Source of the DNA: Pseudomonas sp.
GTDB lineage: Bacteria > Pseudomonadota > Gammaproteobacteria > Pseudomonadales > Pseudomonadaceae
Direction: 5' to 3'
Length of the DNA: 39,749 nt
Assembly (NCBI RefSeq): GCF_030696055.1
Contig: NZ_JAUYNP010000226.1
Span: 1-39,749 of the forward strand
Shown here piece after piece: positions 1-39,749 of this stretch. The notes under the pieces are model-generated. The model worked only from the letters and a program-made list of their open reading frames with translations, made no database searches and was not told the DNA's origin. How positions within the stretch are numbered: the stretch's first letter is position 1; every line of letters starts with the position of its first letter. Made by a program: the position numbers and the translations under genes.

Positions 1-622
1 CACCGGGCAGGAGGCCGAGTTTATCTCCGGTGGCGAGTTCCCCATCCCGATCACCGAGGATGAGGGCATCACCATCGAGTTCAAGGAATTCGGCGTAGGG
101 GTGAAATTCCTTCCGGTGGTGCTCGACTCGGGACGGATCAACCTCAAGCTGAATGTCTCGGTCAGCGAGCTTTCCAACGTCAACTCGCTGCTGCTGGATA
201 CCGGCCTGGACAGCGTGCTGGGTGAAGGGGTGGCGCAGCTTATCCCGTCGCTGACCAAGCGCAGCGCCGAGTCCACCGTCGAACTCGGCGACGGCCAGAC
301 CATCACCATCGCCGGCCTGATCAGCGAAAACACTCGCGATTCCCTCAGCCGTTTCCCCGGCCTGGGCGATGTGCCGGTGCTCGGCCATCTGTTCCGCAGC
401 CAGGAGTTCATCAACGGCGAAACTGAGCTGGTGATCCTAGTCACACCCTATATCGCCAAACCTATCGACGCCAAAACGGTGCGGCTACCCACCGAAAAAT
501 TCGTCGAACCGAGTGACCTGGATTTTTACCTGCTCGGCAAGACCAAGGGCCGTGAGCCTGGGCGTGCAGTCCCCGTCAGTCTCGGGGTGACCGGCGGCAG
601 TTTTGGCCATGACCTCAATTAG
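1..622 (+). CDS. rcpA: RcpA/CpaC-type Tad secretin, C-terminal part
   Basis: This is the outer-membrane secretin through which the Flp pilus leaves the cell; only the last ~206 residues are in the window. The reading frame is open from base 2, so the ATG at 101 in the ORF track is internal and the gene starts upstream. Visible residues begin with EFISGGEFPIPI and continue through the secretin signature region (VELGDGQTITIAGLI, then FPGLGDVPVLGHLF and ELVILVTPYI), which is the amphipathic beta-barrel core of type II/IVc secretins. The tail after LVTPYIAKPI is a short C-terminal extension typical of CpaC/RcpA. It is followed after 25 bases by a small lipoprotein gene and then by tadE/F/G-like genes, so it belongs to the Tad operon. 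Family assignment is firm. The symbol rests on Tad context, since secretin C-termini of other systems look alike. Confidence 0.93.
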   Translation, partial: TGQEAEFISGGEFPIPITEDEGITIEFKEFGVGVKFLPVVLDSGRINLKLNVSVSELSNVNSLLLDTGLDSVLGEGVAQLIPSLTKRSAESTVELGDGQTITIAGLISENTRDSLSRFPGLGDVPVLGHLFRSQEFINGETELVILVTPYIAKPIDAKTVRLPTEKFVEPSDLDFYLLGKTKGREPGRAVPVSLGVTGGSFGHDLN

Positions 623-647
623 GTGCAACCAGCTGGAGACAACGACC

Positions 648-920
648 ATGAAAGTCATGATTTCTCTTTCGCTGTTACTGCTCGTACTACCCGGCTGCAT
701 GACCTACGAAGAGGGCCGGGTCGGTCCGCTGGGTCATAGCGTGTACCAGACCACCTACCAGCAGATCGCCAACAAGGAAGTGGCCGCCAGTCCGGGCACC
801 GACGTTTCGCCCACCGGCACCGATGGCCCGCTGACCGAGAAGGTGTTGGACAGCTTCCGTGGTGTCACCGGTGATGCGGCCCAGGTCGGCCAGCCGATCC
901 AGATCAATATTGGTAACTGA
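648..920 (+). CDS. Small Tad-locus lipoprotein
   Basis: The predicted product is a 90-residue lipoprotein. The start chosen is the ATG at 648, nine bases after a GGAG, rather than the upstream ATG at 603, which overlaps rcpA and has no good ribosome site. The N-terminus MKVMISLSLLLLVLPGC is a clear lipoprotein signal with a lipobox (LPGC), giving a mature protein lipidated at Cys17. The remainder is polar with no recognised domain. It lies between the secretin gene and the pseudopilin genes, where an outer-membrane pilotin or RcpB/CpaD-like partner of the secretin would be expected. It is however much shorter than CpaD/RcpB proteins (~200 residues), so a pilotin-like role is inference from position only. 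I recognise no named family. Confidence 0.8.
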   Translation: MKVMISLSLLLLVLPGCMTYEEGRVGPLGHSVYQTTYQQIANKEVAASPGTDVSPTGTDGPLTEKVLDSFRGVTGDAAQVGQPIQINIGN

Positions 921-931
921 GGGTTACGACT

Positions 932-2263
932 ATGAGTCCCCGTCTTCATCGGCCGTTCACCGCGACGCCGGGGCGCCAGCGGGGCGCGGTGATAGTCCTG
1001 ATCGTGATAGCTCTGGTAGCCATGCTGCTGATGTCGGCTCTGGCGCTGGACGGCGGCCATATGCTGTTGAACAAGACGCGTCTGCAGAACGCTGTGGATG
1101 CCGCTGCCTTGAGCGGCGCCAAGACCTTGAGCAAGGTATTGGATAGCGGCAATGCCTCCAGCCTGACTCGGGATGCCGTGTTGAATACGCTAACGCTCAA
1201 CGCCAACGCTTCGGGTAACGGCGAGCTGGCTGAGGCGGTCGATGGCAACATCGCTGGCTTCACCGTGGTGGAGCTGGCCGCCAGCGTCTATGGCCCGTTC
1301 TCCTATCCTGGACCGCTGAATTCCAGATATGTGCGGGTAACGGTGCCGAGCTATCCCCTAGCCGGGTTCTTCTGGAACTTCGCCCAGGCATTCGGCGATG
1401 GCAACCTGGGCGCTAAGCAGGTAGCGGCTATTGCCACCGCCGGCCCTAGCCCCACCAGTCCCTGCGATATAGTGCCCATGATGGTCTGTGGCGACCCCAA
1501 CCAGTACGACCCGGAGAATGGGATGTTCTGGGGCTACCAGTTTGGCGATCTGGAAGTGCTGAAAAGCGCGGCCGGCAATGAGCCGGCAATAGGGCCTGGT
1601 AACTTCCAGTTGATCCGCCTGGGCGACGACGCCGGCGCGGCGGATATCCGCGCCGCCTTGTGCGGGGGGACCAACCAGTGCAATACGGTGGGTGAGGAGG
1701 TTGAGACCGAACCGGGTAATCAAGTGGGCGCGGTGGCCCAGGGGCTGAACACCCGCTTCGGTGTGTACAACGGGCCAGTCAGCGCCCAAGCCTGTCCGCC
1801 GGATCTGGTGGTTAGCTTCAGCTCGCCGAAGATGACCTACGACGACAGCACCTCGCCGCCGCAGGTGCAGTACCAGGGACAGGAGGTCACCTCCAATAAC
1901 GGCGATCTGTCCACCTCCGCCGAGGCGCTGCTCGACTACAACGACTGGAAGCAGAGCGTCGCCAATTGTCCCGGTGGCTGCGAGGCCAATGGGGTCTTCG
2001 AGCGGCGCATGCTCAATATCGTGGTGGGTAATTGCGATGGCGAGTCTGGTGGGCAAACTTCGGTGCCGGTGCTGGGCTTCGGCTGCTTCTTCGTGCTGCA
2101 GACGGTGAGTCAGCAGGGCAACCAGGCGCAGATCTTCGGCCAATTTGTCAAGGAGTGCCAAGGCGACAACGTCCCAGGCCCTACTCCGACTGTGGGACCG
2201 CAGGTCATCCAGCTGTACAAGACCTATATCGACAATACTCGGACGCCGAGCACTGACTCCTAG
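932..2263 (+). CDS. tadG: TadG-like Flp pilus assembly protein
   Basis: The 443-residue protein has the N-terminal signature of TadE/TadG-like proteins: a short basic leader ending RQRGAV, a hydrophobic segment (about residues 19-40, VIVLIVIALVAMLLMSALAL), then LNKTRLQNAVDAAALSGA, the classic TadG helix. The large remainder is presumably exported. It contains about ten cysteines (e.g. SPCDIV, NCPGGCE), suggesting disulfide bonds in the periplasm. TadG-family proteins are thought to be minor pilins or an envelope anchor of the Tad pilus. The start ATG follows the lipoprotein stop by 11 bases, with a GAGGG ribosome site. The gene ends in TAG, directly followed by the AGGAGGT of the next gene, so translation is likely coupled. 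No von Willebrand domain motif was noticed. Confidence 0.87.
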   Translation: MSPRLHRPFTATPGRQRGAVIVLIVIALVAMLLMSALALDGGHMLLNKTRLQNAVDAAALSGAKTLSKVLDSGNASSLTRDAVLNTLTLNANASGNGELAEAVDGNIAGFTVVELAASVYGPFSYPGPLNSRYVRVTVPSYPLAGFFWNFAQAFGDGNLGAKQVAAIATAGPSPTSPCDIVPMMVCGDPNQYDPENGMFWGYQFGDLEVLKSAAGNEPAIGPGNFQLIRLGDDAGAADIRAALCGGTNQCNTVGEEVETEPGNQVGAVAQGLNTRFGVYNGPVSAQACPPDLVVSFSSPKMTYDDSTSPPQVQYQGQEVTSNNGDLSTSAEALLDYNDWKQSVANCPGGCEANGVFERRMLNIVVGNCDGESGGQTSVPVLGFGCFFVLQTVSQQGNQAQIFGQFVKECQGDNVPGPTPTVGPQVIQLYKTYIDNTRTPSTDS

Positions 2264-2273
2264 GAGGTATGTG

Positions 2274-2759
2274 ATGAGCTGTCATGCCTTCAAGCGGACC
2301 CAGACCCAGCGCGGGGTAGCCATGGTGGAGTTCGCCATCGTCCTGCCGTTGCTGCTGCTTATGCTCCTGGCCGTCGGTGAGTTCGGCCGTATGCTCTACC
2401 AATACAACAGCTTGCTGCAGGCCAGTCGTGACGCCAGTCGCTTTGTAGCGGGCAAGGCCTGGAACGCTACCCTTGGGCAGATAGAGTTGAGTGGAGACCT
2501 GCAGACCCAGACGAAAAACGTCGCGGTTTATGGCGTGCCTTCCAATCAGGCTGGTTTCCCCCCGGTGGTGTCGGGGCTGACCACCGCGGACGTGGCGGTG
2601 TCTTCGGTGGGCGCTGAGCATGTGCAGGTAAGCATCACCTTCACCTTCTGCCCGGTGATCGGCAGCGGCAATTGCGGGGGTTCCATTCCGGGCTTCTTCG
2701 GTGATGCGATAGCCCTGAACATTCCGCTGGTCGCGACCACCATCATGAGGGCTTTGTGA
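2274..2759 (+). CDS. tadE: TadE-like pseudopilin
   Basis: The product is a 161-residue TadE-family protein. The ORF-track start at 2145 lies inside tadG. The ATG at 2274 has a near-perfect Shine-Dalgarno (AGGAGGT, five bases upstream) and places QRGVAMVEFAIVLPLLLLML close to the N-terminus. That is the TadE signature: a processing-like motif with the conserved Glu (VEFA), followed by the membrane helix and an EFGR motif. TadE proteins are cleaved by the TadV prepilin peptidase and act as minor pseudopilins. The C-terminal region has a pair of cysteines (FCPVIGSGNC). It overlaps the next TadE/F gene by one base (TGATG), indicating translational coupling. A GTG at 2271 is a weaker alternative start. 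Confidence 0.88.
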   Translation: MSCHAFKRTQTQRGVAMVEFAIVLPLLLLMLLAVGEFGRMLYQYNSLLQASRDASRFVAGKAWNATLGQIELSGDLQTQTKNVAVYGVPSNQAGFPPVVSGLTTADVAVSSVGAEHVQVSITFTFCPVIGSGNCGGSIPGFFGDAIALNIPLVATTIMRAL

Positions 2760-3256
2760 TGAACAGAAAGCGCATGCAGGGGGTGTATGTGGTGGAGTTC
2801 GCCATCATCGGCCTGCTGCTGTTCACCCTGCTGTTCGGAGTGCTGGAAATGGGCCGCCTGTATTTCACCGTTGGCACGCTTAACGAGGTTGCTCGGCGTG
2901 GCGCGCGCCTGGCGGCGGTGTGCGACATCAGCGACCCAGTGGTCTTGCGCCGGGCGATTTTCAACGCTGCAACCGACAGCGGCGCTAGCGACCTGATCAG
3001 TAGCCTGGAAACCGCAGACCTGAGCCTAACCTACCTGGACGAGAACGGAGCAATAGTAGCCAACCCTAATGACAACGGCAGCGGCTTCAGCTCGGTGCGT
3101 TATGTCCAGCTCAGTATCGTAAATTTCAGCTTCACGTTGTTGATCCCTGGATTCGGTGGGGGAATCACCCTGCCGGCGTTCAGGGCGACCCTTCCCCGTG
3201 AGAGCCTCGGCCGTCATGCCGAGGCGGGTGTAGTACCGGAGATCACGCCATGTTGA
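2759..3256 (+). CDS. tadF: TadE/TadF-like pseudopilin
   Basis: The 165-residue protein is a second TadE-type pseudopilin. Near the N-terminus MQGVYVVEFAIIGLLLFTLLFG gives the Val-Glu-Phe processing signature and single hydrophobic helix. It is followed by LEMGRLYFTVGTLNEVARRGARLA, which matches the conserved post-helix region of TadE/F. The start is the ATG at 2759 inside the TGATG overlap with tadE; a GTG one codon earlier is an alternative. The 3' end overlaps the tadZ start by seven bases. TadE and TadF are paralogues, so the tadF symbol is by position and could be exchanged. Its role is presumably as a minor subunit processed by TadV and needed for Flp pilus assembly. Confidence 0.83.
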   Translation: MNRKRMQGVYVVEFAIIGLLLFTLLFGVLEMGRLYFTVGTLNEVARRGARLAAVCDISDPVVLRRAIFNAATDSGASDLISSLETADLSLTYLDENGAIVANPNDNGSGFSSVRYVQLSIVNFSFTLLIPGFGGGITLPAFRATLPRESLGRHAEAGVVPEITPC

Positions 3257-4467
3257 AGTCCAGAGAAGCCCCCGTATCCACTTCTTCCAGCAAGCAGGGG
3301 TTGCGTCTATTGATCAGCAGCCGCGATGCCGCGGCTTTGCATCATCTAGAAACCATCACCCAGCGTATATCCAGCTTGCAGGTGAGCACCCGCCTGGTGA
3401 GCAATGGGCATACCGACCCCCTTTACGGGCTGGAGCAGATGCCAGACTTCTTATTGCTGCGGGTCAGCCACCTGTGGCGCGAGGAACTGGCGGCGCTGTT
3501 GCAACGCCCCGCGCATGAACGCCCACCGCTGTTGGTATGTGGCCCGCTGGACGAGCGCGAGGGCATGCGCCTGGCGATGCAGGCCGGGGCCCGCGACTTT
3601 TTGCCGGAGCCGGTGGCGGCCGAAGAACTGCTGACCGCCTTGAGCCGTATGCTTATGGAAACCCGCACCAGCAGCAGTACTAGCGGCAAGCTGGTGGCGG
3701 TGATGAATGCCAAGGGCGGCTCTGGCGCGACCCTGTTGGCCTGTAACCTGGCCCACCAGCTCAGTGCCAAGGGCAAAACCCTGCTGTTGGACCTGGATCT
3801 GCAGTTTGGCAGCGTGGCCCATTACCTCGATGTGCTGCCCACCCACAGCCATGTCGAGGTGCTGCAACAGATCGACGATATGGACAGCGTGGCGCTGCGC
3901 GGCTTCTGCAACCACTTCAGCCCCACCTTGCATGTGCTGGGCGGTCGGGAGAACGAGCTGTGCCTGCCCTTGGATGTGCGCCTCGAACAACTCGAGGCCT
4001 TGTTGCAGCTGGCGCGCAGCACCTATGACTGGGTGGTGGTGGACCTGCCGCGGCAGATCGATCACCTCACCGGCACCACCCTGGAACAGGCCGACCGGAT
4101 CTACATAGTGGTGCAGCAGAGCCTCAGTCACCTCAAGGACGCCAGCCGCCTGGCGCGCATTCTGCGCGATGAACTGGGGGTGCGAGGCGAACATCTGCAG
4201 GTGGTGGTCAACCGTTACAACAAGGCGGCGCCCATCAGTTTGCACGATATCGGTGTTGCGCTGCGCTGCACGGAGCTGCAAAAGCTGCCCAATGACTTCA
4301 TGGTGGTCAGCCAGAGCCAGAACACCGGGGTGCCCCTGGACCTACAGGCACCGCGTGCGCCTATCACGCTCGCTCTGCATGAGTTGAGTCAGGAGCTGGT
4401 CGGTCACCAGGCGGACGCCGAGCAAGGCATGTTGAAGCGCGCCTTCAGCCGTTTATTCGGGGAGTGA
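3250..4467 (+). CDS. tadZ: TadZ/CpaE ParA-like pilus localisation ATPase
   Basis: The 405-residue TadZ/CpaE protein positions the Tad machine in the cell. Residues ~17-135 resemble a degenerate response-regulator receiver fold (LLISSRDAA near the start, later QAGARDFLPEPV). Residues ~147-390 are a ParA/MinD-type ATPase, with a deviant Walker A at 155-161 (KGGSGAT) and the switch region LLLDLDLQFG. CpaE-type proteins usually lack a phosphorylatable Asp in the first domain; I did not verify every position. The start ATG at 3250 has a GGAG eight bases upstream and overlaps the previous stop. It is followed after three bases by tadA, consistent with the usual tadZ-tadA order. Confidence 0.93.
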   Translation: MLKSREAPVSTSSSKQGLRLLISSRDAAALHHLETITQRISSLQVSTRLVSNGHTDPLYGLEQMPDFLLLRVSHLWREELAALLQRPAHERPPLLVCGPLDEREGMRLAMQAGARDFLPEPVAAEELLTALSRMLMETRTSSSTSGKLVAVMNAKGGSGATLLACNLAHQLSAKGKTLLLDLDLQFGSVAHYLDVLPTHSHVEVLQQIDDMDSVALRGFCNHFSPTLHVLGGRENELCLPLDVRLEQLEALLQLARSTYDWVVVDLPRQIDHLTGTTLEQADRIYIVVQQSLSHLKDASRLARILRDELGVRGEHLQVVVNRYNKAAPISLHDIGVALRCTELQKLPNDFMVVSQSQNTGVPLDLQAPRAPITLALHELSQELVGHQADAEQGMLKRAFSRLFGE

Positions 4468-4470
4468 AGC

Positions 4471-5907
4471 ATGCTTAGCGAATTCCGTAACCGCCTGCGT
4501 CAGCAGTCCGCCAAGCCTGATGCTGCGACGTCTGCCGAGCAGGATGCTAATGGGGCCCCGGCTGAGGCGATGCTGGCCTGGGAGCATTCCGCACCGAGCG
4601 AGCTTTATGAAACCAAGAGCCAACTCACGCCGATGGAGATCGAGTGGCGAGAGCGGATTTACCAGCAGTTGCTCAAGGTCATGGATCTGTCGCTGCTGGA
4701 CACGCTGGAGCCTGCCGATGCCGTGCGGCAGATCCGCGATATTTGCCAGCGTTTGTTGGATGACCATTCCGCCCCGGTGAGTGCCGCCAGCCGCCAGCTG
4801 GTCATCAAGCAGATCACCGATGAAGTGCTCGGCTTAGGGCCACTGGAGCCGCTACTGGCCGACCATAGCGTGTCCGACATCCTGGTCAATGGGCATGCCT
4901 CGGTGTACGTCGAGCGCTTCGGCAAGTTGCAGAAGACCGATGTGCGTTTTCGCGACGACCAGCATTTGCTGAATATTATCGACCGCATCGTTTCCAACCT
5001 GGGCCGGCGTATCGACGAGTCCTCGCCGCTGGTGGATGCGCGCCTGAAGGACGGCTCGCGGGTTAACGCCATCATCCCGCCCCTGGCCATCGATGGGCCG
5101 AGCATATCGATCCGCCGCTTCGCGGTGGACTTGCTCAATACCGACAGCCTGGTGCAGATGGGCACCCTGACTCCGGCCATCGCCCTGATGCTCAAGGCCA
5201 TCGTCCGCGGGCGGTTGAATGTACTGATTTCCGGCGGCACCGGCAGCGGTAAGACCACCATGCTCAATGTGCTGTCCAGCTTTATTCCGCATAACGAGCG
5301 CATCGTCACCATTGAGGATTCGGCCGAGCTGCAACTGCAGCAACCCCATGTGGTGCGCCTGGAAACTCGCCCACCGAATATCGAGGGGCGCGGCGAGGTG
5401 GGCCAGCGCGAGCTGGTGCGCAACAGTCTGCGCATGCGCCCGGACCGCATCGTTATCGGTGAGGTGCGCGGCGCCGAGGCGCTGGACATGCTGACGGCGA
5501 TGAATACCGGCCACGACGGCTCGCTGACCACCATCCACGCTAACACCGCGCGTGATGCCCTGGGGCGGGTCGAGAATATGGTGTCCATGACCGGCGCGAC
5601 TTTCCCGATCAAGGCCCTGCGCCAGCAGATCGCCTCGGCCATCGACGTGGTGATCCAACTGGAGCGTCAGGAGGATGGCAAACGACGCCTGGTCAGCGTG
5701 CAGGAGATCAACGGCATGGAAGGTGAAATCATCACCATGACCGAAATTTTCTCGTTCGTTCGGCGCGGCATGGGCGAACACGGCGAAGTACTCGGCGAGT
5801 ACCGACCCACCGGCATGGTGCCGGCCTTTCGCGATGTGATGGCCAAACGCGGTATCGAGCTGCCTCTTAATCTGTTCCGCCCGGAATGGATGGAGGGGCA
5901 GTCATGA
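4471..5907 (+). CDS. tadA: TadA/CpaF secretion ATPase
   Basis: This is the cytoplasmic hexameric ATPase that powers Flp pilus assembly (VirB11/CpaF family). The 478-residue product has the N-terminal all-alpha region, then the LGPLEPLL / ISDILVNG-type NTD (here [15 protein letters not shown], ~134-148). Walker A is GGTGSGKTT at 255-263, the Asp box is in [10 protein letters not shown], Walker B is RIVIGEVRG at 326-334, and the His box is [13 protein letters not shown]. All catalytic elements are intact. The start ATG follows a GGAG six bases upstream. The stop overlaps the tadB start as ATGA, so the two are translationally coupled. Confidence 0.96.
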
Positions 5908-6890
5908 GCCAGATCCCCAGTGAGTTCATCCTGGCCTTTCTCGGTATGGTGTTCACCGCGGTGTTCCTCCTCAGCCAGGGGCTGGTGGTGCCGGTGTTTG
6001 GCGAGGCGAGTCGGGTGCGCAAGCGGATTCGTGCTCGACTGCACGTAGTCGAGCGGGCCAGCAACCTGCCGAATATGCAGACGGTGCTGCGCCAGAAGTA
6101 CCTGAAGCGCCTGTCGCCACTGGAGGTCAGCCTGGAGCAGTTACCCGCCATGGAGGCCCTGGCGCAGATGATCGAGCAGGCCGGGCATAACTACCGCGCC
6201 TACCGGGTTCTGTTGCTGGGGCTGGTTCTGGCGGCGGCGGCGGGCATTCTGCTGTGGTTGTTCACGCAACTCTGGTGGGTGGCGCTGCCGGTGGCCTTGG
6301 CGGTGTTCTGGGTGCCGTTGCTGAAGTTATCTCGCGACCGCGGCAAACGTTTCGCCCAGTTCGAGGAGGGCCTACCGGATGCTCTGGATGCCATGTGCCG
6401 TGCCTTGCGTGCCGGGCATCCGTTCAACGAGACGCTGCGCCTGGTAGCCGAGGAGCATAAGGGCGCGGTGGCCCACGAGTTTGGCCTGACGTTCGCCGAT
6501 ATCAACTATGGCAATGACGTGCGCCGGGCCATGCTCGGCCTGCTGGAGCGGATGCCGAGCATGACGGTGATGATGTTGATCACCTCGGTGCTTATCCATC
6601 GCGAGACCGGCGGCAATCTGACCGAGGTGCTGGAACGTTTAAGTAGCCTGATTCGTGGGCGCTTCCGCTTTCAGCGCAAGGTCAAGACGTTGTCGGCTGA
6701 AGGAAGGATGTCGGCTTGGGTGCTGGTATCTGTTCCCTTTGTACTGACCATACTGATTATGGTTACGACTCCAGAATACATTCCTATATTGATCAAGGAA
6801 CCGGTAGGCCAGAAGCTCGCTACAGCGGCTTTCGGTGCCATGGTGGTGGGGATTTTCTGGATACGTAAAATCATTCAGATTCAGGTTTAA
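5904..6890 (+). CDS. tadB: TadB inner-membrane platform protein
   Basis: The 328-residue product is an inner-membrane platform protein of the GspF/TadB-TadC class, which couples the TadA ATPase to pilin assembly. The ATG at 5904 is preferred over 5886 because a GGAGG lies about seven bases upstream and the codon overlaps the tadA stop as ATGA. Hydrophobic segments are seen near the N-terminus, around residues 100-140 ([20 protein letters not shown]), and near the C-terminus (~285-325). The cytoplasmic GspF domain lies between ([24 protein letters not shown], then [18 protein letters not shown]). The paired TadC follows after 30 bases. Confidence 0.93.
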
Positions 6891-6920
6891 GCTGCATCAG
6901 CTGTCGATGAGGTATGCGCT

Positions 6921-7889
6921 ATGGACTATCTGCTAAGTCTGATCCATCGAGTGGTGGGCGACGAGGAGCTGGCGCGTTTATTGTTCGTCGGCGCCATCGG
7001 TTTGAGCGCCGTACTTGCTGCTGCCACCCTGGTATTGCTGGTGTTGGGCTTGCAGGATCCGGTGCAGCGCCGCCTTAGCCTGATTAAGCGCGGCCATGCC
7101 GGAGGCGGGTATGGGGCGGAGGCGCCAAGCAACCTGCAACTGATGCTGGAGCAGGTGGGCCAGCGCTTCACCTCCGGTGAACAGGGGCAGGCTTCGACCA
7201 CCCGAACCCTGTTGGCGCATGCGGGTTATCGCACGCCCGCCGCGGTGCAGATGTACTGGGCGATCCGCCTGCTGTCACCGCTGATACTGTTGGGTCTTGC
7301 GCTGCTGGCGGTGCCGTTTATCCCGAAGCTGTCCCTGTTCATGGGCATCGCGCTGGTGATTGCGACGGTCGGTGTGGGCTGGCTGGCGCCGGCCATCTAT
7401 GTCGGCAAGCGTAAAGAGGCTCGGATGACTCGGCTGCTCGTAGCCTTCCCCGATGCCCTAGACCTGATGGTGGTTTGCGTGGAGTCGGGCCTGGCCTTGC
7501 CCCAGGCCATCGAGCGGGTGGCCGACGAAATGGCGGTCAGCCAGCCGGAGTTGGCCTTGGAGCTAGCCCTGGTCAATGCGGAAATCCGTGCCGGTATCCC
7601 CAGTGCCGAAGCGCTCAAGCACCTGGCCGAACGCACCGGGTTGGAGGACATTCGCGGGCTGGTTAGCTTGCTGGCGCAGAGCATTCGATTCGGCACCAGT
7701 GTCGCCGCGACCCTGCGTATCTATGCCGAAGAGTTTCGCGACCGGCGTACCCAGCTTGCCGAGGAGAAGGCGGCGAAAATCGGCACCAAGCTGATATTCC
7801 CACTAACCTTGTGCCTGTGGCCGAGCTTTTTCCTAGTGGCCATAGGTCCTGCACTTATTGGGGTGTTTAAAGCATTCGGGAAGCTATGA
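6921..7889 (+). CDS. tadC: TadC inner-membrane platform protein
   Basis: The 322-residue product is the partner of TadB and has the same GspF-type architecture. It carries an N-terminal membrane helix, a central pair of helices (~115-160), a cytoplasmic domain with FPDALDLMVVCVESGLALPQAI and LAQSIRFGTSVAATLRIYAEEFRD, and a C-terminal helix (LIFPLTLCLWPSFFLVAIGPALI). The DALDLMVVCVESGL motif is characteristic of TadC. The start ATG follows a GAGG about eight bases upstream. It is followed by tadD within a few bases, so it lies in the same operon. Confidence 0.93.
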   Translation: MDYLLSLIHRVVGDEELARLLFVGAIGLSAVLAAATLVLLVLGLQDPVQRRLSLIKRGHAGGGYGAEAPSNLQLMLEQVGQRFTSGEQGQASTTRTLLAHAGYRTPAAVQMYWAIRLLSPLILLGLALLAVPFIPKLSLFMGIALVIATVGVGWLAPAIYVGKRKEARMTRLLVAFPDALDLMVVCVESGLALPQAIERVADEMAVSQPELALELALVNAEIRAGIPSAEALKHLAERTGLEDIRGLVSLLAQSIRFGTSVAATLRIYAEEFRDRRTQLAEEKAAKIGTKLIFPLTLCLWPSFFLVAIGPALIGVFKAFGKL

Positions 7890-7890
7890 C

Positions 7891-8931
7891 ATGAATAGGA
7901 TTGGTCCGCTGGTAGCCATAATGGCCGTGTTGTCGGGGTGTCAGAGCATGGGGCCGGAGAAAGCTGGGGAAGTGAATAGCCGATCGGGCCTCTACAACGG
8001 TAGCCGCTCCGTGCTCTATCAGGTGCAGAAGGACATCAGCTCGCCGGAACAGGCCATGCAGATTGCCGATGCGGCCTACCAGGCAGGGGATCTGGACCAG
8101 GCGCTGTATCAATACCTGCGTGCCATAGAACTGGACCCCAAACGTTACGATGCGCTGGTGTGGGCCGGGCGTATTCACCGGGAGCGCGGCAACCAGCAGT
8201 TGGCCGAAATGGCGTTCGCCGATGTGCTGAACAGCGCTCCAGATAACCTCAATGCGTTGACCGAGATGGGGCTGCTGAATCTGGCCATGCGTCGCCACGA
8301 CGGAGCCGTGGAGATGCTCGGCAAGGCCGTGGGTCTGGACCAGAAGCGTTTGGGGGGCTCTGCGGCTGAAGCTGGACCGGTCGATGTGGCGAGCCTGAAG
8401 GTGGATAGTCAGTCCCCTCTCAAGGTTTACAACGGCCTTGGGGTGCTGGCTGACTTGCGCAACGATTTCCCCAAGGCCGAGGCTTATTACCGACTGGCCA
8501 TACAGATCGACCCGCGTTCGGCCCTGGTGCAGAACAGCCTGGGCTATTCCTACTACCTGGCCGGGCGTTGGGAGGAGGCCGAGCGCGCTTATCAGCAAGG
8601 CATGGCTTACGACTCCAACTACAAACCTTTGTGGCGCAACTACGCTTTACTGCTGGCGCGCACGGGGCGTTATGAGGAAGCGATCTCTGCCTTCGAGCAG
8701 GTCGAGAACAGCGCCGAGGCCAGCAATGATGTCGGCTATATCTCGCTGATCGAAGGCAAGCTGGATGTGGCCGAGCAGTTCTTCCGCAGCGCGATCGAGC
8801 AGTCTCCGGCGCATTACGATATGGCCTGGGAAAACCTCAACCGGGTTCAGCAGATCAGGCGGATTCGTCAGATGGGTGGTAAGCCGGACTCAGTTGCCGT
8901 CGCCCCACAGGATGAACCTGTAGCACAGTGA
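7891..8931 (+). CDS. tadD: TadD TPR lipoprotein
   Basis: TadD is a tetratricopeptide-repeat lipoprotein needed for Tad secretion, probably acting on secretin stability or assembly. The ATG at 7891, two bases after the tadC stop, is chosen over the longer ORF because it gives a proper lipoprotein signal: a short hydrophobic stretch ending in MAVLSGC, so the mature N-terminus is Cys14. The 346-residue product then shows several TPR-like units (e.g. AYQAGDLDQALYQYLRAIEL, GRWEEAERAYQQGMAY, GRYEEAISAFEQV). It is the last gene of the Tad cluster here; the next ~250 bases are non-coding and end in a gene on the other strand. Confidence 0.92.
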   Translation: MNRIGPLVAIMAVLSGCQSMGPEKAGEVNSRSGLYNGSRSVLYQVQKDISSPEQAMQIADAAYQAGDLDQALYQYLRAIELDPKRYDALVWAGRIHRERGNQQLAEMAFADVLNSAPDNLNALTEMGLLNLAMRRHDGAVEMLGKAVGLDQKRLGGSAAEAGPVDVASLKVDSQSPLKVYNGLGVLADLRNDFPKAEAYYRLAIQIDPRSALVQNSLGYSYYLAGRWEEAERAYQQGMAYDSNYKPLWRNYALLLARTGRYEEAISAFEQVENSAEASNDVGYISLIEGKLDVAEQFFRSAIEQSPAHYDMAWENLNRVQQIRRIRQMGGKPDSVAVAPQDEPVAQ

Positions 8932-9040
8932 GCAGGTGGATGCCGGCGGGTTTGTATGGGGAGGGGCTTTAGTCGCGAAGCTTTTGAGTTGCAATCTCGG
9001 GTATGGCCCGCTTCTTCAGGGTATGCAATGTTCGAGTCTC

Positions 9041-9107
9041 TGTAGGAGCCAGCTTGGGCGAAGGGGCGGTGCGGCTGCAAAGCTTAGCGAGCAAGCTCGC
9101 TCCTACA
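9041..9107. repeat. REPIN-like palindromic repeat
   Basis: Two inverted REP-type units bound this element: TGTAGGAGCCAGCTTGGGCG at the left and GCGAGCAAGCTCGCTCCTAC at the right, separated by ~26 bases. The right unit contains its own hairpin (GCGAGC AA GCTCGC), and the outer ends TGTAGGAGC/GCTCCTACA pair. This is the standard organisation of Pseudomonas REP doublets, which are mobilised by RAYT transposases. It lies between the convergent 3' ends of tadD and the HU gene, the usual location. The rest of 8932-9183 holds nothing else I recognise. Confidence 0.85.
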
Positions 9108-9183
9108 GGTTTTCGCTGTCGCCCTATCGTCCAGCAGCGCAGCGGACACCCCGCTTTCTATGCGTTGACGCTGCTGACGTCGA

Positions 9184-9462
9184 TCAGTTAATGGCGTCGC
9201 TCAGCGCTTTGGCGGGAACGTATTTGACGACTTTCTTCGCGGCGATTTCGATGGCTTTGCCGGTCTGTGGGTTGCGGCCGGTGCGGGCTGGACGCTCGCT
9301 GACTTTCAGCTTACCGATGCCAGGCAGAGTGATTTCGTCACCGTTTTCCAGGGCGTCACTGACGATCTCGCTAAGTTGTTCGAGCACGGCGCGAATGGTG
9401 TTTTTCGGAGTGTCGGTGGCTTCGGCGATATCGCTGATCAATTGGTCTTTGGTCATGGCCAT
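9184..9462 (-). CDS. hupN: HU-family DNA-binding protein (HupN-like)
   Basis: The 92-residue HU protein is a small basic dimeric nucleoid protein. The start is the ATG at 9462 because AAGGAG lies seven bases upstream; the ORF-track start is 39 codons too far upstream. It has the HU fold and the DNA-binding arm motif GIGKLKVSERPARTGRNPQTGKAIEI. The N-terminus MAMTKDQLISDIAEATDTPK and the LENGDEITLPGIGKLKV core look like the Pseudomonas HupN paralogue rather than HupA or HupB as I remember them. The symbol is therefore by resemblance and less sure than the family. The gene stands alone, divergent from ffs, with ~230 bases of promoter space between them. Confidence 0.9.
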   Translation of the reverse strand: MAMTKDQLISDIAEATDTPKNTIRAVLEQLSEIVSDALENGDEITLPGIGKLKVSERPARTGRNPQTGKAIEIAAKKVVKYVPAKALSDAIN

Positions 9463-9629
9463 GTTGTTGCTCCTTGAATGAAGGCTAAGTGTTTTGCAAA
9501 CCGCGCACAGGGTACTGCGAATTTCTCCGTGCGGCACGACTTGGAGGCGGTCGCGAGCTGTTGCGGATTCGTCAGCCAAGCGAAAATTCCCTTTCGCCAG
9601 GGTTTTGCCGCGCTAAGTGCTTGAAGCAG

Positions 9630-9657
9630 TTGTAAGTTCAATTCAAGCCGGTACAAT
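9630..9657 (+). promoter_or_regulatory. Candidate sigma-70 promoter of ffs
   Basis: TTGTAA (9630-9635) and TACAAT (9652-9657) are separated by 16 bases and match four or five of the six consensus positions each. Transcription would start near 9664, about 26 bases before the predicted 5' end of the mature SRP RNA. That fits the known need for 5' processing of the 4.5S precursor. Confidence 0.5.
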
Positions 9658-9689
9658 GGCGCGGCTCGCTGCAAGGCGGGTAGCGTTAT

Positions 9690-9803
9690 GGTGGCCCTGC
9701 CGGTCCCCCCGCAACGATCAGCCGTGAACCCGGTCAGGCCTGGAAGGGAGCAGCCGCAGCGGTGACATTGTGTGCCGGGGTGTGGCTGGTGGGGTCGCCT
9801 CCA
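9690..9803 (+). ncRNA. ffs: 4.5S signal recognition particle RNA
   Basis: This is the small bacterial SRP RNA that binds Ffh and targets nascent membrane proteins. The sequence aligns base by base with the E. coli 4.5S RNA layout as I remember it. The features are the CCCCCCGCAACG block, the GGAA tetraloop within GGTCAGGCCTGGAAGGGAGC, AGCAGCC in the symmetric loop, GTGTGCCGGGGTGTGGCTGG, and 5' and 3' ends that pair (GGTGGCCC with GGGTCGCC, with wobble). Predicted length is ~114 nt, the usual size. The ends are inferred from that alignment, so they may be off by a few bases. Compared with E. coli, the base pair closing the GGAA tetraloop is U-G rather than C-G. Confidence 0.95.
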
Positions 9804-9810
9804 TCTTTAG

Positions 9811-9830
9811 ACCCGTTCGGGTTGTCTTGA
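9811..9830 (+). terminator. Possible terminator downstream of ffs
   Basis: ACCCG TT CGGGT forms a short hairpin eight bases beyond the predicted ffs 3' end, followed by TGTCTTGA, which is only partly U-rich. It is positioned correctly to end the ffs transcript but weak on sequence alone. Confidence 0.4.
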
Positions 9831-9971
9831 AAAACCATCCAGTGATCTCTGCGCCAAGCTTGCGGCTCTTCGCGGGCCGAAACTTATCGTGCGCAATAAA
9901 AAATTGCCTGGAGCCATTTTTAACGTCGCGTAGCGACGGCCCGTAGGGTGGCCGCCAGGGATGGCAGGCCA

Positions 9972-10003
9972 TAAAAAGCCCCGCCGTTCGGCGAGGCTGT
10001 TTT
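9972..10003 (-). terminator. Rho-independent terminator after the 95-residue gene
   Basis: Read on the minus strand, AGCC-T-CGCCG pairs with CGGCG-G-GGCT (one mismatch) around a short loop and is followed by TTTTTAT. It begins 13 bases after the stop of the minus-strand gene at 10016. An A/T tract lies on both sides, so it could also stop plus-strand transcripts. Confidence 0.8.
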
Positions 10004-10015
10004 CAGGGCTGCGCT

Positions 10016-10303
10016 TCAGGCTGGGTGGTAGCTGAGCACGCTGTCCTGTTCTTTCAGCGCTTTGCGCATATCTGCCGGGATGCTGCCGGAGCGCACGGCC
10101 AGCTCCAGGCGGATATCCTCGAGGCTTTGCGCAAAGGCTTGTGCGTCAGTGCGTTGGGCTGCGCTAAGCACGCGGCTGTAGGCGGTGACATCAGCAGCGT
10201 CGAGCAGGGAGAGCACGATGCCGCCATCTGGGCGCGGTGGGCTGAAGGTTACACGCAAGGGGGCGAACAGTTGCTCGACGAGTTGCTGATTAATGCTATC
10301 CAT
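10016..10303 (-). CDS. Hypothetical protein, possibly DUF3509-like
   Basis: The 95-residue soluble protein begins MDSINQQLVEQLFAPLRVTF. It has a predicted beta-hairpin region (VTFSPPRPDGGIVLSLLDA) and a C-terminal helical stretch (AQSLEDIRLELAVRSG). There is no signal peptide, membrane segment or catalytic motif. Its look is that of the small Pseudomonas-restricted families of unknown function. DUF3509 is my best guess from memory and is not verified. A good terminator follows the stop on the same strand. The next minus-strand gene upstream (10374-10595) is 70 bases away and similarly small, so the two may be co-transcribed. Function unknown. Confidence 0.72.
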   Translation of the reverse strand: MDSINQQLVEQLFAPLRVTFSPPRPDGGIVLSLLDAADVTAYSRVLSAAQRTDAQAFAQSLEDIRLELAVRSGSIPADMRKALKEQDSVLSYHPA

Positions 10304-10373
10304 GACCTTGCTCCATCCTGGGGGTGATTGGTTCAGACCCCGAAATGGCTGAATGGTTCGCCTGTTGGCTCGG

Positions 10374-10595
10374 TCAGGCCGCCAGCGATTGGCGGGCGCG
10401 CTCGATCACTTGCTGCAAGTGAGCGCCGCTGTATTGGCCGGGATACAGGCGCTGGCTGTGCTGGGCAATGCCCGCGTGATTGACGATGGTGAAGCTGAAG
10501 CTGCCTTTGCGGGCGGCCATGATTCGGCAATCTAAGGGCGCAAATGCGCTGGCGAGGGTGCGAATGGCATCCTGAATTTGGTGTTGAGTATGCAT
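10374..10595 (-). CDS. Small hypothetical protein
   Basis: The predicted protein is 73 residues and starts MHTQHQIQDAIRTLASAFAP. It has an N-terminal amphipathic helix, a short beta region (KGSFSFTIVNHAG) and a C-terminal helix (AHLQQVIERARQSLAA). An AGGAA lies about nine bases before the ATG. The composition is protein-like and unlike the shadow ORFs, and the overall plan (helix, two strands, helix) resembles its downstream neighbour, so they could be distant relatives. I do not recognise the family. It is upstream of the 95-residue gene in the same orientation and may form a two-gene operon with it. Confidence 0.62.
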   Translation of the reverse strand: MHTQHQIQDAIRTLASAFAPLDCRIMAARKGSFSFTIVNHAGIAQHSQRLYPGQYSGAHLQQVIERARQSLAA

Positions 10596-11056
10596 TTTTT
10601 GGGTGTTCCTAAAACAACGTGCGCATCATTGCGCTGAATAAAGCTCCAGGCTGTCGACCAAGTGGTCGGTGCATGTATCAGATCGGAGCGGGACTGCGCG
10701 CAAAAGTTCCCAGTATGGGTTTTCTGCGGGTCGGTACTTCGGAGGCGGGCTGAGTCAGCGCTTGCGCGAGACGGCCAGATCAGTCAGCAGGTTGGGGTCG
10801 TGGCAGAGAGCTGTACGGCATCGCTTGATGGGGCGGATGCGCTCTTTACCTGGATACCAGCGAGGGGGCCAGAAGGCCTAATTGACTTACAGCGTGGTAC
10901 TAACGCGGCGGATAGTAAGTGGTTGGCTATTATTTAGCCAGTTAAATTTTCACCCGGCAGTCTGCCTGGCTATTACTGGGTGGTCGGTCGGATGCAATTT
11001 GCCCCATGCTCCGTTAGGATTAGCCCACTTTAGCTTTCCTCTCGTGACGGGTTTCG
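10596..11056. other. Intergenic region upstream of dnaX
   Basis: About 460 bases lie between divergent genes. Short plus-strand ORFs here (10662-10937, 10669-10881, 10882-11157) look like chance and overlap each other. Two inverted repeats are visible: CGACCA AG TGGTCG at 10655-10668 and TGGCTA TTATT TAGCCA at 10924-10940, the latter in an AT-rich stretch ~120 bases before dnaX. A related CTGGCTATTACTGGG string follows near 10965. This space presumably carries the dnaX promoter, but I could not place -35/-10 boxes convincingly. Confidence 0.5.
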
Positions 11057-13150
11057 ATGAGTTATCAGGTTCTTGCACGCAAGTGGCGTCCGCGCTCGTT
11101 CAGCGAAATGGTTGGCCAGACCCATGTGCTCCGGGCGCTGATCAACGCGCTCGATAGCCAGCGGCTGCACCACGCCTACCTGTTTACCGGTACCCGCGGG
11201 GTGGGTAAGACCACCATCGCGCGGATCATCGCCAAGTGCCTGAATTGTGAAGCCGGGATCAGCTCGACGCCTTGTGGCGTTTGTTCTGTGTGCAAGGAGA
11301 TCGATGAGGGGCGCTTTGTCGACCTGATCGAGGTCGACGCCGCCAGCCGCACCAAGGTGGAAGACACCCGCGAATTGCTGGATAACGTGCAGTACTCGCC
11401 GAGCCGCGGACGCTTTAAGGTCTACCTGATCGACGAAGTGCACATGCTCTCCACCAGCTCGTTTAACGCCTTGTTGAAGACCCTGGAAGAGCCGCCACCC
11501 CACGTTAAATTCCTCCTGGCCACTACAGATCCGCAGAAGTTGCCGGTTACTGTGCTCTCGCGCTGCCTGCAGTTTTCCTTGAAGAATATGCCGCCGGAGC
11601 GGGTGGTCGATCACCTCGGCCATGTGCTGGCTGCGGAAAATATCCCCTTTGAAGCTGATGCGCTGTGGCTGCTCGGCCGCGCCGCCGATGGCTCCATGCG
11701 TGATGCCTTGAGCCTGACCGACCAGGCGATTGCCTTCGGTGAGGGTAAGGTATTGGCCGCCGACGTGCGCGCCATGCTCGGCACCCTCGATCATGGTCAG
11801 GTCTATGGCGTGCTGCATGCCTTGCTGGCGGGCGATGCGCGCGGCTTGATCGAGGCCGTGCGCCATCTGGCCGAGCAGGGGCCGGACTGGAATGGCGTGC
11901 TGTCGGAGATGCTCAACGTATTGCACCGCGTGGCTATTGCCCAGGCCTTGCCCGAGGCGGTGGACAACGGCCAGGGCGATCGTGAGCGAGTGCTCGAACT
12001 GGCCCAGGTGCTGCCTGGCGAAGACGTGCAGTTCTATTACCAGATGGGCCTGATCGGCCGGCGCGATTTGCCCCTGGCGCCGGACCCGCGCAGCGGCTTC
12101 GAGATGGTGCTGCTACGCATGCTGGCGTTCCGCCCGGCGGATAGCGACGCTGTACCCAGGGTGGCGCTAAAGCCGCTGGGGATTAGTCAGGCCACTGCTG
12201 ATCCCGCTTCCAACCCAGTGGCCGGCGCGGCTATGGCTGCGCCGGTCGTTGCGACTGTGGCTGCGCTCGCGTCAGCACCAGCCGTTGCCATGCAGCCTGT
12301 GCCGGTAGCGACGCCTATTGCAACTGCGCTGCCTCAGGCCCCTGTTGTTAGCGAAGCTCACGCTCCTGTTGAGCCAGAGCCCGCCATACCGCTTGCTGCG
12401 CCACCGATTGCAGCCGCACCGGCTCAGACGCAGGCTGCTGCCGAAATTGTGGACCTGCCCTGGGAAGAGCCGGCCGGCCCTGTGGTCGTCGAGGTGGCAG
12501 AGGTGCCAGTCGCGCCACCTGTATCTGCCGAGTCACCGGTACTTCAAGCGCCGCTTGAAACCGCAGTACCGCAGCCTGTCGAGAGTGCGCCGCCAGTCGA
12601 TGCGGAGGATGATGAGCCGCCTCTGGGTGACTACGACTATGTGGAGATGGACGCCGAGTCGTTCGACTATGATTTTGACGCGGCAGAGGCCGAGCAATCT
12701 GCCGAACCGGACGTTCTGCCGGCTGCACAGCCCGCTACTGGCCTGGCTGCCGACTGGTTGGAGCTGTTCCCCAAGCTGGGGCTGTCGGGCATGACCGGTA
12801 GCATTGGTGCCAACTGCACCTTGATGGCGGTGGAAGGTGACAACTGGCTGCTGCACCTGGACCCAGGTCACAGCGCCTTGTTCAACACCACCCAGCAACG
12901 CCGCCTGAATGACGCCCTCAATCAGTACCATGGGCGTGAGCTCAGCTTGCAGATTGAGTTGTGCAAGCCCGAACAGGAAACCCCGGCCCAGGCGGCTGCG
13001 AGCAAACGCGCCAACCGCCAGCGCGAAGCTGAAGCCGCGATCCATAACGATCCGCTGGTACAGCAAATGATTCAGCAGTTCGCCGCGGTGATCCGCGCGG
13101 ACAGCATCGAACCCCTGGATATTTCAATCGATACTCCAGTTAACCCCTGA
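11057..13150 (+). CDS. dnaX: DNA polymerase III subunit tau (gamma/tau)
   Basis: This is the clamp-loader ATPase that organises the replicative polymerase. The 697-residue product begins [21 protein letters not shown], the canonical DnaX N-terminus. Walker A is GTRGVGKTT at 45-53, the zinc-binding cysteines are C64, C73, C76 and C79, and Walker B/DEVH is in [10 protein letters not shown]. Sensor 1 follows ([18 protein letters not shown]), as does the clamp-loader lid domain. Residues ~370-530 are a long Ala/Pro/Val-rich linker, then an acidic patch ([15 protein letters not shown]), then the conserved C-terminal tau domain that binds DnaB and the polymerase alpha subunit. I saw no A-AAA-AAG slippery heptamer, so E. 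coli-style frameshifting to gamma is not evident. ybaB and recR follow, the usual arrangement. Confidence 0.98.
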
Positions 13151-13167
13151 TTACCGAGGACAACACC

Positions 13168-13494
13168 ATGATGAAAGGTGGCATGGCCGGCCTGATGAAG
13201 CAGGCCCAGCAGATGCAAGAAAAAATGCAGAAGATGCAGGAAGAGCTGGCGAACGCCGAAGTGACAGGTCAATCCGGTGCCGGCCTGGTCAGCGTGGTGA
13301 TGACCGGTCGCCATGACGTCAAGCGCGTCAGTCTGGATGACAGCCTGATGCAGGAAGACAAGGAAATCCTCGAAGACCTGATAGCCGCGGCGATCAATGA
13401 TGCGGTGCGCAAGGTCGAGCAGAACAGCCAGGACAAGATGTCCGGTATGACGGCGGGGATGCAGCTCCCTCCTGGCTTCAAAATGCCCTTCTGA
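13168..13494 (+). CDS. ybaB: YbaB/EbfC nucleoid-associated protein
   Basis: The 108-residue YbaB/EbfC family protein is a small dimeric tweezer-shaped DNA-binding protein. It starts [27 protein letters not shown], the characteristic Met/Gln-rich helix, then carries the conserved beta region ([22 protein letters not shown]) and ends with a Gly/Met/Pro-rich tail ([16 protein letters not shown]). It lies 17 bases after dnaX with a GAGG ribosome site, in the near-universal dnaX-ybaB-recR cluster. It is likely co-transcribed with both, although 186 bases separate it from recR. Confidence 0.97.
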
Positions 13495-13540
13495 TACGGG
13501 GCGTCCAGCCAGCGCACATGACTGCGTTGCCAGCAGGCAC

Positions 13541-13590
13541 GGGCATGCTCATTTACAGCCAGTAAACTCCGCTGCCCATGCCTGCCTGCG
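13541..13590. repeat. Palindromic repeat sharing a TTTAC/GTAAA hairpin
   Basis: In the 186-base gap between ybaB and recR the string ATGCTCATTTACA-gcca-GTAAACTCCGCT forms a short hairpin. It is flanked by roughly complementary CAGGCACGGGCATG and CATGCCTGCCTG. The core of about 28 bases (13545-13573) is nearly identical to one at 27515-27543 after the antiporter gene, with four differences counted by eye. It is therefore a dispersed repeat rather than gene-specific regulation. Confidence 0.7.
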
Positions 13591-13680
13591 CCTTGCCCTG
13601 CACGCTGTCTGATCACCCCTGGGTCGTTGGGGTGTGCCAATCAGTCAAAAGCTAAGTCTTAGTTGCCATCGAGTATCCCC

Positions 13681-14280
13681 ATGAGCTTCAGCCCGCTGAT
13701 CCGTCAACTGATCGACTCCTTGCGCATCCTTCCGGGTGTGGGGCAGAAGACTGCCCAGCGCATGGCCTTGCAGATGCTCGAGCGCGATCGATCGGGTGCC
13801 ATGCGTCTGGCGCAGGCGCTGACTCAGGCGATGGAGGGGGTGGGGCACTGCAAGCAGTGCCGCAGCCTGAGTGAGGATGAGGTATGCCAGTTGTGCCTCG
13901 ATCCGCGCCGCGATGACAGCCTGCTCTGCGTGGTGGAAGGGCCGATGGATGTGTATGCGGTGGAGCATACCGGGTATCGCGGGCGCTACTTCGTGCTCAA
14001 GGGGCATCTGTCCCCGCTCGATGGGTTGGGGCCGGAAGCCATTGGCGTTCCCGAGTTGTTGGCGCGTATCGCCGCCGGCAGTTTCAGCGAAGTGATACTG
14101 GCCACCAACCCGACTGTGGAAGGCGAGGCGACCGCGCATTACATCGCTCAGCTACTGGCCAATAAGGGCCTAATTGCCTCGCGTATCGCCCACGGCATGC
14201 CGCTGGGAGGCGAGCTGGAATTGGTCGATGGCGGCACCCTGGCCCACTCGATTGCCGGGCGTCGGCCGATTCAGTTGTAA
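13681..14280 (+). CDS. recR: Recombination mediator RecR
   Basis: RecR acts with RecF/RecO to load RecA at gaps. The product is 199 residues from the ATG at 13681; the ORF-track start is six codons upstream, and [21 protein letters not shown] matches the family N-terminus. It has the helix-hairpin-helix region ([17 protein letters not shown]), the four-cysteine zinc finger (C57, C60, C69, C72), the Toprim domain with [27 protein letters not shown] and [15 protein letters not shown], and the C-terminal Walker-B-like tail. Length is normal for the family. It ends the dnaX-ybaB-recR group. Confidence 0.98.
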
Positions 14281-14565
14281 GTGCGCGACTACCGCTAGCC
14301 CTGTGCCGAGCTCAATTTTCGCGAACGACACGTCGCGGCTTTTCCCCTGTCTGCGCCTGAATAGATGCAGCGTCGGGTTTCCGCTATCGCTTATTTGGGA
14401 CGGCCAAGATCGCGGCTGAGCGACATCTTGTCGAGACCTATTGGTGCGGGGGATTAGCGGAGATCAAGCGGCAAGCCGGTGAGCTGTGCGAGAGGGCGTA
14501 GCGTCTTTTTGCGGCGAAACTTATTGGGGTTGCTGAGCGCTTTAGCTGTTTAGTCGCCACAAAGA
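14281..14565. other. Intergenic region between convergent recR and csp
   Basis: About 285 bases precede the csp terminator, without a credible coding region. The 81-residue plus-strand ORF at 14174-14419 overlaps recR in another frame and has a shadow composition. I see no convincing terminator for recR and no repeat here. Confidence 0.5.
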
Positions 14566-14591
14566 ATAAGCCCCGCATCTGCGGGGCTTAT
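14566..14591 (-). terminator. Terminator of the cold-shock gene
   Basis: The perfect stem ATAAGCCCCGC / GCGGGGCTTAT encloses a four-base loop. On the minus strand it is followed by TCTTTG and begins 18 bases after the csp stop. The strong GC stem with A/T at both flanks may also act in the opposite direction for recR. Confidence 0.85.
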
Positions 14592-14609
14592 CTTGAACAG
14601 GTCAGAGGC

Positions 14610-14822
14610 TTAGGCCACCTGAACCTCTTCAGCTTGCATACCTTTCTGACCACGAGCGGCCACGTAGGTAACGGTTTGGCCTTCTTTCAGGCTTTTGAAA
14701 CCGTCGCTCTGGATTGCTTTGAAGTGCACGAACAGATCATCGCCGCCGTTAGCCGGGGTAATGAAGCCGAAGCCCTTCTCATCGTTGAACCATTTGACGG
14801 TGCCAGTTTCGCGATTAGCCAT
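14610..14822 (-). CDS. Cold-shock protein (CspA family)
   Basis: The 70-residue single cold-shock domain protein binds single-stranded RNA/DNA as a chaperone. RNP1 is KGFGFI and RNP2 is LFVHF. The start [21 protein letters not shown] and the end [10 protein letters not shown] are typical of the Pseudomonas CspA/CapB paralogues, and length is standard. The ATG is preceded by AAGAGAAA. A long structured 5' leader is usual in this family. A TAGAAT box on the minus strand at 14912-14917 would give a leader of ~80 bases, but its -35 is poor. A strong terminator follows. Which of the several Pseudomonas csp paralogues it is cannot be told from the sequence alone. Confidence 0.96.
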
Positions 14823-15125
14823 GATGTTTCTCTTAAATCGATACGAATTGCGGTGCCTGAAAGCTCATAGCACCTATGCGGTTTTGCTGATAACTGCTGT
14901 TCAGCTTGAGCATTCTAGGCCGTTTTTACGCCGCGTGCTGGTATTGCCGTTAATTCATTGTGTTTTTGTCGCAGGTAAGACGTTATTTCTTGCTCTGGCC
15001 AGACCGCACAGGGGCGTTGCGCTGCGCTGGGAAGCTTTTATCGCCGCCCCGCTAGCTGAGCGAGGCGGCTTGGGCTCTGGCTATTGCGCCAATAGTCACT
15101 GGCTGGCCAGTGGCGAAATCTGGAG
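14823..15125. other. csp leader/promoter region
   Basis: Just over 300 bases lie between the csp start and the ohr 3' end, with no credible gene. The plus-strand ORF 14695-15129 crosses csp antisense and is a shadow. A possible minus-strand -10 (TAGAAT, 14912-14917) is the only promoter-like element I can point to. No ohr terminator is obvious. Confidence 0.4.
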
Positions 15126-15554
15126 CTAATCGAGCAGGGTCAGGGTTACGTCGATATTGCCGCGGGTGGCGTTGGAGTAAGGGCACACCTGGTGCGCACG
15201 TTCGATCAAGGTCTGTGCTTGGGTGCGATCCATGCCTGGCAGGCTAATGCGCAGTTCGACTTCGATACCGAAGCCGTTGGGGATGGCGCCGATACCGACC
15301 ACGCCTTCGATGGAGAGGTCGGCGGGGAGCGCCAGCTTGTCGCGGCCGGCGACGAACTTCATGGCACCGATAAAGCAGGCCGAATAGCCGGCGGCGAACA
15401 ACTGCTCGGGGTTGCTGCCCTGGCCACCGGCCCCGCCGAGCTCTTTCGGGGTGCTCAGGGCGACATCGAGTACGCCGTCTGAAGAGATGGCGCGGCCGTC
15501 ACGACCACCGGTGGCTTCTGCGTAGGCGCGGTATGCAACGTGTTCAATCGACAT
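15126..15554 (-). CDS. ohr: Organic hydroperoxide resistance protein Ohr
   Basis: Ohr is a thiol peroxidase that reduces organic and fatty-acid hydroperoxides. The 142-residue product has both catalytic cysteines in their family contexts: C60 in [14 protein letters not shown] and C124 in [14 protein letters not shown]. It also has the expected N-terminal [20 protein letters not shown] and the Ohr/OsmC fold length. GAGGAA lies about seven bases before the ATG. It is downstream of, and in the same orientation as, a MarR-type OhrR gene, with a 200-base space holding repeated TTGCGC motifs, so peroxide-inducible control by OhrR is expected. Confidence 0.97.
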
Positions 15555-15644
15555 TTTAAATTCCTCTAAAGGCTGTAAGTGGCGACCTGTTCGGCAGGCT
15601 CTGCCGAACAGCAGTGTTCCGAATATTTAGCGCTGCAGTAAAAT

Positions 15645-15702
15645 ATTGCGCGCTAACTAATTCGATGGGGCGAACTCTATTGCGCACGTGTTATGCGCGC
15701 AA
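15645..15702 (-). promoter_or_regulatory. Candidate OhrR operator region
   Basis: Within the ohr upstream region, ATTGCGCGC (15645-15653), TTGCGCAC (15680-15687) and GCGCGCAA (15695-15702) occur in alternating orientation. The last two form an inverted repeat TTGCGC/GCGCAA around a spacer. Their position upstream of ohr and downstream of ohrR suggests OhrR binding sites, but I have not matched them to a published Pseudomonas OhrR consensus. Confidence 0.5.
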
Positions 15703-15755
15703 GTAAAATAATCGAATCTTTAGCGATAAAGGCCAAGGTTTTTTGTCATAAGCGC

Positions 15756-16205
15756 TTAGATGGTCTGTTGCAGGCTGCTACGCAGTTCGAGCAGCTGCTC
15801 TTTGAGGGCCAGCAACTGTTCAAGCGGCTGGCCGCTGGCCGCAACTATGCAGTTGGGAATGTTTTTCGCTTGTTCGCGCAGGGCGCGGCCCTTGTCGCTG
15901 AGATACAGCTCGACGACCCGCTCATCCAGGCTGCTGCGGATGCGCTTGAGTAGGCCCTCGGCCTCCAGGCGTTTCAGCAGAGGCGTCACAGAACCCGGAT
16001 CGGTCAGCAGGCGTGCGCTGATCTCGCCCACTGTGATGCCATCGGTCTCCCACAACACCATCATCGCCAGGTACTGCGGATAGGTCAGGCCGAGGGCTTG
16101 CAGCAAGGGTTTATAGACCTTGGTCATCAGCAGCGAGGTGGAGTGCAGGGCGAAGCACAGCTGGTTGTCCAGTTGCAGTGCAGGGCAGGTGTCGGGCTTG
16201 GCCAT
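15756..16205 (-). CDS. ohrR: MarR-family organic peroxide sensor OhrR
   Basis: OhrR represses ohr until its reactive cysteine is oxidised by an organic hydroperoxide. The ATG at 16205 is preferred over the TTG of the ORF track. The 149-residue product starts MAKPDTCPALQLDNQLCFALHSTS, which is the OhrR signature around the sensing cysteine (C17 here, in QLCFAL). The winged helix follows (LTYPQYLAMMVLWE, GEISARLLTDPGSVTPLLKRLEAEGLLKR, then the wing SSLDERVVELYLS). It lies upstream of ohr on the same strand. C7 and C127 are extra cysteines that could serve as resolving residues in 2-Cys type OhrR; that is inference. Confidence 0.95.
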   Translation of the reverse strand: MAKPDTCPALQLDNQLCFALHSTSLLMTKVYKPLLQALGLTYPQYLAMMVLWETDGITVGEISARLLTDPGSVTPLLKRLEAEGLLKRIRSSLDERVVELYLSDKGRALREQAKNIPNCIVAASGQPLEQLLALKEQLLELRSSLQQTI

Positions 16206-16400
16206 GGCGGACTCGGGCAGCAAGAAAAAGAGCGGTTAATTTAGCGCGCCAACTACCTCCATGCCAATTGAATGCAGGCCTGCTTCTGCACTCCGCTAAG
16301 GAGGGGCAGCGTCCTATCGTCCTGGTATATGGCGTAATTCTCGCCTTGTAAGCCAAGCAAGCGCTTGGTAATTTCCTTGAAACCTCAGCGGGAATACCTT

Positions 16401-17549
16401 ATGGCTGCCTTCCAGGACTATTTCGACGACTCCCACCAACTGGTCCGCGATTCGGTGCGGCGTTTCGTTGAGCGCGAGGTCCTGCCGCATATCGATGATT
16501 GGGAGGAGGCCGAGGAGTTTCCCCGGGAGCTCTATCTCAAGGCCGGCGCCGCGGGCATCCTCGGCATAGGTTATCCGGAGCAATTCGGCGGTAGCCATGA
16601 AGGCGATGTGTTCGCCAAGGTGGCGGCCAGCGAAGAGCTGATGCGCAGCGGCTCCGGCGGTCTGGTGGCGGGGCTCGGTTCCCTGGATATCGGCCTGCCG
16701 CCCATAGTCAAATGGGCAAAGCCGTCGCTGCGCGAGCGGGTGGTGCCGCAGGTACTCTCCGGCGAGAAGATCATGGCGCTGGCGGTGACCGAGCCCTCCG
16801 GCGGCTCCGATGTGGCCAATCTGAAAACCCGAGCGGTGCGCGATGGCGACTTCTACCGCGTGAGCGGCAGCAAGACCTTTATCACCAGCGGCGTGCGCGC
16901 CGACTACTACACGGTGGCGGTGCGCACCGGCGGTGAGGGTTTCGGCGGCGTCAGCCTGTTGCTGATCGAGAAGGGCACGCCGGGCTTCAGCGTCGGCCGC
17001 AAGCTGAAGAAGATGGGCTGGTGGGCCTCGGATACCGCCGAGCTGTTCTTCGATGACTGCTTGGTGCCGGTGGAAAACCTGATCGGCGCGGAGAATATGG
17101 GCTTCGCCTGCATCATGGCCAACTTCCAGGCCGAGCGTCTGTCTCTGGCGCTTATGGCCAATATGACCGCGCAGCTGGCGCTGGAGGAGTCGCTGAAATG
17201 GGCACGGGAGCGCGAGGCGTTCGGCAAGCCGATCGGCAAGTTCCAGGTGCTCAAGCATCGCCTGGCCGAGATGGCCACCCAGTTGGAGGTGTCGCGCGAA
17301 TTCACCTACCGCCAGGCGGCGAAGATGGCCGCAGGCCGAAGCGTGATCAAGGAAATCTCCATGGCCAAGAACTTCGCCACCGATATCGCCGACCGCCTGA
17401 CCTATGACGCGGTACAGATCATGGGCGGCATGGGCTATATGAGGGAAAGCCTGGTGGAGCGCCTGTACCGCGACAGCCGCATCCTGTCGATCGGCGGCGG
17501 CTCGCGGGAAATCATGAACGAGATCATCAGCAAGCAGATGGGCTTGTAG
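16401..17549 (+). CDS. Acyl-CoA dehydrogenase
   Basis: The 382-residue flavoprotein catalyses the alpha,beta-dehydrogenation of an acyl-CoA. The ATG at 16401 starts MAAFQDYFDDSHQLVRDSVRRFVE, the normal N-terminal helix; the ORF track begins 12 codons too early. FAD-binding motifs are ALAVTEPSGGSDVANL (~126-141) and SGSKTFITSG (~155-164); the C-terminal region has DAVQIMGGMGYMRES. The position of the short/medium-chain catalytic Glu is replaced by IGGGSREI. A Glu at 245 (FQAERLSLA) occupies the helix-G position used by isovaleryl- and long-chain-type enzymes. A long-chain or branched substrate is thus likely but not proven. I recall an equivalent gene after recR in P. aeruginosa. Confidence 0.93.
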   Translation: MAAFQDYFDDSHQLVRDSVRRFVEREVLPHIDDWEEAEEFPRELYLKAGAAGILGIGYPEQFGGSHEGDVFAKVAASEELMRSGSGGLVAGLGSLDIGLPPIVKWAKPSLRERVVPQVLSGEKIMALAVTEPSGGSDVANLKTRAVRDGDFYRVSGSKTFITSGVRADYYTVAVRTGGEGFGGVSLLLIEKGTPGFSVGRKLKKMGWWASDTAELFFDDCLVPVENLIGAENMGFACIMANFQAERLSLALMANMTAQLALEESLKWAREREAFGKPIGKFQVLKHRLAEMATQLEVSREFTYRQAAKMAAGRSVIKEISMAKNFATDIADRLTYDAVQIMGGMGYMRESLVERLYRDSRILSIGGGSREIMNEIISKQMGL

Positions 17550-17591
17550 GACGACAGTTGCTTGCCCGCATGAAATTATTGCTGTAGCTTT

Positions 17592-17621
17592 TCATGAAAT
17601 TACATAAATGTAATTTCATGA
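17592..17621. promoter_or_regulatory. Perfect palindromic operator of the polyamine operon
   Basis: TCATGAAATTACA, four bases, then TGTAATTTCATGA form a perfect 13-bp-arm palindrome ending eight bases before the oxidase ATG. A further half-site, CATGAAATTA, lies 24 bases upstream at 17569-17578, on the same face of the helix only if the repeat spacing is about two turns. A weak -35/-10 pair (TTGCTG 17579, TACATA 17601) would put the palindrome over the -10. The natural candidate to bind is the XRE-cupin regulator encoded in the same operon. Confidence 0.8.
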
Positions 17622-17628
17622 GGCTTTG

Positions 17629-18918
17629 ATGTTCAAGCAATCCCAGCAGCATCTGGATACCTACTACGCCCACAGTTGCCGTGACCAGCTGCGTGAATAC
17701 GCGCCGCTGCAAGGCGCGCAGCGCTATGACGTAGCGGTGGTGGGTGCCGGTTTCAGTGGCTTGCACACGGCGCTGCGTCTGGCTCAGGCCGGCAAGCGCG
17801 TGGTGCTGCTGGAGGCTAGCCGGGTGGCCTGGGCCGCATCCGGGCGCAATGGCGGCCAGGCGATTCTCGGTTGGTCCTGCGATATGCCGCCGCTGGAGCG
17901 GGCCCTCGGCCTGGAACGCGCACGCCGCCTGTGGGATGGCATGCGCTGGGCCGCCGATGAGATCCGCGCGCTGCCGCAGCGCCATGGCTTCGACTGCGAC
18001 TACCGCGCCGGCCATCTGTGGACCTCGGTGATGCCGCGGCGGGTGGCCATGCTGCACGAGTGGCAGGAACATGCCGCGCACAAGTGGGGCCATGACCAGC
18101 TGCAATTTATCCCCCGCGAACAGCTTGGCAGCTGGGTGGCCAGCGAGCGCTATCAGGCTGGTCTCTATGATCCTCTGGGTGGCCATCTCAATCCGCTGAA
18201 ATTGGCCCTGGGCCTGGCCGATGCTTTCCAGCGCGCCGGCGGAGTGATTCACGAGCAGAGCCGGGTGCTCAGTTATCACCGTGGGGCTGATGGCTATCAC
18301 CTCACTACCGCCGCCGGCAGCGTGCAGGCCGAGGTATTGGTGCTGGCCTGCAATGCCTATATCGACAAGCTGGACCCGCAACTGGCGGGGCGCATCCTGC
18401 CGGTGGGCAACTACCAGGTGGCCACCGCGCCGCTGGACCCGGCCCAGGCCGAGGCGTTGTTGCCGCGCAACAGCTGCGTCACCGACAACCAGTTTGTGCT
18501 GGATTACTTCCGCCGCACCCCGGACCACCGCCTGCTGTTCGGCGGCGGCTGCACCTACCTGGGCGGCCTGCCCAAGGATATCGCCGCGGCCACCCGGCCC
18601 TTTATCGAGCGGGTGTTCCCGCAACTGGCCGGGGTGCCCATCGAGTTTTCCTGGGGCGGGCATCTGGATATCAGCCTGCACCGCACCCCGGATATCGGCG
18701 GTGCGGACAACCGTTACTGGCTGCAGGGCTATTCCGGTCACGGTGTGTTGCCGACCCTGGCGGCGGCAAGGGCGGTGGCGGATGCCATTCTCGGCGACGC
18801 CGAGGAGCTGGAGCTGTACCAGAGCCTGCGCAATCCGCAGTTCCCCGGTGGCGAGTTGCTGGCCGCGCCGCTGGAAGCTGCGGGCAAGGCCTGGTACCGC
18901 CTACGTGACTTTATTTGA
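17629..18918 (+). CDS. puuB: FAD-dependent gamma-glutamylpolyamine oxidase (PuuB/PauB/OrdL type)
   Basis: The 429-residue D-amino-acid-oxidase-fold flavoenzyme is likely to oxidise gamma-glutamyl-putrescine or a related glutamylated amine to the aldehyde. The N-terminus YYAHSC is followed by the Rossmann motif YDVAVVGAGFSGLHTALRLA and the acid residue in LLEASRVAWAASGRNGGQ. That string, with SGRNGGQ contacting FAD, is typical of PuuB/OrdL proteins. The C-terminal FAD motif is WLQGYSGHGVLPT. The ATG at 17629 has AGG spaced five bases away, directly after the operator palindrome. Next are an XRE-cupin regulator, a glutamine-synthetase-like ligase and an aminotransferase, i.e. the Puu/Pau pathway set. 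Exact substrate (putrescine, cadaverine, spermidine) is not determinable. Confidence 0.9.
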   Translation: MFKQSQQHLDTYYAHSCRDQLREYAPLQGAQRYDVAVVGAGFSGLHTALRLAQAGKRVVLLEASRVAWAASGRNGGQAILGWSCDMPPLERALGLERARRLWDGMRWAADEIRALPQRHGFDCDYRAGHLWTSVMPRRVAMLHEWQEHAAHKWGHDQLQFIPREQLGSWVASERYQAGLYDPLGGHLNPLKLALGLADAFQRAGGVIHEQSRVLSYHRGADGYHLTTAAGSVQAEVLVLACNAYIDKLDPQLAGRILPVGNYQVATAPLDPAQAEALLPRNSCVTDNQFVLDYFRRTPDHRLLFGGGCTYLGGLPKDIAAATRPFIERVFPQLAGVPIEFSWGGHLDISLHRTPDIGGADNRYWLQGYSGHGVLPTLAAARAVADAILGDAEELELYQSLRNPQFPGGELLAAPLEAAGKAWYRLRDFI

Positions 18919-18931
18919 TTCGGGAGCTGTC

Positions 18932-19489
18932 ATGGACAAGCAAGAAGAAATGGCTGCGTTGGCCATCCTTATCCACGACCTGCGCAAGCACAAGAAGATG
19001 ACCCTGAGCGACCTGGCCGAACGTATCGGCCGTTCGGTGGGCTTCCTGTCCCAGGTCGAGCGCGGCCTGTCGCGGCCGACCGTGGCCGACCTCACCGCCA
19101 TCAGCGAGGCGCTGGATGTGCCCACCACCTATTTCTACAGCCTGGGCAAGCCCCGCGCGCTGCGTTGGGTCACCCGCCCGGGCGAGCGGCGCACCCTGTA
19201 TTTCGCCGACGGCATCACCGACATCCTCACCTCACCGAATATGCACGGCGCCTTCAATATGCTCGAAAGCCTGTTGGAACCCGGCGCCAGCAGCGGCGAG
19301 CGGCAGATGAGCGACCGCTCCGAACAGGGCGGCTATGTGCTCGAAGGCGAGCTGTGCCTGTGGCTCGGCGAGGACGAGGAGTGCGCCACCCTGTATCCGG
19401 GCGATGCCTTTCAGGTCGCCAGCTATGCCCGTTTCCGCTACGCCAACCAGAGCGACAAGCCCGCCCGGGTGCTCTGGGTTTACAACTGA
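18932..19489 (+). CDS. XRE-cupin transcriptional regulator (PuuR/PauR-like)
   Basis: The 185-residue regulator has an N-terminal helix-turn-helix of the XRE family (residues ~11-65; MTLSDLAERIGRSVGFLSQVERGLSRPT) and a C-terminal cupin sensor domain (~110-180; EQGGYVLEGELCLWLGEDE, YPGDAFQV, RVLWVYN). This two-domain layout matches PuuR and PauR, which repress polyamine catabolism until inducer binds the cupin. The true start is the ATG at 18932 (GGGAG upstream); the ORF track fused it to an out-of-frame stretch over the oxidase. Being the second gene of the operon it probably regulates, it should be autoregulated through the palindrome before the first gene. Inducer unknown; putrescine or glutamylputrescine would be the first guesses. 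Confidence 0.92.
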   Translation: MDKQEEMAALAILIHDLRKHKKMTLSDLAERIGRSVGFLSQVERGLSRPTVADLTAISEALDVPTTYFYSLGKPRALRWVTRPGERRTLYFADGITDILTSPNMHGAFNMLESLLEPGASSGERQMSDRSEQGGYVLEGELCLWLGEDEECATLYPGDAFQVASYARFRYANQSDKPARVLWVYN

Positions 19490-19522
19490 TTTGCCACACC
19501 CCCTGACCAAGGATTTATAACA

Positions 19523-20869
19523 ATGACAGCCTCCAGTACCGACCTGCTCAATGAGGTCCGTGCCTTCCGCCAACGCCATCCCGAGGTGCGTTTCGTCGAC
19601 TTGATCTGCCTGGACATTCCCGGGCACTTCTACGGCAAGCGCTACCCCATCGAGATGCTGGAGAAGGTCGCCGCCGGCAGCGCCCTCAAGCTGCCGCAGA
19701 ACTGCGTACTGCTGGGGGCCCAGGGCGGCCTCTATGAAATCGGTGAGTACTGCTTCCATGACGGCGACCCGGATGCACCGCGGCGCCTGATTCCCGGCAC
19801 CCTGAAGCCGGTGACCTGGGAAAATCAGCCCCTGGGGCAGATGCTGATCAGCTCAGACGGCACCCATGCGCCCATCGAATTCGAGCCGCGCGAAGTGCTG
19901 GCCAAGGTGGTCGAGCGCCTGGCGCGCAAGGGCATTCGCCCGGTGGTGGCCTTCGAGCTGGAGTTCTACCTGTTCGACAAGGCGCTCAAGGAGGGCCTGC
20001 CGCAGTTCCCCCGCGACGCCTTGAGCGGCGACGCCGACGATCAGCCGAATATGCATATCGAGCGCCTGTCGCGTTTTAGCGAAGTGCTCGATGACATGAC
20101 CGAGACCGCCCGCGAGCAGGGCATCGAGGCCACGGTGATTACCGCCGAACTGGGCCCGGGCCAGTTCGAGATCAACTTTGCCCACTGCCATGATCCGCTG
20201 CAGGCCGCCGACTGGTCGGCGCTGTTCTGCCGCAGCACCCGCGGTGTGGCGCTCAAGCATGGCCAGCGCGCCAGCTTTATGGCCAAGCCCTATCTGCAAT
20301 ATCCGGGCAGCGGCATGCATATCCACGTCAGCCTGTACGACGAAGCCGGCCACAACCTGCTGGCCAAGGAGCAGCAGCAACCGCTACGCCATGCCGTGGC
20401 CGGTTGCCTCGATCTGCTGCCGCAGCTGATGCCGATCTACGCGCCGAATCACAACAGCTACCGCCGCTTCGGCGCCATGGTCAACTCGGCGAGCAAGGCC
20501 AGCTGGGGCTATGAAGACCGCGACGCCTGCGTGCGCATTCCCGAATCCGATGAGCGCAACCTGCGCCTGGAGTTCCGCCTGCCCGGCGCCGACGCCAACC
20601 CTTATCTGGTTCTGGCGGCGCTGTTGGTCAGCATCGAGCAGGGCCTGGAGGCGCGCCGCGAGCCGATCGCTCCGCTGAATGACGACCGCGCCAGCGGTAT
20701 CGACTTCCCCAAGGACATGCTCGAAGCCGTGCGCCAGATGCGTGACAGCTCGGCGGTGAATGCAGGCCTGGGCGAGGAATTCGTCATGGTCTATTGCGAG
20801 AACAAACGCCAGGACCATCTGGCCTTTTTGAATGAAATTAATCAACGCGAATACCGCTGGTATCTCTAA
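19523..20869 (+). CDS. puuA: Glutamine synthetase-like gamma-glutamylpolyamine ligase
   Basis: The 448-residue glutamine synthetase-family enzyme is expected to ligate glutamate to a polyamine amino group with ATP. Family signatures include the N-terminal beta-grasp region (FVDLICLDIPGHFYGKRYP), ELEFYLF (metal ligands), ELGPGQFEINFAHC, YPGSGMHIHVSLYD, the ATP-binding APNHNSYRRFGAMVNS, and RLEFRLPGADANPYL. It lacks the adenylylation-loop Tyr context of GlnA as far as I can see, as expected for PuuA/PauA/Spu-type ligases. AAGGA lies upstream of the ATG. The last six codons (YRWYL and stop) are exactly repeated as a tandem 18-bp copy after the stop. The specific Pau paralogue cannot be assigned, so the symbol denotes the family. 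Confidence 0.9.
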   Translation: MTASSTDLLNEVRAFRQRHPEVRFVDLICLDIPGHFYGKRYPIEMLEKVAAGSALKLPQNCVLLGAQGGLYEIGEYCFHDGDPDAPRRLIPGTLKPVTWENQPLGQMLISSDGTHAPIEFEPREVLAKVVERLARKGIRPVVAFELEFYLFDKALKEGLPQFPRDALSGDADDQPNMHIERLSRFSEVLDDMTETAREQGIEATVITAELGPGQFEINFAHCHDPLQAADWSALFCRSTRGVALKHGQRASFMAKPYLQYPGSGMHIHVSLYDEAGHNLLAKEQQQPLRHAVAGCLDLLPQLMPIYAPNHNSYRRFGAMVNSASKASWGYEDRDACVRIPESDERNLRLEFRLPGADANPYLVLAALLVSIEQGLEARREPIAPLNDDRASGIDFPKDMLEAVRQMRDSSAVNAGLGEEFVMVYCENKRQDHLAFLNEINQREYRWYL

Positions 20870-20887
20870 TACCGCTGGTATCTGTAA
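20852..20887 (+). repeat. Tandem 18-bp duplication at the puuA stop
   Basis: TACCGCTGGTATCTCTAA is immediately followed by TACCGCTGGTATCTGTAA. The two 18-base units differ at one synonymous position, and each encodes YRWYL-stop in the same frame. The second copy precedes the aminotransferase ribosome site (AGGAGGGG). Confidence 0.9.
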
Positions 20888-20896
20888 GGAGGGGCT

Positions 20897-22252
20897 ATGA
20901 ACAACCCGAAAACCGCTCAATGGCAGGCCATGAGCCGCGACCATCACCTGGCGCCGTTCAGCGATTATCAGCAGCTGAGCGACACCGGCCCGCGCATCAT
21001 AGTCCGGGGTGACGGCGTATATGTGTGGGACAGCGAAGGCAACAAGATCCTCGACGGCATGGCCGGGCTCTGGTGCGCCGCCATCGGCTACGGTCGCGAT
21101 GAGCTGGCCGACGCCGCCAGCAAGCAGATGAAAACGCTGCCGTTCTACAACACCTTCTTTATGACAGCCCACCCGCCGGTGCTTGAGTTGGCCAAGGTGA
21201 TCGCCGAGATCGCGCCCAAGGGCATGAGCCACGTGTTCTTCACAGGCTCAGGCTCGGAAGGCAACGACACCATGCTGCGTATGGTCCGCCACTACTGGGC
21301 GATCAAGGGCCAACCGGAGAAGCAGGTGATCATCAGCCGTATCAACGGCTACCACGGCTCCACCGTGGCCGGCGCCGCGCTGGGTGGTATGGCCGGCATG
21401 CACGCCCAGGGCGGCACGCTGCCGGGCATCGTGCATATCCCGCAGCCGTACTGGTTCGCCGAGGGCGGCGACAAGACCCCGGAAGAGTTCGGCATCTGGG
21501 CCGCCGAGCAGCTGGAAGCCAAGATCCTCGAAGTCGGCGTGGACAAGGTCGCCGCCTTTATCGCCGAGCCGATCCAGGGCGCCGGTGGTGTGATAGTGCC
21601 GCCGGAAACCTACTGGCCGAAAATTCGCGAGATCCTCGCCAAGTACGACATCCTGTTTGTCGCCGACGAAGTGATCTGCGGTTTCGGTCGCACCGGCGAG
21701 TGGTTCGGCAGCGACTATTACGGCAACACCCCGGACCTGATGACCATCGCCAAGGGCCTGACCAGCGGCTACGTGCCCATGGGTGGCCTGATCGTCAGCG
21801 ACAAGGTGTTCGATGTGATCAAGACCGCGGGGGACTTCAACCACGGCTTTACCTACTCCGGTCACCCGGTGGCGGCCGCGGTAGCCCTGGAAAATATCCG
21901 CATCCTGCGCGACGAAAAGATCATCGAAACCGTGCGCAGTGAAACCGCGCCCTATCTGCAAAAGCGCCTGCGCGAACTGCTCGACCATCCGCTGGTGGGT
22001 GAAGTGCGTGGTGTCGGCATGCTCGGCGCCATCGAGCTGGTCAAGGACAAGACCAGCCGCGCCCGCTATGAAGGCAAGGGCGCCGGCATGATCTGCCGCG
22101 GTCACTGCTTCAACAACGGGCTGATCATGCGTGCCGTGGGTGACACCATGATCATTTCGCCGCCTTTGGTGATCAGCAAGGCCGAGATCGACGAACTGGT
22201 GGAAAAGGCGCGGCTGTGCCTGGATCTAACCCTGGCCGATTTGCAGAGGTAA
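20897..22252 (+). CDS. spuC: Class III aminotransferase, putrescine-pyruvate type
   Basis: The 451-residue PLP-dependent omega-aminotransferase strongly resembles Pseudomonas SpuC (putrescine/polyamine:pyruvate aminotransferase). It shares SRDHHLAPFSDY, GMAGLWCAAIGYGRDEL, FIAEPIQGAGGVIVPPETYWPKIREILAKYDI, ADEVICGFGRTGEWFGS and AVGDTMIISPPLVIS. The Schiff-base lysine is K286 in MTIAKGLTSGYVPMGG, and the PLP-ring Asp is D257 in VADEVI. The usual SGSEAND is SGSEGND here, a small deviation in the phosphate-binding turn. It follows the ligase by 27 bases with a strong ribosome site and is closed by a long terminator, so it is the last gene of the operon. It provides a direct transamination route beside the glutamylation route. 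Confidence 0.93.
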   Translation: MNNPKTAQWQAMSRDHHLAPFSDYQQLSDTGPRIIVRGDGVYVWDSEGNKILDGMAGLWCAAIGYGRDELADAASKQMKTLPFYNTFFMTAHPPVLELAKVIAEIAPKGMSHVFFTGSGSEGNDTMLRMVRHYWAIKGQPEKQVIISRINGYHGSTVAGAALGGMAGMHAQGGTLPGIVHIPQPYWFAEGGDKTPEEFGIWAAEQLEAKILEVGVDKVAAFIAEPIQGAGGVIVPPETYWPKIREILAKYDILFVADEVICGFGRTGEWFGSDYYGNTPDLMTIAKGLTSGYVPMGGLIVSDKVFDVIKTAGDFNHGFTYSGHPVAAAVALENIRILRDEKIIETVRSETAPYLQKRLRELLDHPLVGEVRGVGMLGAIELVKDKTSRARYEGKGAGMICRGHCFNNGLIMRAVGDTMIISPPLVISKAEIDELVEKARLCLDLTLADLQR

Positions 22253-22276
22253 CAGATCGGCTGCGCGGCATTTGCT

Positions 22277-22318
22277 AAACGCATAGGGCCGGCATTTGCC
22301 GGCCCTATGCGTTTTAGA
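22277..22318 (+). terminator. Terminator of the polyamine operon
   Basis: AAACGCATAGGGCCGGCA and TGCCGGCCCTATGCGTTT form a perfect 18-bp stem around a two-base TT centre, followed by TTAGATT. It begins 24 bases after the spuC stop. Such a long stem with A/T flanks should stop transcription in both directions, separating the operon from the repeat region and the convergent SDR gene. Confidence 0.88.
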
Positions 22319-22321
22319 TTC

Positions 22322-22481
22322 GTAGGGTGGGTTAGTGGCGCCGAACAGGGGTTGAGTGGCAACTGCGGTATAGGGGCGCCACGTAACCCACCAAGCGGTA
22401 ATCGCCTATCACTGCTTGGTGGGTTACGGCGCCAATGACTAAGTAGTAACAGATAGCCCGTGCCCAGGCGCCCCACCCTAC
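22322..22481. repeat. GTAGGGTGGG-ended composite palindromic element
   Basis: This 160-base element starts GTAGGGTGGG and ends CCCACCCTAC. Inside is a perfect 14-bp inverted repeat (GTAACCCACCAAGC at 22383-22396, GCTTGGTGGGTTAC at 22414-22427), flanked on both sides by GGCGCC. The left end GGTGGGTTAGTGGCGCC also pairs with GGCGCCACGTAACCCACC. It looks like two overlapping palindromic units, of a MITE/REP-like kind, between convergent genes. Shared GTAGGKTGG ends link it to elements at 31785 and 32802. Confidence 0.75.
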
Positions 22482-22527
22482 AAAAGCTGCCTTCTGTACC
22501 CTATGCGTTGGCGCGTCCGGCTGACGT

Positions 22528-23409
22528 TTATTCGGTTACTTCAACGGCCTTGGCCTTGGCCTTGGGCGCAAAGCGCGCGGCCAGGCGCATGGAAGCGGTG
22601 ACCAGACGCTGGTAGAAGGCCGGCCACAGGCGCTGCATGGCGTCCAGGGCGTAGGCGTCCGGGCCGATCAGGATGCGCCGCTTATTCGCCAGAACGCCAT
22701 TGATAATCACCTGGGCGGCCTTCTCCGGGGTGGTGCGCAGCAACTGGTCGTTAAACTGCTGGCGCGCCTGGTCGGCATCCTGGCCGGTGACGCTGCTCAG
22801 GCTGGCGTGCATTCGCGCGGTCTTGGCGATATTGGTCCTGATCCCGCCGGGGTGCACGCAGCTGGCGGACACCCCTACGCCTGCCATATCCAGCTCCTGG
22901 CGCAAGGATTCGGTAAAGCCGCGCACGGCGAATTTGCTGGCGTTGTAGGCGCTCATGCCCGGTTGGGAAAACAGCCCGAATACGCTGGAGACGTTGATGA
23001 TATGACCGCTGCCGGCCGCCTTGATATGCGGCAGAAAGGCCTTGCTGCCGTTGACCACGCCCCAGAAGTTGATAGCCATGATCCATTCGTAGTCGGCGTA
23101 GTCGTTGCCTTCCACCGTGCCGCCCTGGGCTACGCCTGCGTTGTTGAAGATGGCGTTGACCCGGCCATGCTCGGCCACCACCTGCTCGGCCCAGGCGTGC
23201 ACGGCCTCGCGGTCGGCGACGTTGACCAGGGTTTCGCTGACCTTGACCCCGAGCTTGCGGGCTTGCGCTGCGGTTTCCGCCAGGCCCTCGGCGTTGACAT
23301 CCGCCAGCGCCAGTTGGCAACCCTGGCGGGCCAGGCCGTAGGCCAGGGCGCGGCCGATGCCGGAGCCGGCGCCGGTGATGGCCGCTACCTTGTTTTCGAA
23401 CGACTTCAT
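22528..23409 (-). CDS. Short-chain dehydrogenase/reductase
   Basis: The 293-residue classical SDR starts at the ATG at 23409, overlapping the monooxygenase stop as ATGA and preceded by AGGAGG; the ORF track extends 45 codons too far. Motifs are the cofactor-binding TGAGSGIG (~12-19), the structural NNAG (FNNAGVAQGG), the catalytic Ser in INVSSVFG and the active-site YNASK (Y and K), then HPGG. The C-terminal tail is basic and hydrophobic (RLAARFAPKAKAKAVEVTE). Co-translation with the flavin monooxygenase implies a joint pathway, e.g. interconversion of an alcohol and the ketone the monooxygenase would oxidise. That substrate logic is inference. A homologue pair sits in the same position in P. 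aeruginosa as I recall (PA1537/PA1538). Confidence 0.93.
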   Translation of the reverse strand: MKSFENKVAAITGAGSGIGRALAYGLARQGCQLALADVNAEGLAETAAQARKLGVKVSETLVNVADREAVHAWAEQVVAEHGRVNAIFNNAGVAQGGTVEGNDYADYEWIMAINFWGVVNGSKAFLPHIKAAGSGHIINVSSVFGLFSQPGMSAYNASKFAVRGFTESLRQELDMAGVGVSASCVHPGGIRTNIAKTARMHASLSSVTGQDADQARQQFNDQLLRTTPEKAAQVIINGVLANKRRILIGPDAYALDAMQRLWPAFYQRLVTASMRLAARFAPKAKAKAVEVTE

Positions 23410-24959
23410 GCGCTGGCCTCCTGGGCGGTGAAGGTGATGGCGCTGCTTTGCGCCGGATGGGCCGCGTGCTTGCGGCTGAAGTGATAGGCGGCCGGGTCGA
23501 AGTTGCGCGTCAGCAGGCGAAAGCGCCAGGTAAAGCCGGGCCATACCGTGCAGTTACGCCCGCTGACCGGGTGCAGGTACCAGCTCGTGCAGCCGCCGGC
23601 GTTCCACACGGTATTGCCCAGGCTGCCCTGCAGCTTGGCGTTGAAGCTGTCCTGCACCGCGCGTTTGACCTCCAGGCTCTGCAGCTGCTGCTGATTGATC
23701 AGCTTGAGCGCGCCGAGCACGTAGTGGATCTGCGACTCGATCATATAGACCATGGAGTTATGCCCCAGCCCGGTGTTCGGCCCCATCAGGAAGAACAGGT
23801 TAGGGAAGCCGGCGGTCAGCGTGCCCTTGTAGGCTTGCGGACCTTGCGGCCAGGTGTCGAGCAGGTCGACGCCACCACGGCCAAATACCACGCCGCGCGG
23901 TAGCGGGTCGCTGGGGGTGAAGCCGGTGCCGAAGATGATGGCGTCGATATGGCGTTCCTGGCCGTCCACGGTGCGGATGCTGCGCGCGCCGATTTCGGCT
24001 ATGCCGTCGGTGATCAGCTCGACGTTGGCCTGGGTCAGGGCTGGGAAGTAGTCGTTGGAGATCAGCACCCGCTTGCAGCCCATCAGGTAGTCCGGGGTGA
24101 CCTTGGCGCGCAGCAACGGGTCCTGAATCTGCTGGTTGATGTACCACTTGCCGACTTTCTGCGCGAGCGTCATCACCTTGGGCAGCATGGCAAAGCCGAT
24201 CACCCGGCTTTCCAGCAGGGCGTAGATGGCCCCGCGCCAGAGTTTCTGCAGCAACGGGAATTGCTTGAAGCGGTTGCGCTCGCGCTCGCTGATGGCGCGG
24301 TCCGGCTTGGGCATGATCCAGGGCGCGGTGCGTTGATAGAGGTCGAGCTGGCCCACCTGTTTCTGGATCTGCGGCACGAACTGGATGGACGATGCGCCGG
24401 TGCCTATCACCGCCACCTTTTTACCCGTCAGGTCGTAGTCGTGGTCCCACTGCTGGGAGTGGAACAGCTTGCCGGTGAACTGCTCCAGGCCGTTGAGGGC
24501 CGGAATAGACGGGGTGGACAGCGCGCCCATGCCGGACACCACGAACTGCGCGGTATAGCTGTTACCGGCGCTGTCACTGAGCTGCCAGAGTTCCTGCTGC
24601 TCATCCCAGGCGATGCGCTTGATTTCGGTATTCAGCTGGGTGTGGTTGTGCAGGCGGTATTTTTCCCAGCAGCCTTCCAGGTAGCCCTGGATTTCCGGCT
24701 GCTTGGCGAACATGCGCGTCCAGTTGGGGTTCTGCTCGAAGGAGAAGGAGTACAGGTGCGATTGCACGTCGCAGCCGCAGCCCGGGTAGTTGTTCACCCG
24801 CCAGGTGCCGCCGACCCCGGCCTCTTTCTCGAACAGCAGGAAATCGTGCTCGCCTTGCTGCTTGAGGCGGATGGCCATGCCCAGGCCGGAAAAGCCGCTG
24901 CCGATAATGGCAACCTTGCAGTGACGCACAGAACCTGCGGGTGAAACGGACGCATTCAT
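23406..24959 (-). CDS. Baeyer-Villiger-type flavin-containing monooxygenase
   Basis: The 517-residue class B flavoprotein monooxygenase uses FAD and NADPH. The ATG at 24959 is chosen for its AGGAG site; the ORF track extends 32 codons upstream over the operator. The FAD motif is IIGSGFSGLG (~19-27). The Baeyer-Villiger fingerprint FxGxxxHxxxW is intact as FTGKLFHSQQW (161-171). The NADPH motif is VIGTGASS (~184-191), and the ATG-like FGTGFTPSD lies toward the C-terminus. This predicts oxygen insertion into a ketone (ester formation) or a related hydroxylation, such as the AlmA-type oxidation of long chains. The substrate is unknown. It forms a two-gene operon with the SDR and is divergent from a TetR regulator. 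Confidence 0.94.
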   Translation of the reverse strand: MNASVSPAGSVRHCKVAIIGSGFSGLGMAIRLKQQGEHDFLLFEKEAGVGGTWRVNNYPGCGCDVQSHLYSFSFEQNPNWTRMFAKQPEIQGYLEGCWEKYRLHNHTQLNTEIKRIAWDEQQELWQLSDSAGNSYTAQFVVSGMGALSTPSIPALNGLEQFTGKLFHSQQWDHDYDLTGKKVAVIGTGASSIQFVPQIQKQVGQLDLYQRTAPWIMPKPDRAISERERNRFKQFPLLQKLWRGAIYALLESRVIGFAMLPKVMTLAQKVGKWYINQQIQDPLLRAKVTPDYLMGCKRVLISNDYFPALTQANVELITDGIAEIGARSIRTVDGQERHIDAIIFGTGFTPSDPLPRGVVFGRGGVDLLDTWPQGPQAYKGTLTAGFPNLFFLMGPNTGLGHNSMVYMIESQIHYVLGALKLINQQQLQSLEVKRAVQDSFNAKLQGSLGNTVWNAGGCTSWYLHPVSGRNCTVWPGFTWRFRLLTRNFDPAAYHFSRKHAAHPAQSSAITFTAQEASA

Positions 24960-24989
24960 GGCCAAGCTCCTGTTATGCATATTGCTGGC

Positions 24990-25025
24990 GTATACAGCTG
25001 TATACCAAGGTAGACAGTTGTATAC
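24990..25025. promoter_or_regulatory. Double operator for the TetR regulator
   Basis: The perfect 16-bp palindrome GTATACAGCTGTATAC (24990-25005) is followed after four bases by a near-copy, GTAGACAGTTGTATAC (25010-25025). Start-to-start spacing is 20 bp, i.e. two helical turns. Both lie in the 115-base divergent space between the monooxygenase start (24959) and the TetR start (25075). Flanking GCTGGCG and CGCCAGC extend the overall symmetry. This is the classic layout for a divergent autoregulated TetR pair, and cooperative binding of two dimers is likely. Confidence 0.88.
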
Positions 25026-25074
25026 TCGCCAGCAAGAGTCACCCAGACAAACCAACTTTTAGGTAGGGTTCGTT

Positions 25075-25797
25075 ATGCAAGCGGATAGCGGCGGCGCACA
25101 ACAGGCAGGGGAAAGGCTCAGCGAGGCCCCGGGGAAACGGCTGCTGCTGGAGGCGGCATTGCGCCTCACCTCGACCGGCCGCAGCCTGAGCACCCTGGGC
25201 CTGCGCGAACTGGCGCGGGAGGCCGGGCTGAATCCCAATACCTTCTACAGGCACTTCAAGGATGTCGATGACCTGGGCCTGACGGTGATACGCGAGATAT
25301 CCACCCAGCTGCGCCAGCCGCTGCGCGACCTGCGCCGCGAGGCCGCCGAGCGTGCCGTGCAGAGCGCCGAGCAGAGCGCGGTCCAGCTGTTTGGTATCGA
25401 CCTGGCGCGAGGGCGGCGGGTCTGTCATGAGACGGTGCAGCTGTTCTTCGCCTTCGTCGGGGAGAACCCCGCGGCCTTTATTATCGGTGTGCGCGAGCTG
25501 CATGGCGCCTCGCCTGTGCTGCGCGCGGCGCTGCAGGCGATCATGGATGAGTTCGGCGCCGATATGGCCGAGGATATCCAGGCCTTTCAGCTGCTGCCGG
25601 AGATGGTCGAGCCGGCCGTGGTGCTGCAGGTCTCCAACCTGATCAGCCGTAACCTGTTTCAACTGTCCCTGGACTATATCGGCCAGCCCGAGCGCCGCGC
25701 CGCTATCTGCGCCCTGGCCGAGGAGCAGGTGGTCATGCTGTTTACCGGGGCCAGCGTGCTGCAGGGGCTGGGTCAGCTGAAATTGCCGGTGAATTAG
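25075..25797 (+). CDS. TetR-family transcriptional regulator
   Basis: The 240-residue TetR regulator has an N-terminal helix-turn-helix, residues ~22-70 (LLLEAALRLTSTGRSLSTLGLRELAREAGLNPNTFYRHFKDVDDLG), with the recognition-helix string LNPNTFYRHFK. The alpha-helical ligand-binding domain follows. An unusual polar 20-residue N-terminal extension precedes the domain. The orientation is divergent from the FMO-SDR pair, and two 16-bp operator palindromes lie between. It most likely represses the monooxygenase operon and itself; the inducer may be the substrate of that pathway. These links are inference from layout. Confidence 0.93.
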   Translation: MQADSGGAQQAGERLSEAPGKRLLLEAALRLTSTGRSLSTLGLRELAREAGLNPNTFYRHFKDVDDLGLTVIREISTQLRQPLRDLRREAAERAVQSAEQSAVQLFGIDLARGRRVCHETVQLFFAFVGENPAAFIIGVRELHGASPVLRAALQAIMDEFGADMAEDIQAFQLLPEMVEPAVVLQVSNLISRNLFQLSLDYIGQPERRAAICALAEEQVVMLFTGASVLQGLGQLKLPVN

Positions 25798-25898
25798 ACA
25801 GCCGAGCTGATACCGGTCAAAGACTCCTGGCGGCGTCCGGCTTATGCTGGCGGCGCCCGTCTTGCACCGCACTTGGCATCACTAGATAAGGACCTCCC

Positions 25899-27458
25899 AT
25901 GATCGAAGCCAGCTGGATCGCCTTTGCCTTTGTCATGGGCCTGGCGGCGCGGGGCATAGGCTTGCCGCCCCTGGTCGGCTATCTGGGCGCCGGCTTCGCC
26001 CTGGCCGGCTTTGGCGAGCAGATCGGGGTTGGCCCGCGCGATAGCCTGGCGCTGCAGCATATCGCCCACCTGGGGGTGCTGCTGTTGCTGTTTACCCTGG
26101 GCCTCAAGCTGAAGCTGGGCAATCTGGTGCGCCGTGAGGTGATAGGCGGCGGTCTGCTGCACTTCGCCATCTCCAGCCTGGTGTTCCTCCCGGCCATCAT
26201 GCTGGTGCTCGATTTGCCCTGGCAGCAGAGCCTGCTGCTGGCCATCGCCCTGTCGTTTTCCAGCACTGTGCTGGCGGCCAAGGTGCTGGAGGGCAAGCGC
26301 GAGCTGCGCGCCTTTCATGGCCGCTTGGCGATAGGGGTGTTGATCATCCAGGACCTGATCGCCTTGCTGGTGATGAGCTTGGCCAGTGGCGAGCTGCCTT
26401 CGCCCTGGGCGCTGCTGCTATTTGCCTTGCCGTTGCTGCGCCCGCTGCTGTTTCGCCTGCTCGATGCCAGCGGCCACGAGGAACTGATGGTGCTGCTCGG
26501 CCTGCTCCTGGCCCTGGTGCTCGGCGGCTATGGTTTCGAACGCCTGGGGCTGAGCTCCGAGCTGGGCGCATTGGCCTTCGGCGCGCTGCTGGCCGGGCAC
26601 AAGCGTGCGGTCGAACTGGCCAGCTCGTTGTGGGGCATCAAGGAAGTGTTTCTGGTCGGTTTCTTCCTGCAGATCGGCATCGGCGGCCTGCCAGATGCCC
26701 AGGCCCTGACTTTTGCGTTGGTCATGGCGCTGCTGTTGCCGCTCAAGGGCTTGCTGTTCTTCGGCCTGTTCCTGCTGTTCCGCCTGCGTGCGCGCAGCGC
26801 CTTTCTCGGCAGCGTCAGCCTGACCAACTACAGCGAGTTCGGCCTGATCATGGCCAGCGTGGTGCTGCCGCAGTGGATGATTCCGCTGGCCATCACCGTG
26901 GCCTTGTCCTTTGTGATTTCCGCGCCGCTCAATCGGCTGGTCCATCCGCTGTACGAGCGTCTGGCCAAACGCTTGACCGCTTTGGAACGCGATATTCGCC
27001 ATCCCGACGAGCAACCGGTTTCCCTCGGTGACGCCCAAGTGCTGGTGATGGGCATGGGGCGCACCGGCCGCGCGGCCTACGACTATTTGCGGGAGAAGGG
27101 CTTCAAGGTGGCGGGCCTGGATTCTGACCCTGTGGTGATAGAACAGAGCAAGCAGGCCGGGCGCAAGGTGCTGTTCGCCGACGGCGAAGACCCGATGTTC
27201 TGGCAGCACCTGCAGATGCCCGAGACCGATGCGGTGATCCTGGCGCTCAACGATGAGGAGGCGAAAGTCATAGCCACCCATAAACTGCGCGGGCGCGGCT
27301 TCAATGGCCTGGTGGTGTCCCATGCCATGTATGAGGACATCGCCACGCGGATTCAGCAGGCCGGCGCCGATCGTACCTACCTGACCATGAGCGAGGCGGG
27401 CGCCGGCCTGGCCGAGCATGTGTTCCGCAATCTGGAGGCGCGGGCCGAGGTGCACTAA
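25899..27458 (+). CDS. KefB-like cation:proton antiporter with TrkA-N domain
   Basis: The 519-residue monovalent cation:proton antiporter belongs to the CPA2 family. Residues ~1-370 hold about a dozen hydrophobic segments, with the family-typical start ARGIGLPPLVGYLGAGFALA, GVLLLLFTLGLKL, and ALSFSSTVLAAKVLE. A short linker leads to a cytoplasmic TrkA-N/RCK NAD-binding domain (~385-510; VLVMGMGRTGRAAYDYL, then the acidic GLDSDPVVIEQSK). Length is less than KefB/KefC (~600), and the N- and C-terminal KefG-contact features are not obvious, so it may be a Pseudomonas-specific YbaL-like or RosB-like member. AAGGA precedes the ATG. The gene is single, with a palindromic element starting in its stop codon. 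Confidence 0.9.
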   Translation: MIEASWIAFAFVMGLAARGIGLPPLVGYLGAGFALAGFGEQIGVGPRDSLALQHIAHLGVLLLLFTLGLKLKLGNLVRREVIGGGLLHFAISSLVFLPAIMLVLDLPWQQSLLLAIALSFSSTVLAAKVLEGKRELRAFHGRLAIGVLIIQDLIALLVMSLASGELPSPWALLLFALPLLRPLLFRLLDASGHEELMVLLGLLLALVLGGYGFERLGLSSELGALAFGALLAGHKRAVELASSLWGIKEVFLVGFFLQIGIGGLPDAQALTFALVMALLLPLKGLLFFGLFLLFRLRARSAFLGSVSLTNYSEFGLIMASVVLPQWMIPLAITVALSFVISAPLNRLVHPLYERLAKRLTALERDIRHPDEQPVSLGDAQVLVMGMGRTGRAAYDYLREKGFKVAGLDSDPVVIEQSKQAGRKVLFADGEDPMFWQHLQMPETDAVILALNDEEAKVIATHKLRGRGFNGLVVSHAMYEDIATRIQQAGADRTYLTMSEAGAGLAEHVFRNLEARAEVH

Positions 27459-27625
27459 GAACCTGTTTACGATCTGCTGCGCGTCGGCCATCCAGCGTTA
27501 AAAACAGCCTCGGAATGCTCATTTACAACTCGTAAACTGCGCTTCCTCGGCGTTTTGACCAGCCGGAGGCTGTTACTACGTAGCGCCTTGTCTGGCTCTA
27601 GCTCGCGAGATCGTAAACAGGTTCT
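27458..27625. mobile_element. MITE-like palindromic element with 18-bp terminal repeats
   Basis: The 168-bp segment is bounded by perfect 18-bp terminal inverted repeats: AGAACCTGTTTACGATCT (27458-27475) and AGATCGTAAACAGGTTCT (27608-27625). Nested inside are AACAGCCTC/GAGGCTGTT (27503-27511, 27566-27574) and the TTTAC/GTAAA hairpin core shared with the ybaB-recR gap. If the repeats are read from GAACCTG to CAGGTTC, the flanks are TAA on both sides, which could be a 3-bp target duplication. The left end overlaps the antiporter stop codon. No coding capacity. Called MITE-like on structure only. Confidence 0.72.
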
Positions 27626-27648
27626 AAACCCCTCGGCCTTGGGCGGGC

Positions 27649-28476
27649 TTAGTTGAAGCCCAGGCGCTGGCGCCAGCGTTGTTCCAGTTGCTTGCTGTCG
27701 TGGTCGAGGGGGTGGAAGCCGGGGCGGTAGTAATCCAGGTAGGGCAGCAGCAGCTTGGTGAGGAAGCCGTTGCGCGGGCTAAACAGCATGCCCAGGCCCT
27801 TCTTCCAGCTGCGCCAGTTGAACAGCTGGCCGTCCTTGCGCAGCAGGTGCAACTGGAACCAGCCGATCACGCCGAAGAAGGTCAGGGTGGTAATCGCCAT
27901 CATCGCCACCCGGGTGAAGTAACCGCCACCGACCGCCTGGTACACGTCATAGGCCACGGCCTTGTGCTCGTTCTCCTCGATGGCGTGCCACATCCACAGC
28001 TGGTACAGCTTGGGGTCGTTCATCTGGGTGGTGAGGTCTTCGCGCTGCAGCAACTGCTCGGCCATGGTCGCGGTGAAGTGCTCCAGGGCGCAGGTGGCGG
28101 CCAGGCGCTGTTTCTGGGTGGTGATCTTGGTCACCCATGCCAGCAGCACCTTGATCCGCAGCTCCAGGCGTCCCAGGTCGATGTCGTGCTCGGCGGCGTA
28201 TTCGTTATAGGCCGCGTGTTCCTTGGAATGCATGGCTTCCTGGCCGATAAAGGCGCTGATGTCCTTCTTCAGCTGCGGCTCTGTGATCTGCTCGCGCACC
28301 GCGCGCACGCTGTCGACGAAGAACTTCTCGCCGTAGGGAAACAGCGACGACAGGTTGTTCATAAAGTGGCTCATAAAGGGGTCGCCGGCGAACCAGTACT
28401 TCTGGCTTGCGCCGAAGCTGAAATCCATGCGGCGTACCGGGAAGCTGGCGCTGGGGGTGCTGGTTTTGGCTGTCAT
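27649..28476 (-). CDS. Metal-dependent hydrolase family protein (PF10118 type)
   Basis: The 275-residue protein appears to belong to the family annotated as predicted metal-dependent hydrolase (PF10118). Its metal-ligand-like Glu/His motifs resemble a ferritin/diiron helical bundle: IGQEAMHSKEH (~77-87), ALEHFTA, and HAIEENEHKAVAYDVY. A single hydrophobic stretch (VAMMAITTLTFFGVIGWFQLHLL) lies near residue ~200. The substrate is unknown, and the name hydrolase is a family label rather than an observed activity. The start MTAKTSTPSASFPVRRMDFSF is the ORF-track ATG. It is monocistronic, convergent with the antiporter, and separated from apt by ~270 bases without a recognisable gene. Confidence 0.82.
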   Translation of the reverse strand: MTAKTSTPSASFPVRRMDFSFGASQKYWFAGDPFMSHFMNNLSSLFPYGEKFFVDSVRAVREQITEPQLKKDISAFIGQEAMHSKEHAAYNEYAAEHDIDLGRLELRIKVLLAWVTKITTQKQRLAATCALEHFTATMAEQLLQREDLTTQMNDPKLYQLWMWHAIEENEHKAVAYDVYQAVGGGYFTRVAMMAITTLTFFGVIGWFQLHLLRKDGQLFNWRSWKKGLGMLFSPRNGFLTKLLLPYLDYYRPGFHPLDHDSKQLEQRWRQRLGFN

Positions 28477-28699
28477 TAAGGCGACTCCTGGGCGTGTTGG
28501 TCGTGGTGGTGACCGCTGTTGTTATCGGGCTCGGGTAGGCAGCTGAGGGGCTGTCTGTGGCCGTGATAAATCTTTAGCCCGGAGTCATTTTGCTGCGAGG
28601 TCATTTCTGGCCAGGGCGGGTGGATTGGCGCCAACTTATGGATAGTTGTAGGACAGTCGGCAGCGCCCTTGGGGCTTTAACCTGGGGCTGTCGGCAGAA

Positions 28700-28726
28700 A
28701 GCAAAACGCCCGCAGAAGCGGGCGTG
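28700..28726 (-). terminator. Terminator of apt
   Basis: On the minus strand CGCCCGC-TTCT-GCGGGCG is a perfect 7-bp stem with a TTCT loop, followed by TTTTGC. It starts 26 bases after the apt stop at 28751. Confidence 0.88.
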
Positions 28727-28750
28727 GTGAGATGTGAGCGGACGGAGGCG

Positions 28751-29299
28751 CTACTGATCGCTAAGGGCGAAGGCGGTGAGGGTAAAGGTGGGGATGTCGA
28801 TATCCTGCAGCTTCTGCGAGCCGCCCAGCTCCGGCAGGTCGATGATCGCCGCCGCCTCGAAGACGCTGGCGCGCATGCGCCGCACCAGTTGCGCGGCCGC
28901 CAGCAGGGTGCCGCCGGTGGCGATCAGGTCATCGAAGATTAGCACCTGGTCGCCTTCGCACAGGCTGTCGGTCTGGACTTCCAGCCGGGCTTCACCGTAC
29001 TCGGTCTGGTAGCTGGCGCTAAGCACCGCACCCGGCAGTTTGCCCTGCTTGCGAAACAGGATCAGCGGCTTGTTCAGCTCATAGGCGATGATCGAGCCGA
29101 TCAGGAAACCGCGCGCATCCATGGCGCCGATATGGCTGAACTCGGCTTCGACATAGCGCTGGATAAAGCTGTCGGCCACCATGCGCAAGGCGCGTGGCGA
29201 CTGGAACAGCGGGGTGATATCGCGGAAGATCACCCCCGGCTTGGGGAAGTCCGGCACCGGGCGGATCAGGGTCTTGATGCTGAATTCGTCGAAGATCAT
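28751..29299 (-). CDS. apt: Adenine phosphoribosyltransferase
   Basis: This purine salvage enzyme converts adenine plus PRPP to AMP. The 182-residue product has the type I PRTase fold. It starts with [26 protein letters not shown] (the Apt hood), carries [11 protein letters not shown] and [10 protein letters not shown], and has the PRPP-binding loop [14 protein letters not shown] (the two Asp and the ATGGT turn intact). Length is normal. It lies 28 bases downstream of anr on the same strand and has its own terminator. This anr-apt adjacency also exists in P. aeruginosa as I recall (PA1544/PA1543). Co-transcription with anr is possible but not shown. Confidence 0.97.
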
Positions 29300-29327
29300 C
29301 GCCTATGTCCTGCGCAGGTCGGCTGGG

Positions 29328-30062
29328 TCAGCCCTCGAGGTTGCCACCGGCCAGGGCGCACAGCTCGATGGGGTCGAGGATGTGCACTTCCTTGCCTTCG
29401 GCTGCGAGCAGCTGGTTCTGTTGGAAGCGGGTAAACACACGCGACACGGTTTCCACCGCCAGGCCCAGGTAGTTGCCGATTTCGTTGCGCGACATGGCCA
29501 GGCGGAACTGGTTGGCGGAGAAGCCGCGGGCGCGGAAGCGGGCCGACAGGTTGACCAGGAAGGTGGCGATGCGCTCGTCGGCGGTCTTCTTCGACAACAG
29601 CAGCATCATCTGCTGATCGTCGCGGATTTCCCGGCTCATGATGCGCATCAGCTGACGGCGCAGTTGCGGCAGTTGCAGCGCCAGTTCATCCAGGCGCTCG
29701 AAGGGGATTTCGCACACCGAGGTGGTTTCCAGGGCCATGGCGGACACCGGGTAGCTCTCGTTGTCCATGCCGGACAGGCCCACCAGTTCGCTGGGCAGAT
29801 GGAAGCCGGTGATCTGCTCGTCGCCCGCATCGCTCAGGCTGAAGGTCTTCAACGCGCCGGCGCGCACGGCGAACACCGAGTTGAAGGCATCGCCCTGGCG
29901 AAACAGGAACTCGCCCTTTTTCAGAGGGCGGCCGCGCTTGACTATATGGTCCAGGGCGTCCATGTCTTCCATATTCAGCGATAGCGGCAGGCACAGGCTG
30001 GACAGGCTGCAGTCATTGCAATGGACTTGGTGGGGGCTGTTCAGCTTGATGCTTTCGGACAT
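29328..30062 (-). CDS. anr: Anaerobic regulator Anr (FNR family)
   Basis: Anr is the oxygen-sensing Crp/FNR activator of anaerobic and microaerobic genes in Pseudomonas. The ATG at 30062 gives 244 residues; the ORF track adds 12 codons. The [4Fe-4S] cysteines are C15, C18 and C24 ([11 protein letters not shown]) and C117 ([12 protein letters not shown]). A cyclic-nucleotide-binding fold follows, then the helix-turn-helix with the FNR recognition motif [21 protein letters not shown] (E, S and R contact TTGAT half-sites). It is near identical to P. aeruginosa Anr as I remember it. GGAAG precedes the start; a TATAAT (minus strand, 30084-30079) only ~17 bases upstream would imply a very short leader. 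Its expected targets hemN and cco lie next to it. Confidence 0.97.
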
Positions 30063-30292
30063 TAGCGTCGCTTCCAGGATTATACACGCAACGTTCATAA
30101 GGGTACCGCAGGGTGGCGCACTCAGCCAGTCGACTGAAGTCGCAGTGAGGGCGCAAGTCCGCGCCTGCCCAGCGTGCCGGGTGGAGCTGCAGGCCGTGGG
30201 ATGCGGGCGTTGGATCGGCGTTTGGTGCAGGTTTGGCGTACAAACGCAGCGACCAGCGCAAGGCTGGCCGCAGGGTTGCGCGGCTGCAGCGC

Positions 30293-31675
30293 CTAGATCA
30301 CCCGGGAAAAGCGCTGGCGGCTGTGTTCATTGAGGTAGTGATCGAACAGCATGCACAGCGAACGCACCAACAGGCGCCCGGCGGGGAGCACTTCGACGCC
30401 GTGCTGATCCAGCTGGATCAGGCCGTCCGCGGCCATCTGCTGCAACTGCGGCCAGGTCTCGGCGAAGTAGCTGCGGAAGTCGATGGCATAGGCCTGTTCG
30501 ATAGTGGCGAAGCTCAGCTGGAAATGGCAGATCAGCTGCTGGATCACCGCCCGGCGCAGGCGGTCGTCGGCGTTGCAGTGCAGGCCGCGCAAGGTGGCCA
30601 GCTCGCCCTTGGCCAGGCTGTTTTGATACTGGTTGAGGTCGCTGTTGTTCTGGCAGTACAGCTCGCCAATCTGGCTGATCGAGGACACTCCCAGGCCGAT
30701 CAGGTCGCAGTGGCCGTGGGTGGTGTAACCCTGGAAATTACGTTGCAGGCTGCCATCTTCCTGGGCGCTGGCCAGCTCGTCGTCGGGCAGGGCGAAGTGG
30801 TCCATGCCGATATAGCGGTAACCGGCGGCGCTCAGTTGTTCGATGCTGGCCTGCAGCATGGCCAGCTTGTCGCCGGGGCTGGGCAGCTCGCCGTTATTGA
30901 TCCGCCGCTGCGGCATAAAGCGCTCGGGCAGGTGGGCGTAGTTGAACAGCGACAGGCGATCGGGCTGCAGGGCTATGACTTCCGCGACGGTGCGGGCGAA
31001 GCGCGGCGGGGTTTGCAGCGGCAGGCCGTAGATCAGGTCGATATTCACCGAACGGAACTGCAGGGTGCGCGCGGCTTCGACTATGGCGCGGGTCTCGTCC
31101 AGGGTTTGCAGGCGGTTGACCGCCCGCTGCACGGCCGGGTCGAGGTCCTGCACGCCGAGGCTGACCCGGTTGAAGCCCAGCTCGCGCAGCAGACCCATGG
31201 TCGACCAGTCGGCCTCGCGCGGGTCGATCTCGATGCTGTAGTCGCCGGAATCGTCATCCAGCAGGTTGAAGTGCTCGCGTAGCTGGCCCATCAACTGGCG
31301 CAGTTCGTCGTGGCTGAGAAAGGTCGGGGTACCGCCGCCCAGGTGCAACTGCTCGACCCGCTGTTGCTTGTCCAGATGGCGGCCGATGATTTCCACTTCG
31401 CGCGCAAGTTTCTCCAGATAGGGCAGGGCGCGGCCGCGGTCCTTGGTGATCACCTTGTTGCAGGCGCAGTAGTAGCAAATATGCGCGCAGAACGGGATGT
31501 GCACGTACAGCGACAAGGGCCGCAGCGCTTTGCGGCTGTCGCGCAGGGCATGCAGCAGGTCGAACTGGCCGATGCCGGGATGGAACTGCACGGCAGTCGG
31601 ATAAGAGGTGTAGCGGGGGCCGGCCTGATCGTAGCGGCGGATCAGATCGGTGTCCCAGTGGATGGCGTCGAGCAT
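30293..31675 (-). CDS. hemN: Oxygen-independent coproporphyrinogen III oxidase
   Basis: HemN is the radical SAM enzyme that converts coproporphyrinogen III to protoporphyrinogen IX without oxygen. The 460-residue product starts [28 protein letters not shown], which is true HemN rather than a HemW-like protein. The radical SAM cluster motif CxxxCxxC is C63, C67 and C70 ([10 protein letters not shown]), followed by [15 protein letters not shown] (SAM binding) and a C-terminal HemN domain. Length is typical. A near-consensus Anr box lies ~70 bases upstream of the start. The gap to anr (~190 bases) contains no clear gene. Confidence 0.98.
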
Positions 31676-31737
31676 GCGGACATTCCCGGTTTGGCTAGCA
31701 GTAACGGGGAGTCTAAGAGCGGTGCGGCTGGGGTGTT

Positions 31738-31751
31738 TTGACCTGGATCAT
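31738..31751 (-). promoter_or_regulatory. Anr (FNR) box upstream of hemN
   Basis: Read on the plus strand, TTGACCTGGATCAT matches TTGAT-N4-ATCAA at eight of ten conserved positions. On the minus strand, a TAGACT at 31715-31710 sits where a -10 should be if the box is centred near -41.5. That predicts a hemN transcript start near 31703 and a leader of ~28 bases. This fits known Anr control of hemN in Pseudomonas. Confidence 0.72.
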
Positions 31752-31885
31752 GGAGCTTGTCCGAGAATAGCAATTGGCTGCAAATTGTAGGTTGGTGCTG
31801 AGGAACGAAGCCCAACAACGTCAGCATGTTGGGCTTCGCGGAGCTCAGCCCAACCTACAAAAATCCACAGTCTCGGACAGGCTCC
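31752..31885. repeat. Nested palindromic elements between hemN and tauE-like gene
   Basis: Outer inverted repeats GGAGCTTGTCCGAGA (31752-31766) and TCTCGGACAGGCTCC (31871-31885) match with one mismatch. Inside is a second palindrome, TTGTAGGTTGG (31785-31795) / CCAACCTACAA (31850-31860), with an inner 11-bp arm CGAAGCCCAAC / GTTGGGCTTCG around an 11-base loop. The inner unit shares ends and inner arms with the element at 32802-32882. The right outer repeat reaches the TauE-like gene's stop codon, and the left one begins at the hemN Anr box. Confidence 0.8.
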
Positions 31886-32568
31886 TAGTGCCCCATTAGC
31901 CAATGCTGGTGCGGGCCTGGCATTGTCCATAGGCCGAACAGCATCACCAGCAGGCCGCCGGCCATGCGCACGCCCTGTTGGCGCAGCAAGGCGCTCAGGC
32001 GTTCGGCGGCCATGCCGGTGGCCAGCAGCACCGGCATGGTGCCCAGGCCGAAGGCCAGCATCAAGGCGGCGCTATTGAGGGCATTGCCCTGGCTGGCGGC
32101 CCAGAGCAAGGTGCTGTAGACCAGGCCGCAGGGCAGCCAGCCCCACAGACCGCCGAGCACCAGGGCGCGGGGCAGGCTGGTGACCGGCATAAAGCGCCGG
32201 GTCAGGGGTTGGATATGCCGCCACAGGCCACGGCCCAGGGCTTCGATGCGGGTCAGGCCGCTCCACCAGCCGGCCAGGTACAGGCCCATGGCGATCAGCA
32301 GCAGCGCGGCGACAATGCGCAGGCCCATCACCAGCGGACTATTGGCCACCGCCCAGCCGGCCAGACCGAGCAACAGGCCGGCCAGGCTATAGCTGAAGAT
32401 GCGCCCCAGGTTATAGGCCAGCAGCAGCCTAAAGCGCTGGGCGCGCTGCTCCGGCGGGATGGCCAGGGTCAGGGCGCCCATCAGGCCGCCGCACATGCCC
32501 AGGAAATGGCCGCCACCGAGCAGGCCGAGAATCAGCGCCGAGACCAGCAGCGGCAGCAGCTCAAGCAC
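31885..32568 (-). CDS. TauE/SafE-like membrane protein of the cco cluster
   Basis: The product is a 227-residue membrane protein with about six hydrophobic segments. The ORF track starts at 32688, but a GTG at 32568 with AAGGAAC upstream and an 8-base overlap with ccoS gives the expected N-terminus LELLPLLVSALILGLLGGGHFLGMCGGLMGALT. GHFLGMCGG and the later LPCGLVYSTLLWA are cysteine-containing motifs conserved in the sulfite exporter TauE/SafE relatives found next to cbb3 genes. Those are thought to act in copper handling for oxidase assembly; that role is inference. The last gene of the ccoGHIS transcription unit, it is followed by nested palindromes. Confidence 0.88.
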   Translation of the reverse strand: MLELLPLLVSALILGLLGGGHFLGMCGGLMGALTLAIPPEQRAQRFRLLLAYNLGRIFSYSLAGLLLGLAGWAVANSPLVMGLRIVAALLLIAMGLYLAGWWSGLTRIEALGRGLWRHIQPLTRRFMPVTSLPRALVLGGLWGWLPCGLVYSTLLWAASQGNALNSAALMLAFGLGTMPVLLATGMAAERLSALLRQQGVRMAGGLLVMLFGLWTMPGPHQHWLMGH

Positions 32569-32782
32569 GGGGCTGTTCCTTGGTGGGTTGTTTCGGCTCG
32601 TCGCGTTGCTGGGCTTGGTTGACCGCGGCCTTATGCCTGGGGTCTTCGTCGTCGAACAGAATGCTATGGGCCGGGCCATCCAGGTCATCGTACTGACCGC
32701 TGTCCACCGCCCAGAAGAACAGCCAGATGGCGAAGCCCACCAGGACTATGGCCACCGGAATCAGAATATAGAGCGCGGGCAT
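32561..32782 (-). CDS. ccoS: Cbb3 oxidase assembly protein CcoS
   Basis: The 73-residue protein has one N-terminal membrane helix (ALYILIPVAIVLVGFAIWLFFWAV), followed by the hallmark VDSGQYDDLDGPAHSILFDDE of CcoS/FixS and a polar tail. CcoS is required to insert haem and copper into the cbb3 catalytic subunit. The start is the ATG at 32782 with GGAG just upstream; the ORF-track start lies in the neighbouring palindromic element. It sits between ccoI and the TauE-like gene, the standard order. Confidence 0.95.
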   Translation of the reverse strand: MPALYILIPVAIVLVGFAIWLFFWAVDSGQYDDLDGPAHSILFDDEDPRHKAAVNQAQQRDEPKQPTKEQPRA

Positions 32783-32801
32783 GGGGTCTCCGGGTGGCGA
32801 T

Positions 32802-32882
32802 GTAGGTTGGGCTGAGCTTGGCGAAGCCCAACATTGCAGTCTTTGAACTTCGTTGGGCTTCACTGCGTTCAGCCCAACCTAC
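32802..32882. repeat. GTAGGTTGGGCTGA-ended palindrome between ccoI and ccoS
   Basis: This 81-base palindrome starts GTAGGTTGGGCTGAGC, ends CAGCCCAACCTAC and has inner arms GAAGCCCAAC (32823-32832) / GTTGGGCTTC (32852-32861). It fills almost the whole ccoI-ccoS gap. Its right terminus supplies the TAG stop of ccoI (minus strand, 32881-32879). The same ends and inner arms occur in the element at 31785-31860. Confidence 0.85.
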
Positions 32883-35287
32883 GGTTTGGGGCTGCGGGTC
32901 AGACGCAGGGCGTTCAGCACTACCAATAGAGAGCTGAGCGACATGCCCAATGCCGCCCAGATTGGCGTGATCCAACCTATGGCGGCGAACGGCAGCACCA
33001 GGCCATTGTACAGGCTGGCCCAGCTCAGGTTCTCGATGATGATGCGCCGCGTGCGTTGCGCCATGCTCAGGGCTTGCACCAGGCTGCTCAGGCGGTTGGA
33101 CAAGAGCACCGCATCGGCGCTGGTCTTCGCCAGGTCGGTGGCGCTGCCCATGGCCACGCTGATATCGGCGGCGGCCAGCACCGGCACATCGTTGACCCCG
33201 TCGCCGAGCATCAGCACCCGCCGGCCCTGGCTATGCAACTGTTGCAGCACGGCCAGTTTGGCGGCTGGGGTGAGGCCGCCGCGGGCGTCGGCTATGCCCA
33301 GCTGGCGCGCCACCTCGGCGACCATGGGCGAGCTGTCGCCGGACAGCAGCATAATGTGCCAATGCCGAACCTTGGCCGCTTCGATCAGCTGCGCTGCGTC
33401 ATCCCGCACGCGGTCATCCAGGACGAGCCAGGCCAGGGGCCCTTGTTCATCGCCCAGCAGCAGCCATTGGCCGTGCTCGCCCGTAATGGCTGGGGGCTGT
33501 TGACCGCTCAAAGCGCAGACAAAATCCGCCTGGCCGATACGCAGCAGGCGCGCGCCGACCCGGCCCTGCAGGCCCAGGCCCGGATAGCTGTCGACCTGAT
33601 CGGCAGCCTGGCTGGCTTGGCCAAAAGCGCGGGCAATGGGGTGTTCGGAGCGGTTCTCCAGGGCGGCGGCCAGGGCCAGGCAGCTGCCTGAGTCCAGTTC
33701 GCGCAGCGGCTGGATGCTGCTCAGGCTCAGGCGGCCTTCAGTCAGGGTGCCGGTCTTGTCGACGACCAGGGTGTCGATCTGGTTCAAGCCTTCCAGCACA
33801 TGGCCGCGGGTCAGCAGCAGGCCGAGCCTGTGCAAGGATCCGGTGGCGGCGGTCAGGGCGGTGGGCGTGGCCAGGGCCAGGGCGCAGGGGCAGGTGGCGA
33901 CCAGCAGGGCCAGCACTATCCAGAAGGCGCGCGACGGATCGAGTTGCCACCAGATCAGGCCTACCACGGCGGCCGCCAGCAGCACGCTCAGCAGAAACCA
34001 CTGCGCCACCCGATCGGCCAGCACCGCCAGGCGCGGTTTGTCGCTCTGCGCGCGCTCCAGCAAGCGCACTATGGCCGATAGCCGGGTGGCATCGCCCAGG
34101 GCCTGCACCTCGACGCACAGCGGCCCTTCGACGTTGAGGGTGCCGGCGGTCACTGGATCTCCGACGCCGCGCGCCTGCGGCAGGTATTCGCCAGTCAGCA
34201 GCGCTTCGTCGATGCTCGACTGGCCCTGCAGGATGCGCCCGTCGGCCGGTAGCAGGGCGCCTGGCGGCACCAAAACCTGGTCGCCGATCCGCAGCTCGCT
34301 AAGCAGGATACGTTGGCTCTGGCCGTCGGCGTCCAGGCGCAGGCAGGAGGCGGGCAGCAACTTGACCAGCTGCGCGGTGGCCGCTGCCGTACGTTCGCGG
34401 GCGCGGCGCTCCAGATAGCGGCCAGCCAGCAGGAACAGGGCGAACATGCCCACCGCATCGAAATACAGCTCGCCCTGGCCGGTCACCGTCGACCAGATAC
34501 CGGCGACGTAGGCCCCGCCTATGGCCAGGGACACCGACACATCCATAGTCAGATGACGGGTGCGCAGGTCGCGCAAGGCGCCACGAAAGAACTGGCCGCA
34601 GCAGTAGAAGACGATCGGGGTGGTGAGAAACAGGCTGACCCAGCGCAGGATCTGGTCCAGCTCAGGGGATAGGTCGACGTTGAATTCCGGCCAGGTGGCC
34701 ATGCTCGCCATCATCACCTGCATCCATAGCATGCCGGCCACACCCAGCTCGCGCATGGCGCGGCGGTTTTCCCGCTGCAGCTGGGCGGCGGCGGCGTCGG
34801 CCTGCCAGGGATGGCCGGCGTAGCCGATCTTGCGCAGCGCCTTGAGCACATCGCTGAGCGGAATCTGGCTGTCGGCCCAACGCACCTGCAAGCGGTGGTT
34901 GGACAGGTTGAGCGTGGCTTCGGCGATACCCGGCAGCTCGCGCAGGTGTTTCTCGATCAGCCAGCCGCAGGCGGCGCAGCTGATGCCTTCAATCAACAGG
35001 CAGGTTTCGCTGAGCTCCCCGTGGCGTTCGACAAAGGGTTGCTGCACATCGCTGCGGTCGTACAGCGCCAGTTCATCCGGCAGGGCTTGCGGCAGGCTGT
35101 GGGGATTGTTCGCGTTTTCGCTGCGGTGCTGGTAGTAGGGCTCCAGGCCGCCGGCGACTATGGCCTCGGCCACCGCCTGGCAGCCGGGGCAGCACAGCTC
35201 GCGGCTTGCCCCCAGAACATGCGCCTGGAAGCGGCTGCCGGGGGGCACCGGCAGGCCGCAGTGGTAGCAAGGGGTCGGGCTGGCCAT
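32879..35287 (-). CDS. ccoI: Copper-exporting P-type ATPase CcoI (FixI)
   Basis: The P1B-type copper ATPase is needed to supply copper for cbb3 oxidase maturation. The 802-residue product has, in order, an N-terminal cysteine-rich segment (CYHCG, then CCPGC, the CcoI-specific metal-binding region) and a heavy-metal-associated domain with GISCAACG (C104, C107). Membrane helices follow, then the TGE actuator motif (LLTGEY, ~364-369), the ion-path CPC at 466-468 (VATCPCALALATPT), the phosphorylation site DKTGTLTEG (D510) and GDGVNDVPVLAAADISVAMG. It lies within ccoGHIS, eight bases after ccoH. The stop codon lies in the terminus of a palindromic repeat, so the last residues may have been altered by that insertion. 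Confidence 0.97.
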   Translation of the reverse strand: MASPTPCYHCGLPVPPGSRFQAHVLGASRELCCPGCQAVAEAIVAGGLEPYYQHRSENANNPHSLPQALPDELALYDRSDVQQPFVERHGELSETCLLIEGISCAACGWLIEKHLRELPGIAEATLNLSNHRLQVRWADSQIPLSDVLKALRKIGYAGHPWQADAAAAQLQRENRRAMRELGVAGMLWMQVMMASMATWPEFNVDLSPELDQILRWVSLFLTTPIVFYCCGQFFRGALRDLRTRHLTMDVSVSLAIGGAYVAGIWSTVTGQGELYFDAVGMFALFLLAGRYLERRARERTAAATAQLVKLLPASCLRLDADGQSQRILLSELRIGDQVLVPPGALLPADGRILQGQSSIDEALLTGEYLPQARGVGDPVTAGTLNVEGPLCVEVQALGDATRLSAIVRLLERAQSDKPRLAVLADRVAQWFLLSVLLAAAVVGLIWWQLDPSRAFWIVLALLVATCPCALALATPTALTAATGSLHRLGLLLTRGHVLEGLNQIDTLVVDKTGTLTEGRLSLSSIQPLRELDSGSCLALAAALENRSEHPIARAFGQASQAADQVDSYPGLGLQGRVGARLLRIGQADFVCALSGQQPPAITGEHGQWLLLGDEQGPLAWLVLDDRVRDDAAQLIEAAKVRHWHIMLLSGDSSPMVAEVARQLGIADARGGLTPAAKLAVLQQLHSQGRRVLMLGDGVNDVPVLAAADISVAMGSATDLAKTSADAVLLSNRLSSLVQALSMAQRTRRIIIENLSWASLYNGLVLPFAAIGWITPIWAALGMSLSSLLVVLNALRLTRSPKP

Positions 35288-35295
35288 CGGCGTGC

Positions 35296-35808
35296 TTACG
35301 GCTGATCCCCGAGGCGGATGCTGTTGCCGCTCTGCAGGCTTTCTTCTTCGAACAGGCGCCAGTCCTTGCCACCTTCCTGGCCGATCAGCTCGACGAAGCG
35401 GCGGCCCTGCACGGCGTCGATCATCTGCCCGCTGTAGCTGCCATCGGCCTGCAGCTGCAGTATCACTCGGCGGTCGCGTTCCGGCTGGGTCGGCGAGATC
35501 AGGTTGAGCACCAGCTGTTGCGGCCGGCTATGGCCTTGCAGCTGCAAGCTGGCGACGCCGGTCTCTTCATCCAGCACCAGGCTGGCGTTGAGCTGCAGGC
35601 GGAGTGCATGGTTTTCCCGCTCCAGCGACCGGTTGATGCCCTTGCCGACATCGTAATAGTCATCGGAAATCAGCCCCGGTGGGTTCTGCGTGGCGATGGT
35701 CAGCAGGGCCACGCCCTGGGCCACCGAGTAGCTCAGCAGGGCTATCAGGAACCAGGGCCAGAACTGCTTGTACCAGGGCTTGTTCGCTGCGGTTTTTGGC
35801 TCGGACAT
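35296..35808 (-). CDS. ccoH: Cbb3 oxidase assembly protein CcoH (FixH)
   Basis: The 170-residue FixH/CcoH protein has one membrane anchor near the N-terminus ([24 protein letters not shown], residues ~16-40) and a periplasmic beta-rich domain starting [22 protein letters not shown]. DDYYxxG is the family hallmark. CcoH is a membrane assembly factor that associates with the oxidase during biogenesis. It lies 12 bases after ccoG and eight before ccoI, so co-transcription is expected. Confidence 0.94.
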
Positions 35809-35820
35809 GCTCTTCTCTAA

Positions 35821-37227
35821 TCAGCGGACGCTGGGGCCGATAAAGCGGCTGTCAGCATCGGTTTTGATACTTGGATCATCCACCGACTGCAGGTGGAAGC
35901 TGATTTCATTGGTGCTGGACGGCAGGCTTGAAGGGTCGATGGACAGCTCGACCGGCAGCGACAGCACCTCGCCCTCGAGGGCCTTGATCTCGCGCTTGCC
36001 TTCGTAGACCAGCCCCTCGAGGCCATCGGCTGCGATCAGGTAGGTCACCTCGTGCTGGGCCTTGTTCATGATCTTCAGGGTGTAGACGTTCTCGATCCGG
36101 CCCTCTTCGTTTTCCCGGTAGAGCACGCGGTCCTTGAGTACGTCCAGTTCCACCAGCGAGCGGCTGGCGATGGCCCAGGCGAATACGCCGAACATCGCCA
36201 GCAGGGCGACGGCGTAGCCGATCAGGCGTGGACGCGCCAGGTGGGTCTTCTGCCCGGACAGGTTGTGTTCGGTGGTGTAGCTGATCAGCCCTTTGGGGTA
36301 GTTCATCTTGTCCATGATGCTGTCGCAGGCATCGATACAGGCGGCGCAGCCGATGCACTCGATCTGCAGGCCGTCGCGGATGTCGATGCCGGTGGGGCAG
36401 ACGTGCACGCACATCTTGCAGTCGATGCAGTCGCCCAGGCCTTCGGCCTTGTAGTCGGCATCGCGCTTGCGCGGGCCGCGGTGTTCGCCGCGGCGCGGGT
36501 CGTAGGAGACGATCAGGGTGTCCTGGTCGAACATCACGCTCTGGAAGCGCGCATAGGGGCACATATAGATGCACACCTGCTCGCGCAGGTAGCCGGCGTT
36601 GCCGTAGGTGGCGAGGGTGAAGAAGCCGACCCAGAACAGCGCCCAGCCGCCAGCCTCGAGGGTGAACAGGGCGGGGATCAGCTCGCGAATCGGGGTGAAG
36701 TAACCGACGAAGGTGATCGCGGTGAGGAACGAGACGCCGACCCAGATGCCGTGCTTGGCCAGTTTGCGCAGGAACTTCTGCCCGGTCATCGGTGCCTTGT
36801 CGAGTTTTATGCGCTGGTTGCGATCACCCTCGGTGACCTTTTCCGCCCACATAAAGACCCAGGTGAACACGCTTTGCGGGCAGGTGTAGCCGCACCAGAC
36901 GCGTCCGGCAAATACGGTAATAAAGAACAGGCCGAAGGCGGCGATGATCAGCAGCGCCGAGAGCAGGACGAAATCCTGGGGCCAGTAGGTGGAGCCGAGG
37001 ATATGGAACTTGCGCTCCGGCAGGTTCCACCAGACGGCCTGACGGCCTTCCCAGTTCAACCATACGGTGCCGAAGTACAACAGGAAGAGGGCTGCGCCAC
37101 CGAGCATGCGCAGGTTGCGGAAGATGCCGGTGAAGGAGCGGGTGTAGATTTTTTCGCGGTTGGCGTACAGGTCGACAGTTTCGACCTTGGCCGGGGTGAC
37201 GTCTTTGACAGGAATCTGTGCGCTCAT
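35821..37227 (-). CDS. ccoG: Cbb3 oxidase accessory protein CcoG (FixG)
   Basis: The 468-residue membrane ferredoxin-like protein has been linked to cupric reductase activity in cbb3 biogenesis. It has several membrane segments in the first ~210 residues with paired cysteines (WCGYTCPQS, C112/C116, and CIYMCPYARFQ, C219/C223). Two 4Fe-4S motifs follow (C267, C270, C273, C277 in CIDCKMCVHVCPTG; C291, C294, C297, C301 in CIGCAACIDAC), then a further helix and a C-terminal Ig-like periplasmic domain (FixG C-terminal). All cluster ligands are intact. The ribosome site before the ATG is weak (ACGAACTG). A 46-base hairpin separates it from ccoP. Confidence 0.96.
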   Translation of the reverse strand: MSAQIPVKDVTPAKVETVDLYANREKIYTRSFTGIFRNLRMLGGAALFLLYFGTVWLNWEGRQAVWWNLPERKFHILGSTYWPQDFVLLSALLIIAAFGLFFITVFAGRVWCGYTCPQSVFTWVFMWAEKVTEGDRNQRIKLDKAPMTGQKFLRKLAKHGIWVGVSFLTAITFVGYFTPIRELIPALFTLEAGGWALFWVGFFTLATYGNAGYLREQVCIYMCPYARFQSVMFDQDTLIVSYDPRRGEHRGPRKRDADYKAEGLGDCIDCKMCVHVCPTGIDIRDGLQIECIGCAACIDACDSIMDKMNYPKGLISYTTEHNLSGQKTHLARPRLIGYAVALLAMFGVFAWAIASRSLVELDVLKDRVLYRENEEGRIENVYTLKIMNKAQHEVTYLIAADGLEGLVYEGKREIKALEGEVLSLPVELSIDPSSLPSSTNEISFHLQSVDDPSIKTDADSRFIGPSVR

Positions 37228-37317
37228 CAGTTCGTACCACAGCGGTTGATTGGCTGCCCCGATCGATACCTGCCGGTCGGGGTCATACGGGCTCTTGCGC
37301 TATGGTACGCCTGACTA

Positions 37318-37363
37318 CTCCTGAGCAGGTGCGACCGGCGGTCGCGTCTGGCTCAGGCAGGAG
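37318..37363 (-). other. Hairpin between ccoP and ccoG
   Basis: CTCCTGAGC pairs with GCTCAGGCAGGAG at the base (one bulge), and GCGACC-GGC-GGTCGC forms a perfect top stem. It begins three bases after the ccoP stop. No T-run follows on the minus strand, so it may stabilise the ccoNOQP message or attenuate rather than fully terminate. It marks the border between structural and assembly genes. Confidence 0.6.
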
Positions 37364-37365
37364 AA

Positions 37366-38352
37366 TTACTTCTCGATCTTAGCGTGCGACAGGCTATACA
37401 CATAGGCCGCCAGCAGATGCACCTGGTCATTACCCAGGCGATCGGCATGGGCCGGCATCTTGCCGTTGCGGCCGTAACGCAGAGTTTGTTGTACCTGGGC
37501 GAAGCTGGAGCCATACAGCCAGGTTTTGTCGGTCAGGTTGGCCGAGCCCATGGCCTGTTGACCCTTGGCATCCGGGCCATGACAGACTGCACAGTTGGCC
37601 TTGAAGATCTCTTGACCTGCGTCAATATCTGCCTCGATGCCTTCCGGAACCTTCAAGCCAGACAGGCTGCGAATGTAGCCCGCGACATTGCGGATACCTG
37701 CTTCGCCGATGCTGTCCTTCCATGCCGGCATCGCCGCCTGACGACCGTCCATGATGGTGGTCTTGATGGTGGCCGGCTCGCCGCCGTACAGCCAGTCCTT
37801 ATCGGTCAGGTTGGGGAAGCCATAGGCGCCCTTGGCGTCGGAACCGTGGCAGACCGAGCAGTTGGAGGCAAACAGGCGACCGCCCATTTTCAACGCTTGC
37901 TCGTCCTGGGCCACTTGTTCTATAGGCATGGCCGCATATTTGGCGAAGATCGGCCCGTATTGGCCGTCAGCCTTGGCCATTTCCTTTTCCCACTGGTGCA
38001 CGCCGTTCCAGCCTGCGTTGCGTTCGCCATCGGCGATTTGCACGTTGGTGGCGAAGGGGGTCTTGGCTTCGCTGTCGAGGTGGTCGTAGCCCGGCAGCAG
38101 GCCTTTCCAGTTGCCCAGACCCGGGTAGAGCACTAGGTAGCCGAGGGCGAAGATGATGGTGCCGACAAACAGCATGAACCACCACTTGGGCAGCGGGTTG
38201 TCGAACTCCTCGATACCGTCGAAGGCATGCCCGACGGTTTCCTCGGTGCTCTCCTGACGCTGGCCCTTGCGGGTGCCGAAGATCAGCCAAGTCAGGGCGA
38301 AAATGGTGCCCAGAGACAGAATGGTTACGTACCAACTCCAGAACGTGGTCAT
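37366..38352 (-). CDS. ccoP: Cbb3 cytochrome c oxidase subunit III CcoP
   Basis: CcoP is the dihaem c-type subunit that passes electrons to CcoO/CcoN. The 328-residue product has two N-terminal membrane helices (~8-26 and ~57-76), the family hallmark [21 protein letters not shown] between them, then two cytochrome c domains with CSVCH (C165, C168, H169) and CAVCH (C254, C257, H258) and distal Met candidates (AAMPAW, GKMPAH). The start overlaps the ccoQ stop as ATGA. Confidence 0.97.
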
Positions 38353-38549
38353 TGGTTATTGCTCCTGGAAGATTGCTCGTCACGCTCTTTGGGTTGGGGG
38401 TCGTCGGCGAAGGGCAGGTTAGCGGCCTCGTCGAAGCTCGATTTGCGCTTGCTGCTGTAGGCCCAGAGCACCACGCCGATAAAGGCGATGAACACCACTG
38501 CCGTGCCTATGCCGCGAATAGTCCCGACGTCCGTTAGAAAAGTGGGCAT
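38349..38549 (-). CDS. ccoQ: Cbb3 oxidase subunit IV CcoQ
   Basis: The 66-residue single-span protein stabilises the cbb3 complex. The membrane helix is ~14-31 ([20 protein letters not shown]), followed by the basic KRK and the FDEAANLPF motif usual for CcoQ/FixQ, ending in a polar tail. It lies six bases after ccoO and overlaps ccoP by four bases (ATGA). Confidence 0.95.
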
Positions 38550-38555
38550 AGTGCG

Positions 38556-39163
38556 TTACCGTTTGTTCTTGATAGCGGTGCCGAGAACCTGCAGGTACGC
38601 GACCAGCGCGTCCATTTCGGTCTTGCCCTTCACCGCGTCCTTGGCCCCGGCGATGTCTGCATCGCTGTAGGGGACGCCAAAGCCACGCATGACTTCCATC
38701 TTCTTGGCGGTGTCCTTGCCATCCAGCTGGTGTTCAACCAGCCAGGGGTAGGCCGGCATCTTCGATTCCGGTACCAGGTTGCGCGGGTTGTACAGGTGCG
38801 CACGTTGCCACTCGTCCGAGTAGCGGCCGCCAACGCGGGCCAGGTCCGGACCGGTACGCTTGGAACCCCACAGGAAGGGGTGATCCCACACGCTTTCACC
38901 GGCGACCGAGTAGTGGCCGTAACGTTCGGTTTCGGCGCGGAACGGACGGATCATCTGCGAGTGGCAGCCGACGCAGCCGTTCTTGATGTAGATGTCGCGG
39001 CCTTCCAGCTGCAGCGCGGTGTAGGGCTTGAGGCCCGCGACCGGCTCATTGGTGACGTCCTGGAAAAACAGCGGGACTATCTGGGTCAGGCCGCCGATGC
39101 TGACGGCGAGGACCATCAGCAGCGCCATCAGGCCGATATTCTTCTCGATGATTTCGTGTTTCA

Positions 39164-39164
<1 letters not shown>
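38556..39164 (-). CDS. ccoO: Cbb3 cytochrome c oxidase subunit II CcoO
   Basis: CcoO is the monohaem c-type subunit of the cbb3 oxidase. The 202-residue product has an N-terminal anchor ([26 protein letters not shown]), the haem-binding CVGCH (C64, C67, H68) in [47 protein letters not shown], and the distal Met in SKMPAYPWL. The start overlaps the ccoN stop (TGATG), as is usual in ccoNO. Confidence 0.98.

Positions 39165-39749
<585 letters not shown>

Follow-up and report, generated by a model that had tools for sequence, protein, structure and literature searches.

The window, by which we mean the whole 39,749-nucleotide stretch of Pseudomonas sp. DNA that was analysed, contains on its minus strand the gene of a copper-type P-ATPase of 802 amino acids, ccoI (32879..35287), a gene for a TauE/SafE-like membrane protein (Pfam DsbD_2; 31885..32577, start codon provisional) and a hemN-like gene (30293..31675). 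A GTAG-type REPIN of 81 bp (32802..32882), consisting of the two mutually inverted REPs GTAGGTTGGGCTGAGC...GAAGCCCAAC, lies between ccoI and ccoS, and a second REPIN of 72 bp (31787..31858) is found inside a 134-bp MITE-like element (31752..31885) upstream of the hemN-like gene; none of the three elements is assigned a strand. Both palindromes had been recognised in the first-pass annotation, in which the second was placed at 31785-31860, two bases too far at each end. The 32802..32882 REPIN is predicted to fold as RNA with -49.6 kcal/mol (z -8.0), and a search of Rfam gave no match at either palindromic element. Elsewhere in the window, the bacterial small SRP RNA (Rfam RF00169) is located at 9698-9794 on the plus strand, and GTAGGGTGGGTT, at 22322-22333 on the plus strand, is possibly the terminus of another GTAG REP family. 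Judged by ccoI identity, the nearest named relatives include P. peli, P. anguilliseptica, P. aestuarii and P. borbori.

The REP end GTAGGTTGGGCT occurs 86 times as an exact match in the 4.17-Mb genome and its reversed control only twice, and it is therefore not a chance sequence. Nearly all of the 86 exact copies are outside called genes. Variants with another first base in the REP head (HTAG) number 8, against the 86; a stop is provided by one of these variants. GTAG is the outer terminus of an imperfect palindrome in the REPs of the window, and inverted head-out pairs are present in both window elements and in many other copies. The same genome encodes a RAYT (G000:C29:13189-13710, locus L048:1444-1965), which matches the NCBIfam equivalog NF047646 with an E value of 1.9e-58 and is flanked by REPs of the window type, one of which supplies the TAG stop of the RAYT gene itself. 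A REPIN also sits directly upstream of this gene. The GTAG head, the imperfect palindrome, the head-out pairs and the location mostly downstream of genes are shared with the GTAG REP superfamily described by Di Nocera (2013; PMC3733652). The window REP GTAGGTTGGGCTGAGCTTGGCGAAGCCCAAC is nearly identical to the REP of Coxiella burnetii, GTAGGTTGGGCTGAGCTTGCGAAGCCCAAC (Nunvar 2010; PMC2817692), but is found in a Pseudomonas, where it has a RAYT of its own and a MITE derivative. The REPINs of P. fluorescens SBW25 (Bertels and Rainey 2011; PMC3116915) differ in REP sequence but are similarly organised, the inverted REP pair being the replicative unit and the RAYT acting in trans.

Contact of the REPs with stop codons was counted genome-wide in loci taken around all listed element copies, the genes being called with a purpose-built codon-score caller instead of the standard annotator. 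When MITE-borne ends and doubled heads were excluded, 12 of the 108 remaining REP ends coincided exactly with, and supplied, the TAG stop of a called gene, while one gene continued to the second-frame TGA and another ended at the adjacent base (12:1:1). Random non-coding positions would give 0.31 exact cases, and REPs placed on GTAG outside gene interiors, that is in non-coding DNA or at a stop, would give 5.3 (P 0.007); the P values for REPs are indicative only, since the ends are not independent, one REPIN (L082) serving two genes and one REP being the stop of the RAYT gene. The L082 REPIN (L082/L195, G000:C277 ~23219-23310) fills the gap between the convergent rmuC and a gene of 297 amino acids, and supplies TAG to both. 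The contact between elements and stops, suggested from the window in the first-pass annotation, is thus confirmed by the genome-wide tabulation as real and non-random.

The TAG stop of ccoI (32879..32881, minus strand), the complement of the letters at these positions, lies within the GTAGG head of a REP, and was correctly traced to the terminus of the element in the first-pass annotation. An unchanged ccoI end in a relative free of the element had been proposed there as an argument against targeting of gene ends or selection, and this is largely what was found: in L095, ccoI is equally long and stops at the same position, there with TAA, and a possibly decayed REP lies beside the stop. In REP-free relatives PdxJ ends with RG* at the same place, the stop being TAG (in two), TAA or TGA, and HutH has the same length, with the stop TGA. 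The L085 hydrolase gene ends with GCG TAG already in G008 and G012, both REP-free, and the TetR-like L020 gene has the same length in G013, with the stop TAA. One residue has been gained in the product of the L015 gene, and the end of RmuC is shifted. In most testable cases, then, the old stop is where the REP head lies, and the elements mostly occupy existing stops and rarely create new C-termini, instead of truncating or extending the proteins. The TAG itself may be new in HutH, L020 and ccoI, since the relatives use TGA or TAA. In G012 the end of the L020 gene carries another REP family, GTAGCCCGGATG, which is known from P. mendocina (PMC2817692).

In different species of Pseudomonas the TAG of ccoI is the terminus of different palindromes, among them those of the GTAGGTTGG, GTAGGGTGGATC and GTAGGAGCGAGC types, and many Pseudomonas have no repeat at the end of ccoI. 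Among 470 stops in ccoI loci, an inverted partner including the stop was present at 10 of 66 TAG, 0 of 285 TGA and 0 of 119 TAA codons, and all ten belonged to ccoI. The distribution of the GAGCGAGC group on the ccoI tree fits one origin, that of the GTTGG group needs three changes and that of GGTGGATC four. Compared in this way, different Pseudomonas lineages take their ccoI stop from at least three REP families that are unrelated to each other.

The MITE-like element has terminal inverted repeats of 15 bp, GGAGCCTGTCCGAGA, at 31752..31766 (left, plus strand) and 31871..31885 (right, minus strand). Its usual flanks are CTA and TAG; in the window copy the left one is CAT and the right one the regular TAG. 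At least 11 copies, with no ORF, are present in the genome, and the spacing of the paired GGAGCYTGTCCGAGA ends is 134 bp in most of them, with variants of 96, 123 and 177 bp. Seven other full 134-bp copies, one of them inverted, are identical to the window copy at 123-127 of the 134 positions. Of the 11 copies, 10 had CTA or TTA (TTA twice) as the left flank and 10 had TAG as the right one; a TA target-site duplication was seen at either end of 10 copies, the window copy lacking the left TA. A 4-bp CTAG duplication was also considered and was rejected in favour of TA: copies whose left flank is TTA nevertheless have C-TAG on the right, and the duplication is therefore TA and the preferred target CTAG. 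An outer GGAGC-type repeat reaching the stop of the TauE-like gene had been described in the first-pass annotation; it does reach the stop, with which it shares a G, but is not incidental nesting, because the 134-bp composite is repeated elsewhere as a whole, with its length unchanged. Independent nested insertions at 31752-31885 were rejected on the same ground.

MITEs of the IS630/Tc1 type are short and ORF-free and have terminal inverted repeats, a TA duplication and a preference for CTAG. The window MITE is like them in all these respects and differs in carrying a REPIN as cargo and in having no partner transposase among the sequences searched: no match to a DDE_3 transposase gene was obtained in its own genome, and the DDE_3 loci of relatives lacked its terminal repeats. 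An IS630 partner was sought in these two sets and not found, and the assignment of the MITE as IS630-like is therefore weak. On plasmids the MITE gave only partial REP-like matches. In G083, another species, a similar pair of ends lies approximately 60 bp apart with no REPIN between (L176, G083:C72:37682). This short pair is possibly an ancestral empty MITE and, as a single case, suggests that the MITE may have acquired its REPIN later.

Five of the 11 MITE copies share one base with the TAG stop of a neighbouring gene. In the TauE-like gene the stop (31885..31887, minus strand) takes its TA from the target, and its G is the last base of the element. CTAG was found 126 times in genic and 153 times in non-genic sequence of the same loci, in which genic GTAG numbered 862; 16 of the 153 non-genic CTAG strand-sites were stops, approximately 21% per palindromic site. 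MITEs thus often abut TAG stops because CTAG is rare in genes and common as NNC-TAG stops. Targeting of CTAG predicts 2.3 of 11 MITEs at stops, and the 5 observed are not significantly more (P 0.06), so that the contact of the MITE with stops follows largely from its target. Most MITE-free relatives have the same C-terminus of the TauE-like protein, WLMGH*, and L095, the relative with the most similar ccoI, has CAC TAG at the same place and no MITE; the stop of this gene therefore predates the element.

We consider it probable, at about 0.8, that two kinds of mobile repeat are involved, GTAG-REPs and REPINs at gene 3' ends and a MITE which inserts at CTAG and has engulfed a REPIN. The first-pass annotation had regarded the recurrent contact with stops as one phenomenon of targeting or selection, and enrichment was indeed observed for both elements; the two contacts nevertheless have two causes, the choice of CTAG by the MITE and the GTAG terminus of the REP, because the MITE at 31752-31885 is a different object from the REPIN at 32802-32882. 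The REPs and REPINs would be non-autonomous, presumably mobilised in trans by the RAYT of the same genome, and are found preferentially at gene 3' ends. There the GTAG head often coincides with the position of the old stop and then acts as the TAG stop, leaving the end of the protein unchanged. The 134-bp MITE-like element would have engulfed a REPIN and inserts, by means of a presumed transposase, at TA within CTAG.

The preference of the REPs for stops would arise either from the choice of target or from selection. REPs may insert without preference, selection purging the insertions which lengthen or truncate a product, and the TAG of the head rescuing insertions into the last codons in one frame of three. 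Other REP ends are indeed found at many distances downstream of stops, L015 has gained one residue and the end of RmuC differs; however, hardly any ends fall in the other frames (12:1:1), although the second would end just four residues later, and the stop is unmoved in most tested genes, whereas rescue in the last codons would shift it. This explanation is rather unlikely. Alternatively, insertion may pick a pre-existing (G)TAG, the head overlying the target letters like the left target site of IS200/IS605. In favour of this, GCG TAG in relatives of the L085 hydrolase and TAG in two PdxJ relatives are present where the REP is absent. The base 5' of GTAG points the same way, being a pyrimidine at 90 of 97 non-supplying ends and 8 of 12 supplying ends, and a purine at 7 of 97 and 4 of 12, respectively, as if the coding sequence ran up to the REP head where the REP supplies the stop. 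Against this, the relatives of HutH and ccoI have TGA or TAA, a GTAG target alone predicts 5.3 cases and not 12, and the TnpAREP enzymes which have been studied cut at CT or CA and use GTAG as a guide (PMC8266576), so that we regard it as unlikely.

The bolder proposal, that insertion by the L048 RAYT recognises existing (G)TAG stops, the GTAG head being a gene-end homing device and ends such as that of ccoI being reused by successive unrelated families, is speculative and appears quite improbable. The hairpins might also be kept for an action at the gene end, such as protection of the mRNA 3' end, termination or tuning of ccoI-ccoS translation, several REP families having been recruited repeatedly. 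The turnover of families at the ccoI stop, the strong predicted folds and the reported down-regulation of translation by REPs within 15 nt of stops (PMC12306157) would agree with such a role, but many Pseudomonas are without a repeat at the end of ccoI, and we consider it unlikely.

That the termini of GTAG REPs often provide the TAG stops of flanking ORFs is already known, having been published in 2013 (PMC3733652), in a paper that contains no empty-site comparison and, in the text consulted, no cross-species turnover at one gene end. What the present analysis adds is a CTAG-targeting MITE with a REPIN as cargo, the explanation of its stop contact by CTAG, a quantitative test of the contact, an examination of empty sites and the finding that REP families have replaced one another at the stop of ccoI. 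A habit of REPs earlier mentioned just in passing is now given numbers and comparisons with empty sites, and the presence of a CTAG-targeting MITE at gene ends is given a simple explanation in terms of sequence. The ccoI-ccoS junction, where unrelated REP families have repeatedly become the stop, offers a natural system for studying why REPs gather at gene ends.
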